Source: Yponomeuta sedellus
Taxonomy: Eukaryota; Arthropoda; Insecta; Lepidoptera; Yponomeutidae
Direction of reading: 5' to 3'
Length of the DNA: 64,000 bases
Assembly: GCA_934045075.1 (NCBI GenBank)
Contig: OW203726.1
Coordinates: forward strand, 8,578,860-8,642,859
The notes beneath the pieces were generated by a model, which was not told the origin of the DNA, ran no database searches, and worked only from the letters and a program-made list of their open reading frames with translations. The position numbers and the translations under genes were made by a program. This document shows positions 1 to 64,000 of this stretch, piece after piece (positions within the stretch are counted from its first letter, which is position 1; every line of letters starts with the position of its first letter).

Positions 1-167
1 CCGGGTTCGAATCCCGGCTGGGAACAAAAAAAAAACCCCAGGTCTTGGATGTTTACATGTTTGTGATGTCGTTGTTTCTGGTTCCCACGACACAGGGTAT
101 CCCAGTGTGGGGCCAGAAGCAATGTATGTGCCTGTATGTAAATGTTATGTTATGTTATTATGTTATT
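1..167 (+). mobile_element. tRNA-derived SINE (group D), cut by window start
   Basis: The window opens inside a tRNA-like T arm: GGTTCGAATCC, an excellent Pol III B box, is flanked by CCG and CGG stem bases. A non-tRNA body follows with the motif GTTCCCACGACACAGGGTAT, then a TGTTA-rich tail near 142-167. The same body recurs near 24418 and, diverged, near 1081 and 10200. The 5' tRNA half lies outside the window. The open frame through it is not a gene. Confidence 0.75.
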
Positions 168-326
168 TATCATAACGAAATGAATGTCATCAATAAGTAC
201 CACGATTACAAAAAAAAGGTTACATCGGTGGAGTCCCTTAGTCTGTAAGGCATTTTATATTATTGCTCCAGTTTGACACTCAAAATCTTACCATCTATTG
301 TTTTTATCTCTGATATTCATTTGGTC

Positions 327-670
327 GCTCGTAGCGCCGGCTGATTGAGTGATCTTAAACGATCACTAAGGTCAGGCAACATAGGGCGCGTTCAGTGCAT
401 GGATGGGTGACCGTCTACGACTAACGCTAGTGGCATTTTTCCGAGCGGTTCCGTGCAGCGGCAAGCTAAGCAGTTGGTGTCGGCTGCCATCGATGGATGG
501 CAGTCGTCAACTTAAGTCAGAGACCTTAGGGCGGGTTGAAAACTTCTGACAGTAAGACCAGACACTAGTCTTGCAAGCCTCCACCAATCCGGACTTGGCC
601 CCCGTCGTGACGTATGGCAATGGAAGAGACCCGTGCCCTTCAGTGGGGACATAATAGGTTGATGATGATG
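327..670 (+). mobile_element. 5S rRNA-derived SINE (SINE-5S copy 1)
   Basis: A nearly full-length copy. The head holds a 5S-like internal promoter: GGCGCG, then GATGGGTGACCGTC (box C-like) at about 401-414. The body carries the family motifs GCTAGTGGCATTTTTCCGAG and TTCTGACAGTAAG, and the 3' end is GTGGGGACATA followed by a short GAT-repeat tail. A 12-bp TSD, ATTCATTTGGTC, lies at 315-326 and 671-682, so this is a LINE-mobilised retroposon. Confidence 0.85.
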
Positions 671-955
671 ATTCATTTGGTCACGGAATATACTTTTAAC
701 AGCTGTCAATCACAAAATAATTAGTAAGAGAAACCGGGGGCAAGTCAAATAAAAGCTGAGAACTTAGAATAAGAGCTGAGAAACATCAGTTTTGGTTTCC
801 ACGGAGCCTTAATATTTGTGTTTGAAAGGTTAATTCAAAATCCTATTAACCGTGCGTGGCGTGCGTGATGAACTTCGCTTACTCGATATTGGTATTTTTT
901 ATGACAGTACATCGTAGTTCATCGTAGCCGACAACCTTTTAGAATGATTAACAGT

Positions 956-1145
956 GATTGACTGACTCGTTGGCCTAGTGGTATCACGTCTGAGTAGCAT
1001 GCTCGAGGTTGAGGGGTCGATTCTCACTGAAGACCGCTTTAAAATTGTACACACATACTCAGTTCGGATGTTTATCCATGTTTGTGATGTTCTTGCTTCG
1101 TTAGCATAGCACAGGGTATCGTAATTTGTGATCAGGCTTATTATT
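956..1145 (+). mobile_element. tRNA-derived SINE (group D)
   Basis: A tRNA-like head begins near 964 (GACTCGTTGGCCTAGTGG, A-box-like; GGGTCGATTCTC, B-box-like). The body holds the group D motif around GTTTGTGATGTTCTTGC and CAGGGTATC. A 9-bp direct repeat ATTAACAGT at 947-955 and 1146-1154 is the likely TSD, and the right copy has expanded into a microsatellite. Confidence 0.7.
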
Positions 1146-1148
1146 ATT

Positions 1149-1194
1149 AACAGTAACAGTAACAGTAACAGTAACAGTAACAGTAACAATAACA
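1149..1194 (+). repeat. AACAGT microsatellite
   Basis: About six units of AACAGT followed by AACAAT units. It starts inside the right TSD of the adjacent SINE, so it probably grew from that duplicated target site. Confidence 0.85.
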
Positions 1195-1770
1195 ATAATA
1201 TATTAACATCCTTTATTGCATAAAGCACATCGTTGGTACATATTTGGTACAAACGCATATTTAATGCTAAGTAGCATTTTCTTTCTGTCAACCTTTGGTT
1301 TATTATTAAATATTATTAAATAGGTAGTTACAACCTGAAGATTTTTTTTTGTAATAAAGATTGCATCTGGATGGAATAAAACTTCCTTCAGTCATGTGCT
1401 AAGACGTATAAGTTAGTAAGGTTAAGAATATGTTTTACAAATTAGAGAATATTGGCTCTCATCTGGCACCTGATAAATTACAAAACATTTTTATTGTGAT
1501 GGTACCAAATAAGTCCTATTTAATTCAAGCTTGGATGAGTAGTTACAGTGCATAGATACCGGCAAAGAATGCAATTACAATTTATAATGTCATGGTTCCA
1601 GTCCACATGAAGGTTCCAAGGCAAGTGACGATACTACGGAATAACTTTGTTATTTATTATGTAGGTTACTTTATTGATGACTTGATAAACCTATTGGATG
1701 CACGACGTATTGATTTATCTGTGTGAATAAAAACTTTAATAAGTGTGCTTCAAAATGAAGATGTTTCTTT
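1195..1770. other. AT-rich stretch, little recognised
   Basis: The motif CTTTATTGCATAAAGC near 1211 resembles an inverted LINE 3' end (AATAAAG read on the minus strand). Otherwise I see no coding frame or clear repeat. Confidence 0.4.
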
Positions 1771-1965
1771 CATACTAGCAGACCCAGCGAACTTCGTACC
1801 GCCTAACATCGATTCTTAATTTTTTAAATTTTTCTCTCCGTGAGAACCATCCTCGTACTTCAAGGAACATTCTAAAAAAAGAATTAGCGAAATCGGTTCA
1901 GCTCCTCTCGAGATTTGCGCTTACCAACAAATTCAGCAATTCATTTTTATATTATAGATAGATGT
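1771..1965. repeat. Interspersed repeat with GCGAACTTCGTACCGCC motif
   Basis: The sequence from ACTAGCAGACCCAGCGAACT to the ATAGATAG end looks like a widespread lepidopteran interspersed repeat. A reverse-complement terminus (GGGACGAAGTTCGCCGAGTC, then ATCTAGT) is seen at about 58706-58732. The ACTAG / CTAGT ends would fit a Helitron-like terminus, but the class is uncertain. Confidence 0.5.
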
Positions 1966-1988
1966 ATTAGGATTAAATGTAGGCATTT

Positions 1989-2300
1989 TTTATGTACCCT
2001 TTAAACGTCCAACTGCTGGGCACAGGCCTTCTCTCAGAGAGAAAGGATGGGCTTAACACGAGTGCTCATCGCGGATTTGCAATTTCAAGCTCAGAGGTAG
2101 GTATTTGGACACCTCACACACTCAGGTTTCCCCGCGATGTTTTCCTTCACCGTTAGCGAGACTATTAACAAGTGGTATTGATACTTATAACTTCACAAAT
2201 GTACATAACTTCGAAAACAAAGTCCATGCCCGCGCTGGGAATTGAACCTCGGTCTCCCGCTTCCGAGTTCATAGTTCTACCCATTGGGCTACTGCCGCTC
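1989..2300 (-). mobile_element. tRNA-derived SINE (group C), near full length
   Basis: On the minus strand a tRNA-like head has TAGCCCAATGGG (A box) and GGTTCAATTCC (B box), followed by a body ending CCCAGCAGTTGGACGTTT. An 8-bp direct repeat AGGCATTT at 1981-1988 and 2301-2308 is the likely TSD. The terminal CCAGCAGT-GGAC motif is shared with the RTE-like LINE ends and with the 5S SINE. Confidence 0.8.
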
Positions 2301-2331
2301 AGGCATTTATATTAAATATATAATAATATAG

Positions 2332-2852
2332 TCTCGTGGCCTAGGCGAACCGAGTGATTGGAATCAATCACTCGTGTTCACTCGTGTTACAGAAGCGCTC
2401 GGAAAAATGCCACTAGCGGTAGTCACGGGACGGTCACCTATCCTGCACCTGACCGTGCCTGTTGTTGCTTAACACGAGTGATTGATACCAATCACTCGTG
2501 TTAAGCAACAACAGTGATTGATACCAATCACTCGTGTTAAGCAACAACAGGCGCGGTCAGGTGCAGGATAGGTGACCGTCCCGTGACTACCGCTAGTGGC
2601 ATTTTTCCGAGCGCTTCTGTGCTTTGCAAGGCACGTTAAGCCGTTGGTGCCGGCTGTCATGTAATGGCAGTCGTTAAGCCATGTCAAAGGCCTTATGGGC
2701 GGCTTGATAACTTCTGACAGTAAGGCCTGCCACTGTTTTACAATCCTCCACCAACCCGGACTTGGCCCCCGTGGTGGAGCATGGCCTAACTTTTCTGCTA
2801 TGCAGGAAGAGACCCGTGTCTCAGCAGTGGGGACATACAACGGTTGATAACA
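2332..2852 (+). mobile_element. SINE-5S copy 2, with internal inverted duplication
   Basis: A head fragment (2332-2388) is followed by an inverted head segment (2389-2484), a short tandem of the AATCACTCGTG region (2485-2525), and an almost complete direct copy (2526-2852) ending GGGGACATACAACGGTTGAT. The two 95-bp arms, 2389-2484 and 2526-2620, are nearly identical reverse complements with about one mismatch seen. This indicates a recent head-to-head event. Confidence 0.8.
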
Positions 2853-3216
2853 CACGTTCAATTAGCTTTTTAGTTAGTAGGTTGTCGTGCACATGGCTCT
2901 AATTCGCGATTTATATCGTATACTTATTAGTATTAACGCTGCTTGTCGGTAGCAAAGCAACGATGCATATAACGTGTTTTTATTTGAATAGGTCATTTTT
3001 TATTGGAAACTGTTAAACTATGAAATGTGAGCAAGTAATTGCGTCATTTACAACTGAAGTAAATTGAATGCAAAAGCAGGCACATAAACCGCAAAATAAA
3101 AGACCATACAAATTCAATGCAGTCTTCTTGGGTAAAGGTAAATGCGCAGATACACAGCAAAGATATAGAAGGGCTGCTTAAGAGAGTCCGGTCAATTCAC
3201 TCAGAACACTGGGTTC
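2853..3216. other. AT-rich intergenic DNA
   Basis: No coding frame, RNA gene or repeat recognised. Confidence 0.4.
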
Positions 3217-3279
3217 AAATTAAAGTCCTCGAATTTGAAACTGTTGTTGTCGTAGTTTGAAATTCGAGGACCTTAATTT
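3217..3279. repeat. Hairpin-forming inverted repeat, 26-bp arms
   Basis: Arms 3217-3242 and 3254-3279 are reverse complements apart from about two mismatches, separated by an 11-nt loop. The core of the left arm is GTCCTCGAATTTGAAACT. Size and shape would suit a small-RNA hairpin or a tiny MITE. Confidence 0.8.
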
Positions 3280-3406
3280 TCTATACTCGAGGATACGCAA
3301 TTAATAAATAAGATGACCCTTTATTTCCGAATTTTTAGTTTATATTTTAACACGATTTGATGTCGACTAAGTAAAAAAATATTTTGCTGGGTAGAAAAAA
3401 AAATTG

Positions 3407-3575
3407 AAATGAAAAAACTTTATTGTAAAACAGGGTTACAATGATTGTTACTGGTTCCCAAACTATTATTCTCTGTGCTATGGGTAGCCAGATGTAAAGT
3501 ATTGAGATGCAATACCTACAATCGTGGTTTTAATTCTTTTTTTCTGGTTGTGGACTTAAGTGTTCTCTATCTATA
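3407..3575 (-). repeat. LINE-like 3' end remnant
   Basis: AAAAAACTTTATTGTAAAAC (a minus-strand polyadenylation-like end) leads into sequence around GGGTAGCCAGATG. The same order recurs near 60108-60173 (CTTTATTGTCA then GGGTAACCAGAC) and its start again near 23114. The order suggests 3' ends of a non-LTR element read on the minus strand. Confidence 0.45.
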
Positions 3576-3729
3576 TATTACAATTACAAGATTATTCGAT
3601 ATACACTGTTGATTCTTCAATTTGTGAACTCAATTTTGCGTGAAGTCCTCCTCCATATTATGAATGAGTCATTGCAATCTGCGGCTAGTCTGGTCCAAAG
3701 AAGATTTGCCATTCGCACGAGGTTACACG

Positions 3730-3797
3730 AAGGTACTTAATATGTGCAAATTTAGGAGTTTACTCGCCTCCTAAATTTGCACATATTTAAGTACCTT
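3730..3797. repeat. Hairpin-forming inverted repeat, 29/30-bp arms
   Basis: Arms 3730-3758 and 3768-3797 pair with a single indel around a 9-nt loop. A third partial copy (TTTGCACATATTTAAGTGC) follows directly at about 3805-3823. It could be a pre-miRNA-like hairpin or a fold-back element. Confidence 0.8.
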
Positions 3798-3823
3798 TAC
3801 ACCATTTGCACATATTTAAGTGC

Positions 3824-4115
3824 TTATTTACATCAAGAGAATCTTAATTACAATTTCGTAAGCATTGAACTGAAGTTTTCATATACACTTCGGCAAAGCA
3901 CAGTGATCAGCTAACCATTGACCGTCCAAAAATCGATGGACATAAATGACCGTTTCCAAGGGCGAATAAAACGTACCTCTTAATATTTATCAACTCTTTA
4001 AGGTCACAATTTTAATCAATTTCGCAAGTAATAGTGCAAGCAAACTTAAAATTTAGATTTTTTTTGTAAAATAGTAAAAATTCTAGTAAATGTAGATACG
4101 TTAACGATGGACTTA
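3824..4115. other. AT-rich intergenic DNA
   Basis: No feature recognised. Confidence 0.35.
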
Positions 4116-4129
4116 ATAATTTTTACCCT

Positions 4130-4263
4130 CAATTGGTAGAGCGCTGGCACGGATAGCCAGAGGTTGCGGGTTTGAATCCCGGCATGGGTGAAATTTTTAG
4201 CCTCTAAATAGGTTTTTAAATTTGTTCCTTAGCACGGGTTAGTGCATTAAAAATAAAAATAGT
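4130..4263 (+). mobile_element. SINE-T copy 1, simple 5'-truncated
   Basis: Starts inside the tRNA-like region (CAATTGGTAGAGCGCTGGC), has a B box GGTTTGAATCC, then GCCTCTAAATAGGTTTTTAA, the hairpin GCACGGGTTAGTGC, and an A-rich tail ending AATAGT. A 14-bp TSD, ATAATTTTTACCCT, lies at 4116-4129 and 4264-4277. Simple 5' truncation with a long TSD shows which end is the true 3' end of the family. Confidence 0.9.
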
Positions 4264-4277
4264 ATAATTTTTACCCT

Positions 4278-4800
4278 GTAGAATTATTAAGCAAAATTAC
4301 ATAAGAAGTAAAAAATTCACTCCTAAAACGTTTTAACTACGCCTAGAGAGTAATAGTTACCTTATTTTCCGACGATTCGGAAGCGTTACAGTTGCTGTGG
4401 TCTCAGGTAGACTGAAGTGGCGAGTACAGTTAATTATTGTGGGTAGTCACTTTTAATTTGCCACTTCAGTGAAAAACTCCTATTAAATGAGCCTTTCATA
4501 CATAATATTCTATAGTAGTTTGTGAACTTCAAGTAGAGTAGACGTTAATGCTTATTTTGTTTTGATATAAATGGGGCTCTTTATTTTGAGCTTCCGTAAA
4601 CAATATGTCTCATGCTTTTACCCTTCTCATTACAAATCATTGAAATTGGTGCATACGAAGATTGATAATGAACTTTTACAAGAAAGAGTACGTTATTTAT
4701 TTTGAAATGCTGCAGTAACCTACTACTAAATGAAAATAACCTTAAAATTAGTTTAAGTTAATGATAAAAATTAACCACTATTGAATAGAAAAGATAACTC
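4278..4800. other. AT-rich intergenic DNA
   Basis: No feature recognised. Confidence 0.35.
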
Positions 4801-4808
4801 TAATTGGC

Positions 4809-4945
4809 TGCCCCGTTGGTCTGACGGTAAAAGTTTTGACTACCATGCCAGAGGTAGCGCGTTCTTTGCCATCTGGTCCGTCTTTTTATTCTGGACACAG
4901 GGTGTCCTAGTATAATACTAGAAGAAGTCTTATTTGAATGTTATT
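4809..4945 (+). mobile_element. tRNA-derived SINE (group D), degraded
   Basis: A tRNA-like head GGCTGCCCCGTTGGTCTGAC with GCCAGAGGTAGCGCGTTC, then CACAGGGTGTCCTAGT as in other group D copies. No clear TSD. Confidence 0.55.
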
Positions 4946-5640
4946 ATATAGTTATATAATATCCTAATTATCAGGTAGAAAAATCATCACAGATCTTTAC
5001 ACTGATTTTCAGTTTTATAGTACTAATCGTCTGTCGTATAAGTAGGTAGTATAAGTGTCTGTCTGAGCTAAGTCGCGGATAGACACATAGATCGATGGAC
5101 ATGCTAAAACTCTAAAGTTCTCAGTTTACAGAACCCTAAAACATACATTATGTATTCCACAGATAGTAGAAAACATAACAGGCGAACGTTTTACAAAATC
5201 CTTAGTGTAAAAGAAACAACCACCTTCCTATCGCCATAATAATGTGTTTACTTGGCAAAAGTGAAATAAACCTGCCGTTTTATAGGGTTCCGTAGTCAAC
5301 AGAAACCATTATAGTTTGGACACATCCATATTATCGTCGGTCTTTTTCTTTGACTGTCGGTTCGCGGCATAGCAAAAGATTATTATTAATAGAAAACAAA
5401 AATTGAAAAAAATATTGAGCAACTCAATAAAATGGTAGAATAGAGAATGGTAGAACTTAACTTTTTTATGGGTAGGTTAGGGATGAAATTAGGGATGATA
5501 TTTTTATTCCCCGTTTACTCAAAATCGTTGAATGGTTTGTTCAAAAATATTTTTTTTATTCCAAAATGTTGTGGGTTTAAGAAAACCGTTTTTGGATGTA
5601 GGGATCTGTGTGCGAATTATTAAGTTTAAAAGCGTAAGCT
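4946..5640. other. AT-rich region with a GGGTTCCGTA repeat scrap
   Basis: TAGGGTTCCGTAGTCAACAG at 5283-5302 and GACTGTCGGTTCGCGG near 5353 are degraded pieces of the repeat seen intact at 60379-60909. No coding region recognised. Confidence 0.35.
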
Positions 5641-5906
5641 TATGTCAGAGTGGGCCGTTCGCCCCCCTCTCCTGGCTAAGTGGAAAACGTGAAAAAAATC
5701 AATGCAGTAGCACTTGTATTGAAGAAAAACTATCGCGACTAAGTAATAGTCTCGAAAATTAGTTTTTAGTGAAGTGTACTGAAGTAACGTTTTTACTTGT
5801 GAAAATATGTAGTTACGAAAAATCAATGCTAATATCAATCAAAAACTCCTCTTTCCAGGTTCGTATATTTTACACGTTATATTACAGTATATTACGGAAT
5901 TCCACA

Positions 5907-6027
5907 ATGCGCGTGGCTCGAATCACTCTTTGCCGGTTTTTTATTTATTTATCACTACTTTTTATAATCAAATCGACTTATGGATCGTGGCAAGTGTCAA
6001 GCCTTGGTTTCAACCTAATCTGCCGGG
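5907..6027 (+). CDS. Candidate first coding exon with signal peptide
   Basis: An ATG at 5907 in good context (CCACAATGC) opens a 40-codon frame. Its N-terminus, MRVARITLCRFFIYLSLLF, followed by IIKSTYG, looks like a secretory signal peptide. A possible splice donor GTACGAGT starts at 6028, leaving phase 1. Upstream DNA holds a possible acceptor (CTCTTTCCAG) near 5857. No downstream exon was found; past 6072 the frame runs into repeats. Open alternatives are a chance frame, or a donor at GTGTCAAG near 5994. The protein is not recognised. Confidence 0.3.
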
Positions 6028-6061
6028 GTACGAGTAATGTATGTATTAAATGCAAAACTTC

Positions 6062-6141
6062 TCTATTTAATAGCCGAAGGTGGGCGAAAGGGGGCGATGA
6101 AGACGATGCGTGTTCACAAAACACGCATCGTCTATTTAATA
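6062..6141. repeat. 58-bp hairpin insertion flanked by 11-bp direct repeats
   Basis: TCTATTTAATA occurs at 6062-6072 and 6131-6141 around an insert whose right half folds (GACGATGCGTGTT against AACACGCATCGTC). It resembles a small insertion with a target duplication, or a templated repair insertion. Confidence 0.6.
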
Positions 6142-6310
6142 ATGCCTTCTATCAACGTCCCACTGTAGGGCATGGATCTTCTCTCAGAAAGAGAGAGAGA
6201 GTATGAGCTTAATTAAAACGCGTGCTCACCATGGATTGGTGATTTTCAGCCTTGAGGTGCCAACGTGAAGACTTAGGATATAGGTTTACTCACGATGTTT
6301 CATTCACGTT
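6142..6310 (-). mobile_element. tRNA-derived SINE (group C), 3' portion
   Basis: Minus-strand body: the 3' end ATCAACGTCCCACTGTAGGGC and the sequence through GATGTTTCATTCACGTTAGCG match the copy at 1989-2300. The tRNA head is missing. Confidence 0.7.
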
Positions 6311-8380
6311 AGCGAGTGATACTACAAATAAAAAAAGTTCGTCTTCTTGCTCTCTTAGTTGGACCTTCGGCGTCTTCCTACTTCGGCGTTTCGTATCTTT
6401 TATCAGTGGTGAAGCCGCTCGATCCATAGGCCGTAGGATAGGACGAACAGTTGATGCCCGCGCGTTGACTACGACACATCTGCCCGCGCCCGAACCGCGA
6501 GTGCTGTGAAAATAGTGCTCCGTGGATTTTTGTTTTAAAAATTTTCAAAATTGGAACGGGGCGGAGTTGAAGCTTGAGGTGCGTTAGTGTTCTGTTTTTA
6601 TTTTTTTCGTGGGTTTTATTTGGTCCATTTTATAAATGGCCATGAATGATGAGCTTTCCGGAAACGCTTTTAGAATTGTTGGTCACTAGCATTACTCAGG
6701 ACAAAGAGATACTTGCAAAAGATGAAGATGATAGTGAATGAACGAAACTACTTACTACGATACCGCACACTTTAGATAAGGCCATCATAAAGTTGTAAAC
6801 TCAGCAATTATACTCATACTTAGTAAAATCATGCAAGTGACGATAAAAATAATAATGGGGGAAGAGAACTTTCTCTGCGTTCAATAAAATACAAATAAAG
6901 CATTGTTATTTCGCCAGCCGTGACTATAGTATATACAATGCCAAAAGCCTTTTCATAGTCTTTCGATATTTCGAGTAGATCGAGATTATTCAATTCAATG
7001 AAAACACTTTTACGTAGATTTACAGAAACATTATGCTTACATCTATTAGAGAATACGTCGTGAATTAATTATATGTTTTTGCAGATCTAAGTCAATGATT
7101 ATTTTCAGATCTGTGTACAGTAGCACGATGAGAAGAGAGTTAATGGTTGCATGTTGGTTATAATTTAAAATAATAAACATAATCGTTAGTTGTGAGCAGT
7201 TATTTAATTGTCCAACGGATTTACCCACGCGCTTGTTTTAACTACAAGAAGAGGCAGTCAAGTATTTTGTAGCTATGTTAATTATAAAAAGTGTTTATCA
7301 TAACTTGCAACTACACGCAAAGAGAGTTCCCAGATTTAATAACGTCTCAATTAATTTTAATAACGGTTTTAAAATTTCTACCTAGTTTCTTTTTAGAACT
7401 GAAAATACCAAGCATAAAATACTAAATGAATATTATAAACATGTAAAGGTAGTTATCCAGCAAGGTTGGTTGACATTATGAACCTTAGAATTAAGAAATA
7501 TCTGCGGTATCGAGTTGCGTCAACGCTTTCAGGACGTGTTCTTAGAACCTTTTTCAGATGATACAATGCCAACTTTCAGCATCATTTCGCCAAACTTCTA
7601 ATAAGTCAATAGATATAGTTTGTTAGCTTTTAAAATATACCTCGGAATCGGATATTCGTGAAATAGAAATATCGGAACTTATATGACACTAAATTTTATA
7701 TAACTTTTAAAAATAGTAAAGAAAAATTGTATACAGAGCAGGAGGTAGTATTACACTCGTGTGATTTCGGCGCGAAACCGAAGCCTACTCGTAAGCCCGA
7801 GGTATATTCTAAAAGCTATAACAGACTATACCACAGTAGATTGATTTTGCCATAAGAACCACCTAAAATACCGAATGTAAAAAGTTCAGCCGCTGTAATA
7901 GTTCTATTTTATTTGTTATGAAACCAACAGACACTTTACAAGACAAAATAGTATATGACAAAATTACAAATATTAGGTTCAACCATAGGTTAACATAAAA
8001 ATAGGTAGGTACTTATAAAAAATCTGTATATTGTTTCACACGAGATAATTCTTTTGCGTATAGTTAATAAGTACAGTCGGACAGTTTACATTTTTCTTTT
8101 ATGCTCTGAACAGATGGTTCTAAAAGAGTTCTTGCTCTTTATAAATCTGCCCTAGGTAGGTCGAGCCCTTGTTAAGTAACTCTAGACGTGCGTGTATATG
8201 ATACGTTGGAAAGATCAATAAATTAAAGACTAACAGGAGGTGTAAAAGTTAAATAACGTATTGTATTATTGACCTTCAAATGTGTTAGATACATATTCCA
8301 TTACTTAAGATATCGATTGCGTTGAGGATCAACTTACTTATGTTTATCCCTCGATTTCTGACTTTAGTATTTTGAGACGA
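6311..8380. other. Mostly unique AT-rich DNA
   Basis: 6380-6590 is richer in G+C (CCCGCGCGTTGACTACGAC) with a TATCAGTGGTG initiator-like site near 6399, and could be a promoter or noncoding first exon. No long coding frame. The rest shows no recognised repeat. Confidence 0.35.
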
Positions 8381-8462
8381 ACATAAGACGCCTCTTCACA
8401 AACTGTTTTGGTCTTGAAGATTATAAAAGATAACTGCCCGGGGAAAAAAGTATTCGTTCAAT

Positions 8463-8465
<3 letters not shown>

Positions 8466-8522
<57 letters not shown>
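8466..8522. repeat. TA dinucleotide microsatellite
   Basis: About 28 uninterrupted TA units, directly abutting the tail of the SINE-5S copy at 8523. Confidence 0.95.
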
Positions 8523-8524
<2 letters not shown>

Positions 8525-8839
8525 TTCGTTATCAACCCTTGTATGTCCCCACTGCTGGGGCACGGGTCTCTTCCTGCAGCGCAGGAAGGTTAGGCCATAC
8601 TCCACCACAGGGGCCAAGCAACAACAGGCGCGGTGGTACGGGATGGGTGAGCGTCCCGTTACTACCGCTAGTGGCATTTTTCCTAGCGCTTCCGTGCTTC
8701 GCAAGGCACGCTAAGCCGTTGGTGCCGGCTGTCATATAATGGCAGTCGTTAAGCCATGTCAGAGGCCTTATGGGCGGCTTGACAACTTCTGACAGTAAGG
8801 CCCGCCACTGTCTTACAATCCTCCACCAACCCGGACTTG
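8523..8839 (-). mobile_element. SINE-5S copy 3, 5' part inverted
   Basis: 8523-8615 is the minus-strand 3' end, with an AACG tail then GGGTTGATAACG reversed. 8616-8839 is the plus-strand head and body (AAGCAACAACAGGCGCGG through ACCCGGACTTG). The two parts meet at exactly the same consensus point (GGACTTG / GGCCCC), so the element was split once and its 5' part inverted. Flanking ATATATAT on both sides may be the TSD. This is the classic outcome of twin priming. Confidence 0.85.
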
Positions 8840-9068
8840 ATATATATTGAACGATAAATCGTTTCATATTGACTAAACCAATTGTTGGTTTTGGAGAAGT
8901 GCTTACATAAGACGCCTCTCCATAGACAACTAATGTCTTGAAGACAAAATAAAAATATCTGTAAGAGGATTGTGAAAAAAAAGGATTCGTTCAACCGATT
9001 TAATGTTTTAAAAAATTTGTACTCTGTGGTTTGTTTATCTGAGGTTTTATTGGGTATATAAGTCTTCT

Positions 9069-9140
9069 CTGTAGCGGTGGCGTCCTTCACATTAAGGACG
9101 TCGTGGGTTCACACCCCGTCATGCACCAAGGACTTTATTT
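9069..9140 (+). mobile_element. tRNA-like SINE head fragment
   Basis: TAGCGGTGGCGTCCTTCACA and GTGGGTTCACACCCCGTCATG form a tRNA-like head with a weak B box. The following body is not clearly assigned. Confidence 0.5.
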
Positions 9141-9664
9141 TCTTAAGTATTTCTTAATGATTCGCGATACTCATACATAGTCATATATGTATTAAACGGA
9201 TCTGATAACGTCGGGAATAAAGATAATTACGTTTTATTTTCTAAGTAACGTACATTTGTAATTTGTTTAGTCTTTAGATAGATAGACAGATAGAAAACAC
9301 TAATATATAACTAAGTAGAGTTAGCATACTGAAGTTATGCTCAGTTGCCTGTATGATCCAATTGAATTACACTAGCCTACAAATCCGCACTAAAGTTACT
9401 TTGCTTGGGACCACCAAACCATTTCTTGTCAACTACGTATTAAATGATACGCATATTTTAATACTCATGTATCATAATTGCATGTTACTTACTATGACAC
9501 TTATTCATGTATCTACATAGATTTAAGATGCATAACTTGCAACATGTTTACTTTGTAGCTTGATACAGAAATAAGAAATACATTTCAACGTTAATTGTTA
9601 TTAAATGTTATTACTTCCACATAACACAATCACGTTGTCGTCATCAACACAATCGTTGATGAAG
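9141..9664. other. AT-rich intergenic DNA
   Basis: No feature recognised. Confidence 0.35.
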
Positions 9665-9676
9665 TGAAGGTGATCT

Positions 9677-9895
9677 TAAAAACCTGTTTAGAGGCTAAAA
9701 ATTCCACCCATGCCGGGATTCGAACCCGCGACCTCTGGCTATCCGTGCCAGTGCTCTTCCAACTGAGCTAATGGGCCACTCACCGGCATCAGTGAAATTC
9801 GCGGGTTCGAATCCCGGCATGGGTGAAATTTTTAGCCTCTAAATAGGTTTTTAAAAATGTCCTTAGCACGGGTTAGTGCATTAAACAGAATATAA
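9677..9895 (+). mobile_element. SINE-T copy 2, fold-back
   Basis: The left part is inverted (TTAAAAACCTGTTTAGAGGC, then a complete minus-strand tRNA-like unit with A and B boxes). The right part is direct, starting inside the tRNA-like region (CGCGGGTTCGAATCC) and running to the tail. A 12-bp TSD, TGAAGGTGATCT, lies at 9665-9676 and 9896-9907, so the composite inserted as one unit. Confidence 0.9.
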
Positions 9896-9907
9896 TGAAG
9901 GTGATCT

Positions 9908-9995
9908 GTCAAGATCGTGGCAAGTGGCAGTCCCTTGTATCTGCTCCCATCTGGGATACAGGCGTGAGGTTATGTATGTATGTATTTGTATGTAC
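9908..9995 (+). mobile_element. RTE-like LINE 3' end with TATG tail
   Basis: CCATCTGGGATACAGGCGTG (coding for the last residues of a ...SGIRA-like tail) followed by TATGTATG units. Matches the LINE end at 13525-13700 on the other strand. Confidence 0.6.
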
Positions 9996-10124
9996 AACAT
10001 AATCACTTGTCCCAAATGATACTGCTGGACGTGATACCTCTAGACCCACAAGACAGGTATTGTTGTGATTTGTCTGTTTATTTCCCGTATTGGTGATGTA
10101 TTTGTCTAGTTACTATAACACATA

Positions 10125-10275
10125 TTATCCTAGTTTAGGATCAGGACAAGTGGTGGGTTCGATTAATACTGGGCCTCCGTACATTCCTACAAATGACCTC
10201 AGGCTGGTTATGTTTCCAAATTTGTGATATCCTTGCCTGGTCACTATAGGACAGGGTATCCTAGACAGGTGATTG
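10125..10275 (+). mobile_element. tRNA-derived SINE (group D), degraded
   Basis: B-box-like GTGGGTTCGATTAATACT, then TTTGTGATATCCTTGCCTGG and ACAGGGTATCCTAG as in the copy at 956. Confidence 0.6.
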
Positions 10276-10381
10276 TATGGAAATTATTTGTTTATTTACA
10301 AAATCGGAGTACAGCAAACCAATGATGTATGTCTTGATAATTAATTGTGTTAACGCTAGACCTGTCAGTAATGAGTTTTAG

Positions 10382-10440
10382 TATTTTATCAGAATCACAT
10401 ATATGTAACAAATACATATATATATGATTCTGATAAAATA
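10382..10440. repeat. Hairpin inverted repeat
   Basis: TATTTTATCAGAATCA plus an ACATATATGT arm (10382-10406) pairs with 10414-10440 across a 7-nt loop, with one bulged AT step. Confidence 0.8.
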
Positions 10441-10519
10441 TTAATGCAGGGTTATTGAAAAATTAAAATGCTTAGTTAATCAAAAATTTATTTAAAGCAT
10501 CTGTGGCCCACATAATCAT

Positions 10520-10660
10520 AATCATAGTCAGCCGGTGTCAATTCACTGCTGGACATAGGCCTCTTTCCAAGACACGCCATTGAGCCCGAAATTCGACTTT
10601 TTCCAGCCATTTTGCTAATAATCCTATCGTCGTTCTACCTTTAGCCGAAATGTAACGATT
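10520..10660 (-). mobile_element. RTE-like LINE 3' end remnant
   Basis: On the minus strand the sequence reads to CTATGTCCAGCAGTGAATTG and an ATT-rich tail. This matches the C-terminal EAYVQQWT-type coding end seen intact at 11990-12129. Frames are broken. Confidence 0.5.
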
Positions 10661-10709
10661 CAATTACAGTTGGTTTACGATTACTTTTTTTTTCTTCAAC
10701 TTTTGCAAT

Positions 10710-11299
10710 GATGATGATGATGTCGTCCATGCCGATCCGGCTACGGCGACTGTAGTGGGACCATCAGTCATTCATCATTCGTTGATGTGCCCGAGTGTGG
10801 CTGACGTAAGCAATCTTTGCAGTAAACGTACGTCCGCATGTGCCACATTTTAAAATTCCGTAAACATAATTGTAATGTATTGCCGCAGGTGGTCGGGCTT
10901 TTAAGTGATCCCGCTTAGCCTCGAGATCAGTTCGAATCTTCTCTTCAAAAGTGAAGACACTTGTTTGCACTAGGTGTCTCCACGCTGGTCTCTCAGCAGC
11001 GCATGCCTCCCAGTTGCTTGGATCCATATCGCAGCTCTTCATGTGCCTCTTCAGCACGTCCTTATATCGGAGAAACTGACCACCTCGTTTGCGCTTGCCT
11101 TTTCGGAGCTCTGAATAAAAAACACGCTTTGCCAGTCTCTCGTCAGGCATGCGGGAGACGTGGCCGCACCAGCGCAGTTGCCGCCTCATCAGATAGGATT
11201 CAATGCCGCCAACTTTAGCCCGGCGCAGTGCCTCTGTGTTACGAATGCGATCGGACCATTTTATATTAAAAATTTCGCGAAGACATTTGAGGTGAAACC
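10710..11299 (-). mobile_element. 5'-truncated non-LTR retrotransposon (C2H2-tailed RT)
   Basis: A dead-on-arrival LINE copy: only the last ~180 codons plus a short 3' end with an ATC tail (10710-10724 on the plus strand). An 8-bp direct repeat TTTGCAAT at 10702-10709 and 11300-11307 may be the TSD. The coding part is described separately. Confidence 0.75.
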
Positions 11300-11303
11300 T
11301 TTG
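10764..11303 (-). pseudogene. LINE reverse transcriptase C-terminal tail with zinc finger
   Basis: An uninterrupted 180-codon C-terminal piece with no start codon; it opens at a TTG where the insertion is truncated. It carries the post-[14 protein letters not shown] and [15 protein letters not shown] blocks that I associate with non-LTR RT tails. It ends in a C2H2 finger (C-G-T-C, then H-T-R-A-H) about 20 residues from the C-terminus. The catalytic RT core is absent, so it cannot function. That the frame is intact argues for a fairly young insertion. Confidence 0.8.
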
Positions 11304-11307
11304 CAAT

Positions 11308-11823
11308 ATTTAAAACTTAACAAGAAAAATTGTTAAGCTTTTTACTGTTAATGGTACGCGATATTATTTTTACGGTTCTTCCAAATGAGACTTACGAAAA
11401 AAAGAGTTGTTTTTGCTGACATTACATGGGGATTTTAAAGCTTAAAAAAAAATCAGGCTGTTAATAGTGCGTGATTTTATTTTATGGTCCCTTCAACTGA
11501 GATTTATAAGAAACTGAATTCAGTTTCTGATGACATCATCTAATCAATGAACGGGCCAGACTGTCAACCCTTCAGTAGCTCACGAGTCGCATAAAATTAT
11601 GCCCAGACTTCTTTCGCAACGCTTAATAGAATATCGCTTTGTTTTATTTTGCCACTCGCCTCCAAATCACGATTATGAAATATGTCATCGGATATTGGTA
11701 AAATGTTGAGTAGGGTTTGGCCTTCATCGTTGTATGTTACAAAATTTGATATCGGCTGACATGCATATAACAAAGGAAATTATTTGCATTCACTGCCTGA
11801 TAATGGACATGGTAGGTCATACT
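11308..11823. other. AT-rich intergenic DNA
   Basis: No clear feature. A diverged duplicated motif (TTTTA-CGGTTCTTCCAA-TGAGA at ~11368, TTTTATGGTCCCTTCAACTG at ~11481) hints at an old local duplication. Confidence 0.35.
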
Positions 11824-11836
11824 AAGGATCCACAAT

Positions 11837-11953
11837 CTTTGCCTTTATCAACCCTTGTATATTCTCACTGCTGGGGCACGGGTCTCTTCCTGCATTGCAG
11901 GAAAGTTAGGCCATACTCCATCACGGGGTCCAAGTCCGGGTTGGTCCACAATA
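11837..11953 (-). mobile_element. SINE-5S copy 4, 5'-truncated
   Basis: Minus-strand 3' third of the family (GGACTTGG through CAAGGGTTGATAAAGGC). A 13-bp TSD, AAGGATCCACAAT, lies at 11824-11836 and 11954-11966. Confidence 0.9.
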
Positions 11954-11989
11954 AAGGATCCACAATATTGAACCCTAAATAAACATAAT

Positions 11990-12129
11990 CATCATTTCAG
12001 CCTATTGCAGTCCACTGCTGGACATAAGCCTCCCCCAGGGTGCGCCACAAGACCCGATCTCCCGTTTTTGTCATCCAGTCACCACCAGCCACCTTTTTCA
12101 GGTCGTCGGTCCATCTGGCCGGAGGGCGT
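11990..12129 (-). mobile_element. RTE-like LINE 3' end, heavily 5'-truncated
   Basis: A 140-bp minus-strand insertion coding for the C-terminal residues RPPARWTDDLKKVAGGDW and LGEAYVQQWTAIG with a stop at 11997-11999, followed by a GAT tail. A 12-bp TSD, AATAAACATAAT, lies at 11978-11989 and 12130-12141. The coding block resembles the tail of RTE-clade endonuclease-RT proteins. Its end, CCAGCAGTGGAC then TGATGAT, resembles the SINE-5S 3' end. Confidence 0.85.
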
Positions 12130-12172
12130 AATAAACATAATATTGAACTAAAACTTTCGTAAGTACTACAGA

Positions 12173-12273
12173 TTATTGTATTGTTACCGGATTTCGCTCT
12201 GATTCGCATTTAAAACCTGGTCGGACTTTTCCGCCAAAAAACCTAGTAATTTTATCCGGTAACAATACAATAA
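12173..12273. repeat. Small inverted repeat element, 20-bp arms
   Basis: TTATTGTATTGTTACCGGAT (12173-12192) and its exact reverse complement (12254-12273) flank a 61-bp centre. Probably a tiny MITE or fold-back. Confidence 0.75.
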
Positions 12274-12636
12274 ACTAATATTGTTAAAACTATTATTTTA
12301 GGTTTACATGTTTTTGATTGCACTAATGTGATCATACTTAATACTCGTACCAACTAACATCATCAAATATGTAAAAATCTCTTGTAACAGTGTTTCCTAT
12401 CTAACTTCTCGAAAACGGCTTTACCAATTTTTATGACTTGTTTTGTGTGTGTGTGGTGGACTTAAAAATAGGTCGTAGGATAATTAATATGGCAAAACAA
12501 CGTTTGTGGAGTCAACTACCACTCAAATAATATGATTGGAGAAAAGATGGTCAACTTGGAGTGCTTTACGTTGCCTTTTTCTCCCCTTCAAACTCGACCC
12601 GGAGGTATCGGCTAACATTGACTACATTGACTAACC
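12274..12636. other. AT-rich intergenic DNA
   Basis: No feature recognised. Confidence 0.35.
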
Positions 12637-13010
12637 TAATACTTTGGCCTTTGCATCTACGTAATGAGATGATTTATACAGCATCCAGTAGCACCTTCAC
12701 TCACACTAGATGAGTGAAGGGACCACTTGGACGCTGCAGTGCCTGGAACAATGTGTTTGTGATAGAGTAGGCTTGCCCAGCACCTATACCATACTGGCAG
12801 TTTAGTCGGGCTATCACAAAGGACAGACAAGTCAATACGCGCGGAGCTAATGAAGCCACGGGCTACCTCACGCTGGTTTCCTTCACATTTAGCGTGTGGT
12901 GGTTAGACCTAGCATTGTAACAATGACCAAAGTCATTGGTATATACCGGGATTCGAACCCGCTACCTCCCGATTGAGAAGTCGGTGTTCTACAGCCGATA
13001 TCACTACTAG
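12637..13010 (-). mobile_element. tRNA-derived SINE (group B), near full length
   Basis: The minus-strand body matches 26701-27107 (GCTGGGCAAGCCTAC, AGTGAAGGTGC, GGCCAAAG end). The head region near 12950-13000 has a B box GGTTCGAATCC equivalent in reverse (GGGATTCGAACCC). No TSD assigned. Confidence 0.75.
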
Positions 13011-13082
13011 AAATTTGCCGATGTAGGTAATTATGAAAATAAACAAAGTCACAAAGTAACTTAAAAACTTTATTCTCCATCC

Positions 13083-13203
13083 TAAGGTTGTCTGGAAGAG
13101 ATTACTTTTAGTGATAAGGCCGCCGTTTGTGCTCTTAGGTTAAGAAATGTCTGTGTGATTGCCATTTTTATGTACAATAAAGTGTTCTCTATCTATCTAT
13201 CTA
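13083..13203 (+). mobile_element. LINE 3' end with TCTA tail
   Basis: AAGGTTGTCTGGAAGAGAT, GATAAGGCCGCC, GTACAATAAAGTGTTCTC and TCTA repeats are the 3' terminal block of an abundant non-LTR element. Copies here include 13871-14001, 26543-26633, 27930-28045 and 59505-59622. No coding sequence remains. Confidence 0.7.
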
Positions 13204-13205
13204 TT

Positions 13206-13524
13206 CTATTTAAGCCTCAATGGTAGCATATTATCTTGAACATTTGGTCCTCTATAATGGCTGGCACAAAAACTCGATGACTCCGATGCTCTTGGACGTC
13301 AATGTCACGCTAAGATGGAATCTTGTCCCACGGTTTGATATAACTGCTCGACTTAGAGTACGATTAATGGTCACTGTGACTTCCGCGCGGTTAATTACGA
13401 GTCACATACTTCGGACTTTGGGCCTTAGGCGAAGTTTGTTTTTTGGATATGTTTGTAATGGGGGACGTATTTATGCGTGGAGATTGTAATTATACTATAG
13501 AAGGCATAAAAAAACATAAAATAA
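13206..13524. other. No recognised feature
   Basis: An 89-codon plus-strand frame (13220-13489) lacks a convincing start and any recognisable motif. I regard it as chance. Confidence 0.4.
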
Positions 13525-13546
13525 ATACATACATACATACATAACC

Positions 13547-13834
13547 TCACGCCTGTATCCCAGAGAAGTAGGCAGAGACCTGAGACTGCCACATGCCACA
13601 ATCCTGACAGATCACCTTCGCTTCATCAACGTTCATAAGTCGTTGCATGCACGCACGCCGGTTCCGGATACTTTTTATCTTTCCTTTTGCTAATACATCC
13701 CCTATCTGGTCGATGTATGTCCGCCTGGGACGACCCTTACCAACCCTTCCACTCACATTCGCAATATATATTTGTTTCGTCAATCTTTCAATATATATTT
13801 GTTTTTTTGTATATAAATATTCGATAAGCACCAA
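13547..13834 (-). pseudogene. LINE ORF2 C-terminal fragment
   Basis: A frame with TKQIYIANVSGRVGKGRPRR and MNVDEAKVICQD motifs, typical of the last ~80 residues of RTE-like non-LTR proteins. The same tail recurs at 50962-51055, where it is frame-broken. It is not an independent gene. Confidence 0.75.
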
Positions 13835-13870
13835 CTACACGTCTCAATTTCTCCTTCAGCAATCTTTCCG

Positions 13871-14001
13871 ATTTAAGGTTGCCTGGAAGAAATTGCTATC
13901 AGCAATAAGGCCGCCAATTGTACCTCTTCTTTTGTAACTGTTGTCTCTGTAATTATTTTCTGGTGTGTACAATAAAGAATATTCTTATCTTATCTTATCT
14001 T
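13871..14001 (+). mobile_element. LINE 3' end with TCTTA tail, nested
   Basis: AAGGTTGCCTGGAAGAAAT, AATAAGGCCGCC, GTACAATAAAGAATAT, then ATCTT repeats. Inserted in the opposite direction inside the minus-strand LINE. Confidence 0.75.
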
Positions 14002-14011
14002 ATCTTTCTTC

Positions 14012-14090
14012 GTCAATTTTTAGCCTCTAAATAGGTTTTTAAATTTGTTCCTTAGCACGGGTTAGTGCATTAAAAATAAAAAATAGTGTA
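14012..14090 (+). mobile_element. SINE-T copy 3, strongly 5'-truncated
   Basis: Only the 3' module is present (TTTTTAGCCTCTAAATAGG to AAAAATAGTGTA). A 10-bp TSD, ATCTTTCTTC, lies at 14002-14011 and 14091-14100. Together with copy 1 it defines the A-rich tail as the priming end. Confidence 0.85.
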
Positions 14091-14230
14091 ATCTTTCTTC
14101 CTTCATCCTCTCCACATGTCCAAATCAACGCAGCATTCCTTTCTCAATTCTAGTCACCTCTTTCAGTCCACAACCTTATCTAATCAGACTATTGCGTATC
14201 CTGTCATTCAAAGTAACACTACAAGTACTT

Positions 14231-14410
14231 ATACTATTTTTATTTTTAATGCACTAACCCGTGCTAAGGACAAATTTAAAAAACCTATTTAGAGGCTAAA
14301 AGTTTCACCCATGCCGGGATTCGAACCCGTAACCTCTGGCTATCCGTGCCAGCGCTCTACCAATCCCGAATCCCGGCATGGGTGAAATAGCCTCTAAATA
14401 GGTTTTTTAA
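14231..14410 (-). mobile_element. SINE-T copy 4, fold-back, nested in LINE
   Basis: The left part runs from the reversed tail (ATACTATTTTTATTTTTAAT) through a minus-strand tRNA-like unit. A short opposite-strand part follows (CCCGAATCCCGGCATGGG) and ends GGTTTTTTAAA. An imperfect 13-bp TSD (ACTACAAGTACTT / ACTACACATACTT) lies at 14218-14230 and 14411-14423. Confidence 0.8.
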
Positions 14411-14422
14411 ACTACACATACT

Positions 14423-14605
14423 TCACAAGGACCTCATCTCTAATGCATTAATTCTGCTTTCTTGCTTCTTTTGCCACACCCAAGTCTCGCTACCATACAT
14501 AAGTGTTGGGACCAGCACACCATTATGAATAGCCAATCTAGCTCTTTTGGAGATGTTTCGGCTACACACAATGGAGTGCAAGGCACCGTTTACACAATTT
14601 CCCAC
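14423..14605 (-). pseudogene. LINE reverse transcriptase fragment (thumb region)
   Basis: The MYGSETWVWQKKQESRINAL block downstream of the RT active site is recognisable. It is the upstream continuation of the LINE at 13525-14640, cut by SINE-T copy 4 at its C-terminal end. Confidence 0.75.
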
Positions 14606-14798
14606 TTTTACTCTTCTTTCTATAACACCTATATATATTTATTTCTATATATTTATATAAAATAAATAATAAATTCACAAACATACTTTTTTATTGTTTT
14701 CGCAGATCTAAAAAATGTAAATCAATTAGTTATTATAAGAACAAAAGAGATGTCGAGTAGCACAAAAAAAACATTGTAGCATTTAATATTACATTTTC

Positions 14799-15215
14799 CG
14801 GGACGATGACAGGAGGCCGGATGGGATGTCGTTGATCCCATGGAAAAATCGGAGGGCCCTGGTTTGGGACGCCACATCCGCGGACACTTTGGAGCCGTCC
14901 CACGTCCGGGCCACTTCCATAAAAGCCGGTGCTGCGGCATCAAGTGCTGAAGGCATCAAGCGGCGCAAATACGGGACTCCGGCACAGAGTCACTTATTCG
15001 TGCCGTTTGGTGTCGAGACACTCGAACCGTGGGGGCCCGAGGCGCGACTGTTCTTTAAAGAACAGTCGCGCCTCAACGACACGACCAGAGACTCCAGGAC
15101 TGGCTCTTATCTCGGGCAGAGGATAAGTCTTGCCATACAACTAGGTAATGTAGCCAGCATACTGGGGATCCTCTCCAGAGGCGGCGATGATCTGGGCGCA
15201 GTAATTGGCTTTTAG
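14799..15215 (+). pseudogene. C-terminal fragment of an invertebrate mobile-element polyprotein
   Basis: An open frame of about 138 codons ends at a TAG at 15213-15215. It contains RPDGMSLIPW, LVWDATSADTLEPSHVR, VPFGVETLEPWGPEA and GNVASILG blocks. I recall this DG-x-LVPW / WDAT / PF-x-ETLG pattern from the C-terminal ends of repeated, RT-associated invertebrate ORFs; the exact family is uncertain. A stop codon lies just upstream near 14780 and no start fits. It is therefore a 5'-truncated insertion. A perfect 36-nt palindrome (15039-15074) disrupts the expected spacing between GPEARLFF and RLNDTTRD. Confidence 0.6.
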
Positions 15216-18200
15216 GTAGTGTTTAAAATTAATTAATTTAGTTCTAGGTCCAAATTGTTTGGTGCTTTTTTGTACCACGTGACTAGAACTTATTACCGCG
15301 ACTATGTAAAGGTTTAGAGAAAATTAGTCGTAGAGAAAAACCTTTAACGTTATTATTTTATCTTGTAATGAGGCCTGTCCAATGAGACCAAAACATTTCT
15401 TCGATAGCGCTAAAAGCCTAAGCCTGCTTAAGCCTGTCAGCCTGTGTCTATCTATCTATCTAGGATCATTTCAAAATAATAAAAGCTAGAATCCAGCAGT
15501 CCATCAGATATTTATTAGTTTATCACGTCATAAATATTTATTTATTAACTTACTTATCCAGTGATTTAGCTTAAGTCACCATTACTCGTAATACTACAGA
15601 AAAGGGCGTATTTGTATTCATTTGTATTTATCCGGATTCATCAGTCTATAAATGAGAACCTACTTGAAAGGTATTGAAATAGTTTTAAAATATACAAATA
15701 AGACTGCGAATTAACCTTGTTATGTCTAGAGGACACTGTTTTGTGATAATTTTATTTACAATGTTGTTTTTGATTCAGTGTGATTTCTTAAAAGATTGTA
15801 ATAATATGTCAATAATATATCAGGTCGAGGTACTCTATTATTGAATAAAAGCTTTTTCTATAAGCAATTTCCGTAACTTTCTTTTAAATAGGGCCAAAAG
15901 GATCTCTTTTTATAACTTTGCGATCAATAAAGGAATACAGGCATCTGTTTTAATAACAAAAGAATACTTAATATTTTGGTGTTGGTATGTTTGTACATTC
16001 GTCCGCAGGTCAACCTTTATATTTTTGTTGCAAAGTCACTCTTAACGTAACTGATTATAGTGCACGTATGTAAAGATTGATGTGCTGCCGATTATACCCT
16101 TCGATGTTATTAGTTTAGCGTCCATAAAATAAACCTTATAATAATTTTTAACTTCAGGCTCCTTGTATTAACTGGGTTCATTTATACTTTCAATTAAATT
16201 CTGTTTAATAATTTCACACAGCGTTGATCGATTTCATTTAATCTCTAAGTTGTAATAAAAAGCGATGAAAAATGTGTTCTCGTAAGATTTCGACAGGAAT
16301 ATTGGTGTAGGCTACTGAGATGCAAATTGCAAGTGACAATTTCGCAAATTGATATTATCTCACGCACTAAGTTCTGTAAATTCTGATGTTGCTCGGTTAA
16401 ATAGATTTGTCTCGTTTTTCACTGTACCTTTGCTGCGCTCAATAATGTAGCTGAATTCTCGGTAACATTCTCAATTGGTCGATTGAGTATAAGTTTATAA
16501 CTTGAGTTACACGAAATACTGTAAAATGTTACCTGTCATTGACCGCATCTATTCATAGATTGTTTATGGAATACTGCTGTAAGTATGAGGCGATTAATTA
16601 TTTACATTATTTATTGACAAACATTTAAAATTTATTCTTCGCTAAATAGCTAGGACTCTTTATTCTACTCGCGCTTATGTAGTAATATCGTAGTTCTATA
16701 TAGAAAATGCTATTGATACAAACTGAAACCTGGAAACAGTTTTTCAAAATAAATAATTCACAGAAATCTAATGTTTTTAAACAATTTGATCCTTTCAAAT
16801 ATTCATATTGAAAAAGATTCGTGAAGAAACATTCGACGTGAAAAAATATAGCGTTGAACTGTTCAAATGAGTAGTGCGGAATAAGGGATGTATCGTGAAA
16901 GCTTATTATTCTAAGACAAAAGTGTAAAGACCACTCTAAAGCTGGTAGTATAATGATGAATATTTTAACTGTCCTAACGCCTCCAAAATTTTTGGTATTT
17001 ATGCATGCTAATTGAAACAACTTTGGAACAAAAACATCAGTGAAGACATTAACTTGACAATGGTTTCTCTTACCTTTGTAATCACAGAATCTTGCGCCCA
17101 TCCTGGTGCTATACTCCCAGCCCCCTTTTATTGCGTTAAGGGTGACTTACGAGTAAAATGTAAAGGTTCGTGTGCTATCGAATGTACAATGACGGATTCA
17201 CTGATTACGTGACAGTTATTTTCATTCCATTGCCGTTTCGAAGGTTTCATATAGAGCTCGCGTAAATTTGAAGCATAGTACATTTGAAATAGCATCGAAA
17301 TTAAATTAATGCCTTCATGCTACTTCTATTGTACTACACTGCAATAACAATCTGGGTATGATCTATGCATTCATGTACCAATAAGAAACACGAAATAAAA
17401 CAAACATTACACGATTAACATTTTCTATAATGAACTCTAAGTGTTATTTTGTAAATTGCCAATAATAACTTGGACAAATGACAGTTATTATCTCGAGGAG
17501 ATTCGTGACCGGAGGGCTAGATGATGTCATTGTATTGTAGGACACTGATAGATTCACAGATGTTCATTATGTCTAACCATTTAATTATACTAGCCATTGT
17601 TGTACCGTAATTGAAAGTTAATAATGACACGTTGACATATTAACCAATTGATCAAATATCTATACAAATGCAATTTGCCACAAAGATTTAAGGTAAAATT
17701 GCACCACTTAATTCCATTTAGAGAAACCATTTAAAACCTTTCAACGCTCTCTGTAGTTTATAATGTAACGTCGATTTCATCAAATGTCACTATACAATAT
17801 TATTTCTTTAAAGCTTCAAGTATGAGTAGGATTTGTATAGCAATGGATTACTTAAGTCAATCCGTGCAACTTGTTCTAACTCTCCAATTGCACTCAAATC
17901 GCGGCTAACCATTCAATGCTAATTGGACGACGACGACGCGTACGCGAAAGAACTCCAAAATTAGAAAGGTATTTTTCACGTAAAGGCCGCTATGCATTTT
18001 GATGCAGACGCCACATAAAAAATAGAAAAAAAAACCTTCAACAATCAACTTCCGCCTTCTTACAAAGAGAGTCGCGTCACAAAGAGGCACATAAGTTGCG
18101 CGGTCAAGATCTATTGTGCCAGATGAGTGCGATAGTCTCTAAGATATTACAATAGCTGAGAAAGGTGTCAAGTACTTTGCAAACACTTCATTAGGGCTAT

Positions 18201-18590
18201 CCGATACGAAAATAGTAATGATACCCCCGTAGTGTAGGAAGGTACATAGGTTACGCAATAGCCCTAATTATTTCGGCAATAGACGAAAGGAGATACGATT
18301 TTGCTAGCCGTGTTTGTAGACGGCTTGTGCGCGTTTGCACCGAAATGGTGTTGTTGTGCAAAATAAGTCAATGTGTTGCGTAAGTGTTGCGCGGTAAAAT
18401 GAAGGATGGACGCGTGCTGCATGTGAAGACGAGCGACACTACGTGAATGGCCCAGTTTGCTCTAAAAAGGTAATGTCTAAGGCCGGGGTAGGTAATGGGG
18501 CAGAATGGGGGTTTCGAGCCCGTGGGTAAAGGGGCAAAAGGGCTGGGGTAAAACAGCTATTTTGCGGTAATAAGTCTGTCTATAAGATAA
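15216..18590. other. Mostly unique AT-rich DNA
   Basis: A TCTA run near 15448-15463 is probably a LINE-tail scrap. A 158-codon minus-strand frame at 16625-17101 is rich in F, I, Y and C, with no domain or codon signal I can see. 18290-18560 is CpG-richer and could hold regulatory DNA. No gene is supported. Confidence 0.4.
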
Positions 18591-18640
18591 GATAAGAATA
18601 TTCTTTATTGTACACTGGAAAAAAAACAAATACAAAACAA
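18591..18640 (-). repeat. LINE 3' end scrap with TCTTA tail
   Basis: AAGATAAGATAAGAATATTC then TTTATTGTACAC is the reverse complement of the tail block seen at 13960-14001. Confidence 0.6.
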
Positions 18641-19538
18641 TTGCAAATATACATATAAAGGTAAAGTTGATCGAACGACATAATGAAATTATTAATTAAA
18701 TGAAATGCTTTATGAACACCACGTGATAATAATATAAGAAGTCTGTCGCATAGAAATCCCTTAGCTGTTAATATTTTCATTTACGAGAAACTTATTGATT
18801 TTTTTTATTAACATAATTATCTATTATGTCTATGTGATAAAAGTTACTTAGGTCATAGAGGTAACAAGATTCTTAAGGTGACTAACCACTGATCTAAGGG
18901 TTTAGTCGAAAGCGATAAACTAGAAGAAACCTTGCATAGGTTCAGCGTAATCGATTTTGTCAGATGCAGAGTCAAGCGACCAAACACCCTACATGTTTGC
19001 ACGTATTAGTGGAGAATCTTAGATTGGTAAACCTTTGGTAGAGTCCACTTAAGGTTTCCGCTTTCTCGATTATGACACAGCATAAGTTTATCAGCCTTGC
19101 AGTACGCTTTGCAGTGGTGAAAGGGCTTCTTCATTTTAATTTTAATAGGAATTTGTTGCGAGCTGTGTGTAGTGGTTTTCCGCGCAACCAATTTGCACAA
19201 TCCAATAATTTCGCCTGTCGATTCTCTCATTGACTTGCGGTTGCTGAGCATTTTCTAGTTAACTGTGTGGTTGTTTCCTATTTGTTAACGTCAACGCATT
19301 GTTCTGAAACAAATAAAAGATTACATGACAGCCACATAGTGTTGAGAGCATGTTGTAAAACGTTGCCTAAGTGTCATGTACAATGTAGAGCATTGTGTAC
19401 TTCAGTCGCGTCGATGAGTTGACGATTAACTATCAGAAAAGGCTTGTCAGTATAGAGTTGAGGATAGAGTTGACGTTAAAAAATAAACATTGCGCGGTCA
19501 CACGTGCTTTGACCTCTGTTGCGAGACCGAATTGTGCA
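18641..19538. other. AT-rich DNA
   Basis: No repeat or convincing gene. A CTTGTCAGTATAGAG initiator-like site near 19443 precedes the candidate exon at 19539. Confidence 0.35.
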
Positions 19539-19600
19539 ATGGCAGATGGACCAGCGCGCAATGAGGATAATAATGTTCCCAAGACCCCCAGTAGTTTGTT
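19539..19600 (+). CDS. Candidate short first coding exon
   Basis: ATG at 19539 (GTGCAATGGC) starts 20 codons, MADGPARNEDNNVPKTPSSL, followed by a possible donor GTAAAAG at 19601. The composition (D, N, P, no long hydrophobic stretch) looks protein-like. An initiator-like TCAGTA lies about 90 bp upstream. Without splicing the frame stops at 19601-19603. No second exon was identified. This is weak; chance is quite possible. Confidence 0.22.
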
Positions 19601-19603
19601 GTA

Positions 19604-20085
19604 AAAGTTTCACATATCATTACTCTTATTTTTTCGTGAACGAAACCGTAATCTATTGCAATTTAATTCAAATATCATCATAATAGTGTGAAATTACTGT
19701 ATGTCAGCTAGGCAATTCTGATTGCGAGTAATGATAGTTACAAAAATACGTTTATTAATCGTTCAATAATTTTATGCATAATATAGTGTGTTAAGTAATG
19801 CAAGTGCGTGGTTGGCCGTGAACTCCACCCCTGAGGTGCAAACACAGCCCACAAGTGTCAGTTAACACTTCAGTGAATGTGGCAGTTACGTTTCAAGTAA
19901 TGTTTGATTTGTAATCCAAGAGATAAGTAGTCAGCTGTTAGTCGAGTAGTTTTTTGTCAAAATAGTTTTTGCAGTGTTTTGCCTGTCCTAACGCAGATGT
20001 GTGTTCATGTCCTCACTTTGATAAAACAAATTTACGTCTTAAATAAAATATAAAAAGTTGGTCAATAAGTTATTATTTAACTCAT
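19604..20085. other. AT-rich DNA
   Basis: No recognised gene. AACACTTCAGTGAATGTGG near 19866 is an initiator-like sequence only. Confidence 0.3.
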
Positions 20086-20330
20086 GCGCAAGCTTATGCT
20101 TATATCCCGGAGGGATAGGTAGAGATCATAGAGAAAGGAACCAAGGTGTCGAATTTCTCTTGTCAAATTCTAACTACCGACCACTTTTACTTGTTTACTA
20201 GAGGTATAAGTTGATAGTTTTATGGAAAATACATACATGTATAAATTCACGCCATTATCCGGGAATATCATATATATCAGAATATAATATACCATCGTTT
20301 GCCACATGCTACAATCCTGACAAACCGAAA
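20086..20330 (-). mobile_element. RTE-like LINE 3' end remnants
   Basis: Two minus-strand scraps (near 20100, and 20249-20328, coding for a VCQDCSMWQTMV-like piece of the MNVDEA...VC-D--MW tail). Frames are broken and the TATG tail is lost. Confidence 0.5.
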
Positions 20331-21426
20331 ATAAAAAAAATATTATGGAAAATATTATCATTTGAGCTTACTCCAAGTGATGGCGTAAATTCACAAATGC
20401 AAAATTTATTGTTGTGGTCTTACCAATAAATATAACACCGCAAGCTTTAGTCTTGACCCGATAACTAGTGTGTGATACGTCATATGAGCTACTCAATTTA
20501 CGTATTTCGACAAAAATGTACAGCAGGTACTTAGTAGTAAACAATTTATTAATCGAGGCTAGCTTGGCATTGAACCTCGTCCGTCCACACGCATTTATTT
20601 CTCGGTTGGATGCCTTCAAACACCATAGCGAGTATCTATAAAGCAAACTTGTTTATCTTATGCAAGTTAACTTTTTCCTTACTCCCATGGTGTTAAGGCT
20701 TAGAATTGTTTTATAACTGCACTGTAAAGTTTGCTTCTAGTTTCCTGCGACAAGATGCTTTTTAGAAGATGATTGTTACAACATATAGAGGTGCAAATAA
20801 TAAATAACTTCCGCGTAGTGTTTTTTATTTAGCTATTAAATGTTAGACCTGTTTAACAATGGATGAAGATCTCGCTAGTTAGAAAAACAAACGATTACTA
20901 AGTAATTGTTCTCCTTACATTGTTCTAAATACCTACTAGTAATGACGTGTTAATTATTTTCGTTCGGTCAGTAAATTGATCTAAACCCTCTAATTAACTT
21001 CAGTCTACATGATTAGGGGCGGAGCGTGGTAGAATTTGGCATAATTGTTCACCAGTACAACGAGCTCCTTATAGATTTTAGAACTATTCAATTGTACAAT
21101 TGATCAGTCTCCGAAATTGTCCGAGTAATAGTTCCGGCTCCTAGATCTAGTAAAGACTAGGTCCTGAATTGGGGTCACTGAACGACCATCTTATTTTATT
21201 AGTAACTAAATAAGTAAGCTTTCAAACAGCAAAATTCTATGCATAATACATGTTTTAACTGATAAGCAGTTTATGTTATGACCGAAAATTCTTGTTGAAG
21301 TTAGTGCAATAGCCACAGGAGGAGGCTCACAGCCCACAGGCTAATGTACCCCACCCTGCGGTTGATTGAAAATTATTTATTGTATTAAAACAATATTTTA
21401 TTAAAGCGAAAAAAAATTGCCAAGAA
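20331..21426. other. AT-rich DNA, no recognised feature
   Basis: Short frames on both strands only; nothing recognisable. Confidence 0.35.
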
Positions 21427-21594
21427 AAGATCATCAGCTTCTTCGGGCACATAATGCGATCTCCCAGGTATAGTTTGATGAGCACTGGCCAGCTGGATGC
21501 CAAACGTACTAAAGATAGGGCACCGACAAGATTGTTGGACGTCACAAAAGCAGCAGCCGGTGGCAGAATCTACCAGGTGGTACTCAGTCAATGA
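21427..21594 (+). pseudogene. LINE RT C-terminal remnant
   Basis: The 55-codon plus-strand frame reads KIISFFGHIMRSPRYSL and DRAPTRLLDVTKAAAGG, matching the FFGHI-R / GR--R-R--WL region of non-LTR RT tails. It ends at a TGA at 21592-21594. No flanking TSD seen. Confidence 0.6.
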
Positions 21595-22082
21595 GAGAAC
21601 GACGAAGAAGAAGATGAAAACATTTTTTTCCAATGCGAGCTTATTGGCTTGAGCTGAATGATTAACTCCGCTGAATGGGGTATAATAGTGTTAAGATAAC
21701 CCTTCGCAACGTGTGTCATGTGAAGTGAGGATCTTTTTGAAGAACGTTTTGATGTGAAGATGATAGTACGGGTACTGAACTGAATGATTGTGGTATCTTT
21801 GCTGAAAAAAGAAAATGACTTACCACAAACCGGCAACTACAACAACAACTGATATCATCGAGTACATCTTTGACAAGACGTACATTTTGTGTAAGGCTAA
21901 GGTAAAGTTACGAGAATCAACAAAAAATCAACTATATTATTAATAAATATATATTAGCCCTCCCCCCCCCAAACCCACTCCCCACACCCTTCAATTTTGG
22001 TTAAAATTTATGGAATTAACTAATCTGTTTGTGTCCAAGTTTATTATACTCGTGAATGCACTACCCTTTATATTTCTAGTCC
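21595..22082. other. AT-rich DNA
   Basis: Contains a C-rich run at 21960-21990. No feature recognised. Confidence 0.3.
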
Positions 22083-22185
22083 AGCAACTCTAAGGTTAAC
22101 TGGAAGATAATGCTGTTACCATTAAGTTCGCCTGTGCACTTTTTAATTTATTTTAATAGTGCAATAAAGAATTTAATTATAATAA
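22083..22185 (+). mobile_element. LINE 3' end, diverged
   Basis: CTAAGGTTAACTGGAAGATAA, then GTGCAATAAAGAATTTAAT, keeps the order of the TCTA-tailed LINE end. Confidence 0.5.
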
Positions 22186-23423
22186 AAGATTTTTCTACCT
22201 TGTTCTACAGTTTAATGAACAAACATAACTTGCTCTCCTCCATAACTTATTCCCTTATGTGCTTTTATAAAGGTCGCATAGTGCATTCAACAAATAAGAC
22301 CTGTCTAATGACAACTCGGTGCACTCACATGAAAGGTAACAGAGAAAGGGCGGTAGTCGTCAAATGATTGTCGACAGTCCCCGATCGCGGTAACATGAAC
22401 CTTCAGATCTCACTGATATTTCAATGTTCATGCTATTGACAACTCTAATAACCCGGATGTGACCAATCCCCTTTGTTATTATCATCAGCAATGCGTATGA
22501 CTCTACGAAACACTTTAAGACCTCCTCTACTAGTATACTAGGAAAATACTAGGAAAAATACCTCTACTAGGAAAATAGAATTTGTATTGACTATTGTTAA
22601 GTTTGTTATGTTTGTAAAGGTCTTGACTTTTCCACACTATTAGTTCATGTCATTGTTATCAAACGTATGAACCCTTATGATATATAGTTATCGTCAATTA
22701 TTGTATATTTAATAATATTTTTTTCTGTTTAAATCTCATCGCATAGGTGCATTTTTTTTTTAATAATAATAAAATTTGAATAAGCTTCTTACAACACAAT
22801 GGAATGTCCTATCCCAAACTGAGATAGCATGTAATTTGGTGAATAGATAGGGACAAACATCTATTCTGAGGCCATTTGTACAAATTAAGAGAATCTAGAG
22901 GGAATAGATCTCACGACATTGCTCATGGTAATAAAACGTGTAACCGCTGGACCAACGAGTCTATTGACTTCAGGAGGCTACCACCTGGTTGATCTAGCGT
23001 TGACACGCTATACTACAAAAACGTATTCGACTCCCGTAGAAAGCCGCCCAATTCGTAATAAAATTTAAGACAATTTTTTCTGGTTTAATTGATATAAATA
23101 ATAAATAAAACATAAACTTTATTGTCATAAGCATTCGTACAAAGCTGTTAAAAAAACAATATTTGTATGTAGGTAGTTGGATAAAATAAACAATTTTAGT
23201 AACAGCAGAAAGAAGACTTGGACTACCCTCCACGCTAGTTAACACCGTGTTGCGGCAGAGTAGCATTCGCCGTCCTCTACGTGACGAGTATTGCATACAA
23301 GTATCAAACTTCACTACACGATAAAACATGCAAATAGGGTGCACAATCGTTTGCAGTTGGCAAATGCGATAACAAAAACAAGTCATAGTGTATGGTAAAA
23401 TCAGAAGGATGAAGAATATAAAT
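22186..23423. other. AT-rich DNA with one LINE-end scrap
   Basis: AACATAAACTTTATTGTCAT at 23108-23127 resembles the minus-strand 3' end seen at 3414 and 60108. A 130-codon minus-strand frame (22994-23386) crosses it and has no recognisable domain. Confidence 0.35.
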
Positions 23424-23435
23424 TAAGCTCAGGTT

Positions 23436-23580
23436 AAATTAAGTAAGGCCCGCCACTGTCTTACAATCCTCCACCGACTCGGACTTGGCCCCCGTGGTGG
23501 AGTATGGCCTAACCTTAAAAAGACCCGTGAAGAGACCCGTGCCTCACCAGTGGGGACATACAAGGGTTGTTAACGTAACG
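23436..23580 (+). mobile_element. SINE-5S copy 5, 5'-truncated
   Basis: Starts at the AGTAAGGCCCGCCACTGTC block and ends GGGGACATACAAGGGTTG plus a TAACG tail. A 12-bp TSD, TAAGCTCAGGTT, lies at 23424-23435 and 23581-23592. Confidence 0.9.
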
Positions 23581-23929
23581 TAAGCTCAGGTTGGGGCCAA
23601 GGTTTTTTTATAATTCCCATTGATTCACAAAGAGAACGATATTCACCATAAACACCTATCTCCGTACCAACTTGTGCTAATAGTAATAGTGAAGCGATTA
23701 CGCCTGAGTTACATGTTTTCCCACTCGTATGTAGAGTGGTCCGCTGACCTGCTCTGATGAAAGTGGTTAGCCCTCTTGTGGCCTGTCCCATGTGATTAGA
23801 TAAGATAAATTTGCACAGTAGGTACTAAAAGGGCACAATCGCCGCTTTCTCGATGTAATAAAAGAGCATAAAACGGGATCGAAACATAAAATAGAGAGTT
23901 TCTTATGATTTAATTAACATATTATTTAA

Positions 23930-24328
23930 AAACCTATTTAGAGGCTAAAAATTTCACCCATGCCGGGATTCGAACCCGCAACCTCTGGCTATCCGTGCCA
24001 GCGCTCTACCAATTGAGCCAATGGGCGACTCACGGCATCAGTGAAATTTCGAACCTCTTAACACTATTCTCTGTATTACGTACAGGCAGCGACATCTGAC
24101 TTAAGCAAATTGCATTACTTACAGCCCCGACTACCTACTTTGCAGTTAGGTTTAACATCGGAACGATATCACTGTACCCACATGATTATACTATTTTTAT
24201 TTTTAATGCACTAACCCGTGCTAAGGAACAAATTTAAAAACCTATTTAGAGGCTAAAAATAGCCTCTAAATAGGTTTTTAAATTTGTTCCTTAGCACGGG
24301 TTAGTGCATTAAAAATAAAAATAGTATA
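23930..24328 (+). mobile_element. SINE-T copy 5, composite fold-back
   Basis: The best-preserved composite. From the left: a reversed TTTTTAAA terminus, a minus-strand tRNA-like unit, and a minus-strand body (GATGTCGCTGCC, reversed AATCATGTGGG head). The reversed 3' tail module follows directly, then an exact opposite-strand copy of that module. An 11-bp TSD, ATATTATTTAA, lies at 23919-23929 and 24329-24339. The head-to-tail junction (AATAGTATAATCATG on the minus strand) shows a dimeric arrangement. Confidence 0.9.
24187..24328. repeat. Perfect 142-bp palindrome (69-bp arms)
   Basis: Arms 24187-24255 and 24260-24328 are exact reverse complements around AAAA. Each arm is one SINE-T 3' module. 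Perfect identity implies a single recent event, such as both arms copied from one template. Confidence 0.95.
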
Positions 24329-24349
24329 ATATTATTTAATTTATGTAGC

Positions 24350-24478
24350 CTGTATGTGTCCCATTGCTGGATAAACGGGGCATTTTCCTACTTTTGTTTG
24401 TTAAACCTGGTTCCCACGACACATGGTATCCTAGTGTGGGGCCAGAAGCAATGTAGGTGCCTGTGTGTCAATGTTAAC
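24350..24478 (+). mobile_element. tRNA-derived SINE (group D), 3' half
   Basis: GTTCCCACGACACATGGTAT, GTGTGGGGCCAGAAGCAATG as at 78-122. No tRNA head. Confidence 0.6.
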
Positions 24479-24910
24479 CTACCCTTAATTTGTAAGTTGT
24501 TACTGTTTTTTTACTTTCTATTATTGATGTTCATCTTTAGGATAACTGTGTTATTTTTTATGTGTGTGCATTTGTGGCGATTTAAATGTTTTCTTTCTTT
24601 TCTTAATTTTAGAAGTAGTCAGTAAAATTGTCACAATATATGCGTTTCAGAAAGGTCATGTTGGCGACAGACCTTTTTCATTGCATACTCGTATTTTGAC
24701 TTTTTTAACATATCGCCTTTTTTACTTATGTCAGTTTTTAATTTAGTTTCTGTCTATCTAGTATTAGTTGTCTTGTGAAAATATTATGATCGAATAAACA
24801 CGGAATTATAAATAGAAATATATTTTTACTAAAACAGAAGAGTGGGGCACCATACGGTGCTTAACAGGTCAGTTGAAACTTAACGAGGTTAATATACTCC
24901 TCAGTACGAC
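24479..24910. other. AT-rich DNA
   Basis: No recognised feature. Confidence 0.3.
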
Positions 24911-25128
24911 TACATAAGGAAATGATTTATACAGCGTCCAGTGGCACCTTCACTTACACTAGTTAGGCGAAGGGACGACTAGGGCCTTGCAGTGCATAGA
25001 TATTTTTTATATGGAGTAGGCTTGAGCAGCACCTATACCATCCTGACAGCTAGTCAGCCTAGTCCACAAGAAATACAAGTCATTGCGTGCGGAGCCAACC
25101 AAGCCGCGGGTTTCCTCGCGATTCCACT
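24911..25128 (-). mobile_element. tRNA-derived SINE (group B), 3' part
   Basis: The minus-strand body matches 26857-27090 (GGTATAGGTGCTG, GTGAAGGTGCC). The tRNA head is absent. Confidence 0.7.
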
Positions 25129-25768
25129 TAAATTATGTAAGAAAATCCAAAATTGTTATGTTTAAAATGTGTCAAATTTCATAAATTTAAACGTATGAGG
25201 CAGCTGATACATTTTTAACGTTTCAATCAGTCCTATGACTAAGGTTGTTTCAATTGATGAGTTCACTGGACGTTTCTGAAACGTTTGGCCATTTTTTATT
25301 TATTCCCCCATATAGGATAACATGAGGACTCGTGACATTGGTTTTCTTTTATTAAGATTGAAATATAGATAAACTGAAGTTAATCTTAACTTTGAAGTCT
25401 AAATAAATATTTTATGTACGCAGAATTACTTTTCAGGATGAATTAAGTAAGAATAAGATTTCTTTACGGCAAGACTGTTCGACTAGATTCCCACGTCCTA
25501 CTTTCCCACTTTCCAAAATACAGTAATAACTAAATACCGTAAATTTATCGATAATTGGTCAAACCCAAGCCCGAGAACGTAAAAAAGTTATTGAAAATAA
25601 AAATCCTAACTTAAATACTTAACACGTCTAATTATTATGCGAGTTTTAAGTGGTTTCTAAGTGCCATAACTGCTAGTTTGAGTTAAATATTTATAAGATT
25701 CTAAGTTTGTTATTCAGATAAATGTCCTCTAATATTTGCGCACCTAAACCGCTGGAGAACGTATATTC
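25129..25768. other. AT-rich DNA
   Basis: No recognised feature. Confidence 0.3.
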
Positions 25769-25926
25769 TTAAAAACCTATTCAGAGGCTAAAAATTTCAC
25801 CCATCCCGGGACTCGAACCCGCGACGTCTGGATAACCGTGCCAGCGCTCTCCCAACTGAGCTAATGGGCGACTTCCCGGCATCTGTGAAATTTCGAACTT
25901 CTTTTACAATACTCTCTGTGTTACTT
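25769..25926 (-). mobile_element. SINE-T copy 6, terminator end only
   Basis: A minus-strand tRNA-like unit with good A and B boxes. It starts at the reversed TTTTTAA terminus and stops in the body near TGTGTTACTT. The A-rich tail module is missing. No TSD found. Confidence 0.75.
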
Positions 25927-25984
25927 ATGTATGTTTTACTTTACTTCACCAGCTACTGCAATGTATTTACCATGTTTTTTATGC

Positions 25985-26050
25985 GTCTCCACCAACGCGG
26001 ACTTGGCCTCCGTGGAGGTATGGAGTATGGCCTAACCATCCTGCGATGCT
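25985..26050 (+). mobile_element. SINE-5S fragment
   Basis: CTCCACCAACGCGGACTTGG through CCTAACCATCCTGCGATGC is a 66-bp internal piece just upstream of copy 6. Confidence 0.7.
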
Positions 26051-26099
26051 GTTTGATATTGATTATGCAAAAAAAATTGGCTGGTAAAGTAAAAGAAGC

Positions 26100-26487
26100 G
26101 CTCGTGGCCTAGTCGAACCGAGTCATTGGAATCAATCATTTGAGTGAAGCAACAACAGGCGCGGTCAGCTTCAGGATGGGTGACCGTCAAGTGACTACCG
26201 CTAGTGGCATTTTTTCTGAGCCCTTCCGTGCTTTGCAAGGCACGTTAAGCTGTTGGTCCCGGCTGTCATGTAACGGCAGTCGTTAAGCCATGTCAGAGGC
26301 CTTATGAGCGGCTCGATAACTTCTGACAGTAAGGCTCGCCACTGTCTTACAATCCTCCACCAACCCGGACTTGGCCCCGGTAGTGGAGTATGGCCTAACC
26401 TTCCTGCGACGCAGGAACCGTGACGCAGAGACCCGTGCCCCTGTAGAGAGGACATACGAGTACAAGGGTTGATATCGATCGATCGAT
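26100..26487 (+). mobile_element. SINE-5S copy 6, full length
   Basis: Begins GCTCGTGGCCTAG, has AAGCAACAACAGGCGCGG and GATGGGTGACCGTC as 5S-like promoter elements, and ends ACAAGGGTTGAT with an ATCG tail. About 388 bp. No clear TSD. Confidence 0.85.
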
Positions 26488-26542
26488 GCATTCTCTATCG
26501 GTTTAGGCGCGCAAAAAATACACTTTTGATAAGATAAGAAGA

Positions 26543-26633
26543 AGTGATAGGGCCGCCGTCCGTCAGGTTAAGAAATATCTGTGTAATTTCCATTTTTATG
26601 TACAATAATGTATTCTCTATCTATCTATCTATA
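26543..26633 (+). mobile_element. LINE 3' end with TCTA tail
   Basis: AGTGATAGGGCCGCC, GTACAATAATGTATTCTC, then TCTA repeats. Confidence 0.65.
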
Positions 26634-26700
26634 TAAGCCGAAAATGTACTAAAAAAAGTTTGTGTTAAAATGGCTGTTACTTGTTGTTCTAGTTACTACG

Positions 26701-27107
26701 GGAGCGGTGGTAGCTCAGTGGGTAGAACCATAGACTGGCAAGCGAGAGCCCCAGGTTCGATTCCGAGTGCGGGCATGTACCAATGACTTTGTTTAATTTC
26801 AAAGTTACGTACATTTGCGAATTTATAGTCGCAATACCACACGCTAACGGTGAAGGAAAACATCGTGAGGAAACCCGCAGCTTGGTTGGCTCCGCACGTA
26901 TTGACTAGTCTTTCCTGTGGGCTAGGCCGACTAGGCTGTCAGGATGGTATAGGTGCTGGGCAAGCCTACACCATCTATAAAAACCATGACCCAGGCACTA
27001 CAGCGTCGGAGTGGTCCCTTCACCCATCTAGTGTGAGTGAAGATACCACTGGACGCTGTATAAATCATGTCATTAAGTAGATGCAAAAAGGCCAATATTA
27101 TTATTAT
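26701..27107 (+). mobile_element. tRNA-derived SINE (group B), full length reference copy
   Basis: The tRNA-like head at 26701-26775 has GTAGCTCAGTGGGTAG (A box) and AGGTTCGATTCC (B box), both excellent Pol III elements. A 330-bp body follows (CCTGTGGGCTAGGCCGACTA, GGTGCTGGGCAAG) and a short ATT tail. An exact 11-bp TSD, TAGTTACTACG, lies at 26690-26700 and 27108-27118. The 407-bp length is typical of insect tRNA SINEs. Any open frame in it is spurious. Confidence 0.9.
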
Positions 27108-27207
27108 TAGTTACTACGTTACTTAATTTGTACATGTGACGAGTAGACGCAGCGATCTGTTGTAGAGGTATAGACCTATCTATCTAATGCTTTAATTAAT
27201 AATTCAT

Positions 27208-27277
27208 CGTTATCAACCCTTGTATGTCCCCACTGCTGGGGCACGGGTCTCTTCCTGCATCGCAGGAAGGTTAGGCC
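27208..27277 (-). mobile_element. SINE-5S copy 7, last 70 bp
   Basis: Only the 3' end (GGTTAGG reversed to the ATAACG tail). A 15-bp TSD, TAATTAATAATTCAT, lies at 27193-27207 and 27278-27292: a textbook short 5'-truncated insertion. Confidence 0.92.
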
Positions 27278-27292
27278 TAATTAATAATTCAT

Positions 27293-27649
27293 AAGTACCA
27301 TTAAATATTTACTGTCCAGAAGCAGTTAAGGGTAGGCTTTGTGATAATACAATGTAATAAAAACCTAAGTTATGAGCAATTGTACTTTACTTCCCACATA
27401 TCCTAGAACCTTTCACATTTTTGTAGGTGTTTATATTGGATTATTAATGCCTAGACGTGTCTGTAAAGAACGTGCCTGTTACAAATGTATTGTCCCACTA
27501 CAATAGAAAGATAATTTAAATAAATAAATTACCTAATTCATATAATTTAAACATATCGCATACATGATGCTTTAACGATTGACCCGGGCATACCAAGCCA
27601 ATAGAAAAAATCACGATTAAGTTTTATACTACGTTTTTGCAAAAGTCAA
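27293..27649. other. AT-rich DNA
   Basis: No recognised feature. Confidence 0.3.
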
Positions 27650-27656
27650 GATTAGA

Positions 27657-27921
27657 TTATAAATAAATAAATAAATAAATAAATAAATATTCATGGACAT
27701 ATTACACAGATCTCGTTAGCCCTATAGTAAGTACAACTAAATGACTTGTGTTATAGGTGCTAACTCGACGATAGATTTAATACAATAAATACATAGATAA
27801 CATCCAAGACCCGAGACAAGCTAGAAATGTTCGTTTCCTAGTTTGACCCGGCCGGGGATCGAACCCGAGACCTTCAGTTGCACAATCAGCGTGCTAAACC
27901 GCTGCGCCACCGAGGCCGTCC
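27657..27921 (-). mobile_element. tRNA-derived SINE (group E) with AAAT tail
   Basis: The minus-strand tRNA-like head at about 27845-27921 has GTGGCGCAGCGG (A box) and GGGTTCGATCCCCGG (B box). The body leads to an ATTT-type tail (plus-strand AAAT units, 27659-27690). GATTAGA at 27650-27656 and 27922-27928 is a probable TSD. Confidence 0.75.
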
Positions 27922-27929
27922 GATTAGAA

Positions 27930-28045
27930 CTCTTTATTGCACCAGAAAACAAAATACATAAAAGCTTTACATATCTAAATATTGCCGTATGCAATTGGCG
28001 GTCTTATCTTTAAAAGCGATCTCTTTCAGACAACCTTGGGATGAG
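27930..28045 (-). mobile_element. LINE 3' end, minus strand
   Basis: Reverse complement of AAGGTTGTCTGAAAGAGAT, GATAAGACCGCC, GGTGCAATAAAGAGTTCTAA. The adjacent SINE E inserted at its tail. Confidence 0.65.
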
Positions 28046-31000
28046 ATGGAATATTATCATAATCTTCGATAATAATCAGAACTATTTTTATTTTTCCCCC
28101 AAGAACTTAGGGCCAAGAATTTTGCAGAAACGGCCGTTTTTAGCAGAAACCAATTTAGATCCCGCGGTGTTTTAAAAACACATTTGAATAAATGAAAACC
28201 ACAGACTATTAACTCTGTCTCTGAGGAGCGTTTCAAGGAAACGTGCTCTTATAAATAATTTATTGTTAGGTTATAGTATAGATCCTCAGTCCTAACCGCC
28301 CGCTTCCAGCGACTCCCTGCCACCGTTTCATAATAAATGCCAATGATAATTATACTATCCTCTCTAAACAATACTCTGCATTTGTATTCGATTCGGTCTA
28401 TTTTGGTTTCAAAACTCAGTCTTATATAGAGAGCAATAAGCGTAGCTGAACAGTTCTAATTCTATCTGCAGTTGAGTAAGCTACCTTTACCGAGTGGGTG
28501 GGACACATTAGCATTACTTGTCCTGACAAATGCTGCCTCTTTGTTGTTTGACACATTGTCAAGGCGCCAAGCCAAGGAGACGGGCCAATAAAATTATAGG
28601 TACCGAGACTTCGATGTGAATAGAGGGGGTCTACGCCACTTGTTAAATATTATGTTCACTCTATGAAGATAATGTTATTATTCGACAATAGTATTCTGTT
28701 AATCGTTTAATCTATGAATGTGATTGTTTCTTTTTAAAAAAATATAATTCTCTCGCCCTGTATCTGTAACCAAATGTACCTGCTAAAATAAAACTGCTTT
28801 CAATTAATAAACATTTTCGTTGGCTAGGAGTGCAATACTTGTCTTGAAAATTTAAAAAACGCAACATCACTACGGTTTAATTCAGGTAGGTAATATTTGG
28901 AGTGATATACTCGTACAGGATGTTTGGCTGACAAAAATGGAGATTACAAAAATATCACTGGTCCTATAGACTAATGCTGTGTCTAATTCCAATTTCCCTT
29001 TTGGTGAATTATAAAGTGTTCTCTATCTATCTATCTGATAGTAAAAAGTACAGACACCACCATCTGAAACGTCGCTGGATTATCACAAAAAGTGTTCTAT
29101 CATTGACAATTTCTATGAAACAAGTCAATTAGAGTTTATAGTTTAGTTTACAATAGTACCAAAAAAATGTTTTATAATACTTTTGAAATTTCAGGAATTG
29201 CAGACTTCAACAATAACTCTAGCGTACAGTTTGAATAGTCGAGTTGTAAAAAAACAATATGAAAATATTAAAATGTGGTAGAATGAACAGTTGTAGTTCA
29301 AGATTCGCTTAATAAATTATCATTCCTTGAATAAGCTACAACCATTTTTCAATGGCTGAAGAAGAAACGGCTAAAAAAACTTTGTGTTTTAAAACCACAA
29401 ACGGCACGACCATTGTTACCAAGACGTGAAAAGTTTTTTTTGTTTGGGCTTAATTACTATGCGTGCCCACCGCCGATTGGAAATTACAAGCACCTCAGAA
29501 ATTCAGGCTTCCCTACGATATCGATGACCTATCGTGTTACATGAAGTGACTTATATATTTACCGAGTCTAATCTTGATTGAGTTTATTTAGTAAAATTAA
29601 TTACCTTAATGTGTAAGAAATCAAAACAAAAATGTACATCGATCATGCGCTAAGATAAGTGAAATCCTGAACTTAGTTAATATAAGAGGCTCAAAAACAC
29701 TATTAATCAGCTGCTCAAGCAGAACAAAGACGCGGAAGTATACTATTTACCCTAGTTACGAATTGCTTTAAAAACCTTCAACGGTGTTCAGCTAGTAATC
29801 AGGGTGTGAAATGCCATGGCAATTTTCTATATTCTCAACAGAAACTCAACCAGTATTATTTAAATGACAGGCGTTAACTGCTACAGGTAGCGTTGCCCCG
29901 TAGGCGATAAATAAATATCGACTACAAAAAGACCGCATTGATTTGTAAATCAAACGGTTTTTGACAAATTGTAGTTAGTTTGTATAGCTAACAAGTGCTC
30001 CCTCAAGTAAGACTTTATTCACAAGCAAAGATGTTTAAAAATCGCTCCATAAATCATCTGGAATATATGACAAAGCCATTGATGAGGAAATTATGAACTT
30101 AAACGTGTTTTGCAATCTGCTGAAAATTTGTATTTTTGGTAACAGGTGTTTCGTACATAATAACAACGACAGTACTGAGCAGGAAACCTGTTTGTTGCCT
30201 TTCTTTTTCTTCTTCTTCTTCTTCTTCTTGAGGCTATTAGTCCACTGCTGGACATAGCCCTTGTTGCTTTTGCTACAGATAAAACCTGTAATACTTTATT
30301 TTGTATTCGTTTCTGTATTACCTACTGCTTAATATTATGCTTTATTTGATTACGACCGGAGTACTGCGTATGAAAGTTTTACTTCAACAATATTATGCTT
30401 TTCTAAATTTGTACTAGAGGGGTTAAACTTTCTTAATACTCATAATATGCTTTGTTTTTATATCCGTTCATTTACCACTACGGGAAGAGTCTTTCTTCTT
30501 CTTTTCTGATAAGAGGCACTCGACTAAACGGCTTCTAATACATCAAAGTTTAGAAGCCGTTCAGTTCGTTTATTATTTGGTTTTCTTGCTCTGCGGGCAA
30601 TTCTTACTAGAGGTTTGCTCTCATTATGCTCTATTTGAACTTTTTATTGTTGAATACTGGCTGTTTATTGACTGTGTACCTTCTGCCATCAAAACACGAG
30701 GTAAAAAAGCCATGTTATGAACTGCACTTATCCAGTCTTTCTTCTAGTTGAACTTATGTTGCGTGTGGGACATAAGCGTTTTTAAACAGCGCACTTACAT
30801 GCGACAAAAAAAGTTGGCCACTTATAATGCAGTTTGCGCTTTCAGCAAAACGCACTACTAAATTATGTCTCTATACAAATAGCGCTTATTATGGCCTTAT
30901 TATGCCAAAGACAAAGATTCATCTCGATCTAAGATAATAACCAGAGGCTGGAGTACGTAAACTCTTTACTTTCACTTAAGAACTAGGAAAAGCAAAGGGT

Positions 31001-31907
31001 ATGCCGACTCAATTGTTCTGAGATTACACCACTTTTGCATCTCTCTCTATTTGCCAATCAATTTCATTTATCTGCTCACTACTTGCCTCTTCATTAAAAC
31101 TGCGCATTCGCATAGATTTTTAAACCGGTTCTCTCGGATAGGGGCTTGAGAATGCAGTACGTCGATTTATGACAAATTCACTGGCACTATTTGGAAGATA
31201 AAATGCTTTATTTGGCGTGGTGTGGCACGGCTGCTTAGGACATTAAATTAAATTTATTACGTTACGACTCGTCTAGTCTCACGGGCTGCCTAAAGAAGAT
31301 AAGCGCAGTGTTGCATTGCAACTGCCTATGTGTCAATCAAATTTAACTGGGTCTAAATTCTGTAAAATTTGAATGGTGTGAAACGAAACGAAGTTGCAGT
31401 TTGTCTAATATGATAGCCGTGTTAGAGCTGCGGACAGCTGAGTAACTTCACATTTGTGGGGCGCCTGGTTCTTGCAACTTACTGTTTTTAAAGTAACGAA
31501 TTAGTAATTACAAGTAAGTATTCGTGGTTAGGTCCGCTTTTATTAACACTATATTTTTGTAGATTAGGCCGTCTAAGAAAAACCCCGTTTAAAACTACAT
31601 CTTAAATTAAACCAATGTTTATGTTCTTTACTGATATTACGTTGAGATACTAACAGTACTAATGATCGCTTATTAAATCACGTAGCATATGGGTGATTGG
31701 TTACTCTATGTGTTCCATAAAAGGGGTTTTGATAGATAATTTGTACTATAAGTATAATATTATTAACTTAATTCCGAATTCGTTTACTAGATTTTTTTTC
31801 GGAAGAATGCGCCCAAGTCTTTCGACAAAAAATTGAGTAAAAAATTCTGAATCCGGAATAAAGTGAATAATGTTTAGTACTTACGAAATTTTAGCTTAAT
31901 AATTATA
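28046..31907. other. Mostly unique AT-rich DNA with repeat scraps
   Basis: LINE tail with TCTA units at 29012-29037. SINE group C piece at 29440-29560 (minus). TTC run 30205-30226 joined to a CCACTGCTGGACATAGCCC LINE-end scrap at 30241-30259. A hairpin at 30523-30565 (ACGGCTTCTAA against TTAGAAGCCGT). No gene seen. Confidence 0.4.
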
Positions 31908-31977
31908 GGAGGACTGGAGGAGTCATTCTATTACAGTGAAGTAACTCCTTGTGTAATGGAATAACTCCTCAGCCTCC
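31908..31977. repeat. Hairpin inverted repeat, ~27-bp arms
   Basis: GGAGGACTGGAGGAGTCATT (31908 on) pairs with AATAACTCCTCAGCCTCC (to 31977) with a bulge and three or so mismatches, across a 16-nt loop. Confidence 0.7.
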
Positions 31978-32095
31978 TGGTAATGTTCGTTCCCAAAGAA
32001 ACATTATCGGTTTTTTTGCTTTTATGGGCTATCGGATAAGAATGGTTTGAATGATAATAGCCGTGAAGTTTTTTAACAGTTTTCTTCCACACAGT

Positions 32096-32346
32096 TAGTT
32101 AGACCTGAGATTTCCGCACTTAGCCTCATAGTGGGGCCATTGTACGTAGCAAGCGCTGAGGTACGCTAACACCTCAGAGACTAGGGTTTCCTTACGATGT
32201 TTTCCTTCACCGTCAGCGAGTAGTATTGCTACTACAATTTCACAAATGTACATAACTTAGAAAACAAAGTCATTGGTACATGCCGGGTTCGAACCCACGA
32301 CCTCCCCATTGAGAAGCCGGCGTTCTACGCTGCTCCGCTACCACCG
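32096..32346 (-). mobile_element. tRNA-derived SINE (group G), near full length
   Basis: The minus-strand tRNA-like head ends at 32346 (AGCGGTGGTAGCGGAGCAG, then GTGGGTTCGAACCCGG as B box). The body ends with GCGGAAATCTCAGGTCTAAC. A 12-bp TSD, CTTCCACACAGT, lies at 32084-32095 and 32347-32358. A second copy is at 49241-49494. Confidence 0.88.
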
Positions 32347-32565
32347 CTTCCACACAGTACAATCAATTGTCTTGACCCCAACCAGGATACCTCAAGCTGT
32401 AGTAACTACATACGGATCTCATAAACATGGAAACACACCCACGTGCGGCAATTTTACAATAACGCCTTTCCAGATGCGTATCGAATAAATCATCAATTCT
32501 CATAATATATCAAATGACAAAAAATATTTGTTTTTTGTAATATTTTCCAATCTAATAACACTTCA

Positions 32566-32674
32566 CCATCATCATCATCATCAACCCATTATGTCCCCAC
32601 CGAGGGGCACGGGTCTCTTCCCTGAGGAAGGTATAGGCCATACTCTACCACGGATACGTCCGGATTGGTGGAGG
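32566..32674 (-). mobile_element. SINE-5S copy 8, 3' third
   Basis: Reversed GAT tail (ATC units 32566-32582), then GTCCCCACCGAGGGGCACGG and GTCCGGATTGGTGGAGG. Somewhat diverged. Confidence 0.75.
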
Positions 32675-32697
32675 TAACAATTAAATTAGCTAGATAG

Positions 32698-33000
32698 ATG
32701 TATTCCTTGCCGTGGCGTTATAACGGAACAAATCTCAATACCGTCCCAGAAACACGATCGGTCAACAGTTTTACTTCACGCCAATCTTTCTCAGCATCAT
32801 TAGCCACGGTACCGCCGTTGCGTACAAAAAAAGCAATAACAAGCACGTGGCATGCAATATTTGGATTATTGAATCATTTGGATAAAGCAACGATTATGAT
32901 CAGCGCACCGACCGAGATCAGAGTTCACGTAAGTTTTGCAAAAAGACCGTGCCTAATGGGATTACTAGATTAAGCGTATTTATAGTGTTGCAAGATTAAT
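32698..33000. other. Unassigned open frames on both strands
   Basis: The plus strand has a 91-codon frame (32698-32973). The minus strand has a 50-codon frame ending at about 32718 with AEKDWREVKLLTDRVSG and LRFVPL, preceded by a stop. G+C is slightly higher than the surroundings. I recognise neither; an old coding or mobile-element fragment is possible. Confidence 0.2.
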
Positions 33001-33259
33001 GTTAAGGGCGAATGGTTGCAATTCGGTTTTGTTAAATTTTTGTCGTCATTATCGTTTCCTGTTGTCTGTAGAACTTTGTACACTTCTTAAAGTATTTTTT
33101 GGCTATAAATAAAAGACCCTTGGTCTACACTAATTTTTACTGCATGTATTTGCTTACCTATGTGCAGTCGACAACAGTTCAACTTTACATTTATGCAAAG
33201 TCACTAGTAATGTAACAATGTAGAGCGCATTCTTGTAAGCATTGATATTGATATCTACC

Positions 33260-33586
33260 TTTTATATTTCCCCACTGTTGGGGCACGGGTCTCTTCCTGT
33301 ATCGCAGGAAGGTTAGGCCATACACCACCACGATTGTGAGACGGTGGGGAGCCTTATTGTCGGAAGTTATTAAGCCGCCTATAAAGCCTCTGACATGGCT
33401 TAACGACTGCCATTACATGACAGCCGGCACCAACGGCTTAGCGTGCCTTGCGATGCACGGAAGAGCTCGGAAAAAATGCTAATAGCGGTAGTCTCGAGAT
33501 GGTCACCTATCCAGTACCTGACCGCGCCCGTTGTTGCTTAACCCAAGTGATTGATTACAATCGTCGGTTCTGCTAGGCCACGAGCG
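33260..33586 (-). mobile_element. SINE-5S copy 9, near full length
   Basis: The minus-strand head (CGCTCGTGGCCTAGCAGAAC, AAGCAACAACGGGCGCGG, GATAGGTGACC) runs to the 3' end near 33262. An internal deletion removes part of the GGACTTGGCCCC region (ACCACGATTGTGAGACGG). TSD unclear. Confidence 0.8.
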
Positions 33587-34002
33587 CTTCGTTGATATGC
33601 TGATATGCTGTCGATTATTCAGAAATTAATTGAAAAAGACGGAAGAAACACTAATAAAGTTGACTGTTAGTTCAAAACACATACTGCTGCATAATTGGTT
33701 TTAACCCGGCGAGGATGAGGAGGGGTCAATATTACCCTGCCAATTTTTAAACGTATGCAGTTTTTTGTCACGTCGTCGTATGATATTGGTTGTCTCAATA
33801 GCTATCGCTAATGATGCCCCCTGCCTGCCGTTTACCGTTCACCGTTCTTCAGTCGGCCGGCGCCCGAGGTGAGAGTTACACGTGCGCAAACGCATAATAG
33901 GGTAAACATCACCCTACATCATACGTGACGTAGCAATTATGTAACATTTTCCTTCGTTGTTTTTATCGATTTATTACTGTATTTTAGGTGATATTGATCA
34001 AA

Positions 34003-34170
34003 ATGAGCCACGAGGAGCGTGAAGCTAAGCGTCTACATAGTATTATGATGGAAATGGATAGCGAAGAGGACATGTCCGACGGGAGCGATATGGAAGATTA
34101 TGTGAGTGAGCGGAGTCAAAGCAGTGATACTGAACAGGATGTTTCTGTTAGTACTGACGGCGAGGACTAG
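34003..34170 (+). pseudogene. piggyBac-like transposase, N-terminal acidic region
   Basis: ATG at 34003 follows a possible intron (donor GAG/GTGAGAG near 33870, acceptor TATTTTAG at 33986). The 55-codon product is acidic (MEMDSEEDMSDGSDMEDYVS), like piggyBac transposase N-termini. It stops at a TAG (34168-34170). Past that stop, the same frame continues into the transposase C-terminal region, so the two ends were joined by an internal deletion. No DDD catalytic domain is present. Confidence 0.75.
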
Positions 34171-35019
34171 GTATTGACGGAACTACAAACCTATATAAAA
34201 ACATTAGGCCCCGCACTTATCGACGAACACTTGAGTGCTCATACTATTTTAATTTTTAATGCACTAACCCGTGCTAAGGACAATTTTAAAAACCTATTTA
34301 GAGGCCTGTACGTAATACAGAGAATAGTGTAAAGAGGTTCGAAATTTCACTTATGCCGGTGAGTCACCCATTAGCTCAATTGGAAGAGCGCTGGCACGGA
34401 TAGCCGGAGGTTGCGGGTTCGAATCCCGGCATGGGTGGAATTTTTGGCCTCTAAATAGGTTTTTAAAATTGTCCTTAGCACGGGTTAGTGCATTAAAAAT
34501 TAAAATAGTACAATCATGTGGGTACAGTGATATCATTCCGATGTAAAAACCTAACTGCAAAGTAGGTAGTCGGGGCTGTAAGTGATGCAATTTACTTAAG
34601 CTAGATGTCGCTGCCTGTACGTAATACAGAGAATAGTGTAAAGAGGTTCGAAATTTCACTGATGCCGGTGAGTCGCCCATTGGCTCAATTGGAAGAGCGC
34701 TGGCACGGATAGCTGGAGGTTGCGAGTTCGAATCCCGGCATGGGTGGAATTTTTGGCCTCTAAATAGGTTTTTAAACTTGAGTGCTCGTAAAGACATTCC
34801 TCAATTGCCCAGCCAGCTTCGTAAGAGAATAAGAGAATTTAGTAGCGAACCTGCACAAGAAACTGCTGTCAGTACCTGGTGTTCGGAAAAGATGCCAGGT
34901 GTGTCCTTATGCTAGGCATCGCAAAACGAACCATGTTTGTAAAGGTGGTCAAAAATACATTAGTCCCGAGCACACTGTTACATACTGCCAAGAACGTAGT
35001 ACATCAAAGGCCGATTAAT
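34171..35019 (+). pseudogene. piggyBac-like transposase, C-terminal region and zinc finger, SINE-interrupted
   Basis: Before the SINE the frame reads YIKTLGPALIDEHLSA. After it (34776 on) the reading continues with RKDIPQLPSQLRKRIREF, then shifts frame. It ends with the cysteine-rich finger RKRCQVCPYARHRKTNHVC and TVTYCQERSTSKAD, stop at about 35017-35019. C-x2-C, H, C spacing is as in the piggyBac C-terminal domain. The frameshift and the SINE make it a pseudogene. Confidence 0.72.
34236..34775 (-). mobile_element. SINE-T copy 7, tandem dimer with inverted tail
   Basis: Reversed tail module (ATACTATTTTAATTTTTAAT), then a plus-strand unit with tRNA-like region, tail module ending AAAATAGTAC, then a second full plus-strand unit starting AATCATGTGGGTACAG with its own tRNA-like region, ending GGTTTTTAAA. 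An 11-bp TSD, CTTGAGTGCTC, lies about 34225-34235 and 34776-34786. It sits inside the piggyBac C-terminal coding region. Confidence 0.9.
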
Positions 35020-35201
35020 TAGTCTATAAGGCGGTTTTTGTAATTTTTGTGATCTCAAATTGTGCATATAGTTGTTAACTAGCATTTAATCTTAATTTGA
35101 AAGAGATAAACTTTATTTTGTTATTTTTTTTTAGTTTAAAACATTGAGTTCTGCTAAAATTTATTGTTTAGTAGGCATTTAGTAAAACAAATAAATCTTA
35201 A

Positions 35202-35663
35202 CCCTTTATAGGGCAAAAGCGAAATTAGTATGGCGGCTGTAACCACCTGTCAAGGTTGATTATAAGGCTCATAATTCATGTGAGCTTGCATTGAGTCTTC
35301 CCTGAACTGACGCAAGCAACAAGTGAAACCACCAAAGTGAAGTTAGTCACATGATCTTGGTAGGGTGTGACAAAGTGGTGGTTACGTTTGTGTCTTCCGT
35401 CTCAATAAGTGTTTACGACCAGGAGAAGTGATTATGTTTGATATATAATTAAACAATTTAGTGGTAAAATGTGATATTTACGTGTTTCAAGGTAAGTTAA
35501 TAGATTATTTATTTATTTTCCTTGAATTTGGTATATAAATCATAATCTAAATCTGTATTTATGAAGTACAATAATGGTTTGAACTGAACAGGTAGTAGAA
35601 ACCGGTTTTTAAGTTAGAATTGATACAGCCGCCATACTAATTTCGCTTTTGCCCTATAAAGGG
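35202..35663. mobile_element. TTAA MITE with 40-bp terminal inverted repeats
   Basis: TTAA at 35198-35201 and 35664-35667. Both ends begin CCCTTTATAGGGCAAAAGCG and stay identical for about 40 bp through ATGGCGGCTGTA. The 462-bp interior is noncoding. It is a piggyBac-type non-autonomous element inserted into the untranslated part of the larger piggyBac copy, and its termini differ from the host's, so another transposase mobilised it. Confidence 0.9.
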
Positions 35664-36122
35664 TTAAGGTTTTGTACCGTAAAATGTGTTTTTTTTAATG
35701 TTAAATCTTAATATAATATATTGTTAAAATGATCAAACCATAAAACTACACTAAAATAACATACATGTAACGACACGCACCTCGTAGGACCATTCAGTTA
35801 CCTCGGGCACTGACTGAAAATCAGCGCTGAGGGCTCAGTCCCTCAGCACAACGCTGAGTCAGCTGCCTTTTGTGGCAATTTAGTCGCACCACAGGCGAAA
35901 GCTATGTGTGTTTTTTTGTTTCGTTTATTTGTATAATTTCTGGTTAATTTCTGTTGTGCTCATGTTGTGTTAATTTTATGGTTTTTTGTTTCTGTGATGT
36001 GTCTTGTTGCTATAATAAATGTCTTTATTACTTTCTTTTTTTTAAATTTTTAAATGAAATAGAGGGTCATAACCCTCCTTATCCTCGGTGTGCAATTCTG
36101 CACCACATCCTTGCCGGGTTAA

Positions 36123-39100
36123 GGGTAAATAATTCCCAGTAATGTATAAACATTGTTGGCTATAAAAAGACTTGCTTCAGAATATACCAGTACTGTCCTT
36201 AATTGATTTGAACTTTTATCGTTCTCATGATTAATCTTGATGAAAAGTGTCAAAAAGTATTCAATTATGAAACTGATCTTTATGCCATTTCCTTATAAGC
36301 AATTTCATGATTGAAATGGTTTTTAAAGACTAGCTATTTAACTGCACATTGTGACATTAATTGTAGGTATTGTATCTCAGTAAGGTAGAGGTATTTTTAA
36401 CTGCTAAAGAGTTTCAAGTCGGGGGAACAGTTTTGCCACATAACATTCAATGCAGCATGCAATAAACAAATTTGCCATTATGCGAATAACTTTCTAAACA
36501 TCCTTATTTTAAGAACAAAAACCTGTCTACCAAAAAGTTTTAAGCCAGATAAAACAAGTTATTATTTGTATGCACTCTGGACGAGTTCGCAAAAGCCTGT
36601 CAATGCATTTTGTGTCCTAGTTTTAATAAATAGATATATCTTAGCATATACTAGTTTTACTAAATCTAGATATAATATAATTTAGATTGTAGTGCATCCG
36701 TCGCATTAGGCTGATCCTGTAAAAATAGATGTAAGAAATTGAAAATTAATTTTAATAAGTTAGTTTAACTTTAGTCAGCGGAAAACTACTTTTTATTTTC
36801 ATTTAAAAATGTCAACACTCTGAGAAGTTTTGGTTTTTCATTATTAAAATATTTTATTTGGTTAATTTTCTAACGAGAAAGTAAGTAGTAAGAATAGAAT
36901 TGGGGAACCCCAATTCAATTAATTTTAGTTAGGTAATTTTATAGCTTGTGGCAAAAATGCCATTAAAACACTTCATGTGACACCTCATTTGGCCTCACCT
37001 CAAAACAGGTCGAGCCATCTGGCCTCTACATATAACTGCATAATATATTTACATACATACTTGAAATGAAATACACAGACAAAATAATGTTTTCCATTTC
37101 ACAATTGGGTAAACAAACGCCTACTTTATTACCCGCAGTTCATCCGCTATAACTTTACAATGCATTTATCTGAATTTTTCACTTACTACAAGTTTTGTCG
37201 ACAACTATGTAAGCATTGAATTGCTTGTGTTGTACATAAGATTTTTTGTTCCTGATTGTACTTTTAAGCATGATTTCCATTTACAGCTCAGCAATTTGTA
37301 TTCCACGTGAAGCGTGTCTCTAGTCTCTACGACTGCTCTAGGTCGTCGGGGTTTCTCACAATTGATGTTACAAGCTCGCAAACTAGTTCATTATCAGTTC
37401 ATCAGTGGACTAGCCGTGTAAAGTAAGACGTTAACCTCTTCTATTTAGCACATTACATTAGAGCTGACATTTTTTATTTCAAAAGAAACGTTTCTTAATT
37501 TGAGGACTGTTTCATTATATTAATAATTTATAAAGTATTTTACAAACTGTTTGATTTATGTAATTTATGATCCTTTGCCTGTCTCGTCCATTAGTGCCAT
37601 ACAGTTAGTCTACATACAAAAATACTTATATTTAACATAGTTTAACAATTTGATCTACCCGTTCAGCCACTGCTGACATAGGCCCCCGCAAGTCACGTTA
37701 CTTCAATAATTAATTAATTAATTATTAATTTACGCCAACCTAACGAAACCTACTGTGGGCTCAGTAAAATATTTTTTTGATTTTATAATACATTTGCGAA
37801 ATATTAAGTTTTAAAGCGAAATTTTGGGTTAGAATAGGGGGTCGCTCTCGTAAACGGTTGATTGTAGAAACGTGAAACAATGTAGGGCTGTAGCACATTT
37901 ATTAAACTTAAAAAAAAACTATCTGGGCTAAATAAGTTTAACAACTTAACGAATAATAGTCGACCAACTTAAAAAAGAAAACTTCGTAGAAAATCCATTG
38001 AATTGACTGAATTGATTGAATTGAGTTGTGTAATGTGGAAGTTAAGTAAAATAAAATCCTAATGTATATCGAAAACGCCTCCTGGGTTCTTAAATTTTTA
38101 CGAACAACTTTGGAACCCTTCAATGCGCCTGGCGCGACAATGCACTTGTTTTTTTTCAACAGAACGCATTAGTAAATTTGATAGTTCTACTGTATAATAT
38201 GATTACATGTTCTAAACCAGTAATAAATGCATTTGATTACCATTTTACATTCCTGAGTCTAACGGAAGGTTATCTTGTTACAGAGAAGCTGTGCGAATGC
38301 TACGGTAGACTAGAAACTAAATCAACCAGCCATGACACTGCCATCGAGGTTTCAGGTAAACATGCGAGAGGTTAATAAACTTCCGGTGGGTTATTAACTT
38401 AGGTTCGTATTAATAAAACACAGTCTTATCTCTGAGATCGCTCTTGAGTGCGCTGTCAGGTTGTAGCTTTGTTAAACAGCTAGTATTCGGACCACTAGAG
38501 CGATCTGAAGAGTAATAGCACTTTATTTATGCGCTTTTTAATCAACAAATATATTTTCCATAGAAAACGTACTGAACAAATGAGGTCAAGTGCATAGTCT
38601 TTCATCGTATTTCACACAGTCCATTTACATGTCCTTTGTTAACAATTGCATTGAATCAAAAACTGCATAATGCATGGCCGTACATTATCCATTTATCCCA
38701 GTAAATAAAAATGTCAAGATGGCTCGGATAATTTTTATCTCGAGCTGGAAATGTGAGCAAGGTCTTACAAAAGTTGTTTGCTAACTTCACACATAAACAA
38801 TAGACAGCTTTGTAATATCCAGAGAAGCAGCGCAATTTCAAATGCTTAGCCGTTAATAGGCAAAGCTCGAGCTAGCTTAAATAGATGCGGTGAAGTAAGA
38901 GAGATGTTCACACAAGAAAAAATCGGTTAAAACTAAAAAAGTTGCTTACATAATTGCGCCAAGGTTCCAAGATAAGGTGAGATGGCGCTGTTGATTGAAT
39001 TGTAATTAAATTTTAAATTGTATGGAAATAAAACGGATGTTTTTAAGAATATGCAAATTACGGCATTTTTCGTAACCTTCAAGGTGCTCTTCATTTGTAA

Positions 39101-40397
39101 CTGCTGTTGCGCTTAATTAATATTCTTGATGGTTGGAGATACAGCTTTAACATTGCTTTAAATAATTGAATTAAATATCTCACCGTTCTTGATAACTCAT
39201 TAAAATATTTCAGGGGATAGATTATAATCTCCATTTGTGGGATTGTGGGATAATTCAAAAGTTCCTTGATTTGTGGCATAATGTTGTTACGAGTATAAAT
39301 TAGACTTTCCTTTGCAGTTAGCGAGTGGTATTGCCACTATAACCTCACAAATGGACATACCTCGAGAAACTACGTCACAACATCGTGAGGAAACCTGAGT
39401 TCCTGCGGTGTTGAAATACTTTAGCGCTTGAAATTGCCATTCCGCGGTGGGCACACGTGGTGATAAAGCCCATACTATCTCTTCGTAGGCTATAAACGTA
39501 CCACAATAGGCTGCATAAAAAATATATGCTTTATCAAAATGTGCTGATCTCGTCACCCGCATTCTTCAAAAATGGTGTGAATATTCTTCTTAATTGCATA
39601 GCAGTTACTTAAGTTTTCTATATAGCTGTTTTTAATATGGTAAAACTCAATATCATTAAGAAACATCAACGATTTATATAAAATTTATTACGTTAATCTT
39701 TTGCTTATTTCTTCATTTTAAGAGATCGAATTTAAAAATTTGCCAATCTTGTCTCCAGCAATATTGTGTCCGACAGCAACGAGTTTTGTAAACGATGGAT
39801 TAGAAAAATAATAACAAGATAAATTCTAAGCTCCTAGTAAAAAACTTATTAAATGATAAATTCTCATAAACGTGTTTCAGGAATTGCGCATATTTGGGAT
39901 AGGGATTTGACCAGTCTTTGGCTTATGTGCCAAACATAACATTTAGAAGAACAAAGTAGGTAGCCAATTTTTATTTGGTGTCGAAGATTTTCCGGAAAGT
40001 TCGAGATTAAAAATGAAGTTCGAGAGGTAGATTATTAAGATAGCCACTGTTATCTTATATTTTTCTTCTTGAGGTCTTCTTTGATAGGTGTATAATTTTT
40101 TTCAGTAACTTTTCAGTAACAGTAACAATAACTAGTGATTTATTTGTATTGTCAAAAAAATCGTGGCCTCAGTCGTGGATTTTTCTTTTGTGTTGAATTC
40201 TTTCTCTGTCTTCCTTTCTGTCCAATAGGAAATATATTTGCAAAAAGTACCCAAAACCGGAAATCGTGTATTTAACGATTAATATATGTCGCAGAAGAAA
40301 AAGAGGTGTCAACAAAATTACAAACAATGCTCAACCGACCTGCTGCCGACTTCTAAGCAGACAGAATCAACTTCAATGTACTTCACAATGAGTCACA
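36123..40397. other. Mostly unique AT-rich DNA upstream of the spliced gene
   Basis: Only a rearranged SINE group C copy (39301-39485) and scraps were recognised. Short frames (38178-38375, 39287-39562) have no supporting signal. Promoter elements for the gene at 40398 probably lie in the last few hundred bases; two short upstream ATG frames (40328, 40388) precede its start if they are transcribed. Confidence 0.4.
39301..39485 (+). mobile_element. tRNA-derived SINE (group C), 5' part inverted
   Basis: 39301-39368 is in minus orientation (TTTCCTTTGCAGTTAGCGAG through AACTACGTC). 39369-39485 is in plus orientation (ACAACATCGTGAGGAAACC through GATAAAGCCCATAC). The two pieces abut at the same consensus point (GGAAA / ACATCG), a single clean split and inversion. 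Confidence 0.7.
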
Positions 40398-40424
40398 ATG
40401 TTGAAACTATGCCTCGCCTGCTTA
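40398..40424 (+). CDS. Coding exon 1 (residues 1-9)
   Basis: ATG TTG AAA CTA TGC then four more codons, ending at a GTAGAT donor (phase 0), somewhat off the GTRAGT consensus. It is accepted because the hydrophobic run continues without break into exon 2. No other ATG in the preceding DNA gives this. Confidence 0.72.
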
Positions 40425-43400
40425 GTAGATAGTCGATACCCAGTCGAGTTATTGGTTATTTTTATTTTTTCCGTAATAGTAGCATATAGTCGCAATAGTA
40501 GTAAGACCAGCGCCATCAAGTGCCAATTTTTTTATCGGTTTCATACTAATTTAATACGTCCTATGTCGCCAACGCATTTAAGATGAATCGATTGAGATCT
40601 CATTTCTCAAAATTTTTCTATTGTTTAAGGAGTTATGAAGAAACAGAATCGGACATACACACATATATATGTAGGTACTCGTCAAATAAATTACTCTTCT
40701 TTTAGGTTTCGCCGCAGTCGGCTAAAGCTACCGCTGGCACTTAGGTGATTTTATACAGTCCAAAATGTGGCAGCGCTTAGACAAACTTTTTGACCAAACA
40801 CCTTTTTTGTAGCTACTGACATGCCTGCTTATGTATGCGGGCAGCACACATGCCATCATGGTGAAGTTTGGCACTAAAGGGGGTCCGATAGAGCCTCCGG
40901 TGCCGACGCCGGTCGTGCCGCCTGCGCAGCCCTACAGAGTGCCCGCGCCCGTTTGGGAAGAACGCACTAATGACAACCCTGACCCAAATGCGCACTGGTA
41001 AGAGCATAAACTTATCAGTACCAACCTATTTTAACGTGATATTCCGTGTGACTTTATAACATTCTTTAGTGGAAACCATGAAATTGAAGTGTAGGAGACA
41101 GATTGCTGGCTGCAGCTGGATGAGGATGGCTGAAGACAAAAATAAGTTGCGTGCGGGGACGAGCACGGGGTGATAGATTAATTGAAATTTTGTGAAAATA
41201 TACTTGCTTAAAAAGCATAACACAAGCGACAAAAAACTTTAGGGCAAAGGGCAAGGAAAAGGTACGCGAAATCGAGGTGCGAACATGTATCAAATTATAC
41301 CGACCTATCAGGCCAATCAGGATAGTGGCAAGTGGCAAACCCAAAAGTCTGCTTAGCAAAAAAATTAAAAAAGTTAAGTTATGCCTTGAACATTAAGGCT
41401 AAATTCATATCGATATCAACCCTTGTATGTTCCCACTGCTAGGGTACGAGTCTCTTCCTGCATCGCAGAAAGGTTAGGCCCTACTCCACCACGCTTATGG
41501 GCGGCTTGTTAACTTCTGACCGTTAGGCCCGCCATTGTCTTACAATCGAAATGAAATAAAAAGGTTTTATTGAAAGTAACACAGAAACTGCGGCTTAATG
41601 AATGTTACAATTCAAACTAGGTATCCATTTCAAAATCTATATCATTTTGGAGAAAAAATGGATAAAGATACTCTTAACTTAGTCTTTTCAAAGTCCTTAA
41701 TTAACACAGATTACATAGTTATTTTAAAACATAGAACTCGTGAATTGTACTGGCTTTAATTCCAGAAATCATTGTCATCTAAATAATCCTTTTTTTAATA
41801 AGCCCTTTTGGCAAAAAGTGTATAATCCTCCATCAAATTCAAAAAAACTAAACCTTATTGCAGGCGCCCACCTCTCTTCATACCAAGCCCGCGCTACACA
41901 CAAGTGGTGTTCAACCCTCCGGAGCCCAAGAATTACAATACAGCCCAGCAGTTTGTCAGCGCCTATAGGCCGCGGACGCCCGAGCCAATCCCAGCGCAAC
42001 CCATACATCAATACATCCTACCCAACCATATTGTGTCTCACCTCAGCTCACAAAGCCTACCGGGCATAGGCCTCAGATACTTCGTTCCTTACTACGTTGA
42101 GGGTGCATTGGAAAAGCAAGATAGAAAGAGACAAGACGATGGGCGCTTCAATGAGATAGAGACGAATGAAGTGGACACGCAAGGACACGCCAGCGACCGG
42201 CAATGGACGGGCGAGAAAGAGGCTGCGACAAGGAGTCTCAAGAAACGAACTTCCGATGAGGTAAGATTTCCGTAGATGATGCTTTCTTCAGCGATATCAC
42301 ATTCAAGGCTATTTTTAAAATAGAGAAAAGCTTATACTATTTTTATTTTTTAATGCACTAACCCGTGCTAACCCGTAAAGAGGTTCGAAATTTCACTGAT
42401 GCCGTGAGTCGCCCATTGGCTCAATTGGTAGAGCGCTGGCATGGATAGCCAGAGGTTGCGGGTTCGAATCCCGGCATGGGTGAAATTTTTAGGCTCTAAA
42501 TAGGTTTTTAAATAGAGAAAAGCTAGTTAGTGACATACGTCACTAATTTTTCATTTACACCTTTACGTGTTCAATTTGTCAATTTTTTGGGTCCAATATT
42601 CGAAGGGTTTTAACGGGAGCGTATCAGTAAGCCTACGCTGTTAATCTCTCTGTCCTTGCTTCTGTTCGTCTATTTTACCTTTAAAGGCCTTGTATATCTT
42701 GAACCGTCATTTGTAGCCAGGAGAAAATGGATTCATAGTGGAAGTGTGGAAACATGCGCCTTTATTTTACGTAATAATTTTTACTGAAGATTTTGGTATC
42801 TTTCCACTAAAGCACTGAAATCTACGTATTATATACCTAAAGGCTATATGTGTATTTTAAAAGCAAGCTAATATGCAGTTATGTAATGTAATGTTTAATG
42901 TAATGTCTCTGTAATGTTTCTATACTATTTTATTTGATTAATATTTAATTTGAGTCAAAACAATCCAGTCAGATGTGGTCATCGTTGCTTCTGAGGAATG
43001 CCATAACCGTGTGGGTATGCAAATTATTTACAATCTACACTATCTATATAAACTGCCAATCTCTATGATACGAATACCAATCAAATTAGAATCTTAATAA
43101 GATACCTAAGCGTCACGCAAATCTTTGAAAAAAACTATTAAATGTCAATATGGCAGTCTTCCGCTTCATCACAAAGTGTCTATTTCGCTAAATGTCCACC
43201 ATTCATAAAATGGCTAGTTCTCAGAATATCTTTTTTCCAAAATCAGTATGAGTAACCTCTGGCAGTATGAGTAGAGAACTGATTATAATTGAAATTGACA
43301 GATTATATTAATATAAACGAAGCAAAGTAGGTGCTCTGTTTGTTTTTTGGTTTTCTTTTAGCTTTTAAAAAGCAATGAATAAAAGTTAACATTTGGCGAA

Positions 43401-44054
43401 GTTGATAAAAATGTTGATGGAAATTCTAAGAAAGTGACATTCTAAGAAGTAACCATTTTGCGAACGGTGGACATTTTGCGACGGAGTGCAATCTTCAGTA
43501 TAATTTTATTTATTCATATCGAATGTTCTTGGCTTTTATAATCTTCCTGAAGATTCACAATTTATAAATAGTTGCGCTTAGTACAGTGCAGTATACTTAA
43601 CTTAAAACATCCATGAAATATTGATACAAATATTGATCGTTGTTAGTGACGACCAATACCACTAACTTTGTCACACTACCATGTCGGCAGTTAAATAAAT
43701 AATTCATGGCTACATTTTCATACTTGTTTAAGGCTTAATTGCACCAGGGAAGATATAAGCCCGTATAGCATACTGATTGACCCTGATTTTAAGCAACCGA
43801 TCAACAAGTTATTAGTTTCTATTATATTTCTACTAGTTAGTGGTTTCTACCAGTTAATGGTTTTTCAGTTTGAAACTAGAACTTAAGTGCCCGTTATAAA
43901 TTTTAAATTTAGAGATTATCAGTTAGAATGTTTCCTCATATTGTTTTCTGAATGAATACATGCAAATCCTTCGAAATGCTCAATTCTACGATTGTTTCAG
44001 GCAACCGCCCAATACGTCTACGAATGGCCGTCTTATGTACCTCGCCGACATTAG
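40398..44054 (+). CDS. Secreted proline-rich protein, four coding exons
   Basis: I built this gene from splice signals. Exons 40398-40424, 40813-40997, 41864-42260 and 44001-44054 join in one frame to give 220 residues and a TAG stop. Residues 1-23 (MLKLCLACLLLTCLLMYAGS, then THA) form a clear signal peptide, with A-x-A-like cleavage after A23. The mature part has no cysteine. About 27 prolines lie between residues 34 and 150, including PIEPPVPTPVVPP. Basic clusters RKR (158-160) and KKR (197-199) precede an acidic stretch and a short aromatic C-terminus ending VPRRH. The start context is CACAATG. Introns are 388, 866 and 1740 bp and carry a SINE-5S, a SINE-T and a MITE. I do not recognise the family; structural, silk- or cuticle-associated, or peptide-precursor roles are only guesses. 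Confidence 0.82.
40813..40997 (+). CDS. Coding exon 2 (residues 10-70 and part of 71)
   Basis: Acceptor CCTTTTTTGTAG ends at 40812; donor GTAAGAG starts at 40998 (phase 2). It encodes the second half of the signal peptide and the first Pro-rich block. Confidence 0.85.
41410..41547 (-). mobile_element. SINE-5S copy 10, 5' part inverted (in intron 2)
   Basis: 41410-41492 is the minus-strand 3' end; 41493-41547 is a plus-strand body piece (GCTTATGGGCGGCTTG to GTCTTACAATC). About 25 consensus bases are lost at the junction. Similar to copy 3. Confidence 0.78.
41556..41705 (-). repeat. Interspersed repeat, also at 55084-55240
   Basis: GAAACTGCGGCTTAATGAATG, then ATCATTTTGGAGAAAAAATGG, is shared with GAAACTGCGGCTTAGTGGACG and the same second motif at 55111 and 55170. 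The AAGGTTTTATTGA end looks like a minus-strand polyadenylation end of a LINE. Confidence 0.6.
41864..42260 (+). CDS. Coding exon 3 (rest of residue 71 to 203)
   Basis: Acceptor ACCTTATTGCAG ends at 41863; donor GTAAGAT starts at 42261 (phase 0). The split codon TG/G restores tryptophan. It encodes RYTQVVFNPPEPKNY, GIGLRYFVPYYVEG and the charged C-terminal third. Confidence 0.88.
42333..42509 (-). mobile_element. SINE-T copy 8, fold-back (in intron 3)
   Basis: Reversed tail (TATACTATTTTTATTTTTTA), then a direct tRNA-like unit ending GGTTTTTA. A 15-bp TSD, AAATAGAGAAAAGCT, lies at 42318-42332 and 42510-42524. It sits only 72 bp past the exon 3 donor. Confidence 0.9.
43184..43481. mobile_element. 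MITE-like element with ~29-bp inverted ends (in intron 3)
   Basis: TCGCTAAATGTCCACCATTC with ATAAAATGG (43184-43212) pairs with 43453-43481 (CCATTTTGCGAACGGTGGAC, ATTTTGCGA) with a few mismatches. Interior TCTAAGAA motifs are also inverted. TSD not clear. Confidence 0.65.
44001..44054 (+). CDS. Coding exon 4 (residues 204-220 and stop)
   Basis: Acceptor GATTGTTTCAG ends at 44000. The exon reads ATAQYVYEWPSYVPRRH then TAG. The 3' UTR end is not certain: an ATTAAA is near 44577 and AATAAA signals near 45534 and 45592. Confidence 0.8.
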   Translation, partial: ATAQYVYEWPSYVPRRH

Positions 44055-45909
44055 ACTAGTTAGCCCTTAACGACATAGCTATAAAAGTATTTTTTACATT
44101 TTTTTTTGCAGTTTAGGAATGTAACTATTCAGGCTTTTACAGGGTTACATTGTTTTGTATAAAGTTAAGAAGATATTTTGTCTTTAAATACGTGTAAAGC
44201 AAATGTTATCTTATGTATTTTTTATGTTTTCCCAAATCGGGAAAAATATTGTTTTTTTGAATGTAACCTTTCTGAAAAGTGTAACTTAAAATGCTGTGAT
44301 GTCATTAGATAGTGTAGTAATGTAAGTTATATGTGCCAGATGATGAGTATTTCTTTAGTTTCCTATTCCCATTTTCAGCCTAGTCCGAGTCTCTTCAGAA
44401 GTTATTGCTAGCGTTTCACAGTTTTTTCGGCTTCGGTCACTTTCGAAACCAAAGGTTCGAAACCAGGTTTCCTAAAAAGAAAAATAATTCTCTTTTCGAA
44501 ACTGGTTTCGAACCTTTGGTTTCGAAAGTGGCCGAAGCCGTTTTTTCATAGTTTCAGCTAAATATCGATACTAGTATTAAATATTTCTAATTTTTATTTT
44601 TTAATCTCATCAATCACTATTTGGTCTTCTTTGATGAAGAATCTCGGACTAAAGCCTTTTTATAATGCAAGAAGAAAACATAGCAAAAGCAATTGTTCAC
44701 TTAGGGGTCATCGACAGGTAAATTATGTCACCCGTTTTTCCTGAGTTTTGCAGGTCCTGTGTGTTCATTCTAGAGTTGAAGTTTTGGGTTGAATCACTTT
44801 AGATTTGTGATATGTCTGTGACTCGTCTCCGCATTCGTTGATTTCCTTGTGACTTACTTTACGGATGACCCTTAAAAAAAGAAATAATGCACAGGATTAT
44901 TTGTGAAAGGAAACAAACCGCAAAATAATTTATGCAATGGGTTATAATTGTTTTCAAACTGATGACTTTATTTATAGCTATACATCACGATTAAATCTAC
45001 TGAAATGATATAGCGTTTGTCCATAAACAGTTAATAGGGGAAAAGTTATCGCATTGTAAAATAGCTTCTAATATCAAACATTACTGTTTATTGCTATTGA
45101 AGAGTAAGTATTTTTTAAGTATGCATTCACGAAAATGTATCGTTTAATTTAAAGAAAACTATCTATTTTAGTATTAAACTAGCGTATCGATGGAGGATGT
45201 AATTTTTAGGGAAAGTTACATATAACTTTCTACATTAGCTGTTGCTTGACGAATGTAAGAAATAATTATGTTATGACAACAACGACCTACAGTCTATTTA
45301 TTCTTACTTGTCTAATTTAGTAAACAAGATTCTACCCGTAAACTGTAACTTTTTAGTCCAAAACTGCCATATTTTCATAAATGAAGTAACTTGGAACACT
45401 GTTTTAGATAACACGCTGCCAATTTTATAAAGATAGTTAATGATAGTTCATGAATTTGCGAGAAAATGTCTAGTTTAGGCATCTAATCTCAATGTTAAGG
45501 TTAGAATCTTGTTTACTAAATTGTACAAGTAAGAATAAATAGACTGTACGATTTTTTTCTAAAATTATATGTATAGGTATAGAAATTCGCATGAATAAAA
45601 CAATTTTTTTTTTATAACCTAGACAGCTAAATGTGACTTCAAAAAAGGTCTGCACTGTCAAAATAACGCTTGTAAATATGTAAAAATAAACTAATACGAA
45701 AACTTTATTGCTTGTATTCTTTGAACTTTAGCAACATTTCCATAAGAACGCACCAAATAGTATTGCCGCAAGTATAATATGCCAAAACGATGGTTTGTGG
45801 TAAGAAGTATGACTTTTGTAATACTACGTGGCCTATTAGGTGAATCGGAATCAGGCTAATGAGATAGCTCTTCAAGAAGTCAACATCGTTCATCTTTTTC
45901 CAAACTAGC
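44055..45909. other. 3' flank of the gene, AT-rich
   Basis: Part of this is probably 3' UTR. Apart from the hairpin at 44428-44540 no repeat or second gene is recognised. Confidence 0.35.
44428..44540. repeat. Long hairpin, 43-bp arms, downstream of the gene
   Basis: Left arm 44428-44471 (CGGCTTCGGTCACTTTCGAA ...) and right arm 44498-44540 pair with one mismatch and one bulge around a 26-nt loop. Could be in the gene's 3' UTR, or be a small-RNA hairpin or MITE. Confidence 0.85.
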
Positions 45910-45912
45910 TTA

Positions 45913-46087
45913 GGGCTGATTTTTCAATCCTCGGGTAAAACTTATCCGTCTAATAAAGTATTACACAATAATATAAAAATGTCATCGTGAAACAACAAAA
46001 CAAAGGCAATTAGAACACATTTTTGAATTGGTTGTTTAATATAATATTCGAACCATAAGCTTTATCCGAAGATTGAAAAATCAGGCC
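45913..46087. mobile_element. Harbinger-like MITE, TTA target duplication
   Basis: GGGCTGATTTTTCAATCCTC at the left pairs with GATTGAAAAATCAGGCC at the right (about 26 bp with few mismatches). TTA at 45910-45912 and 46088-46090. The 175-bp size, GGSC-type termini and TTA duplication suit PIF/Harbinger MITEs. Confidence 0.75.
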
Positions 46088-46090
46088 TTA

Positions 46091-48141
46091 GTGGCCTATT
46101 TTCTTGTTTGCTCAAATTGTAAACATTATTGAAGAACTACAGTTGAGTTCATCTTACATCAGGTTTATTTCTTTATAAATAAAAAGAGGCGCAAGTAAAC
46201 ACGACAGAAATAACTTACAATTGCGGAAGTCACTCCGAGGAGATTGCTCTACAAGCAACTTTACTCTCTAAGAATTTTCATAATTTAAACTCGCTCCGCA
46301 ATTATGGCATACAGAGCATTCTCCTTGTTTCTTAACTCGAAATAATCGCTCCAAACTTAATTAAAGCCGGCAACTCACAATTTGCTCCTTAAATATGACG
46401 AAACGGTCCACAATTTGGGTTGTGCGCTTATTGATTCCTTCAACGGTTCAGGAATTCGAGATTATGGACGTTCTGAGAATTACGTACTATTTCAAAGCCA
46501 TTTATTTTATCATACCTACGATGTTTTTATACGTTCGCGGGTCTAATTGGCCGGCATTACTATGGGAATACGTCGCACAATAGCTCGCGAAGCATCGCGG
46601 AGTATGCGCTGGTAGCGATCGTAAATTATGATATCTTTGGGTAGGCGTAATTAGACCTGTCACCGAAGTCTTATTTCGTTCATGTCAGACAAGTCTGGCG
46701 TTAGTAGTTATTTAATAGAATTTGGCTTATCAGTGTAAATAGCTCCAAAATATTTATGATGCTATATCAGAAACTACTTGAATATACATAAGGGTTGGCA
46801 AAAAAATTGTTATTTGCTGAAGTTGCATTGAAACCGCTTATGGCTCACGTTAGAAGCGATAAGCGGTTTTAATTACCGAGATTGAGACTGGGATGGTAGC
46901 CAGTGGTAAAGCCTGTTCTGTGCTTACCCCTCCAGGATACAGGCGTATGTTTATGTATGTTTATGCTTACATTAAGACTGAAAGGTATACACGTGAGAAT
47001 TGAAGAAAACGCGAAAGTAACTTTTAGGAATCTTTAATCCATCTTTTTTCCGCCGTTTGGCATTGATATAGTAACAAGTCTATTTTTAAAATTGGATATA
47101 ATTTAGAAAAAGGTATATTATAATAGAAGTAAAAAACGTATAGAAAGTTGATTGGTCGATCGGCGACCAAGCCATTAAAACGATTTGCAGATATGAAATA
47201 CGATTAATATTTAATTTCTTCGCCAAGAGTTTCACGTAAATATTAATGTTAATAGGTACTGTACGGTCTAATTCACTTGCTTAATTTCAAGGATGATTTA
47301 GGACATTTACAAGTTAGCCTGTGATTAGATTAATTTTGATAATATTCGTGGAAAAATGTGTACTGACCGGTTCATTGATGCGCTATTAAACACTAAATCA
47401 TGCGACCGCACAGTCAGTAATTAAATAGGTATTTGGACAGATTAATTAATTACAATCACTTTTGAAGCAATCAGTTAACTTTACTAAAATTCATGTAATT
47501 TTCACAATGGTAAAATTTTGTAACTTTCATATACTATGTTTTTCAAAAAACTGTAATATATGGCTGTAAATTTGAATTGATGCAGCAATCAATAGATTCC
47601 ATTAGCGCTGGAGCCCCCAGGAGAACTATACGAACCTTTGAATCTACATAAACATAATTATATAGCCGCAGCCACTACATAAACTTGCAAGTTCATTTAT
47701 ATAAAATCGGTGATAATTATGCAAATTTAAATCTCCTCAGTCCTCATTTCAGAGTATTTATACTCTCTGGCGCTTTTAAAATGAAATACACAAACAGAAG
47801 TTAAATAAAACTACATGAAAGAAATCCTGGACTACGTTATACTATATTTCGATGTCTTCGGTAAGCGATTCCTACTAGCACTTGGCGTTTTTACTCTGTT
47901 CTACTTACAAATGGTGTTCTACTAGTTAGTTATAGGTCAAATAAAGTGAAAGTCATAATAGTAGTAGGCGCAATATACCACCAATGTGTGGTTTGGCAGT
48001 CGATCCTTGAGAATGATGCAGAAAAATGCAGTGAAATATTCCATTATACATAAAAAGTAACTTTTAATACAAAAACATCTTTGCAATCACAAAAAATATA
48101 GCTTTCGATTTATTCTAATAATAAGGTGCAATACGTTAGGT
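46091..48141. other. Mostly unique AT-rich DNA
   Basis: A small hairpin (AAACCGCTTAT at 46831 with ATAAGCGGTTT at 46859) and an RTE-like LINE end scrap with TATG units (46889-46965). No gene recognised. Confidence 0.35.
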
Positions 48142-48234
48142 TGGCTCCCGTGGTGGAGTATGGCCTAACCTTCCTGCGTTGCAGGAAGAACCCCGTGCAA
48201 TGGGGACATACAAGGGTTGATATCAATCGATATC
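48142..48234 (+). mobile_element. SINE-5S copy 11, 3' quarter
   Basis: GGCTCCCGTGGTGGAGTATG through GGGGACATACAAGGGTTGAT with an ATCG-like tail. TSD unclear. Confidence 0.8.
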
Positions 48235-48558
48235 AAATAAGGTAGGTATGGATCATTAGCCCAATATCATACTCTGAGTAGGCACTGGGGTGGGTAACCC
48301 TACGTGTGTGACAATTATAAACCACGTAACAAAAGTAATAAAGTTACTTTCATATTTTAGGACACCTCTGGGGGCTCACTCCCGTTATGTTCGACCCCGC
48401 TATCGGGGCTAAACGGTTAATCGTAAAAATGTGGCACATTCAAGCAAGGCACTAAGGCTTTGCAAGTTAACAAGAAATAGGTGGCTAACCTATAAATAGA
48501 AACCAGCGTGATAAATGATAATCCATACAAAATTAGCTTTACGATGTTTTTGTTGTGT

Positions 48559-48934
48559 TCGTATCGTTATCAACCCTTGTATGTCCCCACTGGTGGAACA
48601 CGGGTCTCTTCCTGCATCGCAGGAAGGTTAGGCCATACTCCACCACGGGGGCCACGGGGGCCTCCACGGGTTGGTGGAGGATTGTAAGACAGTGGCGGGC
48701 CTTACTGTCAGAAGTTATCAAGCCGCCTATAAGGCCTCTGACATGGCTTAACGACTGCCATTATATGACAGCCGGCACAAACGGCTTAACGTGCCTTGCG
48801 AAGCACGGAAGCGCTCGGATAAATGCCACTAGCGGTAGTCACGGGACGCTCACCCATCCTGTACCTGACCATGCCTGTTGTTGCTTAACCAAGTGATTGA
48901 TTCCAATCACTCGGTTCGCATAGGCCACGAGCGA
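48559..48934 (-). mobile_element. SINE-5S copy 12, full length reference copy
   Basis: 376 bp on the minus strand. The 5' end is TCGCTCGTGGCCTATGCG. The promoter block, TTAAGCAACAACAGGC followed by GATGGGTGAGCGTC, parallels the A-box-to-C-box part of 5S rRNA (AAGCAACG-GGGCGCGG, GATGGGTGACC). The 3' end is GACATACAAGGGTTGATAAC. A 12-bp TSD, TTTTTGTTGTGT, lies at 48547-48558 and 48935-48946. The one extra block is a short GGGGGCCAC duplication. Confidence 0.93.
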
Positions 48935-49240
48935 TTTTTGTTGTGTAAAGCATGTGAAAACCCCCTCTTTCTATGGAACTTTATTAAGAACACTGCTATT
49001 GGCTATACCTATGTTGTAATAATTTCATTTACTTATATGCTTTAGTCCGCTAACCGCGTCACTTTCCCGGCCTAAATCATCGAAGCGTCCGTGCCAAGAC
49101 GTGTCCGAGGAGAGAGTTCAAGGTGAAAGACAGATTGATGGGAGAGGCTGAAACGTAAACAACAAACGATGCGTGATAGATTGTCAGCTGGGAAATTGCA
49201 TAAGAATGAGGTCTGTACGTTGTGAGTGCAGCCGAGTAAA

Positions 49241-49494
49241 GAGTGGTGGTAGCGGTGGTGGAAAGCCGGCTTCTCAATCGGAAGGTCGTGGATTCGAATC
49301 TCGGCCAACCAATGACTTTGTTTTCTAAGTTATCTACATCTATGAAGTTATAGTAACAATACCACTTGCTAACTGTGAAGGAAAACATTGTGATGATAGC
49401 CTATTGTCTTAAGTGTTAACATAATAATACCTCAGCGTTTGCTACGTACAAGAAGAACTGAGGTTAAATGCGGAAATCTCAGGTTTAGCTGACT
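49241..49494 (+). mobile_element. tRNA-derived SINE (group G)
   Basis: Head GAGTGGTGGTAGCGGTGG with B-box-like GTGGATTCGAATCTCGG; body GTGAAGGAAAACATTGTGA, end GCGGAAATCTCAGGTTTAGC. Matches 32096-32346. TSD not found. Confidence 0.75.
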
Positions 49495-49844
49495 GGGTAC
49501 GTATGGAAAGGTCAACGTGTTGTCAACTGTACGATAGAAGGGACGGACCCAAAAGATGGAATTCACGCTAGGAAAAATGGTCCTCTTTTCGCTCTATTGA
49601 GAGGAAAAAAAGGACCATTCCTTTAGGATTCAGTAGCCAAAGAGAGACAACCGGACCCTACTTCCGATTCCCGATTCCCGAGAACATTATCTATGATGGA
49701 AAGTTAAGCTTTGAATACTCCGCAGATGAAGAATATGCTCAGAAAATTTCCTTCCAGTCACAGAGTTATTACAGCAGATTACTCAAAACAATAAATTTTG
49801 TTTCTTAAAAGCGTGAAAAACGTTTGTAGATAAACATATGTGTC
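49495..49844. other. AT-rich DNA
   Basis: No recognised feature apart from a GATTCCCGATTCCCG duplication near 49667. Confidence 0.3.
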
Positions 49845-50185
49845 CAACTTGATTTGATTATGGTACAGCCCGTAAGCTATAATAACAAGTAGTACAACAA
49901 ATATCAAATAATGGTATCATTTACAAATGTACTAAGGCATACGTTATTTCTGTTTGTCTCTATCGTTAAAACGTTATTAGGTGCACTTGATTTGATTAGA
50001 TTATGGTGTAGTCTATACTATTATAATAAATAACAAGGGTTACATAAATTTTTGAACTAAATGCCGGTTACATAAATGCCTAAGTTATTTTGTCCCTCTA
50101 TCGTTTAAACGTTATTAGGTACAGATATAGGTCCCACTTGATTTGATTATGGCGTAGTCCTTGTAGTACAATAACAAATTGTAAA
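49845..50185. repeat. Tandem repeat, ~140-150 bp unit, about 2.3 copies
   Basis: ACTTGATTTGATTATGG recurs at about 49847, 49985 (with an inserted GATTA) and 50136. Each is followed by a TAGTC / TACAATAACAA block and, in the first two units, by TCTATCGTT-AAACGTTATTAGGT. Diverged, so it is an old local amplification. Confidence 0.7.
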
Positions 50186-50189
50186 TTCT

Positions 50190-50961
50190 AGACAAGTGTG
50201 AGTCTAACTCCCGATAATTAAATGGAAGAAATCTTTTCAACACACTCTGTGAACTAATACTAGTAATAAAATTTACACAATACAATCAGTTATTCTGCTA
50301 GTCCCACATTAGTATACCTTGTGCTATTAGGTAAGTACATCACAAACATGAAAAAACATCCAGTCTAAGGCTATTTGTTCAAATAAAATATTCAATTTAC
50401 TGTTGTACGGAACTCACGGTGAGTGAGTTCGGTTCGCACTTGGCCGCTTTTGAGTCTCTTTGTAGTCACGGGTGTCCTCTTGAGAGTCACGTCACCACTG
50501 CCTGTTATTACTGTAAAAAAATATATTACTGTACCTTGTTGTGTTAGAAATATTAATGTTACAATTTTTTTACAGGCAGTGGCCTGTTATTGCGGTATAA
50601 ATATATAGTATGTAGTAAGTATAAAAATATAAGTTACTGTTCCGTTATTTGTGGCTCTAACAACGTTGCAACAATTACTGCCATTTTCGTTGTTTAATGA
50701 GGGTATTACACTATGCTATTTTCACCCTGTATAGCCTTTCGTCGTTGGAGTTCTTCCTGATACAGTGATACCCTATTTGGTATTACAGGCCTTAGCCTTA
50801 GAAGATACAGACAGATGATGATAATTAAAAGACCATGCGGTAAAAAGACTATTATGAAGTAATTAATATAGAATGAATACGAGTATTCTTCTGGAATGAC
50901 TTACTTGAATTTTCCAGAATTAAGTTAAGAACGTGTAGTATTGCGAAAGTTTTAGATGCAA
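50190..50961. other. AT-rich DNA
   Basis: No recognised feature. Confidence 0.3.
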
Positions 50962-51244
50962 AGAATGAATGTTGATGAAGCGCAAGAGATCTATCAGATT
51001 CGTAGAAATTAGTAGACCCTGGTCTCTGCCTACCTCTCCGAGTTATAAGCGTGAGTTTATGTATGTATGTATGTATGTATGTATGTATGTATGTATGTAT
51101 GTATGTATGTATGTATGTATGTATGTATGTATGTATGTATGTATGTATGTATGTATGTATGTATGTATGTATGTATGTATGTATGTATGTATGTATGTAT
51201 GTATGTATGTATGTATGTATGTATGTATGTATGTATGTATGTAT
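50962..51244 (+). mobile_element. RTE-like LINE 3' end with ~47-unit TATG tail
   Basis: The coding scrap MNVDEAQEIYQIRRN (stops interrupt) and GTCTCTGCCTACCTC match the LINE tail at 13547-13700. It is followed directly by about 190 bp of uninterrupted TATG. The long open frames of repeating M-Y-V-C (or I-H-T-Y on the other strand) are repeat artefacts. Confidence 0.82.
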
Positions 51245-51418
51245 TATTGGAATAAAAACTACGGGCTTTAGAATGCAGGGCCGTCAATAATTTCGAATGT
51301 ACCAAATTAACTAATGCCTTGCTGCAATTTTGAATTAAACTCGTTTTAGTAGTTATCGATCTGACGATCGGCTTGAATGTGTTTATTACAGATAAATAAA
51401 TCGGTCGTATGGTACAAG

Positions 51419-51611
51419 GTTGACTTGTCGTTCCTGTGGGCTAGCCCGACTAAGCTGTCAGGATGGTAACGGTGCTGGGCAAGTCTACTCGATCTTCAAA
51501 ACGATGTTCCAGCCACTGCAGTGTCCGAGTGGTCCCTTCGCCCATCTAGTGTGAGTGAAGGTTCTACTAGACGCTGCATACATCATCTCATTAAGTAGGT
51601 GCGAAGGCCAA
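51419..51611 (+). mobile_element. tRNA-derived SINE (group B), 3' part
   Basis: GACTTGTCGTTCCTGTGGGC through AGGTGCGAAGGCCAAGG matches the last half of 26701-27107. No head. Confidence 0.72.
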
Positions 51612-51753
51612 GGTTGTGCTACTAAGGCCTTTTTGCCCACGTGTTTACCTGTATCGCGTACTAGGTAGTGAGATGTTTTAGGCTGCTTATGTACCTATGT
51701 CACGTAGTCAAAGAATTATATAAGGTATTCGTGAAAGTAGGACGTAGTATATT

Positions 51754-51958
51754 ACACTATTTTATTTTTAATGCACTAACCCGTGCTAAGGAACAAATTT
51801 AAAAACCTATTTAGAGGCTAAAAAAGAGGTTCGAAATTTCACTGATGCCGTGAGTCGCCCATTGGCTCAATTGGTAGAGCGCTGGCACGGATAGCCAGAG
51901 GTTGCGGGTTCGAATCCCGGCATGGGTGAAATTTTTACCCTCTAAATAGGTTTTTAAA
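51754..51958 (-). mobile_element. SINE-T copy 9, fold-back
   Basis: Reversed tail module from ACACTATTTTATTTTTAATG, then a direct unit starting AAGAGGTTCG with tRNA-like A and B boxes, ending GGTTTTTAAA. An 11-bp TSD, CGTAGTATATT, lies at 51743-51753 and 51959-51969. Confidence 0.9.
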
Positions 51959-51969
51959 CGTAGTATATT

Positions 51970-54064
51970 GTTTCCAAAGTTCTTGTTGGAATTCAAGTTT
52001 TTAATAGGATTAATCTAGAAAGAGTAGAATTTCGTAGCCACTTTCGGCACTGTAAATTCGATATCATAGATTTCATGTCCTTTAATCTAATTTTTAATGA
52101 GAGAAATGTCATTGTTTATTTTGTAATATATGATCTCTCCACAGCGTAAAACGTTCTGAATACAAACTACGTCATGAAACGTCACACTGAACGAAGTAAG
52201 ATTCACTTTCATCCACTCTTTCACCGAAAGTGTAAGTGACCCACATAGCCCCTGACCTACCCCAAGCGGGCGTGACGAAAATAACGTAGGCAACTTTCAC
52301 GTGACCCCAAATTTCAAACGAAAGGGAGTGTGAGAGTTCAATGAGAGCGACTGTTCTAAAAGAAATGAGGACGTACTTGTTCGTATCTTACAACAGGCAA
52401 TCGAGACCACGGGTAGAAGGCAGCGCTTATTTACCGGGATTGTATATTCATTATGTTTAAGAGACGATCGCTAATACAGGGTGCTTTTTAAAATACGTTA
52501 TTCAGAGTTAACATAATTTTGTGAACTGTTTACGCAGTCTACGATTTTCGGAGTGTTCAATATGACGTTAATCTCTCATCATCGTCATCAGGCTATATTT
52601 GTTCACTGCTGGACATAGCCCTCTCCTAATGAGCGCCATAGCGCCCTGTCTTCAGCTTGCGGCATCCAGCATGTGCCGTAAATTCTTGTCCTACATAAAA
52701 GAAAAATTCTATTAACAACACTTATTTATGAAAAAGGACCGCTACAAGGCAGGGCAATCGAAATCATTGTATTGTAGGTTATTTCCGAAAGTACCATCAA
52801 TTTTAATAAACAAGACCGAAAAAGTATAGAATTATTTTTAAAAGGGTTTAAATTTTGATCTAAGGTTTAACTCATAAATACAAACTACTTATAAAACCAA
52901 TTGTAAAATCACACAAGGATGTCAGTTTTTCCATACAATATTTTAATCCATGCTCTATCAAATGTCTCAGGACGAAATGGGATTAAAGAGTAGAATAACC
53001 ATTATTATTAAATTTGGGTAATTTTATTAAATTTTTGCGGTGGACAGCAAGACAACATAGATGTTTATGTTAAAAACCTATTTTACCCAAACGTCTCACT
53101 GCTGGGCAAAGGCTGTAAAATAAATAATTAAATTAATAAATTATTAACTTTTCAACGAAGTTCGTAACTCTAGTAAAATAGCACAAAGTTGACGAGACAG
53201 ATAAATATATTTATCTGTGGGCACTGGTATAACTTATATGCGACCCTGAATATTGTATTGTCAGTTTCCTAATTAAGCTCTATTTATTTGACACGGTGCA
53301 TTATAAAGCAACAAAGTAAATTGCCACCGTTCTTCTAAATCGGGACATCACTTCGGGTTAATCTGCTTGTTTATAGCTCCATCTAATCACGAAAATCTCG
53401 TTAGGTAAAGTCATAAACACTTGTACAATAGAATAGAGCTCAAGGTCTCTGGGCAGCTGCTGGGCGACGATGATAGGTGCCTCCAAAATGGTGTGCCAAC
53501 GCTTTTATTTGCATATGCGATAAGCGATGTCTGCATTAAAAAAATGTCAATGTTTGACTATTCCTACTCTATAGAGGGTTTGAAATTATGTTTCAATAGA
53601 AACTCAGATTCAGTAGGTGAGAAGATCAAAGAAGAGAAGATCATACTTGCCAAAAGGCAAAATTTGCATTGGAGCAAAAAAAATTGGTATGAGCTCAAGA
53701 CTTGATAAAAGTTAATTGACAGTTAGGATTGAGTTGAAACCTTAATAAAAACAGAACGTATGTTGCACTCCACGAAGCTAAAGGGAACAGCCCGCGACAT
53801 CTCTACATAAAGTGCATGACAATGATGTGACCATCAGTTCTTTTAACTGATGGGCCTGCCGCGTTAATCCGACGTGTGGTCACCCCCGCAGTGAGGTCAC
53901 CGTGCAACTAGTTCAGGGACTCGGTACATCGCATTGGTTATAATAATGTGACACTTAAGCGCAACGTGGTCACAAAGTGGTAGGTTTACATAGAAACCTA
54001 TGACGCCTACCTATAATGAGGAGAGTGAGTACACATTATTTACAACTGAAAAATCTATAACTAT
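51970..54064. other. Mostly unique DNA with two repeat scraps
   Basis: An RTE-like LINE end at 52579-52690 (minus; CCAGCAGTGAACAAATA, GATGACGATGATGAG tail) and a SINE group C end at 53085-53118. A 94-codon plus-strand frame at 53421-53705 (TTG start; GDDDRCLQNGVPTLLFAYA) has no recognised family. Confidence 0.35.
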
Positions 54065-54078
54065 CCATGGGTCGATGT

Positions 54079-54226
54079 CGACTTCTGACAGTAAGGCCAG
54101 CCACTTACAATCCTCCACCAGCTCCGACTTGCCCCCGTGGTGGAGTATGGCCTAACCTTCTTGCGATGCAGGAAGAGACCCGTGCTCTAGCAGTGGGGTC
54201 ATATGAATGATTGATACCATACCATA
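54079..54226 (+). mobile_element. SINE-5S copy 13, 5'-truncated
   Basis: CGACTTCTGACAGTAAGGCC to GGGGTCATATGAATGATTGA with an ATACC tail. A 14-bp TSD, CCATGGGTCGATGT, lies at 54065-54078 and 54227-54240. Confidence 0.92.
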
Positions 54227-54240
54227 CCATGGGTCGATGT

Positions 54241-54671
54241 ACTAAAAGAAAAATATGTCAGATCCTGCATGGACTGGAGGATAGGTTTCCCTGTAGTGTT
54301 ACCACACAGGAACTACCAGCTATCATTATTGCACACGTATGTGTCTTTGTTTTGGATGCGAACATTCAAGGTTCTACAGAGAATTCGCTCAATAAATAGT
54401 ACCTGACTGCAAATTAAAATCAACCTAAGTGTAGCGCCATAAATAAACCGCGTTACAACAGAAGCGAAAAAACAATTTGCAATAAAACTTCATTACCCAC
54501 ATAGATCCCACGATAAGAACATTGGAACATGAAATGATACGAATAAAGAACGTTCAAGGCTAAGTGCAGAGAAGTTCTTCACCGAGAGAAGATATGACCG
54601 TATGCGTCTACAACCGGTCGTGTATACCGTGACAATTCGCCGGTTTCACATTGAGAAATCATCGTAACGAC
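54241..54671. other. No recognised feature
   Basis: A 62-codon frame (54211-54399) begins within the SINE flank and lacks support. Confidence 0.3.
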
Positions 54672-54682
54672 ATATTTTGACT

Positions 54683-54959
54683 ATACTATTTTTATTTTTA
54701 ATGCACTTACCTGTGCATTAAAATTGTCCTTAATTTTAAAAACCTATTTAGAGGCTAAAAATTAAGTGATGCAATTTACTTCAGACAGATGTCGCTGCCT
54801 GTACGTAATACAGAGAATAGTGTAAAGAGGTTCGAAATTTCACTGATGCCGGTGAGTCACCCATTAGCTCAGTTGGAAAGAGCGCTGGCACGGATAGCCA
54901 GAGGTCGCGGGTTCGAATCCCGGCATGGGTGGAATTTTTAGCCTCTAAATAGGTTTTTA
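54683..54959 (-). mobile_element. SINE-T copy 10, fold-back
   Basis: Reversed tail module (ATACTATTTTTATTTTTAAT, diverged hairpin), then a direct unit from AAGTGATGCAATTTAC with tRNA-like region (TAGCTCAGTTGG, GGTTCGAATCC), ending GGTTTTTA. An 11-12 bp TSD, ATATTTTGACT(A), lies at 54672-54682 and 54960-54970. Confidence 0.9.
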
Positions 54960-55008
54960 ATATTTTGACTAGTTCTCAAAGTTTGTACCGTGACCTTAGT
55001 ATCTAATT

Positions 55009-55312
55009 GTATGAAGCTACGAGGGCCCGGTTCCATAAAACTACAATAATTCATAGTTTATTATGACAATTCGATGGAATAAAATGTAAAGGTTTTATTC
55101 AGAGTAGCGCAGAAACTGCGGCTTAGTGGACGTTACAAGACAAACTAGAAGTCCATGTCAAAATCTAGATCATTTTGGAGAAAAAATGGACAAAAAATCT
55201 CCAAACTTGGTCTTTCATGGAGATAGCATTGCTGAGAGTACCTAAATGTATGAAACTACGAGAGCGGCGTTTCATAAAACTACAATAATTAGTTTATTTT
55301 GACAACTCAATA
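55009..55312. repeat. Direct repeats (~65 bp) flanking an interspersed-repeat copy
   Basis: GTATGAAGCTACGAGGGCCC with CATAAAACTACAATAATT (55013-55077) recurs as GTATGAAACTACGAGAGCGG with the same second motif (55249-55312). Between them, 55084-55240 matches the repeat at 41556-41705. Confidence 0.6.
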
Positions 55313-55460
55313 TACATTGCAAATCCGTGTCTTCCTGCTTGTTAATATGTGGGTTAATCAACTTTCCAGAGACCATTGATTTGTTTATAGTAAGCCATAA
55401 GTTATAGTTCTATGAAACATGCCACATTCCTCTTACGTAACTACGCCCTGTGTTGGGTTA

Positions 55461-56234
55461 TAATAGGGGTTAAAGTATGAAATTGCCGTTTTATTGCAAT
55501 AGGTTCTTTGAATTGACATAGAATCTTCATGGTTTGAGGTTTTCGAATGAAACTTTTTTCAAATGGTTTCTATGATGTTCTTTTTTTAAAAAATGTGAAA
55601 CATTTGAATATCGACTTTCAATTGTTTTTGTTATTCAATTAAGAGAAGAAAGATGGACACTGCGAAAATTCGAGTGATTTTCGAATACGAGTTCCGACGC
55701 GGAACTAACGCGGCAGAAACAGCCCGCAATATCAATGCTGCGTTTGGAGAGGGGTCTACTAATGAACGCACCGTGCGATTTTGGTTTAAACGCTTTCGTG
55801 ATGGAAATTTCGACTTAAAGAACGAGCCACGAGGAAGACCGCCCACACAGGTGAATAACGATGAATTAAGAGAGATAGTGGAAGCCGATCCTAGTCAAAC
55901 TACCCAGGAATTAGCGGCATGGTTTAACGGCATTAGTAGACCCCTCTCCAAACGCAGCATTGATATTGCAGGCTGTTTCTGCCGCGTTAGTTCCGCGTCG
56001 GAACTCGTATTCAAAAATCACTCGAATTTTCGCAGTATCCATCTTTCTTGTCTAAATTGAATAACAAAAACAATTGAAAGTCGATATTCAAATGTTTCAC
56101 ATTTTTTAAAAAAAGAACATCATAGAAACCATTTGAAAAAAGTTTCATTCGAAAACCTCAAACCATGAAGATTCTATGTCAATTCAAAGAACCTATTGCA
56201 ATAAAACGGCAATTTCATACTTTAACCCCTAATA
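55461..56234 (+). mobile_element. Fold-back mariner-like element, 300-bp arms
   Basis: Arms 55461-55760 and 55935-56234 are nearly identical reverse complements, each carrying a mariner 5' end (AGGGGTTAAAGTATGAAATT) and the first ~36 codons of the transposase. TA dinucleotides bound the element. The 174-bp centre continues the transposase N-terminus from the left arm only. The catalytic domain is absent. It is non-autonomous, and transcription would give a long hairpin RNA. Confidence 0.9.
55653..55934 (+). pseudogene. mariner transposase, N-terminal DNA-binding part only
   Basis: ATG at 55653. The first ~94 residues have mariner HTH features: AAETARNINAAFGEGSTNER, TVRFWFKRFRDGNFDL, GRPP-Q-NNDEL and IVEADPSQTTQELA. 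Family transposases are about 350 residues with a D,D34D core; none of that is here. After about residue 94 the frame enters the inverted arm and runs to a chance stop at 56060. If expressed it could bind mariner ends without cutting, but that is inference. Confidence 0.85.
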
Positions 56235-59200
56235 CTTTTGACGATTAATAACTCAACATAGTGTGCAGTAACGAAGATTTGTCAGTTTGGAGTAGGTTAA
56301 ATCGAACGAGTCCATACAGCGGAGAAGTTATGCTGTAGCGCCGCAGACCGACGATATCGTGCAGTCACGGTTATCGAACAATGTAACCTGGCCATTGGCG
56401 TAAACACTGACCAAGGGCGGTTGTAACATTCGGCAGCCCCCTCGACGGTAGTTTATCCAATTTGTGATTCAATTCAATACGTTTATTTAATAATTTGAGG
56501 ACTCATTACTTAAAAGTTTCCGACACCTTTTCTTTATTATTATTGTTGGTTTTCGTGTTATAATTTTACCGTTACACATATTTCTGCTTAAATTGTGTTT
56601 TCTGTTAACTGTTGTTGTATTTTGTTCTGTGAGATTATGTTATTGTCTCGTGAAATTGTGTAATTTTTGTTTCTAATTTAACCGAAATACGGAAAATGCT
56701 TTAAATTTTTTTTCAGTATACATCTACTTCATGTACCTAGAAATGTTTTTTCTTATTTAGTCTCTACTTCCTGTCCCTAGAAATGTTTTTTTTCTTATTT
56801 AGTCTATAAACGTCTCACTGCAGGGGGCCGGCCTTCTCTCACATAGAGAGCATGTGCTTAATTACCAAGCTTGCTCACCGCGGATTGGTAATTTCAAACG
56901 CTGAGGTATTTGAACAACTCAGACATTCAGAAACGTTTACTCAATGGTTATTTCTGTGATATGGGATTTAATTGTGGTGCAGTTCGGTATACAATAACAT
57001 TGAGAATGGCGGGCTCTGTCTGGATTAAGTTGGGTGATATTATTGTAAGCGAAAATGAAACTCTAACAGTCTTCTCTTCAGAGACAGTTTAAGTAGTTTG
57101 TGGTAAGGGAATGATGTAACAGATTATTAAAACTATCTTTGTGAACTGTCCCTAGACGAATGGTGTTTTTATGAATAAGACCGTAACATTCATATTTATA
57201 AAAAGTCGATTTCCTCAACTTTTTATAAAACCAATGTTATAAATATGATCTTACAAATCGAATAAGCCAGAATCAAGAATCAAGAAAGCCCATGACATCT
57301 GACATTAGGCAGTATGACCACTAAACTAGGCGGTACCTTGTACAAGTCAGCTATTTTGCCGATAACTGATTATGTTGTCCTAAATCACTGTAAGCAGTTT
57401 GTTTGTGGAAATTATTCATTGATTTATTCATACATTTATATACATATTACATTCTTTATAAGAGTAGACCAATCTTCCCGTTTGAGAATAGAAACACTGT
57501 TAATGCACAAGTGGAGTAGAGTAGAATATTTTGCGGCAGAGCACACATGCGGCGATTCCACAAAATTGCTTGTTTCATCCAGAAAATCAGTATTCCTCGA
57601 ATGACATTAAATTACTTCATCATATATTTTTATATTTTGGCTGTTAGTATTATTCAATAATTATTTTATTTTTATCACTTAATGAGTGACATTGGGTGGA
57701 GAGGTACACGTCTCGAAAACAGAATCGAAAACAGGCGAGGTATTATGCAGCTATTATAAATTACACGACCTTTTCGTACCGATTTTGGCTGTCATCGAAT
57801 AAGGTAATACCTTCTGTTGCTAGCTGTGCCCACTTGCATATTATGGTGCGCTTAAAAAATCATGGCACTTAAACTATGCAAAATGCGAAAGTTCAACGAG
57901 TTAATTGAGTGGCTGGGAATAATAATATGATTACATGCTTCTTAGTCATCGAGTCTGTCAACGAAGTTAAGAAACATGAATGAAACTCACTTAGCATCCT
58001 ATCAATTAGCTATATCAATAAGTACATACAATTCAGTTGTGTGCGTTAGTCTCGCAAATGGCGTCAAGCCGTAAAAATATAATTTATTGTATTGTTTTTA
58101 TAATTATTACTAATACTCATTAGTATTAAGCTCGCCTTTGTACAAATATGCTTATTGTGCAATAAAGAATTTTCTAATCTAATCTAATACTTTTATTGCA
58201 CTTTAATTATTGCATATAAGCATTTTTTACCATTTTAAGTGTTAATTATTATTATTATACTTTATTACACACGAAAACATAACACAGGAAAATTTACGTA
58301 AGAATAATACTACGTAAAATACTCAAATTGTAATTTAGTATGGATTTCTTTCAAAAGATGACGTTCGTGATGAAATGAAACTTGCGTTAGGAAATAATCA
58401 TTTAAGTAAAACAATATCTGTGGAATCGGAGGATAAGTTAAAGAATTTGGTTAAAGCTTATTTTATTGCATTTTGCGACAATTCCTTTACAACAGACATT
58501 CGTGACAAAACTTACGTTAGAAAATAGTAATTTTCGTAAAGAAGGTAGCATATTCTGAGAATATATTTGGTTAAAGCGAATTTAATCACATGCCTAAATA
58601 TATTTGAACACCTATTATGTAAGGTTAAATTGAGTTTGCAGGCTTTGACATAACTATTATAATCGCTTAAGAAGCTTAGGATTACAATCAACTCAAATTT
58701 AGGTGGGACGAAGTTCGCCGAGTCATCTAGTTACTTATTTTAAGTACTTTAGTAACACTTTCATTAACTTGCTATCTTACCGTGATTAAATCATTCACAA
58801 ACACACACACCCAAAAATACACAAACAAACAAACCTTTAATTTTTCGGTACTTTATTTTATAATTCTGTTATACCACGTTTCCTCTCCCAGTTATCAAAT
58901 AAAACTTGAAGAGGAAATTATAAAACATGTATTTTACTTAGCTCAGAGATCAGGGACTACACAATATAATCTGTACATTTTTATGTAAACAAATCTTTTT
59001 ATCTCATCTTTGTATCTTTATTGGTACGCGCAAACGGTACACATATACCATTTTGACATAGGTCAACATTATAACCAAAGTATTCCACTAATTAATAGTA
59101 TCGATTACCCACACCTGGCTCGTTGGAGCCTTAAGCAAAGTGGTGGTCAGTTCAATAATACGCTACAACGAGTGCGTACGAAAATAGCGCGGCAATTAGT

Positions 59201-59504
59201 TAATGTTACATTGGCAGCGTAATTACAAAGGTCAGTCGCGTGCTATCCAGCTGTGCATCTTATGAAACGTTACGTGTTACCAGAGCCTCTACTCTCTCTA
59301 TACTGCTGGAATGATGGAACGTTTGAATTCCCGAGGAACTCTAAACAGATTAAGTAATTACGAGGCAAATAGCACGATCTACTCATTAATTATAATAGGT
59401 ACTACATATCTAAATAAAAACAAATAATAATAATACCTAGTATTAAATGGTTTTATTTTTTTGTAAATCTACTTCCTTCTCCAATGTTTTGCTCCAGTCC
59501 TTCC
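56235..59504. other. Mostly unique AT-rich DNA with scraps
   Basis: Tandem pair of ~40 bp at 56723-56806 (CCTAGAAATGTTTTTTCTTA). SINE group C 3' part at 56807-56935 (minus). LINE end with TCTAA tail at 58130-58190. Diverged direct repeat pair 58365-58465 / 58495-58590. GGGACGAAGTTCGCCGAGTC end at 58706. No gene supported. Confidence 0.4.
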
Positions 59505-59622
59505 AAAGGTTGTCTGCAAGAGATCACTCTTGGTGATAAGGTCGCCGTCTGTACTGTTAGGTTCCAAATATATGTGTTTGTTCCTTTTTTATGTACAATA
59601 AAGTCTACTCTATCTATTAAGC
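59505..59622 (+). mobile_element. LINE 3' end with TCTA tail
   Basis: AAGGTTGTCTGCAAGAGATC, GATAAGGTCGCC, GTACAATAAAGTCTACTC, then TCTA. Confidence 0.68.
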
Positions 59623-59771
59623 TCGCCTTTAAACAATTTTTAGTTTTAATGGCACAAAGACAAAGATTATTTTAATTTAATTCAATTTTTAGAAATTATT
59701 TCAGTAAGAATTTAAGAAGAATTTAACCTCAGCTCACGACGACGGTAGAATTCGACAGTAATTTTGGGACT

Positions 59772-60079
59772 ATATTATTTTTTTCATGCACTAACCCGTA
59801 CTAAGGTGAAATTTCGAACCTCTTTACAATACTCTATATATTACGTACCTACAGGCAGCGACATCTCGCTGAAGAAATTTTCATCACTTGCAGCCCCGAT
59901 TACCTACTTTGCAGTTAGGTACTTTGAAATTTTCCTTAGCACGGGTTAGTGCATTAAAAAAAATCATGTAGGTACAGCGATATCATTCCTATGTAAAGCC
60001 TAGGAGAGTTCTGGCACGGTTAGCCAGAGGTTCGAGTCCCGGCATGGGTGGAATTTTTTGCCTCGAAATATGTTTTTAA
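59772..60079 (-). mobile_element. SINE-T copy 11, four-segment composite
   Basis: Reversed tail, reversed body, direct tail module (TTAGCACGGGTTAGTGCATT), then a direct head starting ATCATGTAGGTACAGCG with a shortened tRNA-like region, ending GTTTTTA. A 12-bp TSD, AATTTTGGGACT, lies at 59760-59771 and 60080-60091. The tail-to-head junction appears again, as in copies 5 and 7. Confidence 0.87.
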
Positions 60080-60104
60080 AATTTTGGGACTGTTTACAAA
60101 ATAC

Positions 60105-60325
60105 AAAAAAACTTTATTGTCATAAAAGTGTACTAGGGTAGTGCCTATAATATTCTGTATTATGGGTAACCAGACTTAGTAGTTTAGTTTAATTTATTGA
60201 TTCGTCCTTAATCATCTAGAGAACATTCTCCAGTGGCTCTATATTCCATGGTCCAGCGTTCAGGCGACTTAGGACAAGTCGGATTTGTCCATATACCGGC
60301 CTTAATCTACTAATATAAAATCTAG
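60105..60325 (-). repeat. LINE-like 3' end remnant
   Basis: AAAAAAACTTTATTGTCATA then GGGTAACCAGAC as at 3414-3492. Reads as a minus-strand 3' end; no coding part recognised. Confidence 0.45.
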
Positions 60326-60378
60326 TTTGCGCTAGCTGCGGCAATCGCGGTAGTGGTTCGGACACTACATAGAATTAA

Positions 60379-60909
60379 AAAAAAAAACCGGCCAAGTGCG
60401 AGTCAGACTCGCGCACCGAGGGTTCCGTACAAACCTGTAATATAGACCTGAGTATTTGGTATGAATTTCAATTTAATACCTCTACGCGTTTATGAGGAAA
60501 TGGGTAGTAAGTTTAAAATTATTAAAAAAAAATATATTATGTGATGTAACTAAATATTTATGGTTTTCGTAATTTTTCCTTTATCTATGCTATAAGACGT
60601 TGCTTCGTACCAAATTTCAAGATTCTGAGTTCACGGGAAGCACCCTGTAGGTTTTGATTCCCTTGCAAGTGTCGAAAATTTGCGGCATAAACGGCTGTAT
60701 CTTTTGATTGCGTTGGTTTAGAAGTTTGATTTTTTCACAGCTTCAAGGGACAGTAGACCTGAGTAATTGATATAAATTTCAGCTTCATACCTCCACGCGT
60801 TCCTGAGAAAAAGGGTCTTGACAGACGGACGGACGGACGGACAGACGGACAACAAAGTGATCCTATAAGGGTTCCGTTTTTTCCTTTTTAGGTACGGAAC
60901 CCTAAAAAT
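60379..60909. repeat. Lepidopteran-type interspersed repeat, near complete
   Basis: Starts ACCGGCCAAGTGCGAGTCAG, contains GAGGGTTCCGTAC at one end and GGTACGGAACCCTAAAAA at the other, with a GACGGACGGACGGACAGACG run inside. I recognise this pattern from lepidopteran genomes; its class (Helitron-like or other) is not certain. Degraded pieces lie at 5283 and 62523. Confidence 0.65.
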
Positions 60910-61026
60910 GCAACAAATTCACTGCAGGTAGTTAATATATGCAGAAGCGCGCATGTTGTAGCGTTAAAAGGTCAGAGTTTGACAAATTTGTAGTGGAAAG
61001 TTGCATATTGTATTTTACATCAGGTG

Positions 61027-61290
61027 GCTTAGCCGCGCGATGGTAGCACATATTTAGCCGCGCGACAGTAGTGCTTAGTTAGCAGCGCGACTTTGGGCGC
61101 GCAACAGTAGTGTGTCTTATGAGTGTCTTAAACCTCGCGCTAGCATCGCGTCCTTAGCCGCGCAACGGAAGCTCGTCTTTAGCTGCTGCTGCCATGTTGC
61201 TTAATTTACTTAAGTAGTATACCACGCGACATAATTACCATTTATACTCAGTAGCGTAGCTAAAGTCGCGCTTCTGACGCGCGGCTAAGT
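61027..61290. repeat. GC-rich degenerate tandem motif TTAGCCGCGCGA
   Basis: TTAGCCGCGCGATGG, TTAGCCGCGCGACAGTAG, TTAGCAGCGCGAC, GGGCGCGCAACAGTAG, TTAGCCGCGCAACGG and, reversed, CGCGCGGCTAAG, irregularly spaced over about 260 bp in otherwise AT-rich DNA. Confidence 0.7.
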
Positions 61291-61911
61291 CGCTTAAAAT
61301 GCAAGCACTCTAAAACACACGATTTGCGTTATTCTGCCTCTACAGAAATTTACTTTTATAAACTTGAGTGAAAAACCAGATTCAGATCGCCAGTAGGGTT
61401 GCCGACATCATATCTATCATTGAATTTGAAGTAAGGATAGAAGATCATTCAATAGCTTTTTTCGGATCCTGGCGCTGACGTCGCTTGTCGGTAAAATTTG
61501 TGACTAACTTATTACATTTTCTGTATAATAACGAAATTGAACCACATTTCCCTAATAGTTTATTTTTTTATAAATTAATATTAAAAAAACCAATGATTTA
61601 ATCAATAAGTTATTAAGATCGAGATAACTTAATTATTTTAATCAATCTTTCGTAACCCAGTCAGCTACCGTACTTGATAATGAGTTGCTTGTGCCCAATC
61701 TCACTAGTCTATGCTACTCCACGTTAGATGGCGCTAATAGAAATAATTGGGCCACACAGAAGGGACTGGGGCGCGCGCAGACATCACTGATTAAACCGTT
61801 CGCAGATAGTAAATGTCACGGATATCCGTGGTAAATGTTTAGAAATTTTCTAAAACGATACACGAAAATATACCTCATGGATGGTTCACAGATATTTCAC
61901 ATTTTGCAAAA
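61291..61911. other. No recognised feature
   Basis: AT-rich DNA between the GC-rich block and SINE-T copy 12. Confidence 0.3.
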
Positions 61912-61925
61912 TAGGTGGAAGAAAT

Positions 61926-62197
61926 TTAAAAACCTATTTAGAGGCTAAAAATGTCACCCATGCCGGGATTCGAACCCGCAACCTCTGGCTATCCGTACCA
62001 GCGCTCTACCAATTGAGCCAATGGGCGACTCACGGCATCAGTGAAATTTCGAACCTCTTTACAATATTCTCTGTATTACGTACAGGCAGAGGTTGCGGGT
62101 TCGAATCCCGGCATGGGTGACATTTTTAGCCTCTAAATAGGTTTTTAAATTTGTTCCTTAGCACGGGTTAGTGCATTAAAAATAAAAATAGTGTAAT
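61926..62197 (+). mobile_element. SINE-T copy 12, fold-back
   Basis: The left part is inverted, from TTAAAAACC through a complete minus-strand tRNA-like unit into the body (ATTACGTACAGGCAG). The right part is direct, starting within the tRNA-like region (AGGTTGCGGGTTCG), to the tail AAAAATAGTG. A 14-bp TSD, TAGGTGGAAGAAAT, lies at 61912-61925 and 62198-62211. Confidence 0.9.
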
Positions 62198-62211
62198 TAG
62201 GTGGAAGAAAT

Positions 62212-63929
62212 ATTTTTTTTTTAAGGTTTCTAGTACAAGATCGATTAAGCTATGTTGGTACATCTTTTAATTTTTATGTGATTTATTGACAAATAAGTTG
62301 CTTTAAAACTTTACTAAAAACGATACCGATTATTATGGCAGCTTCCTATAAGAACTCGTGGTCGCAGTTTGTACCCCCTAGTTTTTGAATTCGCAACTTT
62401 GCTGTTGAGGAACAGTCGACAGCATATCACCTTTACATTTTATAATGTCTTGGAATAATTAACTACATAAACAATAATTAACTATAGCCCTTTAAGTATA
62501 ACTTCCAACTAAAACATAGATTTTAGGGTTCCGTACCAGAGGGTAAAAACGGGACCCAATTGCTAAGATGGTATGTCCGTCTGTCGGTCTGTCCCCAAGC
62601 TGAACGTAAACTCTCATGAACCGTGTAGCTCCAGTTGATATTTTTATAGATGATGTACATATTTATTTAATGAAAGTCATTTCCATTTTAACCGACTTCA
62701 AAAGAGGTTATCACATCGACGCGTATGTTAATTATTTTTCACTATGTTTTCGCATTATCTTCGTCAAATCTTAACCTATTTCGATATTTTTTTTTGTTCT
62801 ACTAGGTATAGCGTCCCATTGGTCCCATTTTAATTTGGTGAAGATGTCATGAAGACTTTGAGAGATAGAGAAAAGAACTTTTCAATGGACAGCAGCAAAT
62901 AAGGCCTAATGAGGCCCATTCATAAATAATATGCATATGTTTCATAAAATATAATATAAAAGCTGTCCCAGGGTAATTTGGTGATGTTCTGATGAAGACT
63001 TTCAGAGATGGGAATTTAGAACTTCAAATTTAAGTAAAAAAAATCACTTTGTTCATCAAATACTTTCATTAAGTAGCACATTATCTGGTGGACATTGTTA
63101 CGAAGTTCATCAGCTCAAATGTAGTTCTTGAGAGGTTTTAAGTTTCTAATCTAGATAAAAATATGCCGTTTTCAGTTAACCAGAATTTAAGTCAAAATAT
63201 ACAATTTTACTGTCGTGGTTATTAGTTCCTTAGTCAAAAATATACTAAAGGCATGCGTAGTTATAAAAGTCACAATATCTATTTAGTTTCATACGAGTTT
63301 CACAAGTCAGTCAGTGATTAAAACGGTATAAAACGAAAATATGTTTACGCAGAGGACAAATACAGCGCTGGTGCACAAAAGTGTATTTTGCATGGGCCCT
63401 GTAATTTATAATAAGCTGTCTAGTGCATTAAGAAAACTGGACTTAGGCTTGTTCAAGCACAAATAAAAAAATATATTATTTAAAAACTGCTATCATACAA
63501 TAATCGAATTTCTGACTGATAATTATATTGATTAAAATAAGTATAACAATGATATACTATTTGATATTATCCCCGTGACCTCTCTTGTTTGACATTTTTA
63601 CTTATTATCGCATGGAATGTTATTTTTTTTATGTTCTTGACATTTTAAATTCTTGATGTTAATATAATAGGTCAATCAAATAAAAAAAAATCCAGGAATT
63701 AATTTCCAGAAAGCTGGATATCATTTTATACCATCATTTGATCTTAAATGCGTGTAATGCGAATTCGCACGGTCCCAGGAGGTGAGCTCAACTTTTGGGG
63801 GCCAAAAAACCGCGAACTTCTCACACTTTCTTTCAGTTTTGTGCTTCTAGCTCGGAAACGGTACTTTGGACTGGAATCTTCGTTATTGCAATATTAAAGA
63901 GAGTTAAATTTTGCGTTGTATGATTGTCT
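62212..63929. other. AT-rich DNA with repeat scraps
   Basis: TAGGGTTCCGTACCAGAGGG at 62524 with GTCTGTCGGTCTGTC is a piece of the 60379 repeat. AACCGACTTCAAAAGAGG at 62689 is another repeat type I associate with Lepidoptera. No gene seen. Confidence 0.4.
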
Positions 63930-64000
63930 TCTTCTTCAGGCTATATTATGGAGTCCACTGCTGGACATAGCCCTCCCCTAGTGATGACCAGAGCGGCCTG
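63930..64000 (-). mobile_element. RTE-like LINE 3' end, cut by window end
   Basis: On the minus strand it codes LWSSLGEGYVQQWTP and ends with a GAA-rich tail. Same 3' block as 11990-12129. Confidence 0.6.

Follow-up and report, generated by a model that had tools for sequence, protein, structure and literature searches.

We consider it probable that a non-autonomous repeat with a tRNA-Ser-like promoter in the genome of Yponomeuta sedellus owes its insertions to a Penelope-like element that uses two-ended target priming. Its typical copy is a head-to-head hairpin with two fixed outer ends; because this is a Penelope signature, the repeat was probably copied by Penelope rather than by LINE machinery. 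The same genome carries an abundant, young Penelope family of the same anatomy. Our starting point was a stretch of 64,000 nucleotides (the window, C5:8578860-8642859 of the 657.5-Mb genome), and we extended the analysis to a wider sample of 115 sources and 319,638 bases, window included.

The repeat unit

We wrote the unit, U, as 308 nt from the focal copy (23930-24328) in tRNA sense. It opens at U1 with CATGTGGG and its final letters, up to U308, are ...AAAAATAGTATAAT. The tRNA-like part occupies about U157-232, and the unit holds two TTTTT runs (U234-238 and U253-257), AAATTT at U258-263 directly after the second run, and a stem-loop at U272-285 (GCACGGGTTAGTGC); the 48-nt tail is U261-308. 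Compared with shuffled sequences, neither hairpin region of the unit folded better. ARAGORN called tRNA-Ser in seven window copies and Rfam tRNA scores reached 44.4 bits, and a tRNA-related Pol III promoter is accordingly predicted in the repeat, whose RNA would be a Pol III transcript. The unit has no tRNA head at its 5' end, the tRNA lying mid-unit, so it is not a standard SINE and the term fits its promoter and size more than its layout. At 308 nt it is also too short to hold an ORF for a telomerase-like reverse transcriptase (RT) with GIY-YIG. A hammerhead ribozyme is common in the Penelope pseudo-LTR and is not known to be universal there; Rfam matches at E ≤ 5 included none in the window or in the 1.5 kb of L125, which covers a Penelope 3' region and its flank. 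Since the repeat has no RT/endonuclease ORF and no hammerhead was found, we classed it as an element that works in the Penelope manner, not as Penelope proper.

Units also occur in tandem, with a junction that reads TRTAATCAT exactly in 75 of 80 cases. Among 84 fold-backs, 28 antisense arms (>262 nt) and 8 sense arms were longer than one unit, and a large hairpin at L104 (C1:12406400-12409400) has about four units of a 312-nt variant per arm. Genome-wide, we found 36,090 exact matches to a 27-nt piece of the tail, tandem units counted singly, and 0 for the reversed control. The 15-mer TAGCCTCTAAATAGG was followed by unit sequence 21,266 times and by flank unlike the unit at U264-268 12,003 times.

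Several other observations concern these sequences and their neighbors. The seven ARAGORN tRNA-Ser(GGA) calls in the window (9705, 23953, 34364, 42409, 51855, 54857 and 61953) all lie inside repeat copies, and predictor tRNA counts would therefore be inflated in this genome. A second tRNA-like repeat family, GCAAGAGGTC...CCCGGC followed by an A-run, matches the T-arm part of the unit only, over about 25-40 bp each at L003, L005, L015, L037, L076, L078 and L081. At C4:5507601-5507974 (G000), five tail pieces at an exact spacing of 85 bp may form a short satellite derived from the repeat's tail. A 3.4-kb DNA transposon with the terminal inverted repeat GGATGATGGGC interrupts the repeat precisely at the U260/U261 boundary in both L101 and L102, facing opposite ways in the two and having a 657-aa frame in L102; L100 and L103 hold only its right junction with the tail. 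Finally, a long near-perfect inverted repeat at window positions 44431-44537, perhaps a MITE-like palindrome, scores as a miRNA precursor below threshold on both strands.

Copies in the window

We found 12 copies in the window, nine of them fold-backs and three single-arm, in agreement with a first-pass annotation that had described nine of about 12 copies as two segments in opposite orientation. It had also given all nine target-site duplications (TSDs) of 11-15 bp. These are exact at eight of the nine (seven with less slack); at 14229-14411 the TSD is imperfect only, as judged by eye. The antisense arm of the focal copy starts at U261, passes U1 and continues into the preceding unit as far as U234. 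The copies and the parts of the focal copy are as follows:

23930..24328, minus strand: focal fold-back copy, antisense arm then sense arm
23919..23929, no strand: left TSD of the focal copy, ATATTATTTAA
23953..24028, minus strand: tRNA-Ser(GGA)-like segment in the focal antisense arm (ARAGORN; Rfam RF00005, 40 bits)
24260..24328, plus strand: focal sense arm (U238-308), bearing the 48-nt tail U261-308
24329..24339, no strand: right TSD of the focal copy, ATATTATTTAA
9676..9885, plus strand: fold-back copy, TSD TGAAGGTGATCT (in one of two TSD scans only)
14229..14411, minus strand: fold-back copy without an exact TSD
34241..34775, minus strand: fold-back copy with an antisense arm longer than one unit, TSD GAGCACTCAAGT
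42333..42509, minus strand: fold-back copy, TSD AGCTTTTCTCTATTT
51754..51957, minus strand: fold-back copy, TSD AATATACTACGT
54684..54959, minus strand: fold-back copy, '-+-+' or '-+' depending on segmentation, TSD TAGTCAAAATAT
59772..60079, minus strand: fold-back copy, diverged and rearranged, TSD AGTCCCAAAATT
61926..62197, plus strand: fold-back copy, TSD TAGGTGGAAGAAAT
4130..4263, plus strand: single-arm copy with its end at U308, TSD ATAATTTTTACCCT
14012..14090, plus strand: single-arm copy with its end at U308, TSD ATCTTTCTTC
25769..25927, minus strand: single-arm copy with its end at U259, no TSD found

Two fixed outer ends in the wider sample

Sources for the wider sample came from three selections: a tail pattern on contig C1, likeness to the focal copy, and a U260 end. 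All were segmented against the 308-nt unit. This yielded 169 elements of at least 35 bp, none at a locus edge, whose ends we classed as 260 (U250-268) or 308 (U290-316); the end-pair and inner-end counts exclude the similarity-picked loci, those selected for likeness to the focal copy. The arm order was '-+' in 113 elements, '+' in 42, '-+-+' in 8, '-+-' in 4 and '+-+' in 2. Simple tail-to-tail '+-' copies were absent from all 169, and 14 complex elements do contain an inner +/- junction.

The outer ends proved to be fixed, one at the A-rich tail and the other at a single site within the unit, as had been claimed from the window: 64 of 67 '-+' and '-+-+' fold-backs with a TSD of at least 9 bp end at U~260 and U~308, and so have the short tail at one inverted end only. 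The other three were 260/260 (2) and other/308 (1), with no 308/308 pair; chance TSDs of at least 9 bp arose in 6 of 675 re-paired flanks. When no TSD was demanded, 84 of 97 simple '-+' elements were 260/308, 9 were other/308, 2 were 260/260, 1 was 260/other and 1, which lacks a TSD, was 308/308. The result is independent of the tail pattern, since the 20 loci chosen by their U260 end gave the same pair: 14 of their 21 elements were fold-backs, and all 14 were 260/308. Another 26 elements, in tail-pattern loci, lacked the search tail; 13 were simple fold-backs (9 of them 260/308), 1 was '-+-+', 1 was '-+-' and 11 were single-arm. Using the TSD as a ruler for the last possibly templated base of the U260 arm in 63 fold-backs, we found that the maximal template-derived end peaks at U260-261 (37/63). 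Either start site can serve alone: outside the similarity-picked loci, 16 single-arm copies had a TSD, 10 of them ending at 308 and 6 at 260, and several TSDs of the latter are short or simple.

Target nicks and primer pairing

The flanks of 70 fold-backs with TSDs of at least 10 bp (similarity-picked loci included; 57 without them) point to like nick motifs on both strands. To the left of the TSD we found A at -2 in 47 and C at -1 in 32, and to the right G, T and T at +1 to +3 in 27, 42 and 36, against a background flank composition of 19% for C or G and 31% for A or T; these flank letters are somewhat sharpened, because TSDs were extended to the full match and the adjoining letter then cannot equal the element's own. 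The TSD itself tends to start A-A and finish T-T. Read on both strands, the flanks give one motif, T^GTT, at positions 12-14 bp apart. The primer shares a mean of 2.03 bases with the template at U260, compared with 0.45 for background flanks and 0.73 for re-paired TSDs, a comparison controlled for the U260 side. We found support for the part of the earlier proposal in which a staggered pair of nicks primes two cDNAs, one on each strand, with starts that are fixed and far ends that vary.

A Penelope family of the same anatomy

A peptide search, in which 150 of 1,784 candidates were scored, revealed a large young Penelope family, and other Penelope groups were also present among the matches listed. 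The GIY-YIG match of this family (E value 2.4e-4, 21.8 bits) falls just under the Pfam cut-off of 22.6. Twelve of 19 relatives of the endonuclease bear lepidopteran names, one is labeled Escherichia coli, which we took for a mislabeled contig, and PF26215 is annotated on 5 of the 19. A relative from Parnassius comprises the RT end and the start of GIY-YIG; its RT part is assigned from a weak Pfam match (RVT_1, E value 0.0038, 17.4 bits, cut-off 29.6), the source name and a YVDD motif. Used as a query, this relative gave matches of 77-79% identity, many of them within 791-aa frames that also hold the endonuclease (150 of 1,432 candidates scored). A profile search with Pfam PF01541 returned one match, which we take to be a host SLX1-like gene.

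Across the 150 scored places, Penelope neighbors within 12 kb were head-to-head '-+' in 30 cases and tail-to-tail '+-' in none, and same-strand neighbors lay 2,692-2,706 bp apart in 12 of 13, the spacing of 2.7-kb tandems. The family's 54-nt 3' end has 1,111 exact copies. Both ends are available for three Penelope fold-backs (C1:9.17 Mb, L022 and L032), and each of these pairs a tailed end with an untailed one; the tail, on one arm, is 33-37 nt long and the TSDs are 9-12 bp (up to 12 at L022, 9 at L032). Four further loci gave one Penelope end only. At C1:9.17 Mb, the untailed arm finishes in ...CAGTTTTAAT and its partner continues for 33 nt to ...CTTAGAAAATA (by eye), each followed by the 12-bp TSD TTATAAAACGTT, and the fold-back at L022 is nested in a copy of the tRNA-carrying repeat. 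By arithmetic, the Penelope tail begins with an ATG whose phase is that of the 791-aa frame; in an excerpt on the Adineta Penelope (PMC3846280), the tail likewise runs into the ORF.

The Penelope end and the repeat's end can be aligned in register over both start sites and the stem-loop region with a score of 16.5 (p 0.002 against plain shuffles and 0.004 against dinucleotide shuffles). Of 63,102 random genomic windows, 61 scored as high, and scores of this kind are inflated where sequence is rich in A/T, so a relationship between the two 3' ends is suggestive rather than proven. Another Penelope family of this genome may be closer to the repeat's end. We found no tRNA in the Penelope part of L125, where the single match is a neighboring repeat copy. 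Lastly, we searched with exact tail pieces that lack the repeat's upstream sequence, and 100 of 222, 38 of 38, 100 of 614 and 22 of 64 matches were listed with letters. Among these listed matches to exact pieces there was no LINE 3' end, and no non-repeat element with the repeat's exact tail, Penelope included; they consisted of the repeat's own junctions and one DNA transposon inserted in the repeat, with no other recurrent upstream sequence.

Inner junctions and overlapping arms

Over the sampled copies, the outer ends are fixed and the inner breakpoints scattered: inner ends fall between U10 and U301 in the 84 unselected fold-backs with the 260/308 pair. Short homologies are often found at the junctions, and small inserts at some. 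In 8 of 84 fold-backs the inner ends of the two arms coincide to within 3 nt, against 2.7 expected (p 0.0035). Of the 53 fold-backs with one-unit arms, 42 have arms that cover a common stretch of the RNA; in 33, the antisense arm extends further 5' than the sense arm, and so was not copied from it.

Two clusters of ends should be mentioned. A junction hotspot at U233/238 was traced to the loci chosen for similarity to the focal copy. Far ends also accumulate at U184 (11/234), which in 7 of 100 listed junctions was joined to about U272. U184 lies just 3' of the base matching tRNA G26, as if the RT had met a methylated G, and position 26 is dimethyl-G in many tRNAs. Three of the U184 far ends have 4-nt homology to the other arm (U184/201), so an RT stop at G26 stays a suggestion.

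Could an APE-type LINE move the repeat, with classical twin priming made frequent by a favored internal annealing site upstream of the 3' stem-loop? We regard this as unlikely, although the A-rich tail, the microhomology at the internal site and the TSD length would suit it, and the inversions resemble the 5' inversions of L1, which have TSDs of 10-20 bp in an excerpt of PMC4245944. The search for a LINE end covered exact pieces and listed matches only, which leaves some room for such a partner. L1-type twin priming would predict a variable internal priming point and non-overlapping arms; we found over half of the ends at U260-261 and mostly overlapping arms, and one RNA primed once per site would need the overlapping stretch to be copied twice. 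Inversions are a minority among L1 insertions, whereas 9 of 12 window copies are inverted, and we know of no LINE arms made of several exact units. The matches listed contained no LINE end. The same excerpt (PMC4245944) reports 5' inversions for L1 in human cells and for one Nimb-2_DR insert, and not for ZfL2-1.

The inner end and the source of the two arms

The first-pass annotation had placed the fixed inner site where Pol III would stop at TTTTT, and had suggested two RNAs, one terminated there and one read-through. The actual site is 3-4 nt further on. In 29 of 63 fold-backs, the TSD leaves at least AA of the AAA that follows TTTTT uncovered; the AAA is thus templated, and the RNA that was used extends past the T5 run. 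We also took the first 100 of the 12,003 genome-wide U260 ends, set aside 9 tail variants and examined the remaining 91 listed ends. These depart from the unit before TTTTT is completed in 14 cases and exactly after it in 10, and 67 retain at least TTTTTA, with the whole TTTTTAAA kept in 54. The templated AAA rules out the Pol III terminator as the inner end, and the fixed inner end is most likely a Penelope tail site.

The two arms of an element share their source. At nine variable sites they agree in 75 of 83 comparisons, compared with a mean of 52% and a maximum of 73% in 500 rounds of re-paired arms, and rare variants are common to both arms in 6 of 75 comparisons within elements against 28 of 4,791 between them. 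Concordance may come partly from subfamilies active at different times: the ages of the two main variants differ and overlap. In the younger half of the elements, the arms are concordant in 11/11 and 14/14 at the two main sites. Shared source variants indicate that one RNA, or RNAs of one locus, supplied both arms, and independent loading of two RNAs is unlikely. The end pairs are those expected if 308 and 260 sit on one RNA, with 308/308 in 0 of 67 fold-backs with a TSD (1 of 97 when none is demanded) and 260/260 in 2 of 67.

It is therefore very improbable that the fold-backs come from two independent RNAs, of which one stops at a Pol III terminator in TTTTT, the other reads through it and each is primed at a nick of its own. 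The inner end is indeed close to the T5 run, single-arm copies finish at either site, and an excerpt of PMC2837659 proposes dual priming by two mRNAs for L1. The templated AAA contradicts a terminated RNA, and the missing 308/308 pairs together with the arm concordance speak against two independently drawn RNAs. Moreover, the three Penelope fold-backs have a like pair of ends with no tRNA in the Penelope part of L125.

A fold-back master or a self-primed (snap-back) cDNA as the maker of inverted copies is scarcely credible and is ruled out as a general route, because inner junctions vary from copy to copy in the unselected set and 33 of 53 antisense arms reach further 5'; some junctions are palindromic (U233/238), recurring among loci similar to the focal copy, self-priming has been proposed for Penelope palindromes in an excerpt of PMC3846280, and snap-back may account for single junctions.

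Proposed mechanism

Under insertion by a Penelope-like element, a Penelope-type RT/GIY-YIG protein would cut the two strands of an A/T-rich target at points some 12-14 bp from each other (AAC^...^GTT), and the 3' end at each nick would prime reverse transcription of the repeat RNA at a fixed start site. The two start sites would be adjacent: one at U~308, the other 48 nt closer to the 5' end of the unit, at U~260, where AAAUUU lies shortly before the stem-loop GCACGGGUUAGUGC. Each cDNA would extend to whichever 5' end, RT stop or unit it reached, and the far ends would then be joined, often via short homologies, to leave head-to-head arms of which one has the 48-nt tail. Tandem RNAs of several units would give multi-unit arms. 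The Penelope protein would thus mobilize the repeat in trans, and a single RNA molecule would feed both arms.

We further favor, with somewhat less assurance, the view that the repeat parasitizes a Penelope-like element in the manner of a SINE. It would be an RNA with a tRNA promoter, equipped with the two start sites and the stem-loop of a Penelope 3' end, and two-ended target-primed reverse transcription would have multiplied it in trans to tens of thousands of copies. If this is true, SINEs are not bound to LINEs, and the copies are a natural record of Penelope insertion in which every cDNA start, stop and join can be read.

Comparison with known systems

The closest likeness is to Penelope-like elements of the Penelope/Poseidon clade, which in excerpts of PMC11167929 and PMC3846280 share with the repeat tandem or partial-tandem units, head-to-head arms, a tail on one arm, two adjacent RT start sites and short, variable TSDs. 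The pseudo-LTRs of the Adineta Penelope are arranged in tandem and inverted, and one of them bears a 31-bp tail (PMC3846280, in part). PAc, the Penelope of an Anolis lizard, is called the first Penelope protein active in vitro; it starts at two adjacent internal sites, the interval between them becoming the tail, and it cleaves and extends both strands in vitro, a step that we infer for the repeat (PMC11167929, in part). The repeat differs in having no ORF and a tRNA-like promoter inside the unit, and in its tail, which is 48 nt as against 30-40 in Penelope-like elements and is present in tens of thousands. In the PAc excerpt, start site and cleaved DNA show no homology, unlike the repeat's primers, which share 2 nt on average with their start site (PMC11167929). 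Short nonautonomous Penelope elements are mentioned for heliconiine butterflies in an excerpt of PMC6685494; these are likewise short, non-autonomous, lepidopteran and Penelope-related, and are likened to the repeat by description only.

Like the tRNA SINEs of Lepidoptera (excerpts of PMC8010984 and, for Metulj, PMC6685494), the repeat is about 300 bp long, with a tRNA-like promoter, TSDs and a high copy number. Unlike them, it has its tRNA at U~157-232 of a tandem 308-nt unit, most of its sampled copies are two-ended fold-backs, and no LINE 3' end was found among the matches listed. L1 twin priming was reportedly described by Ostertag and Kazazian in 2001. With twin priming and dual priming (PMC2837659, in part) the repeat shares cDNAs from two nicks, a head-to-head inversion, TSDs and microhomology; it differs in that its second start is fixed, inversion is the rule and the arms overlap on the RNA. 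In the open-licence literature we found no precedent for Penelope mobilizing a tRNA repeat.

Penelope insertion is poorly understood, and many young copies with TSDs are an in vivo counterpart to the work in vitro: they give the nick motif, the stagger, both start sites, the pairing of the arms, the rules of joining and the single source of the arms. Repeat copies also explain the tRNA-Ser calls of the window, and similar hairpin repeats may be mistaken for MITEs or for random inversions of the L1 type. SINEs are conventionally presented as LINE parasites, and a tRNA-promoter repeat with the marks of Penelope insertion would extend such parasitism to the third class of retroelements.
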